Assembly (NCBI RefSeq): GCF_002159915.1
Contig: NZ_NFJP01000008.1
Span: 1-64,000, forward strand
Source: Gordonibacter sp. An230
Lineage (GTDB): Bacteria; Actinomycetota; Coriobacteriia; Coriobacteriales; Eggerthellaceae
DNA: 64,000 bases
Direction: 5' to 3'
Below, in pieces: positions 1 to 64,000 of this stretch. Numbering within the stretch: position 1 is the first letter of the stretch; each line of letters opens with the position of its first letter. The notes below the pieces were generated by a model. It worked only from the letters and a program-made list of their open reading frames with translations. It was not told the DNA's origin and searched no databases. The position numbers and the translations under genes were made by a program.

Positions 1-882
1 GTGGACGAGAGCTGGGAGGCGGCCCACGGCGGGGCCGCGGACGACCCCTACGAGCGCATCGGCGCGGGCGACCAGGGGATGATGTTCGGCTACGCCTGCG
101 ACGAGACGAGCGCCCTCATGCCCATGCCCATCTACCTTGCCCAGCGCATGAGCGAGCGCCTTGCCGCCGTGCGCAAGGAAGGCGTGCTCGACTACCTGCG
201 CCCCGACGGCAAGACCCAGGTGAGCGTGCGCTACATCGACGGCCGCCCCACGCAGGTGGAGAAGGTGGTCGTGTCCACGCAGCACGCCGAGGAGGTCCCC
301 TACGAGCGGCTGCGCGCCGACGTGGTGGAGCAGGTGGTGCGCCCGGTGCTCGCGGCCGAGGGCGTGGAGCTCTCCCCGGACGCCGAGATCCACGTGAACC
401 CCACGGGCCGCTTCGTCATTGGAGGCCCTATGGGCGACTGCGGGCTCACGGGCCGCAAGATCATCGTGGACACCTACGGCGGCATGGGACGGCACGGCGG
501 CGGCGCCTTCTCCGGCAAGGACTGCACGAAGGTGGACCGCTCGGCGGCCTACGCGGCGCGCTGGGTGGCGAAGAACGTGGTGGCCGCGGGCCTCGCGCGC
601 CGCTGCGAGGTGCAGGTGGCCTACGCCATCGGCGTGGCGCGCCCCGTGAGCGTGATGGTGGACACCTTCGGCACGGCCGCCGTGGCCGAGGCCGACATCG
701 AGCGCGCGGTGGCCGAGGTGTTCGACCTGCGCCCCGGCGCCATTATCGACGCGCTGGATTTGCGCCGTCCCATCTACCGCAAGACGGCCGCCTACGGCCA
801 CTTCGGCCGCGAGCTGCCCGAGTTCACCTGGGAGCGCACCGACCGGGTGGACGAGCTGCGGAAGGCGTGCGGGCTGGCGTAG
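1..882 (+). CDS. metK: S-adenosylmethionine synthetase, 5' end outside the window
   Basis: Makes S-adenosylmethionine from ATP and methionine in the cytoplasm. The visible part is the central and C-terminal portion: the [16 protein letters not shown] block near residue 21, and the glycine-rich [15 protein letters not shown] block near residue 160 followed by [12 protein letters not shown]. The C-terminus is complete (TAG at 880-882). The family is about 390-400 residues, so roughly 100 residues lie before base 1; the GTG at base 1 is an in-frame valine, not the true start. Downstream is a 537-base gap before priA, so it probably ends its transcript. Confidence 0.96.
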
Positions 883-1143
883 CCCGCATGCGGCGCGTCT
901 GCCCGGATCCGCCTGGCGCGGCGCGGTCGGACGGGCGTCGCCGCTTTCCGCTTCGCCCTGATCGCCCTTCGCGGGCTCCGAGTCTCCGAAAGCCGGTCGG
1001 CAAGGCGGCGGGCGAGATCGACGTGCTCGATTTCGCCGTCGAAATGGCCACGGAACCGCGTTCTGGCACGGACTCCTCTGCTTTTCCTCCTGCTATTTCC
1101 TGCGACCTGGGGTTTCGGCGAAAGCTCGAAGGGGAAAAGGGGA

Positions 1144-1187
1144 TTTTGGCCGCGATTCCGTGCCAGAGCGCGGTTTCGCGGCCAAAA
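1144..1187. repeat. Inverted repeat, possible metK terminator
   Basis: Eleven-base perfect arms (TTTTGGCCGCG and CGCGGCCAAAA) separated by 22 bases. The right arm is extended by more A residues. A stem of this kind could act as a terminator or processing site after metK, but the plus strand lacks a U-tract, so the role is uncertain. Confidence 0.35.
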
Positions 1188-1293
1188 AACGGCGCGCGCC
1201 GCGCATGCGGTGGCGCGCCCTGCCCGTTCTCCCGTTTGCGAGAGCGATCTTGCCGTCGTCTCCGTTTCCCCCGGCGCGCGAGGCTCTTTCGCC

Positions 1294-1303
1294 GGGGGGG
1301 GGG
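1294..1303. repeat. Ten-G homopolymer in the priA upstream region
   Basis: Ten consecutive G on the plus strand, about 117 bases before the priA start and outside any credible gene. One of several 9-10 base G/C runs in this window; such tracts are prone to slippage. No effect on a reading frame is predicted here. Confidence 0.6.
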
Positions 1304-1406
1304 TCGTGCGCGCGAGACGCGTCTTCGCCGGAGCTTCCGGGCGCGCCGAGCCGCGCGGTTTTCGTGCGGCCTTGGCGGGCGCGCCCTTTGCGGCCCGGGC
1401 TTGGAA

Positions 1407-1412
1407 TATACT
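1407..1412 (+). promoter_or_regulatory. Candidate -10 element of priA (possibly leaderless)
   Basis: TATACT ends 7 bases before the priA ATG at 1420, so transcription would begin at or next to the start codon. No clear -35 hexamer at the usual spacing, and no Shine-Dalgarno sequence precedes the ATG, which fits leaderless translation. Weak evidence overall. Confidence 0.35.
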
Positions 1413-1419
1413 GGACGCC

Positions 1420-3753
1420 ATGAAGCTCGCATCGGTCATCCTCGACATACCCACGCAGGCGCTCGACGCGCCCTACACCTACGCCGTGCCCGAGGACGGC
1501 GGCGACGGCGACCTTCCCATCGAAGTGGGATGCGCCGTGCTCGTGCCGTTCCACGGTCGGCGCGCGGTGGGCTTCGTCATCGACCTGGCGCAGGCCGAGG
1601 AATGCGACTGGCTTGCCGGGTTCGATCCCGCCAATCTCAAGGGCATCGTGCGCGCGGTGAGCCGCCCTTACTTCGACGAGGAGGGCGCGGCGTGCGCGCG
1701 CTGGCTCTCGGAGCGCTACATCGCGCCGCTCTCGTCGTGCGTGCGCCTGTTCACGCCGCCGGGGGGCGTGCCCCGCATGGTGCGGTCGCGCGAGGGCTAC
1801 TGGCGGCTCGAGGAGCCGACGGTAGGAGAGGTGGACGACCGTTGGGTTGTGCCCGGTCCGAAGTTCTCCTCGTTCGAAGCCCGGAGGAACGCGGTCAAAC
1901 AGGCGGCCATCGTGGAGGCGCTGCGTGCAGGAGAGCTGCGCGTGGCTGAGCTTGCCGCCGAGTTCGGCGCGGTGGCCGACGCGGTCAAAACGCTTGAGCG
2001 GAAAGACGTGGTGCGCGTGGAGCGCCGCCGCCGCTTGCGCGGGGTGCCCGGAGACGCGCGCGGGCGCTCCGGGGAAGACGGCGGGTTCTCGCCCAGCCCC
2101 AAGCCTCCGCTCACAAAGGGTCAGGGTGCCGCCCTTGCGGCCATCGATGCGGCGCGCGAGCGCGGCGCGGGCGAAGTCGTGGTCGTGGACGGCGTCACGG
2201 GCTCGGGCAAAACAGAGGTGTACCTCCAGGCGATCGAGAGCGCGCTCTCGGCGGGCCGCACGGCGTGTGTGCTCGTGCCCGAAATATCGCTCACGCCGCA
2301 GACTGTGGCGCGCTTTCGCGGCCGTTTCGGCGACACGGTGGCCGTCATGCACTCGCGCATGAGCCAAGGCGAGCGCTTCGATCAGTGGGACCTCATCCGC
2401 AGCGGACAGGCGCGCGTCGTCGTCGGCGCGCGAAGCGCGCTGTTCACGCCGCTGGCCAACGTGGGGCTCTTCGTCATCGACGAGGAGCACGAGGGCTCCT
2501 ACAAGCAGGACAGCGCCCCGCGCTACCGCGCGCGCGACGTGGCCGTGTGGATGGCGCGGCGCGCGGGTGCGGCGGTGGTGCTGGGCAGCGCGACGCCCTC
2601 CATCGAGACGCTGCACGCCTGCGCGAAGGATGCCGCATGGCATCGCGTCGAGCTGCCCGAGCGCGCCAACGGCAGGCCGCTTCCCGAGGTGCGCGTCGTC
2701 GACATGGCCAAGGAATTCTCCAGCGGGTCGCGCTCCATGTTCTCCGGCGCGCTTTCACGCGCGCTTGCCGAGGAGCTTTCCACGGGCCGCAAGGCGGTGC
2801 TTTTGCTCAACCAGCGCGGCTTCGCGAAATTCCTGCTTTGCCGCGAATGCGGGTTCGTGCCCGAGTGCCCGTCGTGCTCCACTTCGCTCACCTACCACGA
2901 GCGCGGAAACTTCCTCATCTGCCATCATTGCGGCTACCGCGTGCCGACGCCGCCTGCGTGCCCGGAGTGCGGCAGCCCCTACCTCAAGAAATTCGGCGCG
3001 GGCACCCAGCGCGTCGAGGCTGAGCTGCGCGCGCTGCTCAACGAGATGCCCGGCGTCGGCCCGGGCGTCCCCATCGTCCGCATGGACGCCGACACCACGT
3101 CCGGCAAAGGCGCCCACCAGCGGTTGCTCGAGGAGTTCGCCGCAGCCGATGCGGCGGTGCTCCTCGGCACGCAGATGATCGCGAAGGGGCTTGATTTCGA
3201 GGACGTCACGCTTGTCGGCGTCATCAGCGCCGATACCATGCTGAAACTTCCCGACTACCGCGCCGCGGAACGCACGTTCTCGCTGTTGGAGCAGGTGGCC
3301 GGCCGCGCCGGGCGAGCCGCGCTGCCGGGGCGGGTGCTCGTGCAGACCTACGAGGCCGCCGCTGCGCCCATACGCGCTGCTGCGGCCCACGACCGGGCGC
3401 TCTTTTTGCGCGACGAGCTGCCCAAGCGGCGCCTTCTGGGCTATCCGCCCTATGTGCGCATGGCGAACGTCCTTCTGTGGGGCAAGGACGAGCCTGCGGT
3501 GCGCGGCGCCGCGCTCGAGCTTCAGCGCGACCTCGAGTGCGCGGTGCGCGACTTTGGTGGGGATGGGTGGAGCGTGCTTCCCGCTGTGCCGTGCGTGCTC
3601 GCGAAGCTGCGCGGCACGTACCGCTGGCACGTGGTGGTGAAATGCCCTTCCGACGCCGACCTCTCTTGCGCGCTTTTGCCGCTGTTCCGGCGTCGTAAGC
3701 CTGACAAGCTCGTCAACGTGGCCGTGGACATTGATCCCGACGATCTGCTGTGA
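1420..3753 (+). CDS. priA: Primosomal protein N' (replication restart helicase PriA)
   Basis: Superfamily 2 DNA helicase that reloads the replisome at stalled forks. 777 residues from the ATG at 1420. The N-terminal DNA-binding region starts [15 protein letters not shown]. The Walker A motif [13 protein letters not shown] is near residue 258 and the DEEH box ([11 protein letters not shown]) near 354. The zinc-binding insertion carries paired cysteines CRECG, CPSC, CHHCG and CPECG (about 475-518), and the helicase C-terminal part reads [18 protein letters not shown]. The frame is open upstream, but the translation there is arginine-rich and unlike PriA, so this ATG was chosen. It overlaps nothing and precedes the sigma factor gene by about 150 bases. 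Confidence 0.96.
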
Positions 3754-3822
3754 CGCGCTTTCGGGCGATGCGCCGAGGCGGTTCGGAGGGGATCGAGATT
3801 CGCGGCTCGCGCTCCAGCCTTT

Positions 3823-3828
3823 TATGAT
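3823..3828 (+). promoter_or_regulatory. Candidate -10 element of the sigma factor gene
   Basis: TATGAT in an AT-richer patch, about 77 bases before the GTG start at 3905. The -35 region is not well matched. Position between priA and the sigma gene is right for a promoter. Confidence 0.4.
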
Positions 3829-3904
3829 ACACTGTTTGGCTGTATCTTTGCGCCCTGCGCGCGCCCGTATGCGCCCGCACCGTCCTGTTGGAAAGGAAGA
3901 TCAC

Positions 3905-5137
<1,233 letters not shown>

Positions 5138-5437
5138 GGCTCCGTCGGCCTAGAGGTTGCCGGAGCGGCGCCGATGCTGCGCTTCGTTCCGTCGGCCTGA
5201 CGGCTTCCGGAACGGTGCCGATGTTGCGAAGGGCCCTGGCACCCCGCCTTGCCGCGATGGCGAAGACTCGCGTACTGAAGTACGCTTCGCTTTCCCATTT
5301 CGTCGGTTCGGGGCGCCAGGGCCCTTCTCGCTGACTTGCTACGCCAACCCGTGCGGTTGGGCATACGGATCTGCGAGCTTCAGTTCGCGCTTCGCGCGAA
5401 TCGGCCGCAGGTGCGCCGAAGTTGAGGGGATTGCGCC
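5138..5437. repeat. Structured intergenic repeat block after rpoD
   Basis: Two imperfect 40-base direct copies, 5142-5181 and 5189-5228, share CCGTCGGCCT and CCGATG(C/T)TGCG. A long stem follows: a 19-base arm at 5228-5246 pairs with 5309-5327 with one mismatch, enclosing a small dyad around GCGTACTGAAGTACGC. A short CCAACC...GGTTGG hairpin lies further on. No coding frame is convincing. The block looks like a dispersed intergenic repeat or a strong terminator-like structure; which one cannot be decided here. Confidence 0.6.
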
Positions 5438-7762
5438 ATGCAACAGGAAAAACTCGAATTCTTCGCCAGCTGCCTCGCCGGGTTGGAGGCTCCGCTCGCC
5501 GACGAGCTGAAGGCGCTCGGCATCAGGAGCGTGCGGCCGCTCGGCGGCGGCGTGGCTTTCTTCTGCGACGTGCGCCATGCGCTCGCGGCGTGCCTGTGGT
5601 CCCGGCTGGCCTCGCGCATCATGCTGGTGGTGGGGCGCGTGGACGCGCGCCTGGCCGACCTGCTGTTCGAGGACGCGTTGGAGCTTCCCTGGGAGGATGT
5701 GATCGCGCCCGGCGCGAGCATCGCGGTGTCGGCCCACGGCATGAACGACGAGCTGCGCAACACGCGCTTCACCGCGCTCAAGGTGAAGGACGCCGTGTGT
5801 GACCGCCTGCGCGAGGCGCGGGGGGAGCGCCCGAACGTGGACGCCGAGCGTCCCGATGCGGCCATCGACGTGCGCGTGCGCGAGAATCGCGCTACCATCT
5901 CGCTCGACCTCACCGGCGCCTCGCTCTACCGCCGCACCTATCTCGCGCCCGACGAGGGCGCGGAGGCTCCGCTCGAATGCGCGCTTGCGGCCGGGCTTTT
6001 GGCGCTGGCTGGATGGGGCGATGCGTCCGCCGCCGGCGCGGCGCTCGTCGATCCGGCATGCGGCGACGGAGCCGTGGTAGTGGAGGCGGCGGCCGTGGCG
6101 TGCGATCTCGCACCGGGGCTCTTACGGGAGCATTGGGGGTTCTTCGGTTGGGCCCAGTCCCGGCCCGAGTGGTGGAATGAGCTCATTGCCGAAGCCGATG
6201 ATCGTTTCGAGCGCGGTCTGACAGCAGTCACCGCTCCGGGCACGCTCGAAAGGCCCTTGTCGGCCGCGCCCGATCTCGCGCATGTGCGCTTCGTCGGCTT
6301 GTCCGCTTCTTCACCGGCCATCGCGCGGGCGCGTGCACGCGCCAAGCGAGCGGGGCTGCGACAGGCGGTGAGCATCGAGCTGGGCGGTGCAGAGGAGGCG
6401 CGCGCGCTGACAGGGCGTGCGGTCGCCGCGGCGGAATCCTCGCGCGAACGTCGAGGCGCGGCTCCCTCTTGCTGCGAACATCGCCGCTGCCTGGTGGCGA
6501 GCGTGCTCGGCGCCCGCGAGCGCTCCTCGGAGGCGAGCGCCCAGGCCGACGCCGCCGCGTTCGCGGCGGCCGCTGCGGCGACTCCGGAGGGCTCGGCGTT
6601 CGCGGTGGCGGGCAGCGAGGCCGTGGAGGACCGCTTCGGCCGGGCGCCGGGCACGCGCGTCGAGCTCGGGCGCGACCGCGTGGCGGTGGAGGCGCTCGTG
6701 TTCCACGCGCCGCCCGCCGTCTCCGCCGTGGTCATGGTGCCCGACCCTGCCGGCGGCGCCGAGCACCGCGTGGAGGTGCTGGAGCCCGCTTCCGAGCAGT
6801 TCTCGTCCCGCCTGTTCAAGGTGGCCAAGGAGCGCCGCAAGTGGGCGCGCCGCGAGGGGGTCTCGTGCTACCGCGTCTACGACGCCGATTTGCCCGATTA
6901 CGCCGTGGCCATCGACGTGTACGCGGGTGCGGGGGAGGCCGAGGGCAACACCTACCTGCATATCGCCGAGTACGCGCCGCCCTCCTCGGTCGACCCCGCC
7001 CGTGCGCGCCGGCGCTTCGACGACGTGCTGGCGCTTGCGCCGGTGGTTCTGGGCGTTCGGCCCGACCACGTGTTCGCCAAGACGCGCCGCCGCGACAAGG
7101 GCGGCTCGCAGTATCGCGACGCCGGCCGGCGCAGCTATGTGACGCAGGTCGCAGAGGACGGCTACCTCATGGAGGTGGACCTGTCGGGCTACCTGGACAC
7201 GGGCATCTTCCTGGACCACCGCGCCACGCGCGAGCTCGTGGGCGCGAAGGCGGCGGGCAAGCGCTTCCTCAACCTGTTCGCCTACACGGGCACGGCCACC
7301 GTGCACGCGGCCGGCGGTGGGGCGGTGGAGACGACGACGGTGGACCTCTCGCAGACCTACCTGGACTGGGCGCGGCGCAACATGGCCGGCAACGGCTTCG
7401 CCGGGCCCGAGCACTCCTTCGAGCGCGCCGACGTCATGGCCTGGATCACCGAGTGCCGCCGCAAGCCCCTGCGCTACGACCTGATCTTCGTGGACCCGCC
7501 CACGTTCTCCAACTCGAAGGCCATGGGCAGCCGCACCTGGGACGTGCAGCGCGACCACGTGGAGCTGCTCATCGGCGTGACGCGCCTGCTCACCAAGGGC
7601 GGCGAAGCCGTGTTCTCGTGCAACCTGCGCACGTTCAAGCCCGACCTGGAGACGTTGGCCAAATACGGGGTGGCGTTGGAGGACATCACGGCGTCTACGA
7701 TCCCCCACGACTTCGAGCGCAACCCCCGCATTCACCAATGCTATCTGGTGAGGCGTGCTTAG
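5438..7762 (+). CDS. rlmL: Fused 23S rRNA methyltransferase RlmKL-like, RlmL motif degenerate
   Basis: 774 residues; start ATG with GAGGGG 8 bases upstream. The N-terminal part is a THUMP-bearing RlmL half (m2G2445 type) with SAM motif DPACGDG at 205-211 and EHWGFFGW at 231-238. The C-terminal part is an RlmK half (m7G2069 type). It runs from about residue 455 (RLFKVAKERRKWARREGVSCYRVYDADLPDYAV) and contains LDTGIFLDHR, NLFAYTGTATVHAAGGG and DPPTFSNSK. The oddity is in the RlmL half: where E. coli has S-NPPYGER, this protein reads S-VLGARER (355-362), so the catalytic NPPY is gone although the SAM site remains. The middle is alanine-rich. The RlmK half looks intact. Confidence 0.9.
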   Translation: MQQEKLEFFASCLAGLEAPLADELKALGIRSVRPLGGGVAFFCDVRHALAACLWSRLASRIMLVVGRVDARLADLLFEDALELPWEDVIAPGASIAVSAHGMNDELRNTRFTALKVKDAVCDRLREARGERPNVDAERPDAAIDVRVRENRATISLDLTGASLYRRTYLAPDEGAEAPLECALAAGLLALAGWGDASAAGAALVDPACGDGAVVVEAAAVACDLAPGLLREHWGFFGWAQSRPEWWNELIAEADDRFERGLTAVTAPGTLERPLSAAPDLAHVRFVGLSASSPAIARARARAKRAGLRQAVSIELGGAEEARALTGRAVAAAESSRERRGAAPSCCEHRRCLVASVLGARERSSEASAQADAAAFAAAAAATPEGSAFAVAGSEAVEDRFGRAPGTRVELGRDRVAVEALVFHAPPAVSAVVMVPDPAGGAEHRVEVLEPASEQFSSRLFKVAKERRKWARREGVSCYRVYDADLPDYAVAIDVYAGAGEAEGNTYLHIAEYAPPSSVDPARARRRFDDVLALAPVVLGVRPDHVFAKTRRRDKGGSQYRDAGRRSYVTQVAEDGYLMEVDLSGYLDTGIFLDHRATRELVGAKAAGKRFLNLFAYTGTATVHAAGGGAVETTTVDLSQTYLDWARRNMAGNGFAGPEHSFERADVMAWITECRRKPLRYDLIFVDPPTFSNSKAMGSRTWDVQRDHVELLIGVTRLLTKGGEAVFSCNLRTFKPDLETLAKYGVALEDITASTIPHDFERNPRIHQCYLVRRA

Positions 7763-7776
7763 CGGAGCATGTTCAT

Positions 7777-7806
7777 GGCGCCCCTGCCCGTGTGGGCAGG
7801 GGCGCC
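7777..7806 (+). terminator. Strong stem-loop after rlmKL
   Basis: Perfect 13-base arms (GGCGCCCCTGCCC and complement) around a GTGT loop, 14 bases after the rlmKL stop. It lacks a clear U-tract (GAAAGG follows), so it is a stem-loop transcript end or processing site. The convergent thioredoxin reductase gene ends at 7940. Confidence 0.6.
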
Positions 7807-7939
7807 GAAAGGGGGCGCCGTCCTCGCTTGTCGCAACCATGGGCCTATTCAAGGCGGAAGGGGATGGCTCCGCCCTTACCTGACTGGGCGCGACCGGTTG
7901 GCGAGGAGGCGTTCGGGGTGTTGTCCTTTGAAGGTCGGT

Positions 7940-9097
7940 TCACCCGTTCTCGCGCACGACCTGAGCCTTGTTCTGCTCGTTCAAGGAGACGCCGTACTTT
8001 GCGGCGATGCCCCGTTTGAGGTTGACGTCGAACTCGAGGAAGCGCAACGGTTCCTCCTGCTCCCGGTTCTTCGCGCGCAGCTCGCCTAAGGCCTCCATGC
8101 TGCCGGGAAGGCCTGGATCCCAAAAACCCAGAAGCACGGGCTCATCGCTTTCGAGCACTTCGGTGCGGAACTGCTCCATCTCGGCAAGGTAACGCTCGGC
8201 TGCCGTTGCCGCTGCCGCGCCGTCGCCCACAGCTGTTGCCACCTGGCGCAGGTATTTCTGGCGCACGTCGCCGGCGGCGAACACGCCGCCTATTCCCAAG
8301 TCCATGTCATCGCCGGTGTGCAGCCAGCCACGCGAGTCGCGCGGAACCGCATCGCCGAGGAAATCGGTTGCGGGCACCATGCCGCAGAAGAAGAACACCC
8401 CTTGGCAGGGGAGGTCGCTCAGCTCGTCGGTGCGCACGTCTTTGATCTTCACGCCTTCGACCTCGTCGAGACCGTACACTTCAGCGATGGTGCTGTTGAA
8501 GAGAAAGCGCAGTTTCGGGTTCTTCAGGGCCTGCTCGGCTGCCAGTTTGTTGCAGTCCAAAACCCCTTCGTCGTGCACGACGACGATCGTGACGCTGCGG
8601 GCGAACTTCGCGATGAACTCGCTTTCCTCAATGGCCTGGTCGCCGCTGCCCAGCACGACAACGTCCTCGTCCTGGTAGAACTCGGCGTCGCAGGTGGCGC
8701 AATAGCTCACGCCGTTGCCGGCGAACTCCTTTTCGCCGGGAATGCCCAGCACGCGAGGGCTCGTGCCTGTGGCCAAGATGACGGCTTTGGCATGGTAGGT
8801 GGCTTTGCGCACGCTTACGAGCTTGTCGTCGCTCGAGAAATCCACGCTGCGCACAGTCTGCCGCCGTATCTCGGCGCCGAACTTTCGGGCATGCTCCGCC
8901 ATCCGCTCCATCAGCTCGGGTCCCGTGCTCTCGTCGACGGAGGGGTAGTTCACGATCTCGCGCGTGTCGTACACGCGTCCTCCGATGTTGCCCTTCTCCA
9001 AAATGAGCGTTCGCAGGCGCGCGCGGCCCCCGTAGATGCCGGCTGCCAGGCCTGCTGGGCCGCCTCCTATGACAATCAGGTCGAAGTATTCTTCCAT
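7940..9097 (-). CDS. trxB: Thioredoxin reductase with degenerate C-terminal thioredoxin-like domain
   Basis: NADPH/FAD-dependent disulfide reductase. 385 residues; start ATG with AAGGAG 8 bases upstream. FAD motif GGGPAGLAAG at 11-20, active-site disulfide CATC at 133-136, NADPH motif GSGDQAIEE near 149, and second FAD motif GGVFAAGDV. The core ends near residue 305. The remaining ~75 residues resemble a thioredoxin: FWDPG at the place of FWAPWCGPC, then LEFDV and AAKYGVS. The CGPC motif is replaced by sequence without cysteine, and the domain stops early. A thioredoxin-like gene lies directly upstream, so the fused copy may have decayed or become structural. Last gene of the arylsulfotransferase operon. 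Confidence 0.93.
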   Translation of the reverse strand: MEEYFDLIVIGGGPAGLAAGIYGGRARLRTLILEKGNIGGRVYDTREIVNYPSVDESTGPELMERMAEHARKFGAEIRRQTVRSVDFSSDDKLVSVRKATYHAKAVILATGTSPRVLGIPGEKEFAGNGVSYCATCDAEFYQDEDVVVLGSGDQAIEESEFIAKFARSVTIVVVHDEGVLDCNKLAAEQALKNPKLRFLFNSTIAEVYGLDEVEGVKIKDVRTDELSDLPCQGVFFFCGMVPATDFLGDAVPRDSRGWLHTGDDMDLGIGGVFAAGDVRQKYLRQVATAVGDGAAAATAAERYLAEMEQFRTEVLESDEPVLLGFWDPGLPGSMEALGELRAKNREQEEPLRFLEFDVNLKRGIAAKYGVSLNEQNKAQVVRENG

Positions 9098-9167
9098 GCA
9101 AAATTCTCCTTGACAACAACAATTTATTCCCTTTCGCCCGCGCGGAGGCGAGGCGGGCGACTCGGCG

Positions 9168-9485
9168 CTACAGCGCCTCGATCCGGTCGGCGAAGTCGTC
9201 CTCGCTCGCGTCTCCGGTTATGCGGCTTTGAGCTTCGCCGTCGGCGAAGAACAGGGTTTGCGGCACGCCTTTAAGATGCTGCTTCGCCATCAGGCCTGGC
9301 TGCTCTTCCACGTCCACTTCGAAGAAAGGGACAGAAGGATAGTCTTCCTTCAGCGCCTCGAGCTTGGCATGCACGCTTTTGCACACCGTGCAAGATTTGC
9401 GGGAGAACAGCACGAGGCAGTGCTCCCCATCGTCTTCGACGATCTCCTCGAATGCCGCCGCATTCAGCGATTCGAACGCGCTCAT
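9168..9485 (-). CDS. Thioredoxin-like protein (CxxC)
   Basis: 105 residues from ATG at 9485, which overlaps the stop of the MFS gene by 4 bases (ATGA), indicating coupled translation. The redox motif SCTVC places cysteines at 32 and 35. FFEVDVEEQPGLMAKQHLKGVPQTLFFADG matches the thioredoxin beta3 and cis-proline region (VPQT). It probably receives electrons from the thioredoxin reductase encoded next. It lacks the usual WCGPC signature, so it belongs to a divergent thioredoxin subgroup rather than classical TrxA. Confidence 0.85.
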   Translation of the reverse strand: MSAFESLNAAAFEEIVEDDGEHCLVLFSRKSCTVCKSVHAKLEALKEDYPSVPFFEVDVEEQPGLMAKQHLKGVPQTLFFADGEAQSRITGDASEDDFADRIEAL

Positions 9486-10762
9486 GCCGTCGCTCCTTTC
9501 TCGGCGGCGGGCGCTTCCCCCGCCGGCTTCTCGACGTCGTTTCGGTACATCTTCTTCAACACGACAGCTCCAGCGATGATGCCGACGACTCCCACGATGC
9601 CCACCGGTATGGCTATCAGGCCCCAATTGCCGGTCAGGTCGACCACCGGCCCGCACACAACCGGTCCGAGCATTGCCGCGAGTCCCGAGAAGAAGGACAG
9701 CAAGCCCATGCTCACGGGAACTGCGTGAGGCGGCACGGCGTCGGGCGCGAGGTTGTGGGCCATGGGCCCGATAAGCTGCATTCCGGTGCCGCACAGCAAG
9801 ATGGCCACGATATCGAGAGGAATCGAGGGCAGGTTCCACATGAGCACGCCGCCCACGACGCTGAAGAAGGTGAGAACGAAGAAGATCTTGGGATGGTGCC
9901 TGTTCTCGATCTTGTTCAACGCGAACCCGAACGTAAGGCACAGGAAGATCATCCAGTAGGTGTGCACGGTCGAGACCGAATTCGCCTCAGCCGAGGGAAT
10001 GCCCAGCGTGCTCTGTAGAAACGTGGGATAGTAGGACATGTAGACGTTGAACGCGAAGATGGCCGCGAAGAACACGATGCAGATGCACATGCAGGCCGGG
10101 TTCTTCAAGCACTCGCCCCAACCGCTTTTCCTCTTCGGCGCGCCGCCTTTCTTTGCCGCGGCGTTGCTTCGGGCCTTGTCCTGGTCGGACGCCACCTTGC
10201 AGAACAGAAGGTTCAAGATGAAGGCGATCACAAGCAATGCGGCGGAGGCGAGCCAGATGGCGTGCCAGCCATACAGCGGGGTGAGGATGTTGCACAGGTT
10301 GAGCGCGAGCAGCGTTCCCATCGTGGACCAGATGGACCAGAGCGTCATGGGCAGCCCGCGTTTCTCGGCCGGGAACGCTTCAGTGATGATCACGGGCGCT
10401 ACGATGAACACGAACCCCACGCTGATGCCCTCGCAGAACCGCGTTACGGCGAGCGTGACGAAATCGGGCGCGAAGAAGCCCAAGATGTTGAAGACGAAGC
10501 ACCAGGCAAGTCCGAACAGCCACACCCTGCGCACGCCGAACTTGCTCACGATGGAGCCGCCGGGCAGCGCGGTGAGGAGGTTGGCCAGGGCGACGATGCT
10601 TATGAGCATGCCCGCCATGGTGACGTCGATGCCGTAATCGTCCTTGATGAAGGACATCGTGCCGGTCACCTTGAACTGCGAAACGGCGACGCAGATGGAG
10701 CCGATGACTGCGACGACGAACACGAGCCATCGATTCGGCAGGTTTGACTTGGTCTGTTCCAT
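9482..10762 (-). CDS. Major facilitator superfamily transporter
   Basis: 426 residues with about 12 predicted membrane helices. The loop after helix 2 is SKFGVRRVWLFG, and a charged central loop (KARSNAAAKKGGAPKRKSGW) separates the two halves. Start ATG with a strong AAAAAAGGAGAGGGG site. It lies between the arylsulfotransferase gene (113 bases upstream) and the thioredoxin-like gene (ATGA overlap), so it may move aryl sulfates, phenols or a related anion. The substrate is inference from position only; the sequence shows the superfamily, not the solute. Confidence 0.88.
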   Translation of the reverse strand: MEQTKSNLPNRWLVFVVAVIGSICVAVSQFKVTGTMSFIKDDYGIDVTMAGMLISIVALANLLTALPGGSIVSKFGVRRVWLFGLAWCFVFNILGFFAPDFVTLAVTRFCEGISVGFVFIVAPVIITEAFPAEKRGLPMTLWSIWSTMGTLLALNLCNILTPLYGWHAIWLASAALLVIAFILNLLFCKVASDQDKARSNAAAKKGGAPKRKSGWGECLKNPACMCICIVFFAAIFAFNVYMSYYPTFLQSTLGIPSAEANSVSTVHTYWMIFLCLTFGFALNKIENRHHPKIFFVLTFFSVVGGVLMWNLPSIPLDIVAILLCGTGMQLIGPMAHNLAPDAVPPHAVPVSMGLLSFFSGLAAMLGPVVCGPVVDLTGNWGLIAIPVGIVGVVGIIAGAVVLKKMYRNDVEKPAGEAPAAEKGATA

Positions 10763-10792
10763 GTTCCCCTCTCCTTTTTTCGGCTCGAAGAA

Positions 10793-10823
10793 AACCTGCG
10801 CGGCGGATCGCGCCGCGCAGGTT
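10793..10823 (-). terminator. Stem-loop between arylsulfotransferase and MFS genes
   Basis: Perfect 13-base arms (AACCTGCGCGGCG and complement) with a 5-base loop, followed on the minus strand by TTTTCTTC. It sits just before the MFS ribosome site, so it may be a partial terminator that lowers expression of the distal genes. Confidence 0.5.
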
Positions 10824-10837
10824 CACCGCCTTGCAGG

Positions 10838-10868
10838 GGCCGGCTGCCGGCCGAGCCGACAGCCGGCC
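10838..10868 (-). terminator. Second stem-loop directly after the arylsulfotransferase stop
   Basis: Nine-base arms GGCCGGCTG and CAGCCGGCC around a 13-base loop, 7 bases past the stop. Together with the next hairpin it gives tandem structures that may stabilise the upstream mRNA or attenuate readthrough. Confidence 0.4.
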
Positions 10869-10875
10869 TTTCGCA

Positions 10876-12300
10876 TTAGTTGAGCTTGTCCACGCAGTGG
10901 GCCATGTTGGCGTGGAAGCCCTTGGCGCCTTCGACCGTGACCTCGGCCTCGTCGTAGCCGGTCGCCTCGGCACCGGGCAGGCGGAACGTGGCATTGTCGG
11001 TGCGGGGGATGGCGACCTCCTCCGGCTTCTCAAGCTGGGGGATCCACTCGTACGGGATGCGGTAGGCTCGGTAGAGCAGGGCGGGGCCCACGTCGGGGTA
11101 GACGTATTCCCATACCAGCTCCTTCTCGGGCGTCATCTCCATGATGCGTCCCGTGGTGCCCTCGCAGATGAGCGTGTTTCCGTTCTCCAGGCGCTGTGCG
11201 TTGCTGGTGAGCGGCGAGTAGAAGTGGTGCGCTGTGAATGGGAAGCCTACGATCTGCGAGGTGTCGCTGCACTCCCAAACGACCTTGAGGGTTACCGGGT
11301 CGAACTCCACCACGCGCGATCCGTCGCGACGCTCGGCTTTCAGGCCTAGCTTCGACACTTGGGAAGGCGCGCCGTAGCCGGCCCATCCGCCGTTGTCGTA
11401 GACCATGATGTTGCCTGCGCCCGGCAATCCCTTGGGTATCATGTGGGTGTGATGCGGGCCGATGATGGCGCCGAGGATGCGGAGCTCTCGGGTTTTCGTG
11501 TAGTCGGGACCGATCTTCCAGACGATGTCGCCGGTTTCGTGGTCGACGATCCATAGCATGTTCGACTCGCGGGAGTCCATGATGATGTTGTCGGGCTTGA
11601 AGCGTTCGTCGCCCTCGTCGTACCAGTGGTTGGGGCCCAGGTAGCTGGCGCAGTTCACATGGAAAAGGTCTCCTTCGCCTTCGGCGCCCGCCTCTTGCGT
11701 GTTCGGATCGCGGAAGATCACGTTTTTCTGGGCTTCGGTGAAGTTGAAGTCGTTGATGTGGTCGAGCGTGCTCCACTCCCACAGTACGTTGCCCTCGCGG
11801 TCGACCTCGATCAGGCGGTCGTCCAGAAGAAGCTGCGGCGAGATCTTGGGCTTGCGCACGTTGTTGTGCGTGAGGATAAGCATCTTGTTGAAGTCGTTGG
11901 ACGATTCTTGTCCGGGAACGGGGTAACCTACCGGGTTGCCTTCGATCTGGTAGTCGTGGTGCGCGCGGGCGACCCACTGCTCCCCGGCATCACCGTCGTT
12001 GACCTGCTGATTGCGGTTGAACGTCCATTCGACGTTGCCGTCCCAGTCGACCTCGGTCACATCGGTCTGGTCTTGGTAGGCGGCTTGCGGGTCGCGCTCA
12101 CCCAAGTGCCCGAACAAGTGGCCTCCGGGGATCATCTTGCAAGGAAACCCTTGGAAGTCCTTCCAGAAACGCACGGCCTTACCGTTCATGTTGATGAGGA
12201 GAACGCCCTTGTTCGGTCCCGTGAACAGGGTGTAGCCGTTTTGGCACTTTTCAGGATCGTAGATCGTCGTCCCCGTCGGAAACACCGTTGGTCTTCCCAT
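10876..12300 (-). CDS. Aryl-sulfate sulfotransferase (arylsulfotransferase family)
   Basis: 474 residues from ATG at 12300, with GGGAAAGAGGG 5 bases upstream. Opens MGRPTVFPTGTTIYDPEKC, the typical start of anaerobe ASST-family proteins. Repeated blade-like segments (VDWDGNVEWTF, VDREGNVLWEWS, VDHETGDIVWKIG, FDPVTLKVVWE, MTPEKELVWEY) indicate a beta-propeller. Candidate catalytic histidines are in ARAHHDYQ, IGPHHTHMI and FTAHHFYS. The family transfers sulfate from one phenolic sulfate ester to another phenol without PAPS. No signal peptide is visible, unlike the periplasmic E. coli enzyme. The frame is open further upstream, but the promoter lies inside that stretch, which supports the 12300 start. 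First gene of the operon running to trxB. Confidence 0.87.
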   Translation of the reverse strand: MGRPTVFPTGTTIYDPEKCQNGYTLFTGPNKGVLLINMNGKAVRFWKDFQGFPCKMIPGGHLFGHLGERDPQAAYQDQTDVTEVDWDGNVEWTFNRNQQVNDGDAGEQWVARAHHDYQIEGNPVGYPVPGQESSNDFNKMLILTHNNVRKPKISPQLLLDDRLIEVDREGNVLWEWSTLDHINDFNFTEAQKNVIFRDPNTQEAGAEGEGDLFHVNCASYLGPNHWYDEGDERFKPDNIIMDSRESNMLWIVDHETGDIVWKIGPDYTKTRELRILGAIIGPHHTHMIPKGLPGAGNIMVYDNGGWAGYGAPSQVSKLGLKAERRDGSRVVEFDPVTLKVVWECSDTSQIVGFPFTAHHFYSPLTSNAQRLENGNTLICEGTTGRIMEMTPEKELVWEYVYPDVGPALLYRAYRIPYEWIPQLEKPEEVAIPRTDNATFRLPGAEATGYDEAEVTVEGAKGFHANMAHCVDKLN

Positions 12301-12519
12301 GATTGCCCTCTTTCCCTTGATGACGCTTTGCCTTATACGCACACAGCTTTCGCTGAAATGCCCTCTCGGACAAATGCGAAACCGTGGAACCTGCCAAGCT
12401 GAGATGCGGGAAGCACCATGGGAGCCGCTTTTTGCCGCACTCGACCAGCCTGCGTGTTGCTGCAGGTCAACCATTGCGTTTTCGCGTTGTCGTTCTGGAA
12501 AGCCTATTTCGTTAGCGGT

Positions 12520-12525
12520 ATTAAG
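12520..12525 (-). promoter_or_regulatory. -10 element of the arylsulfotransferase promoter
   Basis: On the minus strand TGG-CTTAAT, a weak extended -10. The centre of the upstream dyad lies about 30 bases before it, which puts the dyad near -42. The antiporter promoter has the same bases at the same spacing. Confidence 0.6.
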
Positions 12526-12547
12526 CCATAGTGCCTGCGCAAAAGTC

Positions 12548-12563
12548 TGTCGCATATCCAACA
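12548..12563 (-). promoter_or_regulatory. Crp/Fnr-type operator upstream of the arylsulfotransferase gene
   Basis: Minus-strand dyad TGTTG-N6-CGACA, flanked by AAAAG on one side and CTTTT on the other. The size and half-site spacing fit the Crp/Fnr family, and its centre near -42 fits class II activation (overlapping -35). The nearby Crp/Fnr gene (12850-13686) is the obvious candidate binder. Confidence 0.65.
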
Positions 12564-12677
12564 CTTTTGCATGGGGGCCATTGCATTTTCAAATCGCGAA
12601 GCGGGCGATGATGTGCGGGTTTTCACGGGAGCGTCGGACGTCTTCTTCTGCGACGAGGGTTTCGCAAGAACGAAAGC

Positions 12678-12702
12678 GCGAGGGCGCGCGTCGCGCCCTC
12701 GC
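12678..12702 (-). terminator. Stem-loop downstream of the Crp/Fnr gene
   Basis: Perfect 11-base arms GCGAGGGCGCG and complement around CGT, about 150 bases beyond the regulator stop. On the minus strand it is followed by GCTTTCGTTCTT. Confidence 0.5.
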
Positions 12703-12849
12703 ATCGTTTCGAGCAGTCTTTAACTTTGCATAGGAAAAGGCGGCTCCGCGAGGACGGCGCCGCGCTTGGCGGTTTTTCCGTTCACCGCCTGGAGCGCAGC
12801 CGAAGGACCGTTCCCTGAGGCGTGGCGCTCTTCCGCTGTATTAGCGTGG

Positions 12850-13686
12850 CTACACGAGCCTCTCGAGGCCTGGGCGGTCGAGGACCTCGAGGCGGTGGTC
12901 CTTCATGCGGAAGTAGCCCATCTTCTCCATCCGCTTGGCTTCCTGGTTGAGCGACGAACGGGACACGCGAAGTTCGTTCGCCCAGATCGTCTGCGACGAG
13001 GGCAGCTCAATGCAGCCGTTCTGCGCGACGTCGTCCATCCATAGCACCCAGAAGGCTATGCGCTCCCGTATGGTTTGGTACCGCAGGCAGCACAGAAGCA
13101 TCTGGTTCTTCAGCCCCCGCTTCGACAGATAGAGCATGAAGCGGTACAGCATCTGGCTGTCCGTTCTCAGCATCAACTCGAAGAACGACGTGTCGAGCCA
13201 CATGACCGTGGTTTTCCTCACGGCCAGGAGGTTGTAGGTGTAGACCTTCTTGCCGGTGAAGTAGAGCAGCTCGGGGAACACGTCGTCCTTCTCGAAGTAC
13301 CCGTTGCACAACTCGTGTCCGTCGACGGTGTAACGTACCGATTTCAGGCACCCTTCGGCCACGATGCCGAATTCCCTGATGGGCGATTCCTGCGCGCGGA
13401 CCGTCTCGGCCGTCTTGTACGTTTGGCGTCGCAGAAAGTCGCTGTACACGGGGTGGGCCAGGCACGAGCTGGCGAAGGAGGGAAGCTTCGCGTCGTCGCC
13501 CTCGCGGGGCAGCGGGTCCCTTTCGAAAAGGGCACGGGGGGGGGGTGCGGGGGCGATGGGCTTCACAAGCTCGTTGCTGATCAAGGTAAGGCCTTTCTCG
13601 TCGTATGGGCCGCCGTCGCTCTGCAGCCTTGCGGCGGCGACGGCGGCCTTGCGGCGACCTGCGGGATCGATGCCGTCTTTTCGCAT
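12850..13686 (-). CDS. Crp/Fnr-family transcriptional regulator with an internal ten-C tract
   Basis: 278 residues from ATG at 13686, preceded by a modest GAGG. The cyclic-nucleotide-binding-like domain spans about 65-190 (GIVAEGCLKSVRYTVDGHELCNGYFEKDDVFPEL). The C-terminal Crp-type winged helix includes LPSSQTIWANELRVSRSSLNQEAKRMEKMGYF. The cysteines do not form the Fnr N-terminal cluster pattern, so the signal is unknown and need not be oxygen. Residues 47-50 (run of prolines) are encoded by ten C in a row (13536-13545 on the plus strand); loss or gain of one base would abolish the protein. It probably acts on the TGTTG-N6-CAACA-like sites before the arylsulfotransferase and antiporter genes. 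Confidence 0.88.
   Translation of the reverse strand: MRKDGIDPAGRRKAAVAAARLQSDGGPYDEKGLTLISNELVKPIAPAPPPRALFERDPLPREGDDAKLPSFASSCLAHPVYSDFLRRQTYKTAETVRAQESPIREFGIVAEGCLKSVRYTVDGHELCNGYFEKDDVFPELLYFTGKKVYTYNLLAVRKTTVMWLDTSFFELMLRTDSQMLYRFMLYLSKRGLKNQMLLCCLRYQTIRERIAFWVLWMDDVAQNGCIELPSSQTIWANELRVSRSSLNQEAKRMEKMGYFRMKDHRLEVLDRPGLERLV
13536..13545. repeat. Ten-base G/C homopolymer inside the Crp/Fnr gene
   Basis: Ten G on the plus strand, ten C in the sense of the gene, encoding the proline run near residue 48, before the sensor domain. Slippage by one or two bases would frameshift the regulator. Confidence 0.75.
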
Positions 13687-13829
13687 GTCAGCCTCGCTTG
13701 CGCGAGCGCGCAATCCAATAGCTCGTAGACGTCATGATAGTTCCTTTCGTCGTTGAAGCGCAACGCCCTCCTTGAGCACCTCGAACGTAGACTTCGCCGG
13801 GTCGTTCGAGGTAGGCGGCTCCTAGAAAT

Positions 13830-13859
13830 GCCCATGTCCGCACCAGCGCGGACATGGGC
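13830..13859. terminator. Stem-loop upstream of the Crp/Fnr gene
   Basis: Perfect 12-base arms GCCCATGTCCGC and complement with a 6-base loop. It could be a second terminator after the antiporter gene or a leader structure. Confidence 0.4.
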
Positions 13860-13962
13860 GCCGGTGCGATGCCCCTCGCGTCGCGGCGCTTCCTCCTCAT
13901 GGCCGCGCGCTTCGTCGAAGCACCCCTTCTCGGCGAAGCGCCTTGCGCACGGCGCGTCCAGT

Positions 13963-13996
13963 GCAGACGGCGGCAGGAAAGCCCTCCGCCGTCTGC
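13963..13996 (-). terminator. Stem-loop downstream of the NhaC-like gene
   Basis: Perfect 11-base arms GCAGACGGCGG and complement, 12-base loop, about 26 bases beyond the antiporter stop on the minus strand. No U-tract. Confidence 0.45.
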
Positions 13997-14021
13997 GCAC
14001 GTGACGACCATGCCGCAAATC

Positions 14022-15521
14022 CTAGCTATCGCTCATCGCCATATCCTCTTTCCCGATACCCGTCGCTTCGCACGCCGTTCGCTTCCGTCCGAGGCCGAAC
14101 ATCACCCACATGAAGCAGACGACGGCAAGCAGCATGGGGTAGAAGCAGGCTAGGAATATGGGCACCGGTGCAACGAGCGGCAGGGCCGGGTTGCTGGCGG
14201 CGAGGCCTGCGACGAGGGTGATGGGGGTCATGATGAAGATGGAGTTCACGGGCACGATGGCCGGGATGTTGGTTGCCATCGCCATGAGGAGGATGCTCCT
14301 GCGGTTCGCCGAGATGCCGGAGCGCTGCCCAACGTTGTCCACCACGTCCTTGAACATGATGACGGTGGGCAGCTCGGCCCCGGAGAGCAGGCAGGAGATG
14401 GCGCCTGTTCCCAAGACGACGATACCCTCGGCGCCCCGCGGTTTTTTGGCCATCTTGAGGTTCGTGAGGAAGTCGCAGATCATTTTCAGAACGCCGCCCT
14501 CGGTGGCGATCTGGATCATGCCGAACAACAGGATGCTGGAGAGCACGAGGTCCACGGAGCTGGTGATGCCGTCCATGAACACGCCGTGCACCTGCTGCTG
14601 CGCGAAGTCGATCGAGACGAGCGCTGAGGGCTCGATGAGCCCGCTGGCCATTCCAAGGACGATGCCGACGGGAATAGCCCACCCGACGCCCATGAGCAGG
14701 TTGCGGGTCTTGATGCAGATGGCCAGCAGGAGCGCGATGGGAGCGAACATGAGCAGCCCGCGCGCGTCGGCCATGCCGGACAGCTCCTGCGTTGAGGCGG
14801 TCGCATCGCCGGCGCCGCCGAGGAAGAGGAACAGCGCTGCGGACACGATGGCGATGGCCACGAGGTAGGGCGAACGCGCCTTCATCACTTCTACAAGGTC
14901 CGCCGGCTTGCCTGTGCCCGGGTCATGCTGCGAGTTGATGGTCACGTGGATTACCTGGGAGCTAGGGGACAGCGCGTCGCCGAAGAGCACGCCGCTGATC
15001 ATCGCCCCCACGAGCACGGTGGCATCCGCTCCCAACATGATGCCTGTCGGGTAGAAGATGGGCACCAGCGCCATCAGGGCGGGAAAGGGGGCGCCTGAGC
15101 CCATGGAGAAGATGGCGCATCCGATGAACACCAGGACGACGAAGGAACCCCCTTGAAGCCCGATGTTCAAACCTGCCCAGAGAAGTCCGCTGCCGATGCC
15201 GCCTGCGACCAGGATCTTGCCGAAGATGGCGATGATGATGAAGATGAAGATGAGGTTGGCGTTGCCGAACTGGGTGAGGCCCCGCACGCACGAAGCCCAG
15301 TACTCGAGCTTGTTCCTGCAAAGGAAAAAGCCGGTGAGCAGGCCGATGATGGAAGCGAAAATGAGCGCTTCCATGCCGTAGTAGTGCACGCCGATGGTGA
15401 TGATGGCCGCGATGGTCATGTAGAGCAGGATGGGGAGAGCTGCGAAAACCTGAGTGCCGTAGAATTGCAAAGCGAAGTGCCCGTCTTTGCCGTCAACCCG
15501 TTTTTGAGCCAAGGCAAACAC
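14022..15521 (-). CDS. NhaC-like Na+/H+ antiporter family protein
   Basis: 499 residues, about 11-12 membrane helices. Features typical of NhaC/ArsB-superfamily antiporters include the discontinuous stretches SMGSGAPFPALMALVPIFYPTG and GDALSPSSQVIHVTINSQHDPGTG, and near the end LSGAELPTVIMFKDVVDNVG with NIPAIVPVNSIFIMTP. Start is GTG at 15521; GAGAGG lies very close, so a start a few codons later (TTG) is possible. It stands alone between long intergenic regions and has its own Crp/Fnr-type promoter. The substrate could be Na+/H+ or an organic acid, as the family includes malate/lactate exchangers. Confidence 0.8.
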   Translation of the reverse strand: MFALAQKRVDGKDGHFALQFYGTQVFAALPILLYMTIAAIITIGVHYYGMEALIFASIIGLLTGFFLCRNKLEYWASCVRGLTQFGNANLIFIFIIIAIFGKILVAGGIGSGLLWAGLNIGLQGGSFVVLVFIGCAIFSMGSGAPFPALMALVPIFYPTGIMLGADATVLVGAMISGVLFGDALSPSSQVIHVTINSQHDPGTGKPADLVEVMKARSPYLVAIAIVSAALFLFLGGAGDATASTQELSGMADARGLLMFAPIALLLAICIKTRNLLMGVGWAIPVGIVLGMASGLIEPSALVSIDFAQQQVHGVFMDGITSSVDLVLSSILLFGMIQIATEGGVLKMICDFLTNLKMAKKPRGAEGIVVLGTGAISCLLSGAELPTVIMFKDVVDNVGQRSGISANRRSILLMAMATNIPAIVPVNSIFIMTPITLVAGLAASNPALPLVAPVPIFLACFYPMLLAVVCFMWVMFGLGRKRTACEATGIGKEDMAMSDS

Positions 15522-15568
15522 CGCCTCTCTATGTAGTTGTCCACCAGGGCCCCGTTCCTATGCTTCCT

Positions 15569-15574
15569 ATTAAG
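15569..15574 (-). promoter_or_regulatory. -10 element of the NhaC-like gene promoter
   Basis: Minus-strand TGG-CTTAAT, identical to the arylsulfotransferase promoter and at the same distance from the dyad. Predicted transcript start near 15562, leaving about 41 bases of leader. Confidence 0.6.
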
Positions 15575-15596
15575 CCATGCGCGTTCGGATAAAGCC

Positions 15597-15612
15597 TGTT
15601 GGCAGTGCAACA
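15597..15612 (-). promoter_or_regulatory. Crp/Fnr-type operator upstream of the NhaC-like gene
   Basis: Perfect inverted repeat TGTTG-N6-CAACA, preceded by AAAAG on the minus strand. Its centre is near -42 relative to the predicted start. Matches the arylsulfotransferase operator in half-sites, flanks and spacing. Confidence 0.7.
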
Positions 15613-16280
15613 CTTTTCTCATCCGCTATCGAGATTTCGCATAGCCGGTCAATGACGGTCGGCGCAAAGAGGTGCGCTCGCCTTGTTCGAAAGAGGGGCG
15701 TACGGCTCATCATCTGGGGTCATGCGGAAGCCTGCGCGAAGAGCTTCGACGTGCGTCGACTGCGCGTTCGCGGCCGGACGGCTTCGGAGCGCGCTTCGCC
15801 GTCGATCGAGTTTCGAACCGGCGAGGGGCCGTCGAGGGGAAGGGGGTCGGGCTCTGCGCCGGCTCGCGAGGGGTGCGCATGAGGGGTCGTCGGCGGAAAC
15901 CGGCCGCAGGGCGCAGGAGATCGGGCTGTTCTGGCGAGAGGGGGGCGGAGCGGGAGGCGTTGCCCGCATGGCGGCTGGAGGGCGTTGCGGTTCGGGTTGG
16001 AGTATGCTCGAGGCGGTCATCGACGCCGTCGAGGGGCGTTTTGTCGGACGCCTTCAGAGGACGGAACCGCGCAGAAGGCGCGGACGGACCCGGCCTGCGG
16101 AATGCGAAGGGCGCTCGAGCCGATCGCGCGGACGGAAGGGCGCATCGTGCGAAAGGGGCTTAAAGCGGCTGGGCGTCCCGATGCCCTGCATGGGCTTCGC
16201 CGTTGGTCCGTGCAGGCGACGGCGTGGTCCCGTCTGCCGCCAAGCTGCGGAGAGGCTGCTGCGGGCTGTGCGAAGGTCGC

Positions 16281-16976
16281 TCACGCCTTCCGTCGCGCCG
16301 TGGGGCAGGGCTTCGCTTCGGAGCTCCTTTCCCGTGCCCCTCCCAGTGCTGGACGCGCGCCTCCCATCGTTCTGATGAACGCGTTCGCCAGAAACCCCGT
16401 TGCCGCGGCGGCCGCCACGGTTCCTTCCCGCACTCCGACGAGGTCTCCCATGATCAGGAGCGATGCGGCCGAGGCCAGTGCGACGCAGCCGAGGTCGAAG
16501 CCCGCCTTCGTGCGGCCGAAGTTCCATCCCGTAGCGTCCGTGACGGCGCATACGAACGCCTCGCCGCTGTTCATGACGATGTTGGCGACGACGGTGCATG
16601 CGACGCCGAACGCGAGCGTCGCGATGCCCGCGGTCAGCATGGCGAGCGACGCGAGGTAGCTTTGCGGCTGCGCGAAAGACAGCAGGTCTCCGAAAGCGTC
16701 GATGCCGATGCTGAACAGGACGGATATCGGCACCTGTAGGAGCGCCGTCGCTTTGAAGCGTCGCCTGAGAATGGCGATCTGCCCGATCAATAGGGCGATG
16801 TTCCAGCAGAACATGAACGCGCCGTACGACACGTCCGGAAACGTCAGGCTCAGAACGTAGCCGAGCGAAGAGATGGGCGAAGTGCCCAAGCCTGTTTTCG
16901 TGATGAGGACGATACCCGCCGCCATGGCAGCGATGCCGAAGGCGAGCAGGCAGCATCGCACTGCGAGTTGTTTCAT
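16281..16976 (-). CDS. YczE/YitT-like multipass membrane protein
   Basis: 231 residues from ATG at 16976 with GGAACC upstream. About five to six hydrophobic helices. The motif GIVLITKTGLGTSPISSLGYVLSL near the N-terminus is typical of the YczE/YyaS/YitT group (DUF6198-like), and INVA-type segments such as VVANIVMNSGEAFVCAV follow. Function is not established for the group. Monocistronic, divergent from the small membrane protein gene at 17178. The C-terminus is cytosolic and basic. Confidence 0.75.
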   Translation of the reverse strand: MKQLAVRCCLLAFGIAAMAAGIVLITKTGLGTSPISSLGYVLSLTFPDVSYGAFMFCWNIALLIGQIAILRRRFKATALLQVPISVLFSIGIDAFGDLLSFAQPQSYLASLAMLTAGIATLAFGVACTVVANIVMNSGEAFVCAVTDATGWNFGRTKAGFDLGCVALASAASLLIMGDLVGVREGTVAAAAATGFLANAFIRTMGGARPALGGARERSSEAKPCPTARRKA

Positions 16977-17177
16977 GGTTCCTTGTCGTCTGTTGTTCGG
17001 AAAGGCGGGATCGCGGGCGATCGCCCGACATGCCTGCTGTCTTCGATTGTATTCCCGTGCGCCGCTTCCGGCAAGTCCCATCCGCCCGTTTGCCGGAATT
17101 GGTACAATGGAGATCGGCGCGGAGTCGGCGGTGCAGGGGAGGGCCGGCTCGTATCGGGGATGGGAAGGAGATGCGTC

Positions 17178-17561
17178 ATGGGGTATATCGTCGGCCTCGT
17201 TGTTTTGGTCGTCGTCTCGATTCTCGCCATCGTGTACGGAGCGTTTTTGTTCTCAGGCAGCAGGACGTGCTTTCGCATCCTGTGCGGGGGCGAGGGTTTT
17301 CTGGCGCTCGATCCTGACGATGCGGAGTTCGAAAAAAGTGCCCGCAGTTCGGCGGTGGCGGTATGGATGATCGTTGCGATCGTGTGGTGCGCGATGGCGA
17401 GCGCAAGCGCTTGTCTGAGCGAGGAGCTGCGGACTGCGGCCCGCGTCGTGGGCGCGATGGCGGGCGCGGTGATTGCGGCTGCTGTGGTCTTTCAGATCAA
17501 ACAGCATGCCAACCTACTGAAAGAGCGAGGCTCGCGGCCTCCGGAACGCTCGGAGCGCTGA
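17178..17561 (+). CDS. Small membrane protein of unknown function
   Basis: 127 residues; ATG at 17178 with AAGGAG 8 bases upstream, a better site than any earlier start in this frame. Three hydrophobic segments: residues about 2-22 (YIVGLVVLVVVSILAIVYG), 55-75 (VWMIVAIVWCAMASAS) and 85-105. A short cytosolic-type stretch between the first two holds FRILCGGEGFLALDPDD. Not assigned to a family with confidence. A TACAAT -10-like hexamer lies at 17103-17108. Confidence 0.65.
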   Translation: MGYIVGLVVLVVVSILAIVYGAFLFSGSRTCFRILCGGEGFLALDPDDAEFEKSARSSAVAVWMIVAIVWCAMASASACLSEELRTAARVVGAMAGAVIAAAVVFQIKQHANLLKERGSRPPERSER

Positions 17562-17616
17562 TGGGGGCGGCGTGCTCAGCCGCCTGCGAACACCCTTTGG
17601 CCCTTCAGGTCAAGTA

Positions 17617-17648
17617 AAAGAAAAAAGGCCGTCGAAATCCGACGGCCT
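17617..17648 (-). terminator. Rho-independent terminator of tRNA-Val
   Basis: On the minus strand GGCCGTCG-GATTT-CGACGGCC is followed by TTTTTTC, a classic intrinsic terminator about 10 bases after the tRNA CCA end. Confidence 0.85.
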
Positions 17649-17657
17649 GCTGTTTCA

Positions 17658-17732
17658 TGGTGGTCGCTACAGGATTTGAACCTGTGACCCCCGCCGTGTG
17701 AAGGCGATGCTCTCCCGCTGAGCCAAGCGACC
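17658..17732 (-). tRNA. tRNA-Val (anticodon CAC)
   Basis: 75 bases including an encoded CCA. Acceptor GGTCGCT pairs with AGCGACC; the anticodon stem-loop is TCGCC-TTCACAC-GGCGG, placing CAC after U33; the T-arm is ACAGG-TTCAAAT-CCTGT. Decodes GUG. It has its own promoter and terminator. Confidence 0.93.
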
Positions 17733-17762
17733 ATTTTAAAACGCGCCTTAGCGCAAGTAAGT

Positions 17763-17791
17763 ATTCTAGCGGCTTCCCAAGCGGATTGCAA
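17763..17791 (-). promoter_or_regulatory. Promoter of tRNA-Val
   Basis: Minus-strand TTGCAA, a 17-base spacer, then TAGAAT, a near-consensus sigma-70 promoter. Predicted start near 17756, about 24 bases before the tRNA. Confidence 0.8.
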
Positions 17792-17876
17792 GCCCTCTTT
17801 CCTGCTTTTTCAGGCTCCGTCCTCGACCCGCCCCGGCTTTTTCGGTTCTGCTTTCGCATTGGGCTTTTCCCGGCCT

Positions 17877-17904
17877 TTGCATCTCGTCGGTTTTGGGATA
17901 GAAT
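17877..17904 (+). promoter_or_regulatory. Promoter of the CAU tRNA
   Basis: TTGCAT, 16-base spacer, TAGAAT; predicted start near 17911, just before the tRNA at 17918. Divergent from the tRNA-Val promoter. Confidence 0.75.
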
Positions 17905-17917
17905 AGCGGAGCGCTTC

Positions 17918-17992
17918 GGGCCTATAGCTCAATGGCGGAGCAGGGGACTCATAATCCCTTGGTTGCAGGTTCGAGTCCTGCTGGGCCCACCA
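17918..17992 (+). tRNA. tRNA with CAU anticodon, probably tRNA-Ile2
   Basis: 75 bases with encoded CCA. Acceptor GGGCCTA pairs with TGGGCCC (one G-U); anticodon loop CTCATAA; T-arm GCAGG-TTCGAGT-CCTGC. The stem context GGGGACTCATAATCCC followed by TTGGTTGC resembles lysidine-modified tRNA-Ile2 more than elongator tRNA-Met, but CAU alone cannot decide. It is not the initiator: the acceptor stem closes with a normal G1-C72 pair. Confidence 0.88.
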
Positions 17993-18001
17993 AGCATTTC
18001 A

Positions 18002-18027
18002 GCGGCCGCGCCTCTCGGGGCGCGGCC
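18002..18027. terminator. Bidirectional stem-loop after the CAU tRNA
   Basis: GGCCGCGCC-TCTC-GGGGCGCGGCC, immediately after the tRNA and 5 bases before the convergent gene's stop. Short GTTCTC follows; probable shared terminator. Confidence 0.6.
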
Positions 18028-18031
18028 GTTC

Positions 18032-18547
18032 TCATGCGCTCAGCACGAAGCGCCATGCGCAGTTGCACGTCGCGTCCGTCGCCTCGGGGAAGCAGCTGAG
18101 GCATTCGCATCCGATGCGCTCATCGATGCCGCGGGCGAACTCGCCGTACTCCACCTCGCCGACGCTCTTGCAAGGGTGGAACCCCATGCCCTTGCGCTTG
18201 CGCGCGTTCTGCACGCGGCAATCGGTGATGCGGTAGACGAGCGCGCCGTCTCCATCGAAGCGGAGCTCGTCGGCATTGGCCGCCGACTGGCAGCGCAAGG
18301 GCAGCGCGCGGGCGAGGCCTGCGAGCCCCGGATGCTCTTCCAGGCCGAGGAACGCTTTGATGCGCCGTGCCTCGACCCTGCTGAAACGTCGCCACGCCTC
18401 CACGTCGTGGCGCATGGCGACGTCCATGCCGTCTTGTCGCTCGAGGGATTGGAACCATGTGCCGTCGAGCGCGACGAGGTTCTTGGCGTAGATGACGAGC
18501 AGCTCCTCAAGCTCGTCCCGGGAAAGCGCGTGCAAAGCGTCGTTCAT
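18032..18547 (-). CDS. DUF6125-like cysteine-rich cytosolic protein
   Basis: 171 residues; ATG with GAGAGGAG upstream. The N-terminal helical part contains LSRDELEELLVIYAKNLVALDGTWF and AWRRFSRVEARRIKAFLGL. The C-terminal part contains CRVQNARKRKGMGFHPCKSVG and then IGCECLSCFPEATDATCNCAWRF. The cysteine pattern suggests a metal or Fe-S site. This matches my recollection of the DUF6125 group found in anaerobes; no biochemical role is known to me. Divergent from trpS with a candidate TATACT at 18614-18619. Confidence 0.65.
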   Translation of the reverse strand: MNDALHALSRDELEELLVIYAKNLVALDGTWFQSLERQDGMDVAMRHDVEAWRRFSRVEARRIKAFLGLEEHPGLAGLARALPLRCQSAANADELRFDGDGALVYRITDCRVQNARKRKGMGFHPCKSVGEVEYGEFARGIDERIGCECLSCFPEATDATCNCAWRFVLSA

Positions 18548-18656
18548 GCCTCTCCTCTCTTCGGGCCGCGGACGTACGTCGTCTGTGCGGCGGCGCGTCG
18601 TGCGCCTCTTCTCAGTATAGCTTCGTCGGGCGGCTCCGCGCGACGCGCAAAACCGC

Positions 18657-18662
18657 TATACT
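18657..18662 (+). promoter_or_regulatory. Candidate -10 element of trpS
   Basis: TATACT about 46 bases before the trpS start. A divergent copy (AGTATA on the plus strand, 18614-18619) serves the neighbouring minus-strand gene. Confidence 0.5.
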
Positions 18663-18707
18663 GTTGCGTTGCCGACCAACCATGCACGACGACGATGGAG
18701 ACCTTGT

Positions 18708-19754
18708 ATGAGCATCGACAGCTTTGAAGCGAGCAAGAGGCGCAGCGACGAGATCCGCGCCGACCTTTCCTCCCATCCTGAGAACTACCTCATGCTGACG
18801 GGCGACCGCCCCACCGGGCGGCTGCACCTCGGCCACTACTTCGGCACCGTCCGCGAGCGCGTGGCGCTGCAGGGCCTCGGCGTGCGCACGAACATCATCA
18901 TAGCCGATTACCAGGTGATAACCGATCGCGACACCACAGAGCATATCCAGGACAACGTGCGCAACATGGTGATCGACTACCTGGCATGCGGCGTGGATCC
19001 CGAAAAGACCATGATCTTCACGCATTCGGCTGTGCCGGCCCTAAACCAGCTCATGCTGCCGTTCCTGTCGCTTGTCACCGAGGCCGAGCTACAGCGCAAC
19101 CCCACGGTGAAATCCGAGATGGAGGCGTCGGGCCACGCGCTCACGGGGCTGCTGCTCACCTACCCCGTGCATCAGGCGTGCGACATCCTGTTCTGCAAGG
19201 GCAACATTGTGCCGGTTGGCAAAGACCAGCTGCCCCACATCGAGCAGACGCGCCTTATCGCGCGCCGCTTCAACGAGCGCTACGGGCGCGTGTTCCCCGA
19301 GCCTGAGGGCCTGCTCACCGACGCGGTGGAGATCCCCGGCCTCGACGGGCGCAAGATGTCGAAGAGCTACGGCAACGCCATCAGCCTCTCTGCCACCGAG
19401 GAGGAGACGGCCAAGCTCATCAAGAAGTCCAAGACCGACTCCGAGCGGCTGATCGCCTTCGACAAGGAGAACCGCCCCGGCGTGTCGGCGCTGCTCACCA
19501 CGGCGGCGCTGTGCACCGGGCGCGCCGAGGCCGACATCGCAGCCGAGATCGGCGATGCGGGCGCGGGCGCGCTCAAAAAATGCGTGACGGAGAGTGTGAA
19601 CGGCTTTTTGGCTCCCATCCGCGAGCGTCGGCGCGCCTTGGAAGGCGACCTCGACTACATCGAGGACGTGCTGCGCGAGGGCAATCGCCGCGCCAACGAG
19701 ATCGCGGACGCGACGCTCGACGAGGTGCGCGCGGCCATGGGGATGGTGTACTGA
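18708..19754 (+). CDS. trpS: Tryptophanyl-tRNA synthetase
   Basis: Class I aminoacyl-tRNA synthetase charging tRNA-Trp. 348 residues, start ATG at 18708 with GGAG 7 bases upstream. HIGH-type motif HLGH in DRPTGRLHLGHYFGTV near residue 36, substrate region VTDRDTTEHIQDN, and KMSKS in LDGRKMSKSYGNAISLS. The frame is open 13 codons upstream, but those residues lack a ribosome site. Length is normal for a bacterial TrpRS. Single gene. Confidence 0.96.
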   Translation: MSIDSFEASKRRSDEIRADLSSHPENYLMLTGDRPTGRLHLGHYFGTVRERVALQGLGVRTNIIIADYQVITDRDTTEHIQDNVRNMVIDYLACGVDPEKTMIFTHSAVPALNQLMLPFLSLVTEAELQRNPTVKSEMEASGHALTGLLLTYPVHQACDILFCKGNIVPVGKDQLPHIEQTRLIARRFNERYGRVFPEPEGLLTDAVEIPGLDGRKMSKSYGNAISLSATEEETAKLIKKSKTDSERLIAFDKENRPGVSALLTTAALCTGRAEADIAAEIGDAGAGALKKCVTESVNGFLAPIRERRRALEGDLDYIEDVLREGNRRANEIADATLDEVRAAMGMVY

Positions 19755-20467
19755 GCGCCTTGCGAGCGCTTGGCCTTGCGGACGAAGGAGGGGTGCGCGA
19801 ACTGCGCTCTCGCCGGAGGGCCCCTTTCTTTCGGTGGTGGTCGGGCTGCCGCGCCGGCGCTTGCGGAAGCTGCCTCGGGCTGCGCTTGGCGGAGGCCGAC
19901 TCTCGGCCGGATTTGGGCCATGCTGCAGGGGCCGGACGCGATCGGAGGGCCGCGACCTACTTGCCGCCGGGCTCTTTGGCCCTGCGTGTTCGAGGGGCCC
20001 TGCTCGTAGAGCGCTCCACCCCTCGTCTCGCCGGGAAGTCCGGCCTCCGCAGTCGGCCACCGGCCTTTCGGGTCCGTCGGGGGCGCTCGGCGCTGGCTTT
20101 CCGGCGGGTCTCGATGGAGAGCCCCTTTTCGCGCTGAGGGCTCGGTCGCCTTCGCGGCTTCGATACGGGATACCCCCTGGTCGGCTTTTTCTCTCTTCGC
20201 CGACTTTCCCTGGCCGGATCCGATCGGAGGCGGATTTCCGTCGAAACCCGCTAGGAGACGCCCTTTTCTCTGGTTGGAAGGCAGTTGGCCGGGCCGGCCG
20301 AGGGCTGCGTTTCCCTCCGCCGGGCCAGCGGCGGCGCGTTTCGATCCCGCTCGGCGCAGGAGGTCCGGAAGCGCGATGGGCGCGCCTGCCTCACCTGCCC
20401 GTATGCCCGGTCGAGCACCCGAAGGGGGCGCTTTTGCAAAGACGTCGGAATTCTTTGAAATTCGGTC
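19755..20467. other. Gene-poor stretch between trpS and tRNA-Asn
   Basis: About 710 bases of very GC-rich sequence. Open frames on both strands translate to proline/arginine/glycine-rich strings with no recognisable motif and no good ribosome site. I see no RNA gene or repeat; it may be decayed sequence or a long untranslated region. Confidence 0.45.
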
Positions 20468-20495
20468 TTGCGCAATGGGGACGTTCCGGTATAAT
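20468..20495 (+). promoter_or_regulatory. Promoter of tRNA-Asn
   Basis: TTGCGC, 16-base spacer, TATAAT at 20490-20495; transcription would start about 22 bases before the tRNA. Confidence 0.8.
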
Positions 20496-20524
20496 TCTCA
20501 CTTGCGCGCTCGAGCGTGCTGCAT

Positions 20525-20599
20525 TCCTCGGTAGCTCAACGGCAGAGCATCCGGCTGTTAACCGGAGGGTTGTAGGTTCGAATCCTACCCGAGGAGCCA
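20525..20599 (+). tRNA. tRNA-Asn (anticodon GUU)
   Basis: 75 bases with encoded CCA. Acceptor TCCTCGG pairs with CCGAGGA; anticodon loop CTGTTAA; T-arm GTAGG-TTCGAAT-CCTAC. Decodes AAC/AAU. Confidence 0.95.
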
Positions 20600-20611
20600 T
20601 TTGAACATCAG

Positions 20612-20644
20612 GCGAACCCGTCCTATTGAATCGGACGGGTTCGC
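20612..20644 (+). terminator. Terminator of tRNA-Asn
   Basis: Perfect 12-base arms GCGAACCCGTCC and complement with a 9-base loop, followed by TCGTTC, 13 bases after the tRNA. Confidence 0.7.
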
Positions 20645-20737
20645 TCGTTCATGTGGAGATGTCGATTGGAAAGGCGCAGCGTGCCGGATGGTCGGATCAG
20701 GGCACGCCGATTTCGGGAACGGGAAGGAAGGGGCGCC

Positions 20738-21760
20738 ATGCGCGACGTTGCCTTGGGAAGCACGGGGATCGCCGTGCCGCAGAACGGGTTCGGTGCGCTG
20801 CCTTTGCAACGCATGCGCGAAGACGAGGCCGTGGCCCTTTTGCGTGCGGCACTTGCGGGCGGCATGAAGTATTTCGACACGGCACGCGCCTACACCAACA
20901 GCGAGCACCGCATCGGATTGGCTTTCGAGGGCATGCGCGAGCAGGCGTTCGTCGCCACCAAGACCATGGCTCGCACCCCCGAGGCGTTCTGGGCAGACCT
21001 CGAGGAGTCGCTATCCGAGCTGCGCACGAGCTACATAGACGTTTATCAATTCCATTGCGTCGACCAGGCGTACGCTCCCGGCGACGGCACGGGGATGTAC
21101 GAGTGCATGCAAAAGGCGAAGGCCCAGGGCAAGGTGCGCCACATCGGCGTGACGGCGCACAAGCTGGAGGTGGCGTTCGACTGCGCGCGCAGCGGCCTGT
21201 ACGAGGTGCTGCAGTTTCCGTTGAGCTATCTGTCGGGTTCCCGCGAGCGCGAGCTCGTCGAGGAGTGCCGCCGGGCGAACGTGGGCTTCGTGGCCATGAA
21301 GGGCCTTGCGGGCGGCCTCATAGCAAACAGCCGCGCCGCCATGGCGTTCATGGCCCAGTTCGACAACGTGCTGCCCATCTGGGGCGTGCAGCGCGAAAGC
21401 GAGCTTGCCGAATGGCTGTCGTACATGAACGACACGCCTTCGATGGACGAGGGGCTGCGCGCGTTCGTCGAGCGCGAGCGCGCCGAGTTGGTGGGCGACT
21501 TCTGCCGCGGGTGCGGCTACTGCATGCCGTGTCCCCAGGGCATCGTCATCAACCAGTGCGCGCGCATGGCGCTCATGCTGCGTCGCGCCCCGTCGAGCGC
21601 ATGGCTCACCGAGCAGTGGCAGCGGGCCATGGAGGACACGAGGCGTTGCACCGAGTGCCGCGCCTGCACGACGAAGTGCCCGTACGGCCTGGACGTTCCG
21701 GCCCTGCTGCGGAAGAACTGCGAGGATTACGAGCGCGTCCTCGCCGCCGGGGGAGCCTAG
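20738..21760 (+). CDS. Aldo/keto reductase with C-terminal 4Fe-4S domain
   Basis: 340 residues; ATG with GGAAGGAAGG upstream. TIM-barrel AKR signatures: GMKYFDTARAYTNSEHRIG near residue 42 (Asp and Tyr of the catalytic set) and RTSYIDVYQFHCV near 102. Past residue 260 are two ferredoxin-like cysteine clusters, CRGCGYCMPCPQGI and CTECRACTTKCPYGLDV, as in the Fe-S AKR subgroup of anaerobes. Substrate unknown. Its end overlaps the end of the convergent MerR gene by 4 bases, and the MerR protein may regulate it. Confidence 0.9.
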   Translation: MRDVALGSTGIAVPQNGFGALPLQRMREDEAVALLRAALAGGMKYFDTARAYTNSEHRIGLAFEGMREQAFVATKTMARTPEAFWADLEESLSELRTSYIDVYQFHCVDQAYAPGDGTGMYECMQKAKAQGKVRHIGVTAHKLEVAFDCARSGLYEVLQFPLSYLSGSRERELVEECRRANVGFVAMKGLAGGLIANSRAAMAFMAQFDNVLPIWGVQRESELAEWLSYMNDTPSMDEGLRAFVERERAELVGDFCRGCGYCMPCPQGIVINQCARMALMLRRAPSSAWLTEQWQRAMEDTRRCTECRACTTKCPYGLDVPALLRKNCEDYERVLAAGGA

Positions 21761-22131
21761 GCGCGCATCTCGCGCTCCTTCGCGATCATCTCCTCGTAGT
21801 TGTCGATCTTGTAGTTCAGGCGGTCGAGGCCGGCCTGCATCTCGGCGATGCGCTCCCGCACGAGGTCGCGCTGCTCCTCGAGGATAGCCTTGCGAGCTTC
21901 GAGCGTCGAGTCTCCTTGCTCGAACAGGGCCATGTACTCGATGAGCGCTTCGATGGACACATGCGCCCCGCGCATGCACTTCACGAACTGCACGCGAGCG
22001 CAGTCCTGCTCGCTGTAGTCGCGGATGCCGCTTGCGGTGCGCGTGACGTTCGGCAGAAGGCCGATGCGCTCGTAGTAGCGCAGCGTGTCGGCGGAAAGCC
22101 CGTATACCTTGCTCACTTCGGCGATCTTCAT
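21757..22131 (-). CDS. MerR-family transcriptional regulator
   Basis: 124 residues from ATG at 22131 with GAGAGGAG 8 bases upstream. The N-terminal winged helix is MKIAEVSKVYGLSADTLRYYERIGLLPNVTRTASGIRDYSEQD; a C-terminal coiled coil spans about 80-120 (ILEEQRDLVRERIAEMQAGLDRLNYKIDNYEEMI). No effector-binding cysteines are evident, so it resembles the small-molecule/redox-neutral MerR group that often controls aldo/keto reductases. Its promoter carries a 20-base palindrome (22165-22184) within a 19-base spacer, the usual MerR arrangement, implying autoregulation. Confidence 0.9.
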   Translation of the reverse strand: MKIAEVSKVYGLSADTLRYYERIGLLPNVTRTASGIRDYSEQDCARVQFVKCMRGAHVSIEALIEYMALFEQGDSTLEARKAILEEQRDLVRERIAEMQAGLDRLNYKIDNYEEMIAKEREMRA

Positions 22132-22164
22132 GAAACGCTCCTCTCTTCGTCTTGCCATTGAAGC

Positions 22165-22184
22165 ACTTGGAGTGCACTCCAAGT
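22165..22184 (-). promoter_or_regulatory. MerR-type operator with 19-base spacer promoter
   Basis: Perfect 20-base palindrome, half-site ACTTGGAGTG. On the minus strand the -35 is TTGACT, then 19 bases, then TTCAAT. The over-long spacer with a central dyad is the hallmark of promoters untwisted by MerR proteins. Confidence 0.8.
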
Positions 22185-22234
22185 CAAGCGGCTGAGCGAA
22201 GCGCGCAGCCGACGAAAGTGCCTGCGATTCCTAT

Positions 22235-22372
22235 CTATCGGTAGAGTTTTCGAGCGATGAACGAGACGGCCAGGGCGAAGGCCGCCGCTGCGAGCGAGCC
22301 CGCCGTGGGCGCCTTCCTCCGGTTCGGATGCGCGCGCAAGTCGGCTATGCTCGTGTTGGGGTTTCTGGTCAT
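22235..22372 (-). CDS. 45-residue membrane peptide
   Basis: A short frame starting ATG at 22372 with a strong GAGGAGG site 9 bases upstream, ending TAG at 22235-22237. The product starts [20 protein letters not shown], then has one hydrophobic segment ([15 protein letters not shown], about residues 26-40), and ends RKLYR. Positive residues flank the segment on both sides. Codon positions look coding and the ribosome site is better than most in the window. Function unknown. Confidence 0.5.
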
Positions 22373-22581
22373 GGCGTCTCGCCTCCTCTGGTCTTAGCGC
22401 GGTCGCGCTCCCTGATCGACCGCGCGGCCCTCGCTCCATTGTAGGTGCTTTCTGGTGTCAGCCGGCCTGCTTTTCCACAAGCGGCCTCTTCCGGTATCAT
22501 AAAGAGGCCGTGCGCAGGGCTTCGCGACAACCGCGGGCCGCGCCGCGAAGGAAGGACGCAAGCAGAAAGCACGCACGCATC

Positions 22582-24657
22582 ATGATCATGCAGCTCGAAC
22601 ATATCTCTAAGTCGTTCGGAGGCCGCCAGCTCTTCCGCGACGTGACGTTTCGCCTCGAAGAGTACGACCGCCTCGCGCTCGTGGGGCCGAACGGGGCCGG
22701 CAAGACCACCATGCTCAACATCATCTCGGGCAAGGAGGACGCTGACGAGGGCCGCGTGCTGTTCGCCAAGGGCGCGCGCGTGGGCTATCTCGAGCAGGAG
22801 GCCATCGAGATGGAGGAGCGTTCCATCTTCGAGGAGGTCATGTCCTCGCAGACGGAGGTGCTCGAGGCCGAGCAGCGCCTCCACCGGCTCGAACAGGAGC
22901 TTGGCGAGGATCCCACAGAGCAGCAGCTGGCGGCAGCGGGGCGCGCTCGCGATGTTTACGAGGCGCTCGGCGGCTACACCATCGAGGCCAAGGTGCGCGG
23001 CGTCATGTTCGGCCTCGGGTTCAAAGAGGAGGATCTGCGCCGTCTGACCACCGAGTTCTCCGGCGGCTGGCAGATGCGCATCGCGCTGGCGAAGCTCCTC
23101 ATCCGCAACCCCGAGGTGCTGCTCCTCGACGAGCCCACGAACCACCTGGACCTGGAGAGCGTGAAATGGCTGGAAGGGTTCCTCCGCGGCTACGCGGGCA
23201 CCGTGGTGGTGGTGAGCCACGACCGCGCGTTCATGGACAACATGGTTGACCGCGTGGCCGAGGTGGACAACGGTCAGGTGAACCTGTACAAGGGCAACTA
23301 CTCCACCTACCTCAAGGCGCGCGAGGAGCGTCTCGAGCGCCTGCGTGCCGAAAAGGCGAAGCAGGACGAAGAGATCGCGCACATGGAGGCGTTCGTGGAG
23401 AAATTCCGCTACAAGCCCACGAAAGCCAAGCAAGTGCAGGACCGCGTGAAGAAGCTCGAGAGGATCAAGCGCATCGAGATACCCGAGGAGAAAAAGACGG
23501 TCCGCTTCAACTTCAAACAGCCGCCGCGCACGGGCGACGAGGTGGTGCGCGCCCGCGGCCTCGTGAAGCGCTTCGGAGGGAAGACCGTTTACGACGGCTT
23601 CGACTTCACTATGTACCGCGGAGAGAAGATCGCGCTCGTGGGTCCTAATGGGGCGGGCAAGTCCACGCTCTTGAAGATGGTCGCCGGCGCGCTCGCCCCC
23701 GACGGGGGCACCATCGATTACGGCGTGCACGTCACCAAGACCTACTATGCGCAGCATCAGCTGGAAGAGCTGCATCCCGGCAACACCGTGTTCGAGGAGC
23801 TCGACCGCGTGGCGCCCGGATGGACCATCTCGCAAGTGCGAACGCTCCTCGGTGCGTTCCTGTTCACAGGCGATGCCGTGGACAAGAAGGTGAGCGTGCT
23901 CTCCGGCGGCGAGAAGAGCCGCCTCGCGCTCGCGAAGATGCTCGTGGCCCCGCGGCCGCTTCTCTGCCTGGACGAGCCGACGAACCATCTGGACATCGCG
24001 AGCGCCGACATCCTCGAGCAGGCTCTGCGCGCTTTCGAAGGAACAATCCTCTTCATCACGCACGACCGTCATCTCATCCGCGGTGTGGCGAACCGCATCG
24101 TCGAGATCGTGCCCGGGCGCGTGACGAGCTACGACGGCGACTACGACTACTACTTGTTCAAGAGCGGCCAGCTCGACGGGGCCGCGCCAACGGAACGCTC
24201 GCTCGTGGACGAGGTCATGGGCGAGGGGACGCCTCGTGGATCGAAGGGGCGCGGAGGGGCGGAGACGGGTGCGAAGGGGCCGGGTCGTCGGACGGGCGAT
24301 GGCTCCTCCGCATCGGGATCGAGGTCTGAGCTCACCGCGCCGCGCTCGAGCGCGCCCAAAACCAAGGAGCAGAAACGCCGCGAGGCCGAGGCGCGCAACC
24401 GCGCCTATGCGGCCCTCAAGGACCATCGCAAGCGCATCGCCCAGCTCGACGCGCAGATGGAGCGCGACAATGCGCGCATGTCCGAGCTGCTCGCTCTCAT
24501 GGCCGATCCCAGCTTCTACATCAACGAGGATGCTTCCTCAGACGCCATCGCCGAGCATGCGCAGCTCAAGCGCCGTCTGGCTGCCGCCGAGGAAGAGTGG
24601 CTGTCCCTCAACGAGGAGCTGGAGATCGAGATGGCCCGGCAGGCCGAGGCGCGCTAG
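22582..24657 (+). CDS. ABC-F family ATPase
   Basis: 691 residues; ATG at 22582 (a second ATG at 22588 is possible), ribosome site weak. Two ABC domains without membrane segments: Walker A GPNGAGKT near residue 36 and GPNGAGKS near 353; signatures FSGGW and LSGGEKSR; both Walker B motifs read LDEPTNHLD. Between them is the ABC-F linker (about 245-305, lysine/glutamate-rich, [15 protein letters not shown]), which inserts into the ribosome E/P site in this family. After residue 540 comes a charged low-complexity region and a C-terminal coiled coil ([20 protein letters not shown]). Likely a translation factor of the Uup/YdiF kind; antibiotic protection cannot be judged from sequence. Confidence 0.9.
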
Positions 24658-24658
24658 C

Positions 24659-25129
24659 ATGGGCGCGCCGCTCAACGTCGTGCTCGTGGAGCCGGAGATA
24701 CCGCAGAACACGGGCAACGTCGCGCGCACCTGCGCGTGCACGGGCGCGCGGTTGCACCTCGTGGAGCCGATGGGCTTCAGGCTGTCGGCTAAGCAGCTCG
24801 CACGTGCGGGCTGCGATTACTGGGAGGAGGTGGACATGGTTCGTTGGCCGTGCTCGGCGGCGTTTCTCGAGGCGCATGGCAAAGACGAGCTGCACCTTTT
24901 CACGGGCCGCTCCGCACGTGCGCACTGCGACGCATCGTACGGCGAAGGGGCCTTCCTCGTGTTCGGCCGCGAAAGCCGTGGCCTCGACGAGGATGTTTTG
25001 ACCGCGCATGCGGAGCGGTGCGTGCGCATCCCCATGCGCGCGGGTCTGCGAAGCCTCAACCTGTCGAACGCCGTCGCCATCGCGACCTACGAAGCTCTTC
25101 GCCAGCAAGGCTGGCCGGGATTGAGCTAG
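24659..25129 (+). CDS. trmL: tRNA (cytidine(34)-2'-O)-methyltransferase (TrmL-like)
   Basis: 156 residues. SPOUT fold with LNVVLVEPEIPQNTGNVARTCACTGARLHLVEPMGF at the N-terminus and the knot motifs LVFGRESRGLDEDVL, CVRIPMRAGLRSLNLSNAVAIATYE at the C-terminus, which bind SAM. Methylates the wobble base of tRNA-Leu species in the family. Its start lies right after the ABC-F stop (TAGC-ATG), so the two are co-transcribed. Confidence 0.93.
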   Translation: MGAPLNVVLVEPEIPQNTGNVARTCACTGARLHLVEPMGFRLSAKQLARAGCDYWEEVDMVRWPCSAAFLEAHGKDELHLFTGRSARAHCDASYGEGAFLVFGRESRGLDEDVLTAHAERCVRIPMRAGLRSLNLSNAVAIATYEALRQQGWPGLS

Positions 25130-25387
25130 GACAAGTTTGTGCTAGCTGCCATGCTGTCGTTCGAGATGATCGTTTTCGGTCAGAGGCCGATTGTCTGGTC
25201 GGCATGGGCCTCGCGCCTTCGGAGTCCTTTAAGGGGCCTTCCCATCCGGAGAGGACCGCTTTGGACGACGATGAGCCTCAACCGTCCGGGCGCGGATTCG
25301 CTGCTTTAGCGGGATGGAGCGAAGGGGAAGGGAGCTGCGCGCGTATACTGATAGCATCGTCCGCGCGCCAAACTAAGGAGGTCGTCC

Positions 25388-26488
25388 ATGTCCCGTGTCT
25401 ACAATTTCTCCGCCGGTCCCGCGGTGCTGCCCGAAGAGGTGCTGCGCCAAGCCGCGTCCGAGATGCTCGACTACCGAGGTTGTGGGATGTCGGTCATGGA
25501 GATGAGCCATCGCTCGGCGGCGTTCAAAGGCATCGTCGAGCAGGCCGAGGCTGACCTCCGCGAGCTTTTGAGCGTTCCGGATAATTACCGCGTGCTGTTC
25601 CTGCAAGGAGGCGCCACCTTGCAGTTCGCCGCCGTCCCCATGAACCTTATGCGTCCCAGGTCCGACGGCCGCCCAGGCACGGCCGACTACGTTGTGAGCG
25701 GCTCCTGGTCGAAGAAGGCGTTCAAAGAGGCGGGGCTTTACGGTGAGGCGCGCCTTGTCGCCTCGTCGCAGGACGGCAACTTCTCCTACGTGCCCGACGT
25801 GGATGCCCTTGAGTTCTCGCCTGATGCCGACTACGCCTATATCTGCCAGAACGAGACCATCTACGGCACCCGCTATCCGAAGCTGCCCGACACAGGCGAC
25901 GTGCCGCTCGTGGCAGACGTGTCCTCGATGCTCCTCTCGGAGCCGATGGAGGTGTCCCGTTACGGTCTTCTCTACGGCGGTGCGCAGAAGAACGTCGGTC
26001 CGGCGGGCGTGACCATCGTCGTCGTGCGCGACGACCTCGTGCGCGACGACGTGCTGCCCTTCACGCCCACCATCATGCGCTACAAGACGCAGGCCGAAGC
26101 GGGCAGTCTCTCGAACACGCCTCCCGCTTACGGTATCTACGTGTGCGGGCTCGTGTTCAAATGGCTCAAGGAGAGGGGAGGGCTTTCGGCCGCGCGCGAG
26201 CGCAACGAGGAGAAGGCGCGTCTGCTCTACGATTATCTGGACCAGTCGAGGCTGTTCAGCGGCACGGCCCGCAAGGAGGACCGGTCGCTAATGAACGTGC
26301 CGTTCGTCACCGGGAGCAGCGATCTTGACGCGAAGTTCGTCGCTGAGGCCAAGGCGGCCGGCCTCGAGAGCCTCAAAGGCCATCGCAGCGTCGGCGGCAT
26401 GCGCGCGAGCATCTACAACGCCATGCCCCTCGAGGGCGTCGAGGCGCTCGTCGCCTTCATGGATCGATTCGAGCGTGAGAACGGGTAG
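25388..26488 (+). CDS. serC: Phosphoserine aminotransferase
   Basis: PLP enzyme converting 3-phosphohydroxypyruvate to phosphoserine in serine synthesis. 366 residues; ATG with AAGGAGG. Starts VYNFSAGPAVLPEEVL; LFLQGGATLQFAAVPMNL and the PLP-lysine region YGGAQKNVGPAGVTIVVV (Lys in AQKN) are diagnostic, and RHRSVGGMRASIYNAMP-type C-terminus (GHRSVGGMRASIYNAMP) is present. A TATACT-like -10 lies about 50 bases upstream. Single gene. Confidence 0.96.
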   Translation: MSRVYNFSAGPAVLPEEVLRQAASEMLDYRGCGMSVMEMSHRSAAFKGIVEQAEADLRELLSVPDNYRVLFLQGGATLQFAAVPMNLMRPRSDGRPGTADYVVSGSWSKKAFKEAGLYGEARLVASSQDGNFSYVPDVDALEFSPDADYAYICQNETIYGTRYPKLPDTGDVPLVADVSSMLLSEPMEVSRYGLLYGGAQKNVGPAGVTIVVVRDDLVRDDVLPFTPTIMRYKTQAEAGSLSNTPPAYGIYVCGLVFKWLKERGGLSAARERNEEKARLLYDYLDQSRLFSGTARKEDRSLMNVPFVTGSSDLDAKFVAEAKAAGLESLKGHRSVGGMRASIYNAMPLEGVEALVAFMDRFERENG

Positions 26489-26864
26489 GGCGTGGACGGT
26501 TGCGCTGCGAGGGGTCGCTCCTTGGCGGCGCAGCCGGATTTGGTTGGCTTCGTCGCCGTCTGCCATCTGCCTCCTGCCGTATGCCGCGAGCGGCCTTTCC
26601 GGACGTTTCGGCGAGGCCCCTCCAGGTTTCTGGCGATGATTCGCCGCTCTTCCTCCGAAGAGTTCACGCGGGGGCTGTCTCCACGCGATTTCGGCTAGGG
26701 TGCGGGCGAAAGCTCTTTGAACCATCGTTGCCGACGACCGCTGCGCGAGGCGAGCTCCCCGCTGGCCCTCGTGTCTTTGCATGATGGCGCGCCCTGCGTT
26801 TCCTTGTGAAGTTTCGCCTGTCAGATGCGCCAGCTGTCCGGGTTGCGCTAGACTGGTCTGCATT
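26489..26864. other. 376-base intergenic region before the M50 peptidase gene
   Basis: No gene seen. A TAGACT hexamer at 26849-26854 could be the -10 of the downstream gene, giving a leader of only a few bases. Confidence 0.45.
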
Positions 26865-27542
26865 ATGATTTCCATTCCGTACCTCATCTGCTCCATCTTG
26901 AGCTTCGTTCCTGCCATCGTACTGCACGAGGCGGCTCATGGGTTCGCGGCATGGCGGCTTGGCGATCCTACGGCGAAGCGCGCGGGGCGATTGTCGATGA
27001 ACCCCCTCAAGCATATCGACCCCTTCGGCACGGTGATCATGCCGTTTCTTCTTATGGCTATGAACATGCCTGCGTTCGGATACGCAAAGCCGGTGCCCTA
27101 CAACCCGGCGTACTTCAAGGATCCGCGCAAAGGCGATCTCATTGTGGGCCTCGCAGGCCCTGCGGCCAACCTTGCGCTCGCCGTTTTGGGCGCAGCCGTG
27201 CATGCGATCGTCTCATGGACGATGCCCGCATACCTGCTCGTTGAAAACGATCTGCTTTACTATGCCATCGTGCTGTTCCTTCCCCTGTTCTCGCTCATAA
27301 ACCTCTACCTTGCCTTCTTCAACCTGCTGCCCGTTCCGCCGCTTGACGGCTCGTCCATCTTCGCGTTCTTCCTGCCGGCGAAGTATCTGCCGAAGTACTA
27401 CAAGGTGCAGCGCTATGCGATGCCGGTGTTCCTCGTCGCGGTCGTCCTCGTGCCTTATGTGCTGCGCGTGAATCCCGTCGGCGTCTATCTAGACGTCACG
27501 GCGGACAACGTGTTCGACCTCCTGTTCTCCTTCGGTGGGTAG
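26865..27542 (+). CDS. M50-family (site-2) membrane metalloprotease
   Basis: 225 residues, about five membrane helices. Zinc motif HEAAH (HExxH) in VPAIVLHEAAHGFAAWRLGDPTAKRAGR near residue 20, followed by the NPLKHIDPFGT segment and the third-ligand motif NLLPVPPLDGS near 150. This is the small site-2 protease subgroup (YwhC-like) without a PDZ domain. The start ATG at 26865 lacks a Shine-Dalgarno site. The gene runs directly into scpA, whose GTG start is 14 bases beyond its stop. Confidence 0.9.
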   Translation: MISIPYLICSILSFVPAIVLHEAAHGFAAWRLGDPTAKRAGRLSMNPLKHIDPFGTVIMPFLLMAMNMPAFGYAKPVPYNPAYFKDPRKGDLIVGLAGPAANLALAVLGAAVHAIVSWTMPAYLLVENDLLYYAIVLFLPLFSLINLYLAFFNLLPVPPLDGSSIFAFFLPAKYLPKYYKVQRYAMPVFLVAVVLVPYVLRVNPVGVYLDVTADNVFDLLFSFGG

Positions 27543-27555
27543 AAGAGGCGAATCC

Positions 27556-28347
27556 GTGTCCTACAAGGTTCGCATAGACAGCTTCGAGGGTCCGTTCGAT
27601 CTTCTGCTTCATCTGGTCAGCCGTCAGAAAGTCGATATCGGGGCCATCTCGATCACTCAGATCGCCGACCAGTACCTCGCCGAGGTGGAGCGCATGGACA
27701 GCCTCGACCTCGATGTGGCAAGCGACTTTCTGCTGGTGGCTTCGACATTGCTTGAGATAAAGGCCGAGAGCTTGTTGCCTCGCGACCGCGATGCGACGAC
27801 CGACGAGCTAGAGGAGCTGGCGCCCAGCGAGGCGCGCGATCTGCTCGTTGAACGGTTGCTGTCCTACAAACAATACAAAAACGCAGCTGCCGCGCTGCAC
27901 GCGCGCTTCGTGAGCGAGGGGCGCATGCATTCGCGCCCGTTCGGCCCCGATGCGTGCTTTCTGAATCTCATGCCGGACTATTTGAAGGACGTCACGCTCG
28001 AAGGCTTGGCGCTTCTCGCGGCTCGCGCTCTCGCGCGTCGAGACGTGTTTCTGCTGGAATCCGAGCATATAGCGGCCAAGCCGATTCCGGTAGAGGTTCA
28101 CGTGCGCGCCATACACCAGCGCATCCGGAACAAGAAGAGGCTGCGTTTTTCCGAGCTCGTCGACAAGCGCACGCCCGTGCCGGTGGTGGTGGTGACGTTC
28201 CTCGCCATCCTGGAGCTGTATAAACGGGCGATGGTGAGGATTGAGCAGTCGGAGCTGTTCGGCGACATCGACATACGCTATATCGAGGGGTCGGGTGAGC
28301 TTCTGCTCGATGGTGATGACGCCCTCACGTCGGTCGAGGAGGGGTAG
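27556..28347 (+). CDS. scpA: Segregation and condensation protein A
   Basis: Kleisin subunit of the SMC-ScpAB condensin. 263 residues from GTG at 27556 with AGAGG upstream. Opens VSYKVRIDSFEGPFDLLLHLVSRQKVDI, the kleisin N-terminal helix; DLDVASDFLLVASTLLEIKAESLLP is the second conserved block; the C-terminal winged helix includes RFSELVDKRTPVPVVVVTFLAILELYKR. Followed by scpB after 3 bases. Confidence 0.95.
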   Translation: MSYKVRIDSFEGPFDLLLHLVSRQKVDIGAISITQIADQYLAEVERMDSLDLDVASDFLLVASTLLEIKAESLLPRDRDATTDELEELAPSEARDLLVERLLSYKQYKNAAAALHARFVSEGRMHSRPFGPDACFLNLMPDYLKDVTLEGLALLAARALARRDVFLLESEHIAAKPIPVEVHVRAIHQRIRNKKRLRFSELVDKRTPVPVVVVTFLAILELYKRAMVRIEQSELFGDIDIRYIEGSGELLLDGDDALTSVEEG

Positions 28348-28350
28348 GTC

Positions 28351-29166
28351 ATGTTCCAGGGATTGCAGGACGGTCAGTTGAAAGGGGCGCTTGAGGCGCT
28401 GCTGTTCGTCACAGACGAGCCGGTGGGCACTATCGCGCTGGCCGATATGCTGGAGGTGGAGCCTGCCGAAGCCGAGCGCGCGCTCGTCGAGCTGCGCGCG
28501 CAGTTGGCCGAAGAGGGTCGCGGTGTCCAGCTGCGCGAAGTGGCGGGGGGCTGGCGTCTGTACACGCATCCTGCCTTTCACGAGCTTATCGAGCGCTACG
28601 TTCTTTCGTGGGACACGCGCAAGCTTTCGCATGCGGCCATGGAGACGCTCGCCGTCGTGGCGTACCTTCAGCCCGTCACACGTTCGGGTGTGGCGGGCGT
28701 GCGCGGCGTGAATTCGGACAGCTCCATCAACTCGCTTGTGGAGAAGGGCCTCGTGCGCGAGGCGGGTACGGCTGATGCGCCGGGCAACCCGACGCTCTAC
28801 GCCACCACGCGCGCGTTTCTGGAGAAGTTCGGTTTGCGTTCGACGGCCGATCTGCCCGATCTCGACCAATTCGCGCCAGACGACGACACGCGCGCCTTCA
28901 TCCGGGAGCGCCTTTCCGCTACTCGTGAGGAGGTGCGCATCGCTGAAGGGGCTTTTGCGGATGGAGAGCCCGATCAGGATGACCCGCTGGGCGGAGCGGA
29001 GTTGGACTTCGATGACGAAGCGGTGGTCGAAGGCGCGCGGACCGCGCATGAGGATGCGGCGGCCCGAGCTGCCCAGCAGATGCTTGCCGACGCCATGGCG
29101 AGCGGGTTCGGTCTGGTGGAAAAGATCGATTTCGATGACTTGACCTTCGAGACAGACGACGAGTGA
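28351..29166 (+). CDS. scpB: Segregation and condensation protein B
   Basis: Partner of ScpA in the bacterial condensin. 271 residues. Two winged-helix domains: LKGALEALLFVTDEPVGTIALADML at the start, and KLSHAAMETLAVVAYLQPVTRSGVAGVRGVNSDSSINSLVEKGLV in the second. An acidic C-terminal tail of about 90 residues is longer than usual for the family and is probably disordered. Start ATG directly after the scpA stop. Confidence 0.95.
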   Translation: MFQGLQDGQLKGALEALLFVTDEPVGTIALADMLEVEPAEAERALVELRAQLAEEGRGVQLREVAGGWRLYTHPAFHELIERYVLSWDTRKLSHAAMETLAVVAYLQPVTRSGVAGVRGVNSDSSINSLVEKGLVREAGTADAPGNPTLYATTRAFLEKFGLRSTADLPDLDQFAPDDDTRAFIRERLSATREEVRIAEGAFADGEPDQDDPLGGAELDFDDEAVVEGARTAHEDAAARAAQQMLADAMASGFGLVEKIDFDDLTFETDDE

Positions 29167-29312
29167 CCCCTTCGCCGCTTTGTCGAGCTGCAGGACGTGT
29201 CGACGCTGCGGCCCCTTCCGCGTTTCCCGGTCGCTTTGCGGTTCGGTCCGCTTTTGCGCGAATCGAGCCCTTATGAGGCTTTGCGCTAGTTCTTGACGAT
29301 TTTGGAGGAGCT

Positions 29313-30191
29313 GTGAGTCAGGAAAACGAAACGGGCCGCATCGTCCCCATGCGGTTGCAGAAGTTTCTCGCACGTGCCGGCGCGGCGAGTCGACGGGGGT
29401 CGGAGAACCTTATGACGGCAGGCCGTGTCACCGTGAACGGGAACGTGGTCACCGAGCTTGGCAGCAAGGTCGATCCGCTCGTGGACGAAGTTGCCGTCGA
29501 CGGCAAAGTGGTGCGGCTTGCGGACGGACCCGTTACGATCATGCTGCACAAGCCTGCCGGCTACGTGACCACGATGTCCGATCCTCAAGGCCGTCCGACT
29601 GTGGCCGAACTCGTGCCCGTTTCCGCGCATCCGGGGCTGTTCCCGGTAGGTCGGCTCGACGCGGACACGACGGGGCTGCTTTTGTTCTCCACCGACGGGG
29701 AGCTGGGTAACGGCCTTCTGCATCCGAGGCGCCATGTGGTCAAGCGCTATCTTGCTTGCGTGGAGGGACGGCCTTCGGAGCGCGAGCTCGAGCTGCTGCG
29801 TCAAGGAGTCGAGCTCGACGACGGTCCTTCCCAGCCTGCAGAAGCGAGCGTGCTTGAAGGCGCGGACGCGCGTCGCGCCATGCGGGTGCTCGACGTTCCC
29901 CCTGTCGTCGCGCCCAACGCTTCGCGCGAGCGCGCCGATGCGCTCCGTAGGCGCGCTCGCGAGCGCGCCTACGTGCGCATCTGCGTGCACGAAGGCAGGA
30001 AACGACAGGTGAAGCGCATGCTCGCAGCCGTCGGGCATCCGGTGGTGGCGCTTCACCGAGATTCTTTCGGACCGCTTGATCTGGGGGATCTCCCTCGAGG
30101 CGCGTGGAGGGCGCTCTCGGAGCGAGAGGTGGCCGCGCTGCATGCGGCCACCTCTCGCGCGAACCTTGACGAGAGGGGGGCTCTCCCCTAG
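29313..30191 (+). CDS. rluB: 23S rRNA pseudouridine synthase (RluB/RsuA family)
   Basis: 292 residues from GTG at 29313 with TTGGAGGA upstream. An N-terminal S4 RNA-binding domain (MRLQKFLARAGAASRRGSENLMTAGRVTVNGNVV) is followed by the catalytic domain with Asp in VGRLDADTTGLLLFSTDGEL, and CVHEGRKRQVKRMLAAVGHPVVALHR near the end. RluB (U2605 of 23S rRNA) is the usual actinobacterial member, but RsuA-type specificity cannot be excluded. Its stop overlaps the end of the convergent phosphonate operon by 4 bases. Confidence 0.92.
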   Translation: MSQENETGRIVPMRLQKFLARAGAASRRGSENLMTAGRVTVNGNVVTELGSKVDPLVDEVAVDGKVVRLADGPVTIMLHKPAGYVTTMSDPQGRPTVAELVPVSAHPGLFPVGRLDADTTGLLLFSTDGELGNGLLHPRRHVVKRYLACVEGRPSERELELLRQGVELDDGPSQPAEASVLEGADARRAMRVLDVPPVVAPNASRERADALRRRARERAYVRICVHEGRKRQVKRMLAAVGHPVVALHRDSFGPLDLGDLPRGAWRALSEREVAALHAATSRANLDERGALP

Positions 30192-32275
30192 GCCTGGTCG
30201 CTGTCGCCCGCCGGAGCCCAGGATCGCCCTGTGGCCTGCCAGCTCTTCGGGTCGTCAGCGTCGCCGACGACCGTGTACTCCAAGATGATCTCCGTTTCTT
30301 CGCGGACGATCATGGGGTACGATTTCCTGTCGACGGAGGCCGGACGCTCTCCGAACAGAGGCATTCCCCGTTGGTCGCCGTTTCCTCCTGCAGCTTCGAG
30401 GATCGTTGCCGAGATGTCCTGATGGGAGACGGGGTCGGACGACGTTGCAAGGGGGGAGTGCTCGCTGCCGGCTGTTGCCGGTTTTGCGAGCAGAATGGGA
30501 ACGGCGGGGTTGGGGCGCTCGTTCGGAGGAAGGACGTCGCTCACGAGCCCGTGATCGGCCGTGACGATGATGGTGGTGCTGTCGTACGCCCCGAGCTCTT
30601 TCAGCTGGCGCAGGTACTCGGAGACGATCTCGAGGGAGCCGAGGGCCTGCGTTGGCTCGTCCGTCTCGTCGTCCGTCCTTTGAGCGGCTTTGTCGAGGTG
30701 GTAGGGCCAATGGGCTCCGTGCAGATGAATGAAGCGGAACGACTTCTTTTCGGCGTCGAGGGAAAGGCCCGTTTCCTGCAGGGTCCGGTAGTAGGCGTAG
30801 TCGTCCGTCAGGTACGGCCCCGTGCTGCCGTGCAAGACGGAGCGGTTCACCTCGTCCGCATACGTTTGCTCGTAAAGCGAGCTTTTGAACGCGAGGGGCA
30901 ATACGCGGTAGAGCCCCAGGTTGGTAAGGGAGCGCACGGTTCCCGCCCAGTCGACGGACACCTCCTGCTCGTTTACGGGTCGGAGGTTGTCCGCTTTTGA
31001 GCCGATGCTCTCCAGGTGGGTTTGGAGGGAAGCGGAGTACACGCCTGTGGAGAACCCTTGCTCTTGAAGCTCGTCGAGCAGGTTTCGTTGCGCGAAGTTC
31101 TCGCTGATCTGCTGATACGACCATGACTGACTGTCGAGGTCGAGAAAGGGCCGTCCCATAAGGAGGCTCGGGATGGCGGTGCGCGTATGGCTTGCGAGCT
31201 GCGAGACGTTGTCGAAGCGCGTGAAGCCGGAGAATTCGGCCAAGGTTTCGGGCGCGAGGGCTTGGTCGTATGCGTTGTCGAGGATGTTGTCGTCGAACAT
31301 GTCGAGCACGAACACCACGATGTCGCCTTCGCCCGAGAGCGTGTAGAGGCCGTCGGTGGTCAGGTAAGGCCTTTCGGACGAGCTGCCAGCCTCGGGAAGG
31401 GAGACGAGGGTGCCCGCCAAGCCCACCGTCTGCGCGAGAACGAGCGCGAAGGCGGTGAGGGTGGTGATGGGCGCGAATTTGGAGCGGAATCGCAAGAAGA
31501 AGAGCAGCAGCAGGGCGAATGGGGCAAGGTAGAGAGACGCGTCGAATACAAAGAGCAACCACGGATAATCCGAGAAGTCCATCTCTCCCCTTGAGGGAAA
31601 GGCGAGAAATCCCAATTGGGACATGGCGAAGTACGACGACAGGATCGCGCTGGACACGATGGCGAGCGCGATCCAATAGGCCTTTCCCCGCAGAAGCGAG
31701 AGGGCGAGCGAGAGGGCGACGGACACGGTCAGGGCGAAAGCGGCCAGCACGGGCAGCGCGTCTGTCGGAAGGAAAAGGAATTCGTTAGGGTTCTTGGCGA
31801 CGATCTCGAGCGGCGTCGAGACGCACACGGTGAGCGCTGCGAGCAAGAGGGGGGCGAGCATGCCGAGAAAACGACCGCGCCAGGGGATTGGCTGCAGCGG
31901 AACCGGGGACCGGAGCCGTTTTGCGTCCTTTCGGGCGTCTTGGTCGGCTTGCAGGAGCGTTTCGTTCCCTTCCGGATCGTCGCGGTCGACGAAGCGCACC
32001 GGAGGCTCGGCTTGCTTGCGGGTCGCCTCGCTCAGTCCGAGCACTCCCAGAAGCCGCTTGCGCGTTGCGCGCCATGCCGTGCCGACGACGGCGGAAAGGG
32101 CGACGGCGGCCCCTGCGACGGCTTGCACCGTGTAGCTTGCGACCGACGGGTCGATGTAGGCGTATGCCGGCTGAGTCCATGCGAGGGAAAGCGCAGAGGA
32201 CGCGAGGAGGAGAAAGACCGCATCCACCGCGAGTACGGCAAGCGGGAGGCGCTGCTGGTTTCTGACCGTCCTCAT
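30188..32275 (-). CDS. LTA-synthase-like sulfatase-fold membrane protein (second cistron)
   Basis: 695 residues from ATG at 32275, whose upstream G-run can serve as a ribosome site. It begins with a hydrophobic segment ending PAYA, then YIDPSVASYTVQAVAG, a motif often seen at the head of surface-polymer proteins. Membrane helices follow at about 138-155, 175-220 and 240-290. The extracellular alkaline-phosphatase/sulfatase fold starts at DIVVFVLDMFDD (Asp325), has the nucleophile-type motif SHTRTAIPSLLMG (Thr366) and later TADHG. Such enzymes (LtaS, EptA-like) move phospho-head-groups outside the membrane. In this sequence it is in frame with the upstream gene, so it may be made as a fusion. 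Confidence 0.7.
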   Translation of the reverse strand: MRTVRNQQRLPLAVLAVDAVFLLLASSALSLAWTQPAYAYIDPSVASYTVQAVAGAAVALSAVVGTAWRATRKRLLGVLGLSEATRKQAEPPVRFVDRDDPEGNETLLQADQDARKDAKRLRSPVPLQPIPWRGRFLGMLAPLLLAALTVCVSTPLEIVAKNPNEFLFLPTDALPVLAAFALTVSVALSLALSLLRGKAYWIALAIVSSAILSSYFAMSQLGFLAFPSRGEMDFSDYPWLLFVFDASLYLAPFALLLLFFLRFRSKFAPITTLTAFALVLAQTVGLAGTLVSLPEAGSSSERPYLTTDGLYTLSGEGDIVVFVLDMFDDNILDNAYDQALAPETLAEFSGFTRFDNVSQLASHTRTAIPSLLMGRPFLDLDSQSWSYQQISENFAQRNLLDELQEQGFSTGVYSASLQTHLESIGSKADNLRPVNEQEVSVDWAGTVRSLTNLGLYRVLPLAFKSSLYEQTYADEVNRSVLHGSTGPYLTDDYAYYRTLQETGLSLDAEKKSFRFIHLHGAHWPYHLDKAAQRTDDETDEPTQALGSLEIVSEYLRQLKELGAYDSTTIIVTADHGLVSDVLPPNERPNPAVPILLAKPATAGSEHSPLATSSDPVSHQDISATILEAAGGNGDQRGMPLFGERPASVDRKSYPMIVREETEIILEYTVVGDADDPKSWQATGRSWAPAGDSDQA

Positions 32276-34192
32276 GCCGCACCCCCCCCCCTTCGGCGCA
32301 TGATCCTGCTTGGACAGGATGCGGTCGAGGACGTATGTTCCGGCGGCTTCTCCTCCCCGTCTTCCGTTGAAGAAGAAGTCGGCGCGTCTCGCTTCGATCC
32401 TTTTGGCCCACGATTCCGCGTCGTCGAGCATGCCTAGGGCGACGGCTCCTGCGGTTCCGACGTCGTCGAGGGAAAGGACCCTTCCCGTCTCCTTCCTTAG
32501 GCTGATGTCGGTCGGGATGATCCCGTAGTCTTCCCAGCGAGGGTTTTTCGCCTTCATGGGCGTGTCGATGAAGAGGGAGGGCCTGAGGGTTGAGAAGGAG
32601 AATTCGTAGGCTATGGAGGACCAGTCGGTGACGAGCAGGTCCGCCTCCCCCAACCCTTGATCGTCCGCCTTGAACCCGTCTTCGAACTCGAGATGCTCGG
32701 GGAAACGCTCTCGGCATTGCGCGACGAGGGCGTCCCAGCGCGCGGCGTTTCTTTTGGTGTATTCGGGATGGGGCCGGACGATCGTGCGAAAGCCCGCTTC
32801 GATCAGCGACTCGACGACTTCGACGGCGCACAGATCCAGGATGCAGTCGTCTTGCCAGGAGGGGGCGAGGAGAGCGGTCGGACGGCGGTTCGGCGACGAC
32901 TTCGCGCCTCCGAGGGCTGCGCATGATTCGATTTGGCGATCAATCAGATCGTATCCGCAGGCGACGAGCTCTTTCTTCGGAAGTTCGCGCAGCTCCTCCT
33001 CGCGTCTCAGCTCCTCGATCTGATGAGGTCCGACGCATAGCACGGCGTCGTAATGGTCGAACGATCCCTCCGCCGACACCATGTGCATGCTCGTTGCGTG
33101 GTGCGGGAAAAGGATGTACTCGGCGTCCTTGCGGACAAGGGAGCGTTTGAGGTGATGCTTTCCAAGCTCGTAGAGCGTGAGGGCCACCACGTCCGCGTCG
33201 AGCTTCATCATGAGCGTTATGAGCTTCCTCTCGCCTATATAGTAGGGGATGACGCGGGGGCGCTGCTTCGCAAGCTCGAATACGCGGTCATCGGGGTCGC
33301 TCGTGATGTAGTGGATGCGGACGGTCGAATTGTCGAGGAGCCATTCGATCGCCCCCTGGAAGTACTTGTAGAACCCGTCGCGCTCCGAGTAGAACACGAC
33401 GTGCTTTCCCTCCACGCGGAAGAACCTCTCGTAATCGGCCTTTTCCCTGCGTGCAAGTTCGAGGCTTCTCTTGCGGGAATCGGAGGTCCTTCCCACCGAT
33501 TCCAACAGGGCGATCTCCTTCTTGCTTTCCTCGAGGTCGTCGCGGTCGATGGTTTTTCGAGGATCCATCACGATGTTGCAAAGCATTTGGACGACGATGG
33601 AAAGGAGGTTCGAGCAAATCCAGTAGAACGCAAGCCCTGCGGGGACGAAGATGCCGAGCGCGAAGGAGATGGCGACAGACGAGCCGTTGGCGACGAGCTG
33701 GCTGCGCTTTCCCTGCTCTCGTTGGAGGGGGTTGATGCGGTTCTGGGAGTATCCGAGCGCGACCGCCGAGAGCGCGGCGAGGGGCGGCATGATCCATGAT
33801 CCTCCGCCATCGCGCATGGGTATGGACCCCCAGAATCCCAGATCGTCTTGGGCGGCGATGGAGTTCACGGCGCCCACTGCGACGAGCAGGACGGCGATCT
33901 GCGCGGCGAACGGCGCCAAGGAGAGGAGAGGGTGGTAGTGGTTTTGCCTGTACAGCTCGAGCTGCTTTTCCGAAATGGCCTCGCCATCCCCGAAATGGCG
34001 AGCCTTGATGCGATTGATCTGAGGCATGAGGCGCACCATGGCGATGCTGTTCGCATGGCTCCACAAGGAGAGGGGGAACAGGATGATTTTGGCGGCGACG
34101 GCGAGGGCGAGCAGAACCACCCACCATACGCCGACAAGATCGTAACAGGCCCGCATGGCGGCAGCGAGCGCTTCGGATAGAGGAAAGCCCAT
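30188..34192 (-). CDS. YidC-like/TagF-like protein read through into an LTA-synthase-like domain
   Basis: As sequenced, one open frame of 1334 residues from ATG at 34192 (AAAGGAG 6 bases upstream). Residues ~15-225 are a YidC/Oxa1 insertase-like membrane domain (VWWVVLLALAVAAKIILFPLS, SIAMVRLMPQINRIKARH, LAFYWICSNLLSIVVQM). Residues ~270-615 are a CDP-glycerol glycerophosphotransferase (TagB/TagF) fold (VVFYSERDGFYKY, APSWQDDCILDL, VRPHPEYTKRN, TDWSSIAYEFSFSTLRPSLF). Residues from 640 are the sulfatase-fold protein listed separately. The join at residue ~635 is encoded by ten G. With nine G the first protein would stop at a TGA overlapping the next ATG, so this may be two genes. Last part of the phosphonate operon; probably attaches activated phosphonate to a surface polymer. 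Confidence 0.7.
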   Translation of the reverse strand: MGFPLSEALAAAMRACYDLVGVWWVVLLALAVAAKIILFPLSLWSHANSIAMVRLMPQINRIKARHFGDGEAISEKQLELYRQNHYHPLLSLAPFAAQIAVLLVAVGAVNSIAAQDDLGFWGSIPMRDGGGSWIMPPLAALSAVALGYSQNRINPLQREQGKRSQLVANGSSVAISFALGIFVPAGLAFYWICSNLLSIVVQMLCNIVMDPRKTIDRDDLEESKKEIALLESVGRTSDSRKRSLELARREKADYERFFRVEGKHVVFYSERDGFYKYFQGAIEWLLDNSTVRIHYITSDPDDRVFELAKQRPRVIPYYIGERKLITLMMKLDADVVALTLYELGKHHLKRSLVRKDAEYILFPHHATSMHMVSAEGSFDHYDAVLCVGPHQIEELRREEELRELPKKELVACGYDLIDRQIESCAALGGAKSSPNRRPTALLAPSWQDDCILDLCAVEVVESLIEAGFRTIVRPHPEYTKRNAARWDALVAQCRERFPEHLEFEDGFKADDQGLGEADLLVTDWSSIAYEFSFSTLRPSLFIDTPMKAKNPRWEDYGIIPTDISLRKETGRVLSLDDVGTAGAVALGMLDDAESWAKRIEARRADFFFNGRRGGEAAGTYVLDRILSKQDHAPKGGGCGMRTVRNQQRLPLAVLAVDAVFLLLASSALSLAWTQPAYAYIDPSVASYTVQAVAGAAVALSAVVGTAWRATRKRLLGVLGLSEATRKQAEPPVRFVDRDDPEGNETLLQADQDARKDAKRLRSPVPLQPIPWRGRFLGMLAPLLLAALTVCVSTPLEIVAKNPNEFLFLPTDALPVLAAFALTVSVALSLALSLLRGKAYWIALAIVSSAILSSYFAMSQLGFLAFPSRGEMDFSDYPWLLFVFDASLYLAPFALLLLFFLRFRSKFAPITTLTAFALVLAQTVGLAGTLVSLPEAGSSSERPYLTTDGLYTLSGEGDIVVFVLDMFDDNILDNAYDQALAPETLAEFSGFTRFDNVSQLASHTRTAIPSLLMGRPFLDLDSQSWSYQQISENFAQRNLLDELQEQGFSTGVYSASLQTHLESIGSKADNLRPVNEQEVSVDWAGTVRSLTNLGLYRVLPLAFKSSLYEQTYADEVNRSVLHGSTGPYLTDDYAYYRTLQETGLSLDAEKKSFRFIHLHGAHWPYHLDKAAQRTDDETDEPTQALGSLEIVSEYLRQLKELGAYDSTTIIVTADHGLVSDVLPPNERPNPAVPILLAKPATAGSEHSPLATSSDPVSHQDISATILEAAGGNGDQRGMPLFGERPASVDRKSYPMIVREETEIILEYTVVGDADDPKSWQATGRSWAPAGDSDQA
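32282..32291. repeat. Ten-base C/G homopolymer at a gene junction
   Basis: Ten C on the plus strand (ten G in the coding sense), 6 bases before the second-cistron ATG. Ten G gives KGGGCGMR and a fusion. Nine G gives a TGA that overlaps the ATG as ATGA. Eleven G leads into a long out-of-frame extension. Confidence 0.85.
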
Positions 34193-34295
34193 GAGTTGCT
34201 CCTTTAGGGACGAACGGGGGTCGATCGGTCTTGCGTTTCGGTACGGTCTTGGGAAGCGTGCGCGGACGCTCGTCCCGCGCGGTCGGTCTCTTCGG

Positions 34296-36206
34296 TCACG
34301 CTTCTTTCCCTTGCGGCTCTTCGACGTGCTCCGCAATCGGTTCTCGCGCGATGCCGCGGTACACCTCCGCCACGTCTTCCGGAGAAAGCTCGACCGGGAA
34401 GTTCGCCAGACGCTCCAGGTTGACCGTCCCCGTCAGATGTGCCACGTCGTCGTTCGACAGGGTGGTCGAGCGAGCCGTTCCCGCAAGTTCGACGATGGAC
34501 TCGAACGCCTCGAGTCCCGACGACGGACCGCGCGACGTCTCCTGTGCGAGCGACCCCTCTATTTCGGCGAGCTTCTCCGCAAGCTCCGGATCGCTCGAGG
34601 CGCGTTTCGCGAGGATGCGCCAACATCCGGGCATGCACATGGCGACCGCATGGCCGTGGGGCAGCCCCTTGAGCGTGGTCAGTCCATAGCTCAGGGCATG
34701 GGGTGCGGTCGTGGTGGTGAGGTTGATGGCCTTTCCGGCCAAGTTGGAGGCCGTCATGATCGAGCGCGCCGCCGCGGCATCTCCTTCGAGGTAAGATCCT
34801 GCATCGCGCGCGATGCGGCGCATCGCTTCCGCGGAGAGCGGCCTGCTCGCGTCGCATGATCGCACGGACCAGTGAGACTCGATCGCCTGGCAAAGAGCAT
34901 CGAGCAGCGTGCAGCGCCTCTGGTAATCGGGAAGCGTCGATAGCAGACGGGCGTCGAGAACGGCGGCGTCGGGAAGGAGCCGCTCGGAGCTGATCGAGCG
35001 CTTCGTGCCATTCACGTACACGGTGGCGAAGCGGGTCGACTCGCTTCCCGTTCCGGCGGTGGTGGGCACGGCTATGTGCGGGACGTCGATGCGAGGGGAG
35101 GGGAGGTCGGGATGCGTCCCGAGCTCGAGGGGGTCGGGCGCGCCCAGGAGCGCTTTCACGCATTTCGCCAGATCGATGGCACTGCCTCCGCCAATGGACA
35201 CCAGGCCGTCGCATCGCTGCGCTCGAAAGGACCGAAAGGCCTCGACGGCTTGATCGTAGGTGGGGTTCGGGCTGAAACCGTCGAACGCCGCCGCATGATC
35301 CAAGTCGTCCAAATAGGCGCGGATCGGTCCGGATGACCTTGCGCGCGGGCCGCATACGACCAACGGGCGCCCGATGCCGTGGAGGGAGAGGAGCTCCTTC
35401 CATGTTCGCTCGCCGCTTTCGTCGGCATCGCGCAGGATGAGCCGGCAGCCGGGGTCGAGGGCCTCGTAGACGGGCTGCTGCTCGTAATCGAACAGCTTGA
35501 CGCAGGTTTCGGCGTGAAGGAGGTCCTCCGGGGTGTCCACCTCTCCCACGAAGCAGCCCTCATACGATAGCGCTTCGACGTTCATCAGGGGAAAAACCTT
35601 GTTCGCGGCCTCTTCCGCGTAAACGTCGAGGGCACCGCGCTGCACGAACCTCTCCACCTCGTCGAGCCAGAGTCCGAGAGAGCGTTCCGAAAGCCGGTAA
35701 AACGGTTGGAAGGCGTAGCAGTCAGGCCCCGATGCGTCGACGGAGACGTGCTCGATGCGCCCGTTCAGGACCCGTGCTTTGAAGTCCTTTCGAGGCGGCA
35801 GAGCCGCGCGGTTCACGGCTCCGAGCGATTCGAAGGGGGATAGGAGCGCCCTGCGCGCGAACGAGCGATCGAACACGAGGTCGCCGTGGAGCAGGAGAAC
35901 GTCGTTTCCCCTCAGCAGGTTTCGGGCAAGCCAGAAGGAGTACAAGTAGTTGGTGTCTGCGTAGCGGTCATTCGAAACGAAGGAGAACGAGCATCCTCGC
36001 GCTTGAAACGGCGTTGCCGCCTCGCGTATCTGGTCGGAAAAGGGGCCGGTGGTGACCACGAAGTCCCTGACTCCCAGATCGGAGAGGATGCGCACCTGCC
36101 GTGCGAATATGCTCTCGCCGTTGATCGCCGCCATGCACTTCGGTCGCTTCGCGGCGATGCTTCCCAGGCGGCTTCCGAGGCCCGAGTTGAATATCAGGGC
36201 TTTCAT
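34296..36206 (-). CDS. Nucleotidyltransferase fused to iron-containing alcohol dehydrogenase
   Basis: 636 residues from ATG at 36206, overlapping the upstream stop by 4 bases (ATGA). Residues 1-~235 are an NTP-transferase fold (FNSGLGSRLGSIAAKRPKCMAAINGES, then LLLHGDLVFD), like LicC/PntC-type cytidylyltransferases. Residues ~255-636 are a group III Fe-alcohol dehydrogenase (SIGGGSAIDLAKCVKAL, PTTAGTGSESTRFATVY, ALCQAIESHWS, GLPHGHAVAMCMP with the metal histidines). In a PEP mutase/decarboxylase operon the dehydrogenase most likely reduces phosphonoacetaldehyde to 2-hydroxyethylphosphonate, and the transferase most likely makes its CMP derivative. The fusion itself argues the two steps are consecutive. 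Confidence 0.85.
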   Translation of the reverse strand: MKALIFNSGLGSRLGSIAAKRPKCMAAINGESIFARQVRILSDLGVRDFVVTTGPFSDQIREAATPFQARGCSFSFVSNDRYADTNYLYSFWLARNLLRGNDVLLLHGDLVFDRSFARRALLSPFESLGAVNRAALPPRKDFKARVLNGRIEHVSVDASGPDCYAFQPFYRLSERSLGLWLDEVERFVQRGALDVYAEEAANKVFPLMNVEALSYEGCFVGEVDTPEDLLHAETCVKLFDYEQQPVYEALDPGCRLILRDADESGERTWKELLSLHGIGRPLVVCGPRARSSGPIRAYLDDLDHAAAFDGFSPNPTYDQAVEAFRSFRAQRCDGLVSIGGGSAIDLAKCVKALLGAPDPLELGTHPDLPSPRIDVPHIAVPTTAGTGSESTRFATVYVNGTKRSISSERLLPDAAVLDARLLSTLPDYQRRCTLLDALCQAIESHWSVRSCDASRPLSAEAMRRIARDAGSYLEGDAAAARSIMTASNLAGKAINLTTTTAPHALSYGLTTLKGLPHGHAVAMCMPGCWRILAKRASSDPELAEKLAEIEGSLAQETSRGPSSGLEAFESIVELAGTARSTTLSNDDVAHLTGTVNLERLANFPVELSPEDVAEVYRGIAREPIAEHVEEPQGKEA

Positions 36207-37336
36207 GCTCGGGACCCCGCCCCTTCCGTCAGCATGTCGATCATTGCGAGCTTGTTGTCCTTCGGGGCGATGTCCGGGCACCCCAGATCGCGCCTCGACC
36301 CTTGGCGCGTGCGGACGACCAGGGCCTTCCTTCCCGGTTCGCGCATCGTCTCGAAAGCCTCTCTCGCGTCGAGCTCCGCGGAGACGCTGGTCGTTTCGAA
36401 CCCGCATGCGCGCAGGATGCCAGCGATGTCGACGCTCCGTCCCGCGGTCGGGAACCCGCCGACGCTTTCGTGGGCGCCGTTGTCGTTGAGGACGTATTTG
36501 AGCGTGTCGGGGGCCATCGCGCCCGCCACGGCGAGCGAGCCCATGTGCATGAGGAAACTGCCGTCCCCGTCGACGCACCACACCGTGCGATCGGAGCCGA
36601 GCGCCATGCCGAGGGCGATGGAGCAGGTGTGGCCCATTCCGCCCACCGTGAGGAAATCGCGCGCGTGCCCCTGCCCTCGCCTCTCGCGCGCTTCGAACAG
36701 CTCGCGGGACGTCTTCCCAGTCGTGGCCACCACGATGTCGTCGCTCCCGATGCTGTCCAAGAGCAGCTCGAGCATCGCTTCGCGGGTGAGGGGCGCGGGC
36801 TCGACGGAAGGGGGCAAGGGGGAGGAGGAGAGCGCGCCTTTGCGCACCACGAGGGCGACGGGTCGGCTTTCGATCCGCATGCGCGCTTCAAGGGAGGAGA
36901 TCTGCTCGCGCCAACGATCGATGTCGAGCACCTCGTACGGAACGCCCATCGCGTCGAGGAGCGCCAGGGTCGCTTTTCCCTGCTTGAGGTGCTGGGGCTC
37001 GTCCGGAACACCAGGCTCTCCGCGCCATCCGATTACGAGGAGCATGGGGATCGAGTACACGTCGGGATCGGCGAGCGACAAAAGCGGATTCACGGCGTTC
37101 CCCTCGCCTGAATTCTGCATGTACACCACCGCGGCGCGTCCGGTGGCCACGTGCCACCCGCATGCCATGGCGACGGCGTTGCCTTCGTTTGCCGCGATGA
37201 CGTGGCGGTTCGAAGGCACGTTTGCCAGCAAGTGCGAGCATAGGTCTTTGAGCAGGGAGTCGGGAACCCCGCAGAAGAACTCGAGGCCCCTTTGCTCGAG
37301 GGCCTCGCAAAACGCGCTCGGATGGATCTCGGTCAT
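36203..37336 (-). CDS. Phosphonopyruvate decarboxylase
   Basis: Thiamine-diphosphate enzyme converting phosphonopyruvate to phosphonoacetaldehyde, the irreversible step that pulls PEP mutase forward. 377 residues from ATG at 37336 (ATGA overlap with the PEP mutase stop). Opens EIHPSAFCEALEQRGLEFFCGVPDSLLKDLC, the family signature; catalytic Glu51 in IAANEGNAVAMACG; MQNSGEGNAVNPLLSL; ThDP-binding VDGDGSFLMHMGSLAVAG with LNDNGAHESVGG. The two halves of the usual ThDP enzyme are both present and full length. Confidence 0.93.
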   Translation of the reverse strand: MTEIHPSAFCEALEQRGLEFFCGVPDSLLKDLCSHLLANVPSNRHVIAANEGNAVAMACGWHVATGRAAVVYMQNSGEGNAVNPLLSLADPDVYSIPMLLVIGWRGEPGVPDEPQHLKQGKATLALLDAMGVPYEVLDIDRWREQISSLEARMRIESRPVALVVRKGALSSSPLPPSVEPAPLTREAMLELLLDSIGSDDIVVATTGKTSRELFEARERRGQGHARDFLTVGGMGHTCSIALGMALGSDRTVWCVDGDGSFLMHMGSLAVAGAMAPDTLKYVLNDNGAHESVGGFPTAGRSVDIAGILRACGFETTSVSAELDAREAFETMREPGRKALVVRTRQGSRRDLGCPDIAPKDNKLAMIDMLTEGAGSRA

Positions 37337-38646
37337 GGCAGCTCCTTGGGCACGAGGGTCAAAACGTCGTGTATCGGAAGGCACAGCGAGTCGGCCTCTT
37401 TGCTCCGTCCGTGCTCCAGGATGCTGTCGGCGGTGTTCCGCATGGCCATGTACGCGGCGCGCAGAAGATGGTTCGCGTGGATGACCACGCTCGCGCCCGC
37501 GCCGAAAAGCTCATCGTCGGTGATATGGTTGTAGGAGGTGGGGACCAAGACGACGGGGACCTCGGGCCACTTCGATCGAAACGCGCTTAGGAACTCGAGT
37601 ATCTCCTTGCCGTCCTTTTCCTTCGAGTGGATCATGATTCCGTCCGCATGCCCTTCTTCGAGGTAGATCCGGGCTCGCATCATGGCGTCGTCAAGGCCCG
37701 CCTTCGCGATGAACGACTCGATCCGGGCGAATATCATGAAGTCGCGGGTTCTTTGGGCCCTCTTTCCGGCGAGGATCTTGGCGGCGAAGGCGTGAGGATC
37801 GTCTTGGAGCTGCGGCACCTGGGTGCCGAACAGGGAATTCTGCTTGAGCCCCGTCTTGTCTTCGATGATCACGGCCGACACGCCGATGCGCTCGAGCGTG
37901 CGGACGTTGTGGGCGAAATGCTCGACGCGCCCGCCCGTGTCCCCATCGAGGATGATGGGCTTGGTGGTCACCTCCATGATCTCCGTGATCGTCGCGATGC
38001 GGCTGGTGAAGTCGACGAGCTCGATGTCGGGCTTGCCTTTGAAGGCGGAGTCGCACAGCGAGGACACCCACATGGCGTCGAACTGCCGCACCGCGCCTGA
38101 CTCGGGGTCCGAGAACCGGGCGGCCTCCACGATGAGGCCGGAAAGCCCGTTGGAGGCCTCGAGCGCGCGCAAGCGGGGTCTCGTCGCGAGCAGCTTCCGC
38201 AGCGCTCCCCTGCGCGCGTCCGGGGAGGCGTATGCCGCCCGCAGGTCGCTCTCGAGGCCGCTCATGGAGACGCCGCGCGTGTAAGGGACCTCCACCAGCT
38301 TTCCGCCCCATTCGCCAAGCGTGTCGACGACTTCTTTGCGCACGGAGCTTTGGATGCCGGTTCTCCAGTCGTCGCCGTGCACGACGAAGTCGGGTCTGAC
38401 CTCGAGGAGGTTTTCCCGATAGGAAAGGGTTTTTTGAAGCATGGCCCGCGAGACGCCTTTAAGGTTCGCGTACATGCGCAGTCGCGAGTCCTCGTCGAGG
38501 ATCGGCGGGCGCTTGTAGGAGGCTATCGTCTCGTCGGAGAGCACCCCGACGATCACCGTGCCAAGCTGGCAGGCTCTTTCCATGACGTTGAGGATGCCTT
38601 CGTGAACGATGTCGGATGATACTGACAGGTAGACGGTTTTGTCCAT
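37333..38646 (-). CDS. pepM: Phosphoenolpyruvate mutase with N-terminal cytidylyltransferase-like domain
   Basis: 437 residues. Residues 150-437 are PEP mutase of the isocitrate-lyase superfamily. They carry the diagnostic EDKTGLKQNSLF at 262-273 and DGDTGG at 234-239, which separate it from other members. It isomerises PEP to phosphonopyruvate, creating the C-P bond. Residues 1-140 are a TagD-like cytidylyltransferase fold (VYLSVSSDIVHEGILNVMERACQLG, VVHGDDWRTG), but the HxGH motif reads HEGI (15-18), so its nucleotidyl activity may be lost. First gene of the operon; followed by the decarboxylase with an ATGA overlap. Confidence 0.95.
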   Translation of the reverse strand: MDKTVYLSVSSDIVHEGILNVMERACQLGTVIVGVLSDETIASYKRPPILDEDSRLRMYANLKGVSRAMLQKTLSYRENLLEVRPDFVVHGDDWRTGIQSSVRKEVVDTLGEWGGKLVEVPYTRGVSMSGLESDLRAAYASPDARRGALRKLLATRPRLRALEASNGLSGLIVEAARFSDPESGAVRQFDAMWVSSLCDSAFKGKPDIELVDFTSRIATITEIMEVTTKPIILDGDTGGRVEHFAHNVRTLERIGVSAVIIEDKTGLKQNSLFGTQVPQLQDDPHAFAAKILAGKRAQRTRDFMIFARIESFIAKAGLDDAMMRARIYLEEGHADGIMIHSKEKDGKEILEFLSAFRSKWPEVPVVLVPTSYNHITDDELFGAGASVVIHANHLLRAAYMAMRNTADSILEHGRSKEADSLCLPIHDVLTLVPKELP

Positions 38647-38696
38647 GGTCGGTCTTTCTGTAGGAAGATATATAGAGTGCCCCGGATGAGGGCGCG

Positions 38697-38728
38697 TGAA
38701 ATCGCCTCCGTCGTAGGAGGCGATTTCA
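38697..38728 (-). promoter_or_regulatory. Inverted repeat in the pepM leader
   Basis: Perfect 13-base arms (TGAAATCGCCTCC and complement) around a 6-base loop, about 50 bases before pepM. It could be an attenuator, a terminator-like barrier or a repressor site; no U-tract of note. Confidence 0.55.
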
Positions 38729-38737
38729 TATGCGATT

Positions 38738-38749
38738 TGTAATATTACA
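38738..38749 (-). promoter_or_regulatory. AT-rich palindrome in the pepM promoter region
   Basis: TGTAATATTACA, a perfect 12-base palindrome within the only strongly AT-rich segment nearby. It overlaps plausible -10 sequences for the minus strand, so it may be an operator of the phosphonate operon. Confidence 0.45.
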
Positions 38750-39027
38750 GTATTTTTGCACAGGGGGAGGGTATGAATTTTCTGGACCTAATCGAGGGAA
38801 AGCTCTCTCCTCAAAGGGCGGGAGGGGGGGCTCGCGTGTGACCGGCCCGCAAAGCCGCCTGCATCCTTGGCGGCGAATGATCCGGGAATCCAACTCCGTT
38901 TGCTGAAAAGACGTGCTTGCTGCACGCCGTCTCCTTCGGAGGAGATTAATGGTAGAATGCCGTTGAGTTCGCTTGGCCCCGTTCGGGGCGAAAGATCGGC
39001 GCGACATACAAGGAGGAACCTGATCGA

Positions 39028-40203
39028 ATGGCACAAGGGCAAGCTGCGCAAAGAGGCGAATCGGGCTTCGGGCGCATCGCCGTTGTGGGCTTCGGCCTGA
39101 TAGGCGCGTCGTTTGCCGCCGCCGTCCACGAGGCGCATCCAGGTGCGGAGGTGCTTGCCGTCGACGTGGACGCGCGCACGCGCGACGAGGCGCTTGAGCG
39201 CAAGTGGGCGAGCGCGGCCTCCCATCCCGACGACGCGGCTTTCCGGGAGTTCGTCGAGGAGGGCTGCGACCTCGTGGTGCTCGCTGCGCCGGTGGACGCC
39301 GTCGAAGGACATCTCGAGCGCCTCGCGTCATGGAACTTTCGCGGCATCGTCACCGACACGGCGTCCACGAAAAAGCGCATCTGCGGGCTGGCGGCGCGGA
39401 CGCTTCCGCATCCTGAGAACTTCGTGCCGGGACATCCCATGGCCGGTTCTGAGAGAAACGGCATCGACGGGGCGCGGCCCGACTTGTTCAAAGGCGCGCA
39501 CTGGATACTCTGTCCGGACGCGGAAACGCCGGCCGAGCATTTCGCGCGCATGCACGAGTTCGTCACCTCTCTCGGCGCCCGCGTCGTGGTTCTGCCGCGC
39601 GAAGAGCACGATGCAGCGGTGGCCGTGGTGAGTCACGTCCCGCATTTCGTAGCCTCTTCGCTCGTTCAGCTTGCCAACCGTCACGCTGACGACAGGCAGG
39701 CGCTCATGCGCCTGGCCGCCGGGGGCTTCAAGGACGCCACGCGCATCGCCGCCGGCTCTCCGGAGCTGTGGTGCGGCATCGCGTTCGACAACAAAGATGC
39801 GCTTTCGGCGGGCCTCGACGAGATGCGGGGCATCATCGCGTCGTTCTCCGACGCGCTCGCCTCGGGGGACCGTTCGCGGCTCACTGCTCTTCTGTCCGAG
39901 GCGGCCGAGGCGCGCCGGGCTCTGCCCGCCGCATGGGTGCCCTCGACCGAGCGCTTGGTCGAGGTGCGGATCCCCATGGAGGATCGTCCCGGCGTGGTGG
40001 CCGAGGTCACTACGTACGCAAGCTCGGCCGGTTGCAATATCCAATCCATCGAAATCGATCACGTCACTGAGGACAGCGCCGTGCTCAGCCTCGTGCTCAC
40101 CGACGAGGGCGACGTAGGGCAGCTGTCGTCGCGGCTCATCGACGCGGGGTTCTCGGTGTCGTTCAGTCCTTTGACGGCAAAGGAGCACGCCCATGTCGCA
40201 TGA
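39028..40203 (+). CDS. tyrA: Prephenate dehydrogenase with ACT domain
   Basis: Tyrosine synthesis: NAD(P)-dependent oxidative decarboxylation of prephenate. 391 residues; AAGGAGG lies 11 bases before the ATG. Rossmann motif VVGFGLIGASFAAAV near 19; VTDTASTKKRI; PENFVPGHPMAGSERNGIDGARPDLFKGAHWIL holds the substrate residues; SHVPHFVASSLVQLA. The C-terminal ~80 residues (EVRIPMEDRPGVVAEVTTYASSAGCNIQSIEI) are an ACT domain, probably for tyrosine feedback. Overlaps aroA by 11 bases. First gene of the operon. Confidence 0.94.
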   Translation: MAQGQAAQRGESGFGRIAVVGFGLIGASFAAAVHEAHPGAEVLAVDVDARTRDEALERKWASAASHPDDAAFREFVEEGCDLVVLAAPVDAVEGHLERLASWNFRGIVTDTASTKKRICGLAARTLPHPENFVPGHPMAGSERNGIDGARPDLFKGAHWILCPDAETPAEHFARMHEFVTSLGARVVVLPREEHDAAVAVVSHVPHFVASSLVQLANRHADDRQALMRLAAGGFKDATRIAAGSPELWCGIAFDNKDALSAGLDEMRGIIASFSDALASGDRSRLTALLSEAAEARRALPAAWVPSTERLVEVRIPMEDRPGVVAEVTTYASSAGCNIQSIEIDHVTEDSAVLSLVLTDEGDVGQLSSRLIDAGFSVSFSPLTAKEHAHVA

Positions 40204-41527
40204 CCAGACATCCGGCACGACCCTCTTCGCGCCCCTGACCGCGCCGCTGACCGGCGCGATCTCCGTGCCCGGCGACAAGTCGATCTCTCATCGCGCCGTT
40301 CTGTTCGCCGCGATGGCCGAGGGCACGTCGCGCCTTTCGGGCGTGCTCGACTCGCAGGACGTGCGCTCTTCCATTCGGGCAGTGCGTGCGCTCGGAGCCG
40401 AAGCCTCGCTCGAGGAGCAGTCTGACGGAAGCCTTGCGGGCGCCGTGACCGGATGGGGCGGGCGCGGGCCGAGCCAGCCCGACGGCCCCATTGACTGCGG
40501 CAATTCCGGCACTACCGCGCGCCTGCTCATGGGCGTGCTTGCGCCGTGGGACGTGCGCGTGGAGCTCACCGGCGACGACTCCCTCGTGCGCCGTCCCATG
40601 CGCCGCATCACCGCGCCGCTCATGAAGATGGGCGCGCGCTTCGAGCCCGAGGGACGCGAGACGCTGCCCATCACCGTGTGCGGTTCGCGGCGGTTGCGCG
40701 CCATCGCCTACGATGCGCCCATGGCCTCGGCGCAGCTCAAGACGGCCGTGCTCCTAGCCGGTGTCTATGCCGAGGGCACGACCGTCCTGCGCGAACCCTC
40801 TCCCTCTCGAAACCATACCGAGCTCATGCTGCCCGAGTTCGGCGTGGACACCACCGCCGCCGACCGCGCTGCCAGCGTGACGGGTCCCTCCCTCCTTAAA
40901 GCGTGCGAAGTTCGCGTGCCGGGCGACCCGTCATCGGCGGCTTTCATCGTGTGCGCCGCGACGATGCGGTCTGGCAGCTCCGTTCGCGTCGAGGGCGTGA
41001 GCCTGAACCCTGCGCGCATCGGCTTCGTGCGCACGCTCGAGCGCATGGGAGCCGACGTGAGCGTGCGCCGCACGGGCGCGGCGGGAAAGGAGCCCTACGG
41101 GGTTATCTCGGTGCGCCACACTCAGAACCTGCACGGGTGCGAAGTGCCGGCCGAGAAGATAGCTTCCATCGTCGACGAAGTGCCGGTGCTGGCGCTTGTG
41201 GCCGCGCACGCGCGCGGTGTGACGGTGTTTCGCGAGGCGGGGGAGCTTCGCGTGAAGGAGACCGACCGCCTGGCCGCCATCGTCGAGGGTCTGGGGCGCC
41301 TCGGCGTGGACGCATGGGTGGAGGGCAACGATCTCGTTGTCGAGGGACAGCCCGGTCTGCGCACGCCCGAAGGCGTCTCTTTCGACTCCAAGGGCGACCA
41401 TCGTCTCGCCATGACCTGGGCGCTCGCCGGCCTGTGCGGCACATCTCCCGTCGAAGTCGAGAACTTCGCCTCCGTCGAGGTCAGCTATCCCCGGTTCCTT
41501 CTTGACATCGAAAGGTTGGCGCGATGA
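40193..41527 (+). CDS. aroA: 3-phosphoshikimate 1-carboxyvinyltransferase
   Basis: EPSP synthase of the shikimate pathway. 444 residues. ISVPGDKSISHRAVLFAAMAEGTSRL carries the phosphate-binding lysine; DCGNSGTTARLLMGVLAP is the LxxGNAGTAMR-equivalent block with Ser in place of Ala; late motifs RVKETDRLAAIVEGL and DHRLAMTWALAG are present. The GNSGTT variant points to a class II-like enzyme. Overlaps tyrA upstream and cmk downstream (ATGA). Confidence 0.95.
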   Translation: MSHDQTSGTTLFAPLTAPLTGAISVPGDKSISHRAVLFAAMAEGTSRLSGVLDSQDVRSSIRAVRALGAEASLEEQSDGSLAGAVTGWGGRGPSQPDGPIDCGNSGTTARLLMGVLAPWDVRVELTGDDSLVRRPMRRITAPLMKMGARFEPEGRETLPITVCGSRRLRAIAYDAPMASAQLKTAVLLAGVYAEGTTVLREPSPSRNHTELMLPEFGVDTTAADRAASVTGPSLLKACEVRVPGDPSSAAFIVCAATMRSGSSVRVEGVSLNPARIGFVRTLERMGADVSVRRTGAAGKEPYGVISVRHTQNLHGCEVPAEKIASIVDEVPVLALVAAHARGVTVFREAGELRVKETDRLAAIVEGLGRLGVDAWVEGNDLVVEGQPGLRTPEGVSFDSKGDHRLAMTWALAGLCGTSPVEVENFASVEVSYPRFLLDIERLAR

Positions 41528-42234
41528 TCATTGCCATCGACGGCCCGAGCGGGGCCGGAAAGTCCACGGTCGCGAAAGCCGTGGCGCGAGAGCTCGGTTT
41601 CTCCTGTCTCGACACGGGCGCCATGTACCGCGCCGTGGCGTGGAGGGCGCTCAGGGACGGTGTGGCGCTCGACGACGAGGAGGGGCTCGGCCGCATCGCG
41701 CGCGAATGCGAGATATCCTTCGTGCATGGGTCGGGGGACCCCATGCCCAGGGGCGTCGCTGTCGACGGCGTGGACGTGAGCGCCGCCATACGCGAGGCGG
41801 AGATCGACCGCGCCGTGAGTCCCGTGTCGGCCGTGTCCGCCGTGCGCGAGGCGCTCGTGGAGCAGCAGCAGCGCATCGGCCGCTCGGGCGATTACGTGGT
41901 GGAGGGCCGGGACATCGGCACGGTCGTGTTCCCCGAGGCTCCGGTGAAGGTGTTCCTCACCGCTTCCGCCGAGGAGCGCGCGCATCGCCGCGTGCGCCAA
42001 AACGTTGATCGCGGGGTGGGGTCCATCGATTACGACGAGGTGCTCGCCGGCATCCGCCGTCGCGACGAAATCGATTCGTCCCGCGCATCCTCTCCTCTCA
42101 GAGCGGCCGAAGATGCGGCTCGCATCGACTCCACGGGCCGTTTCATCGAAGACGTGATCGGCGATATATGCGCGCTCGCGCGACGGGCTGTCGGTGCGCG
42201 CGTCGATGGCGATGGGAGCGAGGGGGCGCGATGA
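41524..42234 (+). CDS. cmk: Cytidylate kinase
   Basis: Phosphorylates CMP/dCMP. 236 residues. P-loop IAIDGPSGAGKSTVAKAVARELGFSCLDTGAMYRAVAW at the N-terminus; VVEGRDIGTVVFPEAPVKVFLTASAEERAHRR in the middle is the NMP-binding and lid approach. Coupled by ATGA to aroA and to plsC. The aroA-cmk adjacency is common in bacteria. Confidence 0.95.
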   Translation: MIIAIDGPSGAGKSTVAKAVARELGFSCLDTGAMYRAVAWRALRDGVALDDEEGLGRIARECEISFVHGSGDPMPRGVAVDGVDVSAAIREAEIDRAVSPVSAVSAVREALVEQQQRIGRSGDYVVEGRDIGTVVFPEAPVKVFLTASAEERAHRRVRQNVDRGVGSIDYDEVLAGIRRRDEIDSSRASSPLRAAEDAARIDSTGRFIEDVIGDICALARRAVGARVDGDGSEGAR

Positions 42235-43085
42235 GCCTCATCCTTCCCTACGAGAAGATGTGGGACATGCCCCTTGGCGGCGTGTCCGAAGGACGGCAGG
42301 TGCCGCATTGGGCGGGCAACCTTATCTGGGGCTTCCTGTCGTGCGTGTTCAAGGCGTGCTTCCGCTACCGCGTGGACCATCGCGAGCGTGTTCGCGCTTT
42401 CGACGGGAGATGCGGCGTCGTGATCGTCGCGAACCACACGTCGTTTTTGGACGTGGCGTTCATGTACCTGGCCACGCGCCCGCGGCAGTGGGTGCGCTTC
42501 ATGGGCCGTGAAAACCTGTTCGACAACGCGCACGGTTTTGTCGGGCAGATACTCTCGCGCGTGGGGGCGTTTCCCGTCAAGCGCGATGCGGCCGACCGCA
42601 CGGCTATCAAGCGCGCGACGCGCATGCTGAAAAACGGCGAGATCGTGGGGATCCTGCCCGAGGGGACGCGGCGCGGCAAAGGCTCCAAGACGCCCGAGAT
42701 CCATTCGGGTGCGGCGTTCATCGCCAAGATGGGCAAGGCGCCCATCCTTCCCATGACCGTGCGCAATGCCGAGTTCGTGAAGCAGAAGGGCAAGTTCCTT
42801 CGCTTTCCGAAGATCACCGTCGAGTACGGCAACCCCGTCCTCGTGGAGGACTTCGATTTCCTGCCGAAGGAGGATCGTCTTGAGGGTTGCACCTGGTACG
42901 CCATGCGCGAGTGCTTCGCGCTGTCTTTGCGCGTGCCGCGCGAGCAGGTGGACATGCGGGCGCTGTTCCCGGAGGGCCGTGATTTCACGGACGAGTTCGC
43001 CCGCCATCCTGTGCCCGAGCGAACTTCCGAGGAGGTCGCGTCCGCTCTGGGGATCGCGCGAGCCGAGGCAGGGGGTCGCGCATGA
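42231..43085 (+). CDS. plsC: 1-acyl-sn-glycerol-3-phosphate acyltransferase
   Basis: Second acylation of phospholipid synthesis at the inner membrane face. 284 residues from ATG at 42231 (ATGA overlap). Acyltransferase motif I NHTSFLD near residue 66, motif II around FMGRENLFD, motif III LPEGTRRGKGSKTPEIHSGAAFIA near 143, and motif IV APILPMTV. One weak hydrophobic N-terminal segment. The C-terminal ~60 residues beyond the core are less conserved. Confidence 0.9.
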   Translation: MSLILPYEKMWDMPLGGVSEGRQVPHWAGNLIWGFLSCVFKACFRYRVDHRERVRAFDGRCGVVIVANHTSFLDVAFMYLATRPRQWVRFMGRENLFDNAHGFVGQILSRVGAFPVKRDAADRTAIKRATRMLKNGEIVGILPEGTRRGKGSKTPEIHSGAAFIAKMGKAPILPMTVRNAEFVKQKGKFLRFPKITVEYGNPVLVEDFDFLPKEDRLEGCTWYAMRECFALSLRVPREQVDMRALFPEGRDFTDEFARHPVPERTSEEVASALGIARAEAGGRA

Positions 43086-43918
43086 AGGTGATGCTCGCCC
43101 GTCATGCGGGCGCGTGCTACGGCGTTCAAAGGGCGCTCGACATGGCGCTGGCCGCCGCGGAGGAGGGCGACGGCGCGGCCACGCTCGGTCCTCTCATCCA
43201 TAATCCGCAGGTGGTGGCGGACTTAAAGAGGCGTGGTGTGCGGGCCGTCGAAGGCGTTGACGACGTGGGAGGCGGGCCGGTGATAATCCGCAGCCACGGC
43301 GTGGCTCCTGCGGTGCGCCGCCTCGTCGAGGAGCGCGGACTGCCTCTCATCGACGCAACCTGCCCCCATGTGGCCCGCGCTCAGAAAGCGGCCGCCGAGC
43401 TCGCGCGGCGCTGCGGCCGCGTCATCGTGGTGGGCGAGGCTGGGCATCCAGAGGTGGAGGGCCTTGTCGCGTACGCGCGCGAAGCGGGAGGCGAGGTGGC
43501 CGTGGTGGCCTCGCCCGACGATCTTCCAGAGGATACGGGCGAGGCGGCAGGTGTTGTCGTGCAGACCACGCAGACGCGCGAAACGCTCGACGCGGTGGTG
43601 GGCGCGCTTTCCGAGCACGGTGTGGCGTGCGAGGTGAAGAACACCATCTGCTTCGCCACTCGCCAACGCCAGGAGGCTGCAGCCGCACTCGCGGGCGAAG
43701 TGGACGCCATCGTGGTCATCGGAGGGCGCAACTCATCGAACACGACCCGCCTTGCCGACATCTGCGCTGCGGTTTGTGCGCGCACCCACCATGTGGAAGG
43801 GCCCGACGAGATCGATCCCGCTTGGTTCGAGGGCTGTGGGACCGTTGGTGTCACCGCAGGCGCCTCCACCCCGGAATCGCAGATAGCCGCCGTGACGGCG
43901 CGCCTCGAGGAGCTGTGA
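43082..43918 (+). CDS. ispH: 4-hydroxy-3-methylbut-2-enyl diphosphate reductase
   Basis: Last step of the MEP isoprenoid pathway. 278 residues. The three Fe-S cysteines are in GACYGVQRALD, DATCPHVARAQ and NTICFATRQRQ; LGPLIHNPQVV, IRSHGVAP and GGRNSSNTTRLADI are family motifs with the substrate histidines and NSSNT. Starts inside the plsC stop (ATGA). Confidence 0.96.
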   Translation: MKVMLARHAGACYGVQRALDMALAAAEEGDGAATLGPLIHNPQVVADLKRRGVRAVEGVDDVGGGPVIIRSHGVAPAVRRLVEERGLPLIDATCPHVARAQKAAAELARRCGRVIVVGEAGHPEVEGLVAYAREAGGEVAVVASPDDLPEDTGEAAGVVVQTTQTRETLDAVVGALSEHGVACEVKNTICFATRQRQEAAAALAGEVDAIVVIGGRNSSNTTRLADICAAVCARTHHVEGPDEIDPAWFEGCGTVGVTAGASTPESQIAAVTARLEEL

Positions 43919-45309
43919 GCCCGTTGCCGCGACGAGGGCCGCGGGCCTCCGCCCTTCGCCTCTCTTGTTTGGCGGGATACTATGTGTACGCCTATATTTT
44001 CTTCAACCGGCTGTCCTTCGCTCCCGAGGTGGGATTTCACTATCATCCCGTGTTCGTTCAAGCTGCGATGATGCTGTGCGCGGCGGTTGCGCTCGCGTTG
44101 CTGGCCTTCCGAGGCCGTTTCGACTTGAGACCCGATGCGCGTTCGTGCCTTGCACTCGGAGCGCTTTTCATCGTCGGAGTGGCGGTCGATCAGGCGGGTT
44201 TGGTGATGGGCGGGCAAGGGGGCCTTGCCGTCCAGCTTTTCGCCTGCATGCTGTTCGGATGCGCGTTCGTGCTGTATACGCTGTTGTGGGTGCAGGTCTA
44301 CGAGGTGCTGCCGCTTCCCCGCCTGTTCGCGGCCGTCTCCTGCGCGCTAGTCCTCAGTGCGCTTGCGCGCGCGGTGACGTACGTGGACATGCGCGGCCAA
44401 GGGGTGTGGTGCGTGGCGTTTTGCGCCGTGATGGCTCTGTCGTTGACCATGCTCAACCGCTCGTTTCGCATCGTGAGCGCCGGCGCGACGAGGTCTGAAG
44501 GGCCGCTCGGGCGTGAACGGTTTGCGAAGGGCCTCTTGTTCACGCTGAGGGGCCCTTTCGCCGCCGCAGCGGCCGTTGCGTTCGGCACCGGGCTCACGTG
44601 GGGCGAGGCCGCGGTGGAAGAGTACCGTCCGCCCATCGCACTGGCCGCGGCTTTTCTGGTCTGCGCTTTGAACCTCGTGTTTGGCTTCTGCGGCCGCAAT
44701 GGGCCCAAGGCTCGGTCGGCCCTCTTCGGAGCGGTGTTCCCTCTCTCGACCATCCTCTTGCTCGCTTCTCTCGTGCTGGGTCGCTTCGACGGGGCGGCGG
44801 GCCTGCCCGTGCTTTTCGACGCAATGTACTACGTGGGGCTTTCGTTGTTCGAAGTGCACGTGCTCGTTGCCATCATCGTGGCTTCACGGGGCAGCGGCGT
44901 TTCGTCTTTGGCGCCGTTCGCCGCGAAGATGGTCGTGTACGGTGCGGGATTTTTGGCGGGCAAGGCCTTGTCCTTTGCATTGGATCCGGCATCCTTGCCG
45001 GCAGTCCTGACGGCCGTGCTCCTCGCTTACCTCGCCTTCAACGTTGTGGTGCTCGCCGTGAACCAGGTGTCCGACGCGGCGGGTTCCTCCGCACCTGTGC
45101 AGGAGGCCATCAGCATGAGGATGGGCGAACGCTACGGGTTGACTCCGCGCGAGAAAGAGGTGCTCTCCTGCCTTCTGGAGGGCAGATCCTACGAGGGGAT
45201 AGGCAGAACGCTGTTCATCTCATCGAGCACTGTGAAGACGCATGTCAAGCATATCTACGAGAAGGTGGGCGTCGGAAGCCGCGACGAGCTGATCGATCAG
45301 GCGTTCTGA
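43915..45309 (+). CDS. Membrane-anchored LuxR-type transcriptional regulator
   Basis: 464 residues from GTG at 43915, which overlaps the ispH stop as GTGA. About ten to twelve hydrophobic helices occupy residues 10-375. The C-terminal ~65 residues are a LuxR/GerE helix-turn-helix: YGLTPREKEVLSCLLEGRSYEGIGRTLFISSSTVKTHVKHIYEKVGVGSRDELID. This transporter-like sensor plus LuxR architecture is abundant in Eggerthellaceae, often next to exported flavin reductases. Here it converges on such a gene. The ligand is unknown. Confidence 0.88.
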   Translation: MSPLPRRGPRASALRLSCLAGYYVYAYIFFNRLSFAPEVGFHYHPVFVQAAMMLCAAVALALLAFRGRFDLRPDARSCLALGALFIVGVAVDQAGLVMGGQGGLAVQLFACMLFGCAFVLYTLLWVQVYEVLPLPRLFAAVSCALVLSALARAVTYVDMRGQGVWCVAFCAVMALSLTMLNRSFRIVSAGATRSEGPLGRERFAKGLLFTLRGPFAAAAAVAFGTGLTWGEAAVEEYRPPIALAAAFLVCALNLVFGFCGRNGPKARSALFGAVFPLSTILLLASLVLGRFDGAAGLPVLFDAMYYVGLSLFEVHVLVAIIVASRGSGVSSLAPFAAKMVVYGAGFLAGKALSFALDPASLPAVLTAVLLAYLAFNVVVLAVNQVSDAAGSSAPVQEAISMRMGERYGLTPREKEVLSCLLEGRSYEGIGRTLFISSSTVKTHVKHIYEKVGVGSRDELIDQAF

Positions 45310-45331
45310 CGGCGCATCCGTCTCGAACGGG

Positions 45332-45357
45332 CGAGGGCCCTCCGAAGAGGGCCCTCG
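45332..45357. terminator. Bidirectional terminator between the LuxR-type and flavoprotein genes
   Basis: Perfect 11-base arms CGAGGGCCCTC and complement around CGAA, between two convergent stops. Confidence 0.7.
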
Positions 45358-45384
45358 AGGCGCGCCGGCGGTGTCGGTTAAGCG

Positions 45385-47640
45385 TTAGATGGCGCGCGCC
45401 GCTTGGTTGCCGGAGCTCACGGCTTCGGCGATGGTGGAGAACACGGCGGCATCGCCGACGAGATGTTTTTCGATGTCGGCAGGGATCGTGTCGAACAACT
45501 CGGTGTTGGGCGTCAAGGGCTGGCAGTTGACCACGGAGTCGCACGGCACGGAGACGGTGGCGCCGAAGTTGGTGGCGACGCTCACACCGCCCTCTTCGAT
45601 GGCGAGGAGGGCGGACTCGTAAAACACTCGCAGGCCCTTGCTCTCCATCCACGCCTTCGTGCTGTAGCGCACCCACGAAGGATGTTCGACGTCGAAGAAC
45701 TCTTGCGTGCGGCCAGACAGTATGATCACGGCCTTACCCCGCTTGATGAGGAAGACGGCCAGGTCGATGGCATGGTGGTTGTCGCCGACCACCACGACGC
45801 GTTCGCCGAGGTCTGCTCCTGCGGCAGCCTCTTCGATGGTCTTTACCAAAGGCGAACCCTCAGCGCCGGGAGCGTCGAGGGCGGGGCGCACGCCCCCCAC
45901 GGCCACCACCACGACGTCGGGCGCCTCCTCTGCCACGAGGCCGGCGTCCACCTTGGTTCCGGTCGTCACCGTGACGCCCTTCACCTCCTGCTGGCGCTCG
46001 AGGTAGGCGCAGAAGTCAGCTATCTTCTCATGGGGGCCTTTCACGGTGGCGGCGAAAGTCATGAGCCCGCTCAGAGAGCCGTCCTCCTCGTAAAGCGTCA
46101 CCTCATGCCCTCGTTCGGCGGCGATGCGTGCGGCTTCCATGCCGGCGGGCCCGCCGCCCACCACCATGACCTTGCGAGGCGAGGCGGCCGGCTCGGGTTT
46201 CGCGCTTGTTTTTATGCCGCCGTCCTTCACGCGGCCGAACGTGGCGTTGCAGCGGCATCCCACCGTCACAGGATGGGGGAGTACTGCCTGCAGGCACGTG
46301 AGGCAGTGGTTGCAGGGTGCCACCTCGTCGCGACGGCCTTCTCTCAGCTTGTTTGGCAGTTCGGGGTCGCACATGAGCGGACGGGTCATGGCGATGTAAT
46401 CGATCTTCCCCTCGGCGAGCGCGTTGTCGATCAGGTCGGGAGCCAGACGCGGGTCCATGACACCGACGGTGCCCACGGGAATGCCCACCGCCTGTTTGAT
46501 TTCGGCGGCCACCTCCAACAAGGCGCACGCGCCATCGAACTGTCCGTTGACCTTGCCTTCGAAATGACGGCGGAAATCGACGCGCGTTCCATAGCCGGTG
46601 TTTCCGCTCTCCACGGCGTGCAGGGCATCGGTGAAGAACGACGCGGCATGGTAGCCGTAGGCTCCGTAGCGGATTTGGAGCATGTCGGCGCCCGCCTTCT
46701 CGAACAGCCGGGCGAATTCCTTCGCCTCTTCGATGGTCATGCAACCGTCGTTCTTTCCAAGGTACTCCACGTTGTCCTCGACGCCGTTGTAGAGCACTTC
46801 GACGATGAAATCTGCTCCGCATGCCTTTCTGATCTGCCCGATCAGTTCGGTGAGGATGCGCGCGCGGTTCTCGTAGCTCTGGGGGCCGTACTCGTCATCG
46901 CGCTGCGTGTTCCAGAATCTCGAGAGGAACGAAGAGAAGGTGTGGTCGCATCCGGCATTGAGCGTGACGCCGTCGAAGCCGGCCTTCTGCATCATCTCGC
47001 AACGATGCACGAGGTCGGCCTGGAAGGCGTGGATCTCGTCGATCGAGAGCATCTTGCGGACGGCGGCGCGATTCTCGAAAGGGGCCGTGATGGCCCCGTC
47101 GCAGGAGCATTGCGACCATGGCCCCCACACCTGCATGCCGATGAGCGCTCCTTGGTCGTGGACATAGTCGGTGAACTGTCTGCACAGAGCCGCGTCCTCG
47201 TCGTTGGCGATGGGGGTGTTGCCGTTGGCCGCCTTGCCGGTGAAGTCGACGAACTGGTCCATCCAGATCAAGCCCACGCCGCCTGCGGCCATGCTGCCGT
47301 AGAAGTTCTTCACGTCGTCGGAGAAGCCGGCGCCTTGGGAGACCGTGCGCGAAGTGGCGCCGGACTTCACTATGCGGTTCTTCACGGTGCGGGATCCCAC
47401 TTGCATGGAGCTGAACAGATGGGAGTAGTCGGTGGTGAACGCCGTGTAGGACCCGTCCTGCGGATTGAGCTCGTATTCGACCCCTTCTTGGGACGGTTCG
47501 GGCTCGTCTGATCCTTCCTTTCGCGCTTCGGTGTTGGCTGCCGGAGCGCAGCCGCCGAGGCTGGCCGAGGCCAATGATCCGGCAGCGACCGTCGCCCCCA
47601 GTCCAAGGAGCTGCCTTCTCGTCAAAGATGTCTTCCTCAT
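45385..47640 (-). CDS. Tat-exported lipoprotein reductase of the old-yellow-enzyme/dienoyl-CoA reductase family
   Basis: 751 residues from ATG at 47640 with AGAGGAGG upstream. The signal TRRQLLGLGATVAAGSLASASLGGC has the Tat twin arginine (8-9) and a lipobox cysteine at 31. Residues ~70-420 are an FMN TIM barrel (NRIVKSGATSRTV, MDQFVDFTGKAANGNTP). Fe-S cysteines lie in APCNHCLTCLQAVL and GCRCN. Residues ~470-751 form an FAD/NAD-binding domain (VMVVGGGPAGMEAARIAAERG). Architecture matches BaiH/2,4-dienoyl-CoA reductase-type enoate reductases, but export as a lipoprotein is unusual. Likely reduces an external substrate as electron acceptor. Confidence 0.88.
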   Translation of the reverse strand: MRKTSLTRRQLLGLGATVAAGSLASASLGGCAPAANTEARKEGSDEPEPSQEGVEYELNPQDGSYTAFTTDYSHLFSSMQVGSRTVKNRIVKSGATSRTVSQGAGFSDDVKNFYGSMAAGGVGLIWMDQFVDFTGKAANGNTPIANDEDAALCRQFTDYVHDQGALIGMQVWGPWSQCSCDGAITAPFENRAAVRKMLSIDEIHAFQADLVHRCEMMQKAGFDGVTLNAGCDHTFSSFLSRFWNTQRDDEYGPQSYENRARILTELIGQIRKACGADFIVEVLYNGVEDNVEYLGKNDGCMTIEEAKEFARLFEKAGADMLQIRYGAYGYHAASFFTDALHAVESGNTGYGTRVDFRRHFEGKVNGQFDGACALLEVAAEIKQAVGIPVGTVGVMDPRLAPDLIDNALAEGKIDYIAMTRPLMCDPELPNKLREGRRDEVAPCNHCLTCLQAVLPHPVTVGCRCNATFGRVKDGGIKTSAKPEPAASPRKVMVVGGGPAGMEAARIAAERGHEVTLYEEDGSLSGLMTFAATVKGPHEKIADFCAYLERQQEVKGVTVTTGTKVDAGLVAEEAPDVVVVAVGGVRPALDAPGAEGSPLVKTIEEAAAGADLGERVVVVGDNHHAIDLAVFLIKRGKAVIILSGRTQEFFDVEHPSWVRYSTKAWMESKGLRVFYESALLAIEEGGVSVATNFGATVSVPCDSVVNCQPLTPNTELFDTIPADIEKHLVGDAAVFSTIAEAVSSGNQAARAI

Positions 47641-48189
47641 CGGTCCTCCTCTGATCGATTTGTCGGCCTGCGGGCCGTTTACGCCTGCCACGATAGGGAA
47701 TGCCGAAGCGGACGGGATCGCCCATATGGACGATCCTGCATCGACGATACGGGTGATGCGCGGTTTGCCGGCTCTTTTCCAAGAGGGCTGCGCCGTTTTG
47801 CCGTTCCGTGCGGTTTTAGGGTCGGCATGCGAGAGAGGCGAGGTCGTCGCTGCGAATCGCCGATACGTTGCCGATGCCGTGCTGCACCGTCGTCGCGGGT
47901 CGGAGGGCGTCCAAAGAGGTTTCGCATGCGGCAACGCGATGCGCGGTTGCAATACGGTATCCGTCGTCGTGACGTTTGGGAGGCGACCACATGGGTTCGC
48001 GAGATCGAGAGCAGAGACGTTCGAGGGGCTTCGAAGAGGGTCCGCCCCGATTCCGTTGCGATGAGGCGGCACGTATGCGAGAATGGACCGCATGCGAGCA
48101 GGTTTCAACATTCGAACAGCAGGACTGTCCGAAAGGCGCTTCAACGCGCTTTCCGTCTCGTGCGTTCGAAGGCCTCGGAAGGCTTCGAT
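47641..48189. other. 549-base divergent intergenic region
   Basis: Between the exported flavoprotein and the DUF512 gene. It must carry both promoters, but I cannot point to convincing hexamers. Open frames that extend from the neighbours into it translate to arginine-rich sequence and are rejected. Confidence 0.45.
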
Positions 48190-49653
48190 ATGGCCGTGAG
48201 CGCCTATCCCTGTCGAGATGCCGATCGCGAGGCGCGCTCGGTCCGATGCGCGGGCGCGCGGCCGCGCGCTCTCGTGCGCGCGGTCGCGGCGGGCAGTCCC
48301 GCCGATGACGCGGGTTTCGAGCCGGGCTGCTATGTGACCAGCGTGGGCGGCCTTCCCGTGCGCGACCTCATCGACTGGAGGTGGCTTACGGCGGACGATG
48401 CCGTCGAACTCGGCTACGTCGATCTCGACGGCGATGCGGGCACGGTCGAGCTCGTTCGCGAGCCGGGCGAGGAATGGGGGTTCGAATTCGACGGCGTCGT
48501 GTTCGACGGCGTAAGGCAGTGCCGCAACGCCTGCACGTTCTGCTTCATGCGCCAGCTGCCCGATGGCGCCCGCCCGTCCCTCACGCTGCGCGACGACGAC
48601 TACCGTCTGAGCTTTCTGTCGGGGACCTTCGTCACATTCACGAACCTCGACGCCGACGACGAGGCGCGCATCGTCGAGCAGCGTATCTCCCCTTTGCGCT
48701 GCTCCCTGCACGCCTCCGACCCGGATGTGCGCCGCGACATGATCGGCCGCCACGCGCAGCACGGCATCGACGCGCTCGAACGGCTGCTTGAAGCGGGCAT
48801 CGAGTTCCACGCGCAGATCGTGCTCGTACCCGGCCAGAACGACGGAGCCGTGCTCGTTGACACGTTGGAGTGGGCTTACGCGCGTCCCGGCATCCTTGAC
48901 GTGTGCATCGTGCCGCTCGGGTTCACGAAGCATCAAAATGCCTTCGACCGCAGCTTCGACAGTTCGGAAGCGGCGCGCGCCGTCATTGACCTCGTCGAGC
49001 CGTACCGGCGCCGGGCGCTCGCCGAGCGTGGGAGCATGTGGGCTTTCCCGGCCGACGAGTTCTACGCGCGCGCCTTCGGGCCCGCGCTCCTCGACAACTT
49101 GCCGTCAGCCGAGACCTACGGCGACTTCGGCATGTTCGAGGACGGCGTGGGCATCATCCGCTCGTTCGTAGACGACTGGCGTGCGGCTGAGGACGCGGGC
49201 TCCGTCGAACGCGCCGCGCGCGCCCTTCGCGCGGCCGGAGCGCGCATTCGCTACGTGACGGGCGAGGCCACGCTCCATTTCCTCGAGCCGCTTGTGGCGC
49301 AAAGTCCACTTTCGGGCCTGTTCGAGCCGCTGTTCGTGAAAAACGACTACTTCGGGGGGAACGTGGATGTGACGGGACTGCTCTGCGGATGCGACATCGC
49401 CCGTGCCGTGCGGGCCCTCCGCGGATCCTCCGCCGGGCGCGTTCGCGAGCTGTTCGTCGTCCCTCGCATCGTGTTCAACGACGACGCGGTAACGCTTGAC
49501 GATATGAGTTTGGAGGATATGGAGAAGCGCGCGGGCGCGCCGCTGTACGTGGTATCCTGTAATGCGTCGGATTATCTCCTGGAGATCATCGACCTGGTCG
49601 GACGCATCGCCCAGGCCCCCGACCGAACAAACGGATCCTATTATGCGAGGTAG
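48190..49653 (+). CDS. DUF512 radical-SAM-like protein with PDZ domain
   Basis: 487 residues from ATG at 48190 with GGAAGG 8 bases upstream. An N-terminal PDZ-like part (AVAAGSPADDAGFEPGCYVTSVGGLPVRDLIDW) is followed by the CxxxCxxC motif CRNACTFCFMRQLPDGARPSL near residue 115, and a long C-terminal DUF512 region with VPLGFTKHQNAF and YVTGEATLHF. The family, usually encoded next to der, has no settled function; the cysteines suggest a 4Fe-4S radical SAM cluster. Followed by der after 3 bases. Confidence 0.9.
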   Translation: MAVSAYPCRDADREARSVRCAGARPRALVRAVAAGSPADDAGFEPGCYVTSVGGLPVRDLIDWRWLTADDAVELGYVDLDGDAGTVELVREPGEEWGFEFDGVVFDGVRQCRNACTFCFMRQLPDGARPSLTLRDDDYRLSFLSGTFVTFTNLDADDEARIVEQRISPLRCSLHASDPDVRRDMIGRHAQHGIDALERLLEAGIEFHAQIVLVPGQNDGAVLVDTLEWAYARPGILDVCIVPLGFTKHQNAFDRSFDSSEAARAVIDLVEPYRRRALAERGSMWAFPADEFYARAFGPALLDNLPSAETYGDFGMFEDGVGIIRSFVDDWRAAEDAGSVERAARALRAAGARIRYVTGEATLHFLEPLVAQSPLSGLFEPLFVKNDYFGGNVDVTGLLCGCDIARAVRALRGSSAGRVRELFVVPRIVFNDDAVTLDDMSLEDMEKRAGAPLYVVSCNASDYLLEIIDLVGRIAQAPDRTNGSYYAR

Positions 49654-49656
49654 CAC

Positions 49657-50973
49657 ATGCCCTTACCACTCGTCGCGGTGGTCGGACGGCCGAACGTCGG
49701 CAAGTCCACCTTCGTGAACCGCATAGCCCAGGCCAACGAGGCCATCGTTCATGAGATGCGCGGCGTCACGCGCGACCGCTCCTATCACGAGGCAGACTGG
49801 AACGGCGTCTCGTTCAAGCTTGTCGACACCGGAGGCATTGAGATGGGCGACGACGACGCCTTCCAAGGCTCCATTCGCGCGCAGGCCATCGCCGGTGCGA
49901 ACGAAGCTGACGTCATCGTGTTCATCGTGGACGGCAAGACCGGCATCAACGCCGACGACGAGGAGGTGGCCCGCATTCTGCGCAAGACGCACAAACCGGT
50001 GTTCCTCGTCGTGAACAAGATGGACACGCCGAACCGAACCGACGAGCTGTGGGAATTCTACCAGCTTGGCCTGGGCGATCCATGGCCGGTGTCGTCCACG
50101 CATGGTCACGGCACGGGGGATCTGCTCGATGCGGTGGTCGACGAGCTTCGCAAAGCGGATCTTGCCGGTGGCTTCGACGAGGACGGCGGCGTCAACGTGG
50201 CCATCATCGGACGACCGAACGCCGGCAAGTCGTCCCTGACGAACCGGCTGACCGACAACGAGCGCTCCATCGTCTCGGACGTGGCCGGCACCACCCGCGA
50301 CGCTATCGACACGCGCATCGAGCGCAACGGAAGGCGCTACACCATCGTTGACACGGCGGGGCTTCGCCGCAAAAGCCAGATCGACCAGGACGTGGAGTAC
50401 TACGGCTTCGTGCGCGCCATGCGGGCCATCGACCGCGCCGATGTGGCGCTGCTCGTCATTGATTCCACGCTGGGTCTGACCGACCAGGACCAGCGCGTCG
50501 CCGGATTCGCGGCCGAGCGCGGTTGCGCCATGGTCATCGTGCTGAACAAATGGGATCTCGTCGAGGGACCCGAGGCGAAGGCGGAGATCCGCGAGCGCAT
50601 CGCCGACCGCCTCACGTTCGTGGGCTACGCGCCGGTCATCGCCGTCTCGGCGCTCACCGGCAAGAAGGTCGATCGCATCTGGGATGCTGTCGACACCGCA
50701 TACGCGAACTTCTCCCAAACCGTTCCCACGAGCAAGCTGAACGCCTGGTTGGGGGAGATACGCGAGACGGGGCACACGGTTTCGAGCGGAAAGTCCGTCC
50801 TGCGCATGAAGTACGTCACCCAGACCTCCACGCGCCCGCCGCGGTTCACGTTTTTCGCGAACCGTCCCGATCTCGTCACCGACAACTTCGAGCGCTTCCT
50901 TGAGAATCGCTTGCGCGCGCGCTTCGACTTGACGGGCACGCCCATTCAGATGAAGTTCAAGAAGAAGGATTAG
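49657..50973 (+). CDS. der: GTPase Der (EngA)
   Basis: Tandem-GTPase 50S assembly factor. 438 residues. The first G domain has GRPNVGKSTFVNR, DTGGIE and NKMD; the second has GRPNAGKSSLTNRL, DTAGLRRKSQ and NKWD; a C-terminal KH-like domain follows (YVTQTSTRPPRFTFFANRPDLV). All G motifs are intact. Followed immediately by plsY. Confidence 0.96.
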   Translation: MPLPLVAVVGRPNVGKSTFVNRIAQANEAIVHEMRGVTRDRSYHEADWNGVSFKLVDTGGIEMGDDDAFQGSIRAQAIAGANEADVIVFIVDGKTGINADDEEVARILRKTHKPVFLVVNKMDTPNRTDELWEFYQLGLGDPWPVSSTHGHGTGDLLDAVVDELRKADLAGGFDEDGGVNVAIIGRPNAGKSSLTNRLTDNERSIVSDVAGTTRDAIDTRIERNGRRYTIVDTAGLRRKSQIDQDVEYYGFVRAMRAIDRADVALLVIDSTLGLTDQDQRVAGFAAERGCAMVIVLNKWDLVEGPEAKAEIRERIADRLTFVGYAPVIAVSALTGKKVDRIWDAVDTAYANFSQTVPTSKLNAWLGEIRETGHTVSSGKSVLRMKYVTQTSTRPPRFTFFANRPDLVTDNFERFLENRLRARFDLTGTPIQMKFKKKD

Positions 50974-50975
50974 CC

Positions 50976-51743
50976 ATGGCGGACGGCTCCTCCTCCCGAT
51001 CCTGCACGGTGCTGCGCGGGTGGCGCGCGGCGGGTGTGCTGTGCCTCTGGGCGTGCGCAATCTTCGGATTTGCAATTGCCGGCTCGGTCAACTCGACGTT
51101 CGCCGCCGCCGCGGTGTTCCTCGCGAGCGCGCTTCTCGGATCGATCCCCTGGGGCGTGATCATCTCGAAGGTGTTTTTCCACACCGACATTCGCGAGCAC
51201 GGCAGCGGCAACATCGGCACTACGAACGCCCTGCGCACGATGGGCAAGGCCGGAGGCGCAGCGGTGTTCTTGCTCGATTTCGGCAAAGGGCTTGCTTCGG
51301 GCGGTTTGGCTCTTGCGGCATGCTGGCTGCTCGTGCCGGGGGGCGGTCTCTCTTCGCAATCCCCCGTCTCCTACGACCTCATGGTGACCCTTGCGTTCCT
51401 TGGCTGCATCTGGGGTCATGTCTTCAGCCCGTGGCTGGGTTTCAAGGGCGGCAAAGGCATAGCGGTTGCGGTGGGTTGCCTCTTCGCGACGTTCGGTTGG
51501 ATCGGCGCGCTTCTCGAGCTCGCCTTGTTCGCCATCGTCGTCGCCGCGACGCGGCGCGTGTCGGCGGGATCGCTTGCCGCCGCGCTCGCATGCCCTTTCT
51601 TCGCGCTTGCCCTGTTCTGGGGCGAGGCGGCGCCCATCGCCCTGTGCACGCTGGCGGCCTTCACCGTGATATGGGCGCATCGCGGCAACATCGCACGTTT
51701 GCGGGCGGGCACGGAAAGCAGGATCGGCGGAAGGAAGGCCTGA
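50976..51743 (+). CDS. plsY: Glycerol-3-phosphate acyltransferase PlsY
   Basis: Membrane acyltransferase using acyl-phosphate to make lysophosphatidate. 255 residues, about seven helices. Conserved loops: GSIPWGVIISKVF, DIREHGSGNIGTTNALRTMGK, and HVFSPWLGFKGGKGIAVAVG. The N-terminus carries about 30 extra residues (one more hydrophobic segment) compared with typical PlsY. It supplies the substrate for PlsC encoded elsewhere in the window and sits beside gpsA, which makes its glycerol-3-phosphate. Confidence 0.93.
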   Translation: MADGSSSRSCTVLRGWRAAGVLCLWACAIFGFAIAGSVNSTFAAAAVFLASALLGSIPWGVIISKVFFHTDIREHGSGNIGTTNALRTMGKAGGAAVFLLDFGKGLASGGLALAACWLLVPGGGLSSQSPVSYDLMVTLAFLGCIWGHVFSPWLGFKGGKGIAVAVGCLFATFGWIGALLELALFAIVVAATRRVSAGSLAAALACPFFALALFWGEAAPIALCTLAAFTVIWAHRGNIARLRAGTESRIGGRKA

Positions 51744-51800
51744 GCCTCCTAGAGGAGAAGGGAGACGCGCCGGTCGGTCGGCGCGGTGGAAAGGACGGCC

Positions 51801-52808
51801 ATGAGGATAGCGGTCATCGGCGCGGGGTCGTGGGGTACCGCGCTTTCGCAGGTGCTGGCGGGCAATGGGCACGAAGTGGGGCTATGGGCCCGAAAGCAGG
51901 AGGTGGTGCGTTCGATCAACGAGGAGCGCCGCAACCCGCGCTATCTTTCCGACGTTGAATTGCGCGAGGGGATCGCGGCGACGGACTCGTACGAAGACGC
52001 GCTCCAACGCGCTCAGGCGGCTGTGATCGTCACGCCGTCGAGTCTTATGCGCGATGTGGCGCGGAGGCTGGCCCGCCTGGCGGGCGACGGTCTTCCCATC
52101 GTCATCTGCTCGAAAGGCGTAGAGGAGGGCAGCGGCCTTCTGCCGGTGGAAGTGTTCGAGGCCGAGATGGGCGGCGCGCACCGTCTGGCCGCGCTGTCGG
52201 GTCCGAACCATGCCGAGGAGGTTGTCAGAGGCGTCCCGTCCGGCACGGTGATCGCCAGTTCCTCGGAGCAGACGGCGGCTCTGTTTCAGGAGGTGTTCGC
52301 GTCGGAGTCGTTCCGCACCTACACAAGCGACGATGTGCGCGGGGTCGAGCTGTGCGCCGCGTTCAAGAACGTCATCGCCATTGCGGTGGGCGTGAGCTAT
52401 GGGCTGGGGTTCGGCGACAATACGGCGGCCATGCTGATGACGCGGGGCTTGGCTGAGATGAGCCGCCTCGTCGCGCGCGCTGGGGGGCGGGCGCTCACGT
52501 GCATGGGCCTGGCCGGCGCGGGCGACCTTGTCGCGACGTGCACTTCCGAGCACTCCCGGAACCGCCGCTTCGGAAGGCTCGTCGCCGAAGGGGGGACGCT
52601 TGCGGACTTCACCGCGCAGACCCATATGGTCGCCGAAGGCGCACTTGCCTGCAAGACCCTCGCCGTGCTCTCCGCGCGATACGATGTGGAGCTGCCTATC
52701 ACCGATGTCGTGCGCAGCGTGGTGTGGGAGGGGGCCGATCCGCTCGAGCTGGCTCGCGCGCTCACGAGCCGTCCTTTGACGACGGAGTTCCACGGGTTGT
52801 CGGTCTGA
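51801..52808 (+). CDS. gpsA: Glycerol-3-phosphate dehydrogenase [NAD(P)+]
   Basis: Reduces dihydroxyacetone phosphate to sn-glycerol-3-phosphate. 335 residues from ATG at 51801 with AAAGGA 7 bases upstream (a GTG five codons earlier is less likely). NAD motif VIGAGSWGTALSQVLAGNGHEV; SKGVEEGSG; LSGPNHAEEVVRGVPSGTVIAS; catalytic lysine in ELCAAFKNVIAIAVG; GLAGAGDLVATCTS. Third gene of the der-plsY-gpsA set. Confidence 0.96.
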   Translation: MRIAVIGAGSWGTALSQVLAGNGHEVGLWARKQEVVRSINEERRNPRYLSDVELREGIAATDSYEDALQRAQAAVIVTPSSLMRDVARRLARLAGDGLPIVICSKGVEEGSGLLPVEVFEAEMGGAHRLAALSGPNHAEEVVRGVPSGTVIASSSEQTAALFQEVFASESFRTYTSDDVRGVELCAAFKNVIAIAVGVSYGLGFGDNTAAMLMTRGLAEMSRLVARAGGRALTCMGLAGAGDLVATCTSEHSRNRRFGRLVAEGGTLADFTAQTHMVAEGALACKTLAVLSARYDVELPITDVVRSVVWEGADPLELARALTSRPLTTEFHGLSV

Positions 52809-53053
52809 ACGCCTTCAAGCGCACTGTCCGACAGGGCTTGCGATTGCTCCCGGTCGGCGACGGACGAGGCTTTGCGGCCGAAGGGCCTGATCCTCCCGAT
52901 CAACATGATGGCAACGACGCGTTGACCGGGCGTCCACCGTCATGCGGAACGGGTTGCACGGGCACAGGTTGACGGATAGAGTGTTCATCGCGCCGTTGGT
53001 CGGCACCCTGACAACCTAACCGAGCGCCCGTCGTCTCGTCTCTCGTGTGAACC

Positions 53054-53083
53054 CCCTCTCTCACCCTCTCTCACCCTCTCTCA
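53054..53083. repeat. Three tandem copies of a 10-base unit
   Basis: CCCTCTCTCA repeated exactly three times; the strand is pure pyrimidine except for the A of each unit. Short enough to be a copy-number variable site. Confidence 0.7.
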
Positions 53084-53146
53084 ACACCTCCGACGGGCCG
53101 TGAGCATGCGCACATTCCCCCCTTCTCCTCGGTGCGCACTGCTGAA

Positions 53147-53177
53147 GCGCCTCCGGGACCCCCCATCCCGGAGGTGC
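53147..53177. terminator. Stem-loop between gpsA and the VanZ fusion gene
   Basis: CCTCCGGGA and complement form the core stem, extended by GC pairs on the outside, with a C-rich loop. It is followed on the plus strand by TTCCCTTTTCC. Likely a shared terminator for the convergent genes. Confidence 0.6.
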
Positions 53178-53216
53178 TTCCCTTTTCCTTTCCGCAACCT
53201 TTGGCGTTTCGGCCTC

Positions 53217-55229
53217 TTACGCCTCTTTATGTCCGTCGCCTCGGAGTCGTTCCAGGTAAAGATCGACGTCGACGAGGGTGGCGAGCCTGATGACGCCGCA
53301 TGCTCGCGGGGCGGGGGAGGACAACCCCGGTTTGAAGGCGAGCATCGTTACGGTGAGGTCGGCGAAGAAGCAGGGACGGGCCGCCCGGCCCGTTTGGGCC
53401 GACAGCCCGCTCGGCACGTCGATGGACACGGCAAAGGGGGCGTCGTGAGCTTTCGGCACAAGCGCACACTCGCCTCGTCGCTCATGGTCGCCGCGCTCGC
53501 AAGCGCGCTTGCGGTGACTGCCGCGGCCCGCTCCGCGCGCGCCTTCGAAGCGGCGTCGGTTGGCGGCCCTGATCCACGAGGCATAGGGCTCGCGCACCTC
53601 CTCTCCCGAAAACCCCGTGCCGAGGACGGCGTCCACCACGGCCTGCGCTCCTTCGAGCTCTTCGTCGAGGATGTCGGCGCTAGGCGCGACGAGCACGCGC
53701 AGCGGCAGCTTGTCCCGAGCGGCGTCGGCGAGCACGGCGAGGGCGGTCGAGCGCGCGGGCTCGGCCTTCATCCGCTCGGCGATGTCGGGTGTGACGAGCG
53801 TGACGGGGTAGCCCTCTTCGGCGAGCATGCGGGCGCACACCCAGCCGTCGCCGCCGTTGTTGCCCGCGCCCGCGAGCACGACGACGGGCGCGGGGTCGGG
53901 CACCCAGGCGCGCACCTCTTCGGCCACGGCGCGTCCCGCGCGCTCCATGAGTTCGGAAAGCGGCGTGCCGTCCTTCGCGATAAGCCCCTCGAGGGCGCGC
54001 ACCTCGTCCACGTCGAGCACCAGTTTGCGCTTCCTCATGAGCGTCACCCCGGCCTCCGTCATGACGCGCGTGTTCGACAGCACCCCGTTGAGCATGACGA
54101 AAGGGGCGCCTCTCAGCTTCGCCCGCACTGCGCGCACGACGAGGGTCGCGATCCAGAGCGCCATGAAAGCAAGCCATATCTTGGTCGTCGTGGGGTCGTG
54201 CATGTCGATGAGCGGGGCATCATGGCATCCAGGATAGCTTTCAGCGAGGACGTCAAGCACCCCTACGCCGATGATTATGTCGACGAACGTCCAGGCGAAC
54301 AGGAAAAGGAGACCGTAACGGGCGAATATCTGGTACCAGCGCGCCGGCTCTGCGTCTGGTCGCACGATGCGCAGCTTCAAGATCATCTGTCCGAACGTTC
54401 GACCCTTGAAGGCAACGGGGACGATTCCGAAGAAGAGCACGAGCGGAAACCATCCGATCCAACGAACGAAAAGAAAGCTCTCGGCGGTCGTGTGAGGGTT
54501 GAAAGCCACGAAGAGCTGCGCGAAGATGAGAACCGTCATGCTCGCGAAGGCAAACGCGAGATCGATGGCGAACGACAGGGCGCGTCGCGTTGCGCTCGCG
54601 CGCACGCCAGCCTCGCGAGTCTCCATGGCGATGAGCCGGATGTCGGGCAGCACGCGCAGGGCGGGTCCCGCGGCCCAAAAACCAACCATCGCGCCAAGCG
54701 TCTTCAGGATGAGGTCGTCCACGTCGAACGGGCGATAGGGATGCTCGTAGAGGCCCCAGAACCCGGTGATCTGCGTGGCCTCGAACGACAGCGTGACCAG
54801 GAAGCCGATGAGGAGGGTCTGCCGCCATGAGCGTCGGAAGTAGCAGCGCAGATACATCCCGAGTGGCACGAGCAGAAGCACGTTGAAGAGCGCCTTGTAT
54901 GCGTAAGGGTTGCGAAACGTTGGAAACAATGAGTAGGCATCGCAGAAAAACGCGTTCTCTGTCAAGAACCCTCGAGCGAAGTTGAACGGAACGAGCTGGG
55001 GCGTTTGTGCGTAAAGAACGACGGCGGAGCAGTTGGCGAGCAAGGGCAAGAGCACGAGGAAGCAGGCGCACACGAGGTAGAGCGCAAACGAATACACGAC
55101 AAGGGTGCGCAGCCAGGGCACGGAGTCCGCCTTTCGGTGCTGGTGGATGAGGTAAGGCAACGTGATCGCGAGCGCGATGAACGGAAGCGATACGATGGCG
55201 GGAGCGATGTTGGAGGCGTAGACGTTCAC
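53217..55229 (-). CDS. VanZ-RDD membrane protein fused to NAD(P)H-hydrate epimerase
   Basis: 670 residues if the GTG at 55229 is used (AAAGG about 10 bases upstream); a TTG at 55253 is the alternative. Residues ~1-190 are VanZ-like helices (SFEATQITGFWGLYEHPYRPFDVDDLILKTLGAMVGF). Residues ~215-385 form an RDD domain (RRALSFAIDLAFAFAS, GRTFGQMILKLRIVRPD). From ~410 a YjeF N-domain begins (MRKRKLVLDVDEVRALEGLIAKDGTPLSELMERAG, VVVLAGAGNNGGDGWVCARMLAEEG, DVPSGLSAQTG), which epimerises damaged NAD(P)HX. The YjeF C-domain dehydratase is absent, and an arginine-rich insert lies before DVPSG. Either a true fusion or two genes joined by loss of a stop. Confidence 0.75.
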   Translation of the reverse strand: MNVYASNIAPAIVSLPFIALAITLPYLIHQHRKADSVPWLRTLVVYSFALYLVCACFLVLLPLLANCSAVVLYAQTPQLVPFNFARGFLTENAFFCDAYSLFPTFRNPYAYKALFNVLLLVPLGMYLRCYFRRSWRQTLLIGFLVTLSFEATQITGFWGLYEHPYRPFDVDDLILKTLGAMVGFWAAGPALRVLPDIRLIAMETREAGVRASATRRALSFAIDLAFAFASMTVLIFAQLFVAFNPHTTAESFLFVRWIGWFPLVLFFGIVPVAFKGRTFGQMILKLRIVRPDAEPARWYQIFARYGLLFLFAWTFVDIIIGVGVLDVLAESYPGCHDAPLIDMHDPTTTKIWLAFMALWIATLVVRAVRAKLRGAPFVMLNGVLSNTRVMTEAGVTLMRKRKLVLDVDEVRALEGLIAKDGTPLSELMERAGRAVAEEVRAWVPDPAPVVVLAGAGNNGGDGWVCARMLAEEGYPVTLVTPDIAERMKAEPARSTALAVLADAARDKLPLRVLVAPSADILDEELEGAQAVVDAVLGTGFSGEEVREPYASWIRAANRRRFEGARGAGRGSHRKRACERGDHERRGECALVPKAHDAPFAVSIDVPSGLSAQTGRAARPCFFADLTVTMLAFKPGLSSPAPRACGVIRLATLVDVDLYLERLRGDGHKEA

Positions 55230-55283
55230 AAGTCGGCAGGCCTTTCTGATCAAGGGATTCCGAGAGCGGTCGGCGCGGGATTC

Positions 55284-55769
55284 TCAGGAGGCCGTGTCCT
55301 GGTTCCTTCGCTCGAAGTCGAGCAGCGCCCCGCGCAGCCGGGCGGCTGCGCCCGTGCCGGAGGGACGGCCGTCCGCGCCGACGACGCGATGGTCGGGCAC
55401 GAGCACTGCGAGCGGGTTCCTGCGCACGGCCGCCCCCGTCGCGCGGTGCGACCCGGATCTGCCGATGGCGTGGGCGAGCTGAGAGGCCGTGAGGGCCTCC
55501 CCATAGGGTATGCCGCGCATGCCCTCCCAGACGACGAGCTGGAAGCTGCTCCCCTCGGGGGCGAGGGGCAGGTCGAAATCGCGCCGTTTGCCAGCGAAGT
55601 ACTCCAGGAGCTCTGTGGCTGCGCGGTTGGTGAGCTCGCTGGGGCGTCGTTCGCCCTCCATCGGCACGTCGCCGAACGCGACGTTGGTGACGCCGCTTTC
55701 AAATGCGCGGATCGTGACGGGCCCGTGTGGCGTGCGGTACGCGTAATACGTGGCGGAGCGCATGGTCAT
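55284..55769 (-). CDS. Ogt-like alkyltransferase homologue lacking the catalytic cysteine
   Basis: 161 residues from ATG at 55769 (AGAAGG just upstream; a second ATG two codons on is also possible). The fold of O6-alkylguanine-DNA alkyltransferase is clear: SSFQLVVWEGMRGIPYGEALTASQLAHAIG, RRNPLAVLVPDHRVVGADG, and an LLDFER end. In active enzymes the motif is PCHR; here it is PDHR, with Asp126 replacing the acceptor cysteine through two base changes, so suicide repair is impossible. It resembles alkyltransferase-like proteins that bind lesions and flag them for excision repair. TATAAT for its promoter at 55797-55802. Confidence 0.85.
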   Translation of the reverse strand: MTMRSATYYAYRTPHGPVTIRAFESGVTNVAFGDVPMEGERRPSELTNRAATELLEYFAGKRRDFDLPLAPEGSSFQLVVWEGMRGIPYGEALTASQLAHAIGRSGSHRATGAAVRRNPLAVLVPDHRVVGADGRPSGTGAAARLRGALLDFERRNQDTAS

Positions 55770-55796
55770 GGGGCCTTCTTTCGATCGGGTCCTCCT

Positions 55797-55802
55797 ATTA
55801 TA
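55797..55802 (-). promoter_or_regulatory. -10 element of the Ogt-like gene
   Basis: Minus-strand TATAAT, 28 bases before the start codon; -35 not obvious. Confidence 0.5.
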
Positions 55803-55993
55803 GTGCAGGCTCTCGGTCGTCGCGTCGGCCTTTTCGAGGACGATGGGCAGGCGTTCGCGCCTTTGCGCGTCGGGGTGCCCCGTCCGCGGGGAGGGGCGGC
55901 ATGTGTTTTTCACCTCTCGGCGACGTCGGACGGGCGGGCGCGGAAGCGTTGCGCTAGAATGGACGACGTATATGCGACGGAAGGGGTCAGAGC

Positions 55994-56704
55994 ATGTTTG
56001 AACCGGTCAAGATCGCGCCGTCCATCCTGTCGGCCGATTTCGCGAACCTTGGGCGAGACGTCGCCCTCGTCGAGGAGGCGGGGGCGGGTTTTGTGCACGT
56101 CGACGTCATGGACGGCCATTTCGTGCCCAACCTCACGATGGGGGTTCCGGTGGTGAGGTCGCTCAAGCGCGTCACGTCGCTGCCGCTCGACGTCCATCTG
56201 ATGATCGCGAACCCCCTCGAGCAGCTGCCATGGTACCTCGACGCCGGTGCGGATTCGGTGACCGTTCATGTTGAGCCGCTCGACGCCGAGGAGCTCTCGC
56301 GCGCCGTGGAGGCGATCCGCTCCGCCGGCGCAAAGGCGGCTGCGAGCGTGAAGCCGGACACGCCGGTCGAGGCGCTTCTGCCAGTCTTGGCCGATCTGGA
56401 CATGGTTCTTGTCATGAGCGTGGAGCCGGGCTTTTCGGGTCAGGGCTACATTGAAGGAAGCGAGGGGAAGGTGGCGCGCGTCGTGCAGCTGGCGCGTTCG
56501 TTGGGGGTGAATCCCCTTGTCGAGGTGGATGGCGGGATCGGCCCCGCCACGGCGGCGCGCGTGGCGGCGGAAGGGGCTGACGTGCTCGTATGCGGCAGCG
56601 CCGTGTTTGCCGCCGGCGATCCCGCTGCAGCTCTCGCGGCGGTGCGCGACGAGGCGGAGAGCGCGCGCCTCGCGTCGCTCGAGGCTGCCTCGAAGGGGGC
56701 GTGA
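55994..56704 (+). CDS. rpe: Ribulose-phosphate 3-epimerase
   Basis: Interconverts ribulose-5-P and xylulose-5-P. 236 residues; AAGGGG about 10 bases before the ATG. IAPSILSADFANLGRDV, HVDVMDGHFVPNLTMG (metal ligands) and MSVEPGFSGQGYI are diagnostic, with VDGGIGPATA near the end. Followed by the cysteine desulfurase gene after 6 bases. Confidence 0.96.
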   Translation: MFEPVKIAPSILSADFANLGRDVALVEEAGAGFVHVDVMDGHFVPNLTMGVPVVRSLKRVTSLPLDVHLMIANPLEQLPWYLDAGADSVTVHVEPLDAEELSRAVEAIRSAGAKAAASVKPDTPVEALLPVLADLDMVLVMSVEPGFSGQGYIEGSEGKVARVVQLARSLGVNPLVEVDGGIGPATAARVAAEGADVLVCGSAVFAAGDPAAALAAVRDEAESARLASLEAASKGA

Positions 56705-56710
56705 TCGACC

Positions 56711-57922
56711 GTGGCCTTCGATCCCGACACCTACGTCTACCTCGATTACGCAGCCACCGCCCCTCTTTGCGAGGAGGCTGCGGCCGCGATGGCGCCCTAC
56801 CAAGTCTCCGGTCGTGCGAACCTCGCCGTGGGGGCGAACGCGAACTCGCTGCACGGTCCCGGACGCGCCGCGTTCGAGGCGCTCGAGGCCGCGCGCCGCT
56901 CGCTTGCCCGCGATCTGGGCGCTCGACGCCCCTCCGAGATCGTGCTCACTTCCGGAGCCACCGAGGCCGACGATGCCGCCGTGCTCGGCATCGCGCGCGC
57001 GGCGGCGAAGGAGCGTCGCCGGCGAGGCGCGGGAGCTGCGTTCATTCCGCATGTGGTCACAACGGCCGTCGAGCATGACGCGGTCCTTGCGCCCGTGCTC
57101 CGCCTCGAGAAGGAGGGTTTTCGCATCACGCGCCTCTCTCCGAATCGCCAGGGGTTCGTCGAACCCTCCGCGCTCGCCGAAGCGCTTGGCCCCGACACGG
57201 TGCTCGTGTCGGTGCAGGCTGCGAACTCGGAGGTTGGCAGCGTCCAGCCCGTGGCCGCTCTCGCGCGCGCGTCGCACGATGCGGGGTCGCTCTTCCATAC
57301 CGACGCCGTCCAGGCGCTTGGCAAGATCCCGCTCGACCTTGGGGCGCTCGGCGTGGACGCGGCGTCGCTGTCGGCGCACAAGGTGGGAGGGCCGAAGGGC
57401 GCAGGCGCGCTCTACCTGCGCTCACGCACGCCCTTCGAGGCGCACTTGATCGGGGGAGGCCAGGAAGGCGGAAGGCGCAGCGGCACGCAGAACGTGGCGG
57501 GCGCCGCGGGGTTTGCCGCCGCCGTCCATGCGGCCGTGGGCATGCTCGAGGGCGAGTCCGTTCGCTTGCGCGCGCTGCGCGACCGCCTGTACGCGCGGCT
57601 TGCGGAGATCCCGGGTGTCGAGCCCACTGTGGTCGTCGAGCCGGAAAGCGAGGACTTCCTACCCAACATCGTGCACGTGCTCGTCGACGGGTTCGAGAGC
57701 GAGACCCTCGTCCTGCGGCTCGACATGCAGGGGTTCGGCGTCTCGGGCGGTTCGGCATGCTCGTCTCATTCGCTCGAGCCGAGCCACGTGCTGCGCGCGC
57801 TCGGCGTGGATGCGGACAGGGCGTTGGGGGCTTTGCGCGTTTCGATGGGGCGCTGGACCACTGAGCACGATGTCGACTCCTTCGTCCGTGCGCTCGAGGC
57901 GAGCTTGGATTGGAACACGTGA
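56711..57922 (+). CDS. Cysteine desulfurase (NifS/IscS family)
   Basis: PLP enzyme taking sulfur from cysteine for Fe-S or tRNA thiolation. 403 residues from GTG at 56711. VYLDYAATAPLCEEAAAAM at the start; TSGATEADDAAVLG (the usual GATESN is altered to GATEAD); SAHKVGGPKGAGALYLR with the PLP lysine; GGGQEGGRRSGTQNVAG; catalytic cysteine in SGGSACSSHSLEPSHVL. It is not next to an iscU or mnmA gene here, so its sulfur acceptor is unknown. Confidence 0.92.
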   Translation: MAFDPDTYVYLDYAATAPLCEEAAAAMAPYQVSGRANLAVGANANSLHGPGRAAFEALEAARRSLARDLGARRPSEIVLTSGATEADDAAVLGIARAAAKERRRRGAGAAFIPHVVTTAVEHDAVLAPVLRLEKEGFRITRLSPNRQGFVEPSALAEALGPDTVLVSVQAANSEVGSVQPVAALARASHDAGSLFHTDAVQALGKIPLDLGALGVDAASLSAHKVGGPKGAGALYLRSRTPFEAHLIGGGQEGGRRSGTQNVAGAAGFAAAVHAAVGMLEGESVRLRALRDRLYARLAEIPGVEPTVVVEPESEDFLPNIVHVLVDGFESETLVLRLDMQGFGVSGGSACSSHSLEPSHVLRALGVDADRALGALRVSMGRWTTEHDVDSFVRALEASLDWNT

Positions 57923-57941
57923 AAAGCGGAAAGGATCCGTC

Positions 57942-58751
57942 ATGGAGCTTGTCACCACGCATACGCACACCTGCTTCACGAACCACGGCGAGGGAACGGT
58001 GGGAGAGCTGGTCGCGGCCGCTGCCGCGGCGGGCGTTTCCACCATCGCGGTGACGGAGCACTATCCGCTCTCCGATGCGTTCGATCCGGTTCGTTACGTG
58101 TCGATGGGCGCAGAGAGGGTGGGGGAGTATCTCGCCGCCGTCGAGGCGGCGCGCGCCGCGCATCCCGAGATAGAGGTGATCGTCGGTTGCGAGCTCGATT
58201 GGCTCGGCGACGACGAGGACCGCGACCTCTCGCATGAGGACTTCTCGTCGTTTCAGGTCGTGCTCGGTTCGGTTCATTTCGTGGACCATTGGCCGTTCGA
58301 CGATCCTGCCCAGCGAGATCGTTGGGACGAGGTGGGCGTCGACGCCATCTGGCGGCGCTACTTCGAGGTGTGGTGCGAGGCCGTCTCTTCCGACGCGCCG
58401 TTCACCATCATGGCCCATCCCGATCTGGTCAAGAAGTTCGGCTTCATGCCGAGCTTCGATCCGCAGCCGCTCTACGAGCAGGCGGCCGAGGCGTGCGCTG
58501 CCGCAGGGCGCATGGTGGAGGTGAACACTTCGGGGTTGCAGTACGCCTGCAAGGAGATGTTCCCAGCCCCGGCGCTTCTCGCGGCGTTTTGCCGTGCGGG
58601 CGTCCCCTGCACGGTGGGGACCGACGCGCATGCTCCCGAACATGTGGCGCGCGGCATCGAGCAGGCGTACCGCCTCATGGCGCAGGCCGGTTATCGAACG
58701 GTAACGGTGCCGACAGCCGACGGCGGGCGCCGCGAGGTTACCATCGAATAG
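57942..58751 (+). CDS. PHP-domain phosphatase, histidinol-phosphatase-like
   Basis: 269 residues from ATG at 57942 with AAAGGA upstream. The metal-binding motifs of the PHP fold are seen: THTHTCFTNHGEGTVGELV, AVTEHYPL, GCELDW, GSVHFVDHW, MAHPDLVKKFG and GTDAHAPEHVARG. This set and length match HisK-type histidinol phosphatases; no other histidine gene is adjacent, so the substrate is not certain. Part of the rpe-desulfurase-PHP run. Confidence 0.87.
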   Translation: MELVTTHTHTCFTNHGEGTVGELVAAAAAAGVSTIAVTEHYPLSDAFDPVRYVSMGAERVGEYLAAVEAARAAHPEIEVIVGCELDWLGDDEDRDLSHEDFSSFQVVLGSVHFVDHWPFDDPAQRDRWDEVGVDAIWRRYFEVWCEAVSSDAPFTIMAHPDLVKKFGFMPSFDPQPLYEQAAEACAAAGRMVEVNTSGLQYACKEMFPAPALLAAFCRAGVPCTVGTDAHAPEHVARGIEQAYRLMAQAGYRTVTVPTADGGRREVTIE

Positions 58752-58838
58752 CCCGCACCGGTGCCCTTGCGCGTGCCGGGCGGGCTCCTGTCGGTCCGGA
58801 GGGGCTTGGAGGGAAGACGACGTTGAAAGGTGGTTGCC

Positions 58839-59747
58839 ATGGTTGGAGCGAAGAAGGATCGGAAGAGGGAGGACTCATCCGAAAGGGGTCTCGCCACGCG
58901 GTCGTCGGGCACCCTTTCGAAACCCGCGCCCTCCCTCACCGTGGGCGCGCTCGAGCGGGCGCTGCTCGCAGAGTTCCCCGTCGTCGACGCCGAGACGTGG
59001 GATCGCACGGGGCTGATCGCGGGAGATCCCGCGCGCCTCGTCTCAGGAGTGGCCGTGGCGCTCGATCCCACGACGAGGGCCGTGGAGGCCGCGGCGGATG
59101 CGGGGGCGAACGTCCTTGTGACCCATCATCCCGCCTTCCTTGCCCCTCCCGACTCTTTCGCGCCCGCTTCCTCGCCTGCGGTCAGTCCGGGCGCTGTTGT
59201 GTGGAAGGCGATCGAGCGCGGTGTGGCGCTCATGGCGTTCCACACGGCGCTCGACGTGAGCGCTCGCGCTCAGCGCGTGCTGCCCGGCATGCTGGGCCTT
59301 TCGTTTGAGCGGGTGCTCGAACCCTTGCCGGGGGCGCCGGACAAGGGGTATGGGCAGCTGTGCGCGGTCGTCGACGAGGGCGGGCTTTCGCTCGGGCAGC
59401 TGGCCGCGCGCTGCACGTCGGTGTTCGCCCGCCCGCCGCGCGTCTGGGGAGGCTTCGACCGGCCCCTCGACCGGGTGGTCACCTGCACGGGGTCGGCGGG
59501 CGACCTCGGACGGGCGTGCCTCGGGGCGCGGGCCGACTGCCTCGTGTGCGGTGAGATCAAGTACCACGAGGCGCTTGACCTCTCTCAGGCGGGCCTCGCC
59601 ATCGTGGATCTGGGTCATGACACGAGTGAACTGCCCCTTGCGGGCGTGCTTGCGAGCGCGGTGGAGGCCGTCGGCGTGCCCGGCGAGCGCGTGAGCGTGA
59701 TCGCCCAGCAGGATAATTGGGCCTATCCCGAGACAGTGCGGATATAA
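58839..59747 (+). CDS. Nif3-like dinuclear metal-centre protein
   Basis: 302 residues from ATG at 58839 (GAAAGG upstream); the first ~30 residues are charged and probably disordered. Metal ligands of the NIF3/YbgI family: VTHHPAFLAPP, MAFHTALDVSA, LGHDTSE with CGEIKYHEALDLS between. Often called GTP cyclohydrolase 1 type 2, but the true role is unsettled. Precedes the zinc-ribbon protein gene, an arrangement common in actinobacteria. Confidence 0.9.
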   Translation: MVGAKKDRKREDSSERGLATRSSGTLSKPAPSLTVGALERALLAEFPVVDAETWDRTGLIAGDPARLVSGVAVALDPTTRAVEAAADAGANVLVTHHPAFLAPPDSFAPASSPAVSPGAVVWKAIERGVALMAFHTALDVSARAQRVLPGMLGLSFERVLEPLPGAPDKGYGQLCAVVDEGGLSLGQLAARCTSVFARPPRVWGGFDRPLDRVVTCTGSAGDLGRACLGARADCLVCGEIKYHEALDLSQAGLAIVDLGHDTSELPLAGVLASAVEAVGVPGERVSVIAQQDNWAYPETVRI

Positions 59748-59794
59748 TGGGGAGAGCGCCGCGGACGGCGATTTGACGAGAGCGAAGGGATCCC

Positions 59795-60514
59795 ATGCGC
59801 GTAGACACCGACGACCTTGCCATGCTGCTCAAACTGCAGCACATCGATTTGGAGATCCTGCGCGCTAAGAAGCGCCTCGAGGAACTTCCTCAGCGCGCGG
59901 CCATTCTCGAGGCCCGTACGAAGAGGAAGGCCGTCGAGCAGAAGCGCGTCCGGCTTGACGCGCTGCGCGCCGACGCCGACCAGAGGCTGGCGAACGTGGG
60001 CGACGAGGACGCTGCGCTTGCCGAGAAGCAACGCCGCGTGCAGGCCGAGATCGATGAGGCTCACGGTGATTACCGCAGCGTGGAGGCGCGTTCGAAGGAA
60101 CTCGACGGCTTTGCGAAACGCCGCGCGGCGCTCGAGGCCGAACTCGCGGCGATCGGCGAGGAGCTCGAGAGGATCGAGGGCGTCCAGGGGCAGGTGGCGC
60201 AGATGCTGGTCGCTCTCGATGAGAAGGAGCGCGCTGCCACCGAGTCGTTCGTGAAGGAGGGCGGCGTGCTCAAGGACGTCGTTTTCCGCGGAGAGGCCGA
60301 GCGGACGGCCTTGGCCTCCTCGCTGCCCGAGGAGCTCCTCGCCTCCTACGAGAAGACCGCGGCCCGCACGGGCGGCGTTGCGGTGGGACGGTTGCAGGGG
60401 GAGAGCTGCGGAGCGTGCCGCATGGCCATAGAGAGGGGCCGCCTCATCGACATGAAGGGCCAGGGAAACGTGGGCGTCTGCCCCCAGTGCGGCCGCTTGC
60501 TCGTTTTGGAGTAG
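59795..60514 (+). CDS. Coiled-coil protein with C-terminal C4 zinc ribbon (DUF164 type)
   Basis: 239 residues. Residues 10-180 are a long coiled coil (LEELPQRAAILEARTKRKAVEQKRVRLDAL and following). The C-terminal zinc ribbon has CGACRMAI and CPQCGRLLVLE. The family is usually encoded beside nif3, as here, and is thought to bind nucleic acids or assist that neighbour; no defined function. A TATAAT-like sequence precedes it at about 59744. Confidence 0.88.
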   Translation: MRVDTDDLAMLLKLQHIDLEILRAKKRLEELPQRAAILEARTKRKAVEQKRVRLDALRADADQRLANVGDEDAALAEKQRRVQAEIDEAHGDYRSVEARSKELDGFAKRRAALEAELAAIGEELERIEGVQGQVAQMLVALDEKERAATESFVKEGGVLKDVVFRGEAERTALASSLPEELLASYEKTAARTGGVAVGRLQGESCGACRMAIERGRLIDMKGQGNVGVCPQCGRLLVLE

Positions 60515-60894
60515 CGAGGCGAGGGGGGGGGCGTGCGCCCTCCGCCTTGCCGGTTCTCTGGCCGCTCCTCGCAGCAAAGCGTGCGAGCGCGAGGTGCCGT
60601 TGTCGCCCGAAACGGTCGGTTTTCGCGCTGGAACCGACCGTTTCGGGCGACAACGCGGGTGCGGGTTCCGTCGACGGGCGTCCGTTCGCTGCCGAAAACG
60701 ACGAAAAGCCCGCGAAAGCGAGCTTTTCGTGTCATGCGGTTCGCCCTGTGGGGTGCAGAAAAAGCTCCTGCGCCGAAACACCCTATTCGCTGCCGGGCCC
60801 GAAGACGCGAACGGCGAGACAGGGCGAGATTCAGTGCAGGAGGCTTTTTGCTCAATCGGGCGCGGTTCTCCGTCCGCGGGATCGAGGAAGGGGG
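60515..60894. other. 380-base intergenic region with a large inverted repeat
   Basis: Between the zinc-ribbon gene and the convergent rpmB. Contains a nine-G run (60523-60531), a 23-base-arm perfect inverted repeat (60599-60654) and a smaller stem CGAAAAGC...GCTTTTCG near 60708. No gene. Confidence 0.55.
60599..60654. repeat. Perfect inverted repeat with 23-base arms
   Basis: The left arm begins GTTGTCGCCCGAAACGG and ends GGTCGGTT; the right arm is its exact complement after a 10-base spacer TTCGCGCTGG. Far longer than a typical terminator stem here. It could be a dispersed palindromic element or a strong transcript end shared by convergent genes. Confidence 0.75.
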
Positions 60895-61086
60895 CTACGC
60901 GCGCTCGACCTTGCCGGCCTTCATGCACTTCGTGCAGATATTGGCCTTGCGGACGCGACCCTTGCTGTCCTTGATCGTCACCTTCTGGATGTTGGGACGG
61001 AACCAGCGGTTCGTCACGCGGTGCGAGTGGCTGATGCTGCGCCCCGCGACCGGCGCCTTGCCGCAAATTTCACAAACCTTCGACAT
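60895..61086 (-). CDS. rpmB: 50S ribosomal protein L28
   Basis: 63 residues. Opens SKVCEICGKAPVAGRSISHSHRVTNRWFRPNIQ, the L28 signature, and ends with CTKCMKAGKVERA. The two CxxC pairs mark the zinc-binding form. A TATAGT-like -10 (minus strand) lies at 61153-61158. Single gene. Confidence 0.97.
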   Translation of the reverse strand: MSKVCEICGKAPVAGRSISHSHRVTNRWFRPNIQKVTIKDSKGRVRKANICTKCMKAGKVERA

Positions 61087-61248
61087 CGTTCTCTCACTCC
61101 AATTACGTCGGTTGCTCGTCGGCTTAAGCCGTTGTTGGCAAAAAAGCCCTCATACTATAGCACATAAACTGAGCCGGTCACAAGAATTTTTCGTGTAGTA
61201 TGCTCTCTGTTGCGATCCGGCGCGACGCACAGTTCGGGGCCCATGCGC

Positions 61249-61254
61249 TATACT
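61249..61254 (+). promoter_or_regulatory. Candidate -10 element of the Asp23-family gene
   Basis: TATACT, 55 bases before the start; no clear -35. Confidence 0.45.
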
Positions 61255-61308
61255 GCTCAAACAGCGTCTCGTCGTGCGCGGAGGGGTCCGCGCCGTGAAA
61301 GGAGTGCC

Positions 61309-61656
61309 ATGAGCGACACGATACCGGGCAACCTCCATGTTGCCAACGACGTTCTGGCCGACATGGTCGGCAACGCGGCGCTCGAGTGCTACGGCGTGGT
61401 GGGCATGGCAGCCCCCAGCGCCGCTGACGGCATCGCGAAGATACTCCCCGCCTCCCGCCTGCGTCGCGGAGTGGTGGTTTCCGCAACCGATTCGGGGGTT
61501 CACGTGGAGCTCTACGTGGTCATCGAGTACGGCACGAACATCAACACGGTGTCCCAGAACCTCATCGACCAGGTCTCGTTCGCGCTTACCGAGTACGCGC
61601 GCGTCCCCCTCGACGGGGTCGAGGTGCACGTGCAGGGCGTGAAGGTGCGCAAATAG
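61309..61656 (+). CDS. Asp23/Gls24 family protein
   Basis: 115 residues from ATG at 61309 (GAAAGGAG upstream). GNLHVANDVLADMVGNAALECYGVVGMAAPS and VHVELYVVIEYGTNINTVSQNLIDQVSFAL match the Asp23 (DUF322) fold, with PLDGVEVHVQGVKV at the end. Members bind envelope or membrane-linked partners and are usually followed by the FakA-like gene, as here. Confidence 0.93.
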   Translation: MSDTIPGNLHVANDVLADMVGNAALECYGVVGMAAPSAADGIAKILPASRLRRGVVVSATDSGVHVELYVVIEYGTNINTVSQNLIDQVSFALTEYARVPLDGVEVHVQGVKVRK

Positions 61657-61747
61657 CGCCAAGGCGGCTTCGACGGGCCGCAGGGTCGCCGAGGAGGGAG
61701 GGGCGGCGCGATGCGGCGTGTACGCGTATAAAGGAGAATCGAAAGCA

Positions 61748-63379
61748 ATGTCAGAATCCTACACCGCGAACGATCTGCTCAACGCCATCGCTGCGGCGAG
61801 CAAGACCCTGAGCGAGCGAAAAGACGAGATCAATCGTCTCAACGTCTTCCCGGTTCCCGACGGCGACACGGGCACGAACATGTCGTTGACGCTGGAGACG
61901 GTCGTCGAGAACCTGGCCAAGCTGCCCATCGGGGCCGAGGCCGTCGAAATTCGCAAGGCGATCACGACCGGGGCGCTCATGGGCGCGCGCGGCAACTCCG
62001 GTGTCATCACCTCGCAAATTTTGCGCGGCCTGTGCGAGGGCAGCGTCGGGCACGAGCTCGACGCCGTCGGAATCGACGCGGCGTTCTCCTCGGCCGTCGA
62101 AGTGGCGTTCCAGGCCGTGCGCAAGCCGGTGGAGGGCACCATCCTCACCGTTCTGCGTGACAGCGCCGCCGCCGCGAAGCGCGCGCGCAAGAAGAAGCTC
62201 TCCACCGACGAGGCGCTCTCCTCCGTGGTCGAGGAGGCCTACGCCTCGGTGCAGCGCACGCCCGACCTTCTGCCCGTGCTGAAGGAGAACGGCGTGGTGG
62301 ACGCGGGAGGTTTTGGCCTCGCCATCTTCTTCGACGCGTTCGCTGCGGCCCTCACGGGAAGGGAGGGCCCGCTCGGCGACGAGCTCGCGTTCGCGCGCAG
62401 CGCCGCTCCTAAAGTCGAGATCGAGCAGATCAACGATTGGGAGGGGTCGGCGTACCGCTACTGCACCGAATTCCTCGTGCATTCCGAGGACGTCGAGGTG
62501 GACGCGGCGAAGGCGTTCCTGCCCACGATGGGCGACTGCGACCTCATGGTGGGCATGCACCCCAACTTCAAAGTGCATGTGCACTCGAACCGCCCCGACG
62601 AGGTGCTCGGGTGGTTTCTGGATCGCGGCGCGCAGGTCTCCGAGGTGCACATCCACAACATGCAGCTGCAAAGCGCCGCGCGCTCGGATGCGCTCGCGGC
62701 CGAGCAGGCCGTCGAGCGCAAGCCCCTTGGCTTCGTGGCCGTGGCCGCAGGCGAGGGCAACGCGAAGATACTCGAGAGCCTGGGGGTTGACGTGGTTGTG
62801 TCCGGCGGGCAGACCATGAACCCCTCCACGAAGGATCTGCTCGACGCGATCGGCGCGGTCAACGCTGAGTCCGTCATCGTCCTGCCGAACAACAAGAACA
62901 TCGTCATGGCGGCCCAGAGCGCCTGCGATCTGGCCGATATACCGTGTGCCGTCGTGCCAACGAGAAGCGTTCCCGAGGCGTTCGCAGCGCTGTTCGGTTT
63001 CGACGAGGATGCGAGCCTCGAGGAGAACGTCGAGTCGATGACCGAGGCGTATGCGGAGGTGAGGACCGGCGAGGTGACCTGCGCCATCAAGGACTCGAAG
63101 GACGCCCATGACAATCCCATAAAGAAAGGCGACGTTATCGGCATTGCGGACGGATCCATCGAAGCCGTGGGCTCTTCCGTCGAAGACGTTGTGCTCTCGC
63201 TGCTGACTGCGATGGGCGCCGCGGAGGCGGACACGCTCACCATCCTTGCGGGCGAGGACCTCTCCGACGAGGCTTTCGATGAGCTTGTCGAGCGCATCGA
63301 AGTCGCCTTCGACGAGCTGGAGGTGGATGCCCATCGCGGCGGCCAGCCCCTGTATCCTGTTGTGATGTCGGTTGAGTAA
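61748..63379 (+). CDS. fakA: DAK2-domain fatty acid kinase FakA-like protein
   Basis: 543 residues from ATG at 61748 (AAAGGAG 11 bases upstream). The N-terminal DhaL/DAK2 domain binds ATP and Mg (NVFPVPDGDTGTNMSLTLE, GARGNSGVITSQILRG). The middle and C-terminal parts (YCTEFLVHSEDVEVDAAKAF, GQTMNPSTKDLLDAIGAVNAESVIVLPNNKNIVMAAQ) match the FakA central and C-terminal domains. It phosphorylates fatty acids held by a FakB protein (not in the window) so they enter phospholipids through PlsY and PlsC. Confidence 0.92.
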   Translation: MSESYTANDLLNAIAAASKTLSERKDEINRLNVFPVPDGDTGTNMSLTLETVVENLAKLPIGAEAVEIRKAITTGALMGARGNSGVITSQILRGLCEGSVGHELDAVGIDAAFSSAVEVAFQAVRKPVEGTILTVLRDSAAAAKRARKKKLSTDEALSSVVEEAYASVQRTPDLLPVLKENGVVDAGGFGLAIFFDAFAAALTGREGPLGDELAFARSAAPKVEIEQINDWEGSAYRYCTEFLVHSEDVEVDAAKAFLPTMGDCDLMVGMHPNFKVHVHSNRPDEVLGWFLDRGAQVSEVHIHNMQLQSAARSDALAAEQAVERKPLGFVAVAAGEGNAKILESLGVDVVVSGGQTMNPSTKDLLDAIGAVNAESVIVLPNNKNIVMAAQSACDLADIPCAVVPTRSVPEAFAALFGFDEDASLEENVESMTEAYAEVRTGEVTCAIKDSKDAHDNPIKKGDVIGIADGSIEAVGSSVEDVVLSLLTAMGAAEADTLTILAGEDLSDEAFDELVERIEVAFDELEVDAHRGGQPLYPVVMSVE

Positions 63380-63556
63380 AACCGTTGCGTCGCTCTCCGA
63401 ACGGCGCACCTGCTCGACGCTGCGGGGCGCTCCGGCGCCGAATCTCGACCCTAGTGCGCTGCGCGGCGCGTGCCGAAGTACGCTTGGCGGCGCGGCGGGT
63501 CGATCTTCGGCGCGAGAGCGCCCCTCGTTGGCCTTACGAACGACCTGGAGAAGTGC

Positions 63557-64000
63557 ATGGACGCGCCTGACCGTTTAGCAGCAACGCTCGCGCTCGACGA
63601 ACCCGTCGAGCGCGTTCGTCTGGTGAGCCCGTCGCGCGCTCGCGCGCTCGCGGGGCTCGGCATCAAGACGGTGCGCGACCTCGTCACCCATTTCCCGCGT
63701 CGTTACATCGATCTGTCCGCGAAGGAGACGGTGGCATCGAGCGTCATAGGAGAGTCCTGCACTATCGAGGGCGTTGCCCACGAGGTGAAGCTCAAGCGGC
63801 CGAAGCCGCGGCTTCCGCTCGTCGAGATCGCGCTCGTCGACGGTACGGGCGTGCTCGTGGTGACGTGCTTTCGCCAGCCGTGGCTTGCCGAACAAGTGAA
63901 GCCTGGCATGCGCATCGCCGTGGCGGGCAAGCTGGAGTTCAACTACGGGTTCAAGCGCATGACGAACCCCTATCTCGAAGTTCTCGGCGACGAAGGGGCG
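63557..64000 (+). CDS. recG: ATP-dependent DNA helicase RecG, 3' end outside the window
   Basis: 148 codons visible from ATG at 63557 with GGAG 8 bases upstream. The N-terminal wedge region is recognisable: LVSPSRARALAGLGIKTVRDLVTHFPRRYIDLS, then the OB fold (CTIEGVAHEVKLKRPKPRLPLVEIALVDGTGVLVVTCFRQPWLAEQVKPGMRIAVAGKLE). RecG remodels stalled forks. The helicase domains lie past base 64000. The fakA-recG order is common in Gram-positives. Confidence 0.92.
   Translation, partial: MDAPDRLAATLALDEPVERVRLVSPSRARALAGLGIKTVRDLVTHFPRRYIDLSAKETVASSVIGESCTIEGVAHEVKLKRPKPRLPLVEIALVDGTGVLVVTCFRQPWLAEQVKPGMRIAVAGKLEFNYGFKRMTNPYLEVLGDEGA

Follow-up and report, generated by a model that had tools for sequence, protein, structure and literature searches.

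We describe a four-gene operon that we interpret, with a probability of about 0.7, as a compact cassette for placing 2-hydroxyethylphosphonate (HEP) on the cell surface. It occupies positions 30188-38646 on the minus strand of the window, our term for the whole 64,000-nucleotide stretch of Gordonibacter sp. An230 DNA that was analyzed. ORF and family scans give the gene order pepM-ppd-PntC/ADH fusion-YTF, where YTF denotes a YidC-TagF-LtaS-like tri-domain protein. The operon exceeds chance, with family-match E-values down to 1.5e-121, and the same gene set is found again in other genomes. In the proposed pathway, PepM would convert PEP to phosphonopyruvate, Ppd would convert this to phosphonoacetaldehyde, and the iron alcohol dehydrogenase (Fe-ADH) domain would reduce the aldehyde to HEP. 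CMP-HEP would then be formed from HEP by the PntC-like domain on the same chain, a role in which it would replace the Fom1-type domain of PepM, now decayed. For the last step we propose a transferase that releases CMP and moves the phosphonate onto a teichoic-acid-like polymer; the best candidate is the TagF-like domain of YTF, with a LicD from another locus of the genome as the alternative. The YidC portion and the LtaS-like portion of YTF may carry out transport through the membrane or anchoring to it. We infer the PepM, Ppd, ADH, and PntC steps from family membership and residue patterns. The predicted route from PEP to CMP-HEP, which a sequence-only reading of this DNA had already proposed, is strongly supported by gene order, by the families themselves, by the recurrence of PepM-Ppd-PntC-ADH in other phyla, and by a His/Glu switch in PntC; we propose the final transfer more cautiously.

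Family models agree with that reading on the first two enzymes, a PEP mutase bearing EDKTGLKQNS and a phosphonopyruvate decarboxylase. PepM (437 amino acids; 37333..38646, minus strand) has the EDKTGLKQNS motif, matches PF13714, and scores 364.4 bits against TIGR02320 (cut-off, 319.55). The ThDP enzyme Ppd (36203..37336, minus strand) scores 405.8 bits against TIGR03297 (cut-off, 312.5). The next gene (36206-34296, minus strand) encodes the expected NTP-transferase/Fe-alcohol-dehydrogenase fusion, 636 amino acids with an NTP_transf_3/Fe-ADH architecture. PF12804, PF00465, and PF25137 all pass their cut-offs in family scans that were run on the fusion without its first 10 residues, and its structure model has a pLDDT of 86.2 and a pTM of 0.82. 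ATGA overlaps, read directly from the sequence, couple pepM to ppd and ppd to the fusion gene, as had been claimed. YTF is not coupled in this way and starts 103 nt downstream of the fusion gene in the same direction. The operon genes include no aminotransferase, again as noted earlier.

Within the fusion, the PntC-like domain (residues 1-246; 35469..36206, minus strand) scores 29.6 bits against PF12804 (cut-off, 27), and its best solved profile matches are LicC (1jyk, 8e-20) and Treponema denticola PntC (Tde-PntC; 6pd1, 7e-16). Alignments place His107 (35886..35888, minus strand) at the position of Tde-PntC Glu104, a residue placed to contact the amine of 2-aminoethylphosphonate (AEP). This position is His in all 16 aligned ADH-linked PntCs, the window included, and likewise in locus L132 (L and G numbers denote loci and genomes in our comparison), and it is Glu in four aminotransferase-linked PntCs (L014-L017). 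In these alignments, then, a His/Glu switch separates ADH-linked from aminotransferase-linked PntCs, and the acidic residue of AEP-specific PntC is replaced by His in the window. We rejected AEP as the product on two counts, the lack of an aminotransferase in the operon and the His in place of Glu. The His is no proof of HEP, since the PntCs of L085-L089, which lie beside OPA-type transporters, share it in stretches where no PepM was found. HEP cytidylylation by the PntC-like domain is a prediction.

The Fe-ADH domain (34347..35429, minus strand) is a predicted phosphonoacetaldehyde reductase. Its top NCBIfam model is TIGR03405 (Phn_Fe-ADH), at 155.2 bits and under the cut-off of 423.7, and its first Foldseek match is the sulfoacetaldehyde reductase 6jko. 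The VIA structural alignment of the fusion covers residues 231-624, the ADH part alone, with the PntC part outside. Gln replaces one usual His, which we take to be a metal ligand, and this substitution, like the sub-cut-off score, counts against the HEP reading.

PepM also has an N-terminal Fom1-type cytidylyltransferase-like (CyT) domain (residues 1-140; 38227..38646, minus strand), which had been overlooked. It scores 36 bits against PF01467 (cut-off, 21). Its best solved match, 5x3d (E 1e-42, 133 aligned residues), is presumably the N-terminal domain of Fom1 and indicates homology to that domain. Relative to Fom1, HPGH has become HEGI (38593..38604, minus strand) and GISSTRL has become GVSMSGL. 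Because the catalytic HxGH motif reads HEGI, the domain is probably dead, its role taken over by PntC, and in view of the lost motifs we rejected CMP-HEP formation by the PepM-fused cytidylyltransferase in the window. The second His of HxGH is lost in 4 of the 20 PepM-attached CyT domains compared (window, L021, L022, and L023); the loss does not strictly follow PntC, as HxGH is kept in most PntC-bearing loci. A single loss of this His was considered and set aside: the tree groups the window with L021 and L022 at 85/66 only, and the placement of L023 is unsure. The latter locus has PepM, Fe-ADH, and a stand-alone CyT and lacks PntC, and it was left out of the 17 ADH-linked PntC loci discussed below.

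The last gene departs from the earlier description of separate TagF-like and LTA-synthase-like proteins. It is one uninterrupted ORF of 1334 amino acids (30188..34192, minus strand), with its ATG at 34192, its stop at 30188, and a ribosome-binding site, AAAGGAG, upstream at 34199..34205. The YidC/Oxa1 insertase domain that opens the protein (33575..34126, minus strand) had also escaped notice; it scores 83.2 bits against PF02096 (cut-off, 35; 88.4 bits for the genome-level match) and 67.4 bits against TIGR03592 (yidC_oxa1_cterm), under the cut-off of 84.3. The TagF-like GT-B domain follows (32273..33442, minus strand). TagF chains take ranks 1-7 among the matches to its structure model (best, 3l7j, E 1.2e-11), a model with a pLDDT of 71 built from 3 sequences, and profile matches include Cps3D (8qoy, 5e-4) and TarL (0.015). 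PF04464 (Glyphos_transf) reaches 18.1 bits in the window, under its cut-off of 22.1, which relatives pass (L086, 35.9 bits; L088, 51.6 bits). HH, RPHP, and TDWS motifs, which we take to be those of TagF, are conserved across the YTF family. The remainder, a membrane and sulfatase/LTA-synthase-like part (30191..32272, minus strand), scores 45.5 bits against PF00884 (cut-off, 25), and the nearest solved relative by profile is LTA synthase (2w5r/2w5q, ~1e-8). A Thr in a TR motif is conserved in the YTF family; the LtaS alignment scores below zero over that region. Placing the window YTF by tree failed owing to its long branch.

How is YTF distributed? We surveyed 296 genomes and counted as YTF genomes those with E below about 1e-100 (50 of the 122 that match at 1e-8), excluding the other 72 as weak matches that are YidC-like or lone TagF-like. 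The choline-activating enzyme LicC-LicA (LicCA, E <= 1e-60) occurs in 103 genomes overall, in 47/50 YTF genomes of the window's class versus 56/246 others (Fisher 4e-22, a test on genome counts that ignores shared ancestry), and two of the three YTF genomes without LicCA have an NTP_transf-PLP fusion near YTF. PepM genomes (11 over cut-off among 12 matching) are richer in YTF, 6/11 versus 44/285 others, with p 0.004 under the same disregard of ancestry. PepM is absent from 44 of the 50 YTF genomes, and among the 11 PepM genomes the two were seen side by side only in the window; in the other five genomes with both, they are distant from each other or sit on separate contigs (the PepM contig of G264 spans 7 kb and shows its surroundings in part). 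YTF is therefore not phosphonate-specific, and its profile follows choline activation. We suggest that YTF may be a general head-group machine, paired with LicC-LicA activation in relatives, beside which HEP activation would have been added here.

Two further scans bear on the role of YTF. LicD and LicCA were each searched for in 47 genomes, 40 of them YTF genomes, and in 7 of those 40 LicCA is present with no LicD match, so YTF could plausibly work as a head-group transferase itself. TagD passes its cut-off in 4 of the 50 YTF genomes and in none of the other 46; the YTF genomes G044, G056, G068, and G271 reach 115-124 bits against TIGR01518, under the cut-off. In the window genome no TagD passes the cut-off, and the sole match is the CyT domain of PepM (24.5 bits). 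An IspD-like search of 45 genomes gave, for the window genome, one match above 100 bits, a 47.6-bit partial match in a 551-amino-acid frame (GlmU-like, we would guess), and a 23.2-bit match. On these scores we rejected TagD or TarI as a supplier of YTF in this genome: TagD stays below its cut-off, and only one IspD/TarI-like match is strong.

The window's sequence itself suggests a host in Coriobacteriia, probably Eggerthellaceae, and the PntC-ADH module recurs in that class (L019-L022 and L132), in Bacillota, in a Melainabacteria MAG, and in Cryobacterium (L074-L084). Another genome of the family (G356) encodes PntC-ADH-LicD-LicD in one chain of ~1228 amino acids; beside it lies a further PntC-ADH copy, decayed and joined to TagF. 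LicD lies near the module in L021, L077, and L080, and Glyphos_transf proteins lie near it in L019 (two proteins), L020 (along with an ADH/partial-Glyphos/MptE-like fusion), L022 (low-scoring), and L132. In 7 of the 17 ADH-linked loci, few-seed local HMMs and Pfam scans of chosen ORFs, which may miss some, found no terminal transferase; within the available stretches, PepM was not found in L074 and L077, nor Ppd in L079. The earlier proposal that CMP-HEP is transferred to a teichoic-acid-like surface polymer stands in part. Two observations favor the predicted transfer to a surface polymer, the PntC-ADH-LicD-LicD fusion and the TagF or LicD genes near several clusters; YTF itself has a profile that tracks choline activation. 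For that reason, and because the CyT domain of PepM seems to be inactive, a teichoic acid dedicated to HEP is only one of several readings, and HEP decoration with or without phosphocholine is as likely or likelier.

Which enzyme, then, would use CMP-HEP? The strongest alternative, which we consider a real though lesser possibility, is that one of three LicD-like proteins transfers HEP to a polysaccharide and YTF serves the choline pathway. With one LicCA and three matches to LicD in the window genome, a division of labor is conceivable in which YTF handles choline and a distant LicD takes CMP-HEP; the LicD fusion of G356, the LicD genes near the module in other loci, and the association of YTF with LicCA point the same way. 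However, it is YTF, not LicD, that follows the module co-directionally, Glyphos_transf proteins accompany the module in four loci, and the seven YTF genomes with LicCA and no LicD match make a head-group transferase role for YTF plausible. A bolder view, which we hold to be improbable, is that YidC-TagF-LtaS is a new surface-polymer machine. Its YidC-type fold would pass a head-group-bearing polymer through the membrane, with the TagF and LtaS-like domains acting on its two sides; it would accept any CMP- or CDP-activated head group from a LicC-family enzyme (choline, PLP-derived amine, or HEP) and yield a C-P-linked polymer in the window. Somewhat less probable again is polymerization of CMP-HEP by YTF to poly(hydroxyethylphosphonate), a teichoic acid whose backbone contains carbon-phosphorus bonds. 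TagF-family enzymes polymerize CDP-alcohols, TagF is the best match of the YTF domain model, HEP has the free hydroxyl required for chain growth, and the genome has neither TagD over cut-off nor a second strong IspD/TarI-like match. Yet 44 of 50 YTF genomes are without PepM, and the presumed LicCA product, CDP-choline, cannot form a chain, which makes a head-group polymerase function improbable for YTF in relatives. We doubt still more that the cassette yields a phosphonolipid or a small phosphonate that is secreted: L076 combines the module with a CDP-alcohol phosphatidyltransferase, an acyltransferase, and a B12-radical SAM protein, but such genes are absent from the window operon, whose only further gene is YTF. 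Finally, it is very unlikely that the fusion uses a non-phosphonate alcohol while PepM and Ppd feed something else, as the sub-cut-off TIGR03405 score and the His-type PntCs of L085-L089 might suggest, given that ATGA coupling joins all three genes and the same genes occur together in several phyla.

Returning to the HEP cassette, blastn against both same-genus genomes examined, L114 (G208) and L115 (G251), places it in an accessory segment (30153..39038) that both lack, the flanks there being 113 and 143 bp apart. The cassette may have been gained in the window genome or lost in the two relatives. We rejected plasmid carriage (among plasmids only the sulfatase part had a match, a single weak one), phage carriage (52 phage records match the fusion, and the best 5 of the 52 match the ADH part only), and a defence role (PADLOC gave no match for the three proteins tried). 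Promoter and terminator scans gave signals at shuffle level only.

If this reading is correct, gut-type anaerobes use a cassette of four genes to equip surface polymers with C-P groups that resist hydrolysis. YTF would be a handle on the making of choline-type surface polymers in the class, and it poses the question of how a YidC domain takes part in exporting a polymer. The CyT domain of PepM, now decayed, is a caution that not every Ppm-fused PF01467 domain is active. PntC-type activation and surface phosphonates are already known; neither PntC-ADH(-LicD) fusions nor YidC-TagF(-LtaS) proteins were described in the open-licence literature that we searched, which is a weak absence.

Several known systems share parts of this design. 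TagF/TarL polymerases and Cps3D have the TagF-type GT-B fold of YTF; what sets YTF apart is its fusion to YidC, joined in the window by an LtaS-like enzyme, and its usual occurrence in genomes where TagD does not pass its cut-off. The pneumococcal-type Lic pathway of choline teichoic acids shares LicC-family activation and LicD transferases, and LicCA partners YTF in relatives, but choline is used there, whereas the window operon has an HEP module and a YidC-TagF-LtaS chain. Glycomyces and Stackebrandtia reportedly make HEP-containing phosphonoglycans (Yu et al. are said to have described them in 2014), a case of phosphonate on actinobacterial polysaccharide in actinobacteria that differ from the window's; we know of no YidC-TagF-LtaS protein for these phosphonoglycans. 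Fom1 of fosfomycin biosynthesis shares the PF01467 domain ahead of the PEP mutase and, according to Rice et al. (PMC6697681), CMP-HEP as the activated species; it differs in that its HxGH and ISST motifs are lost in the window, where we assign cytidylylation to another family of enzymes. A further system is the Pnt (phosphonyl tailoring) pathway, with PntC of Treponema denticola, Olsenella uli, and Atopobium rimae (Rice et al. 2019, PMC6697681). It shares with the window a PEP mutase, a decarboxylase, and a LicC-like CTP enzyme, has LicD-like or glycosyl transferases nearby, and sends phosphonate to the cell surface, as proposed here. The words "dehydrogenase" and "TagF" do not occur in the text of PMC6697681. 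The paper terms the later tailoring steps enigmatic, and the PntC-ADH-LicD-LicD fusion would connect phosphonate activation to a transferase directly and in a way open to testing. In the Pnt pathway an aminotransferase makes AEP; in the window, a reductase is fused to PntC, which implies HEP, and the cassette would do for HEP what the tailoring pathway does for AEP.

The sequence-only reading had proposed an operon for a cell-surface 2-hydroxyethylphosphonate (HEP) polymer at 30188-38646. ATGA overlaps do link three minus-strand genes, each to the next: pepM (38646-37333), ppd (37336-36203) and the gene for a 636-aa fusion (36206-34296). The fourth gene (34192-30188, minus strand) starts 103 nt past the fusion gene, preceded by AAAGGAG. 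It is a single 1334-aa ORF with Pfam domains 60KD_IMP (YidC) and Sulfatase and a TagF-like region of ~390 residues between them; therefore the TagF-like and LTA-synthase-like proteins of that reading, which also missed the YidC domain, are one protein, here YTF. A second, stand-alone YidC is encoded elsewhere in the genome (163 bits). An rluB-like gene converges on the operon, ending at 30191, and a tyrA-like gene diverges from 39028 (both named by eye). Some 50 bp before pepM starts, positions 38697-38728 form a perfect inverted repeat (13-bp arms, 6-nt loop), perhaps an attenuator or a stray terminator; the 121-nt stretch containing it has a folding z of -5.0 against shuffles.

HEP synthesis and activation by this operon are well supported, as family scores, recurrence and comparisons of the cytidylyltransferase (PntC) and Fe-alcohol dehydrogenase (ADH) domains bear out. 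PepM and Ppd both score above curated cut-offs. The closest solved relative of the cytidylyltransferase-like domain at the PepM N terminus is 5x3d (E 1e-42), labelled phosphoenolpyruvate phosphomutase, which we take to be Fom1. Fom1 has HPGH and GISSTRL, whereas the window's domain has HEGI and GVSMSGL. Among 20 PepM-attached domains compared (window, other-genome loci L014-L023, L075 and L078-L084, and genome G356; two near-identical), the second His of HxGH is gone in four. Three of these loci (window, L021, L022) have a PntC-ADH fusion, and in L023, the remaining one, a stand-alone Fom1-kind domain with intact motifs lies beside an Fe-ADH; therefore His loss accompanies a substitute. Many loci with PntC still retain HxGH.

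According to Rice et al. (2019; PMC6697681), CMP-HEP is the product of Fom1's domain, and Glu104 and Glu196 of Tde-PntC are positioned near the AEP amine. Among solved structures, LicC and Tde-PntC are nearest to our PntC-like domain, which retains the Glu196 equivalent. All 16 aligned PntCs that are linked to an ADH (window, L019-L022, L074-L084) have His at the Glu104 position, as does L132; four aminotransferase-linked clusters (L014-L017) have Glu there. His also occupies it in five loci with no PepM within the stretch (L085-L089), where PntC may activate imported phosphate or phosphonate. An OPA-family (PgtP/GlpT-like) transporter follows PntC in L085, L086 and L088 (family scan), and a protein resembling it does so in L089. 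For the Fe-ADH domain, the top NCBIfam model is a phosphonate Fe-ADH, scoring below cut-off. The top Foldseek match of the fusion's AlphaFold model is sulfoacetaldehyde reductase (6jko), whose substrate is a close analogue of phosphonoacetaldehyde; in VIA many Fe-ADHs rank near-equal, with 6jko at rank 14. For the argolaphos pathway, PMC8976061 names an Fe-dependent ADH as the enzyme that reduces phosphonoacetaldehyde to HEP.

The module recurs. Of 296 genomes in the class, 11 have a PepM above the cut-off. The PntC-ADH fusion is present in 4 of the 138 family genomes, as well as in MAGs of Ruminococcus (L074, L083), Clostridia (L075), Lachnospiraceae (L076) and Cryobacterium (L078). PntC and ADH are unfused neighbours in L077, from a Bacilli MAG, and in L079, from a genome of Lachnospiraceae, and four MAGs (L080, L081, L082, L084) have a triple fusion of PntC, the PepM-type cytidylyltransferase domain and PepM adjoining ADH and Ppd. 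One ADH gene is broken into two ORFs (L082:9926-11023), by either decay or an assembly error. The L076 module (L076:2994-11848), a possible phosphonolipid pathway, has a PepM without the cytidylyltransferase domain and neighbours CDP-alcohol phosphatidyltransferase, acyltransferase, AMP-binding and B12-radical SAM genes.

A CMP-releasing transferase lies within the stretch in 10 of 17 ADH-linked loci (window, L019-L022, L074-L084, L132): TagF/Glyphos_transf in the window, L019, L020, L022 and L084 (fragment), LicD in L021, L077 and L080, both in L132, and the CDP-alcohol phosphatidyltransferase in L076. None was found in the stretches of L074 (a 4-kb contig), L075, L078, L079, L081, L082 and L083. 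In L132 (G356), one ~1228-aa chain carries two LicD domains together with NTP_transf_3 and Fe-ADH, and the gene after it (L132:2863-6804, ~1314-aa frame) combines Glyphos_transf (292 bits), an MptE-like domain and a PntC-Fe-ADH copy judged decayed by its lost motifs (both start codons unsettled). Such fusion of same-path enzymes is classic evidence that CMP-HEP passes to LicD/Glyphos_transf-type transferases. NeuB also adjoins L132:2863-6804.

Among the 296 genomes, 50 encode a YTF-type protein (E below 1e-100). The usual arrangement is a YidC-TagF gene and, close by, a distinct LtaS-like gene; the window and five others (G236, G156, G056, G044, G181) have the single ORF. At least 90% of 22 YidC-TagF sequences keep motifs including HH.TS, PSWQ, VRPHPEY and TDWS, and at least 85% of 26 LtaS-like parts keep IH..G.H.P and TADHG. 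A conserved lysine occupies the position of the YidC groove arginine. The choline-activating LicC-LicA fusion is present in 47/50 YTF genomes versus 56/246 others (Fisher 4e-22), and YTF in 6 of 11 PepM genomes (p 0.004), kinship being ignored in both. Of 20 YTF loci examined, 7 have a LicC-LicA-type gene in the stretch, and TagD exceeds its cut-off in 4/50 YTF genomes. Two of the three YTF genomes lacking LicC-LicA have an NTP_transf-PLP fusion near YTF; in the third (G258) no substitute was seen in the stretch examined. LicC-LicA is present and a LicD match absent in 7 of 40 YTF genomes tested, and in L088, a contig from Phascolarctobacterium, the genes for TagF, a YidC protein, the His-type PntC and an OPA-type transporter adjoin one another, PntC being in line with the TagF and YidC genes. 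From the LicC-LicA co-occurrence, NTP_transf-PLP neighbours, LicD-less genomes and L088, we read YTF as a machine that handles head groups in CMP- or CDP-activated form. The NTP_transf-PLP fusions near YTF in the two genomes lacking LicC-LicA, at L059:4388-6202 (Pfam scan) and L119:5066-6919 (homology), combine NTP_transf_3 with a PLP domain of the class I/II aminotransferase type. The window's genome has a separate lic-type cluster (G000:C2:119064-125996) with a LicC-LicA fusion and two LicD matches.

In the two same-genus genomes searched, 113 and 143 bp separate the operon's flanks, and PepM, YTF, LicD and LicC-LicA gave no match in either genome at the thresholds used. This makes the cassette an accessory segment of 8.9 kb that the window's species acquired or the two others lost.

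Of the proposed surface polymer, delivery of HEP to the surface is supported by the fusions and neighbouring transferases; YTF is a candidate for the transferase, and HEP may form the backbone. The Pnt/Fom-type CMP-phosphonate logic and surface phosphonates are already known. What is new here is the enzyme fusions and the link to a choline-type YidC-TagF-LtaS machine.
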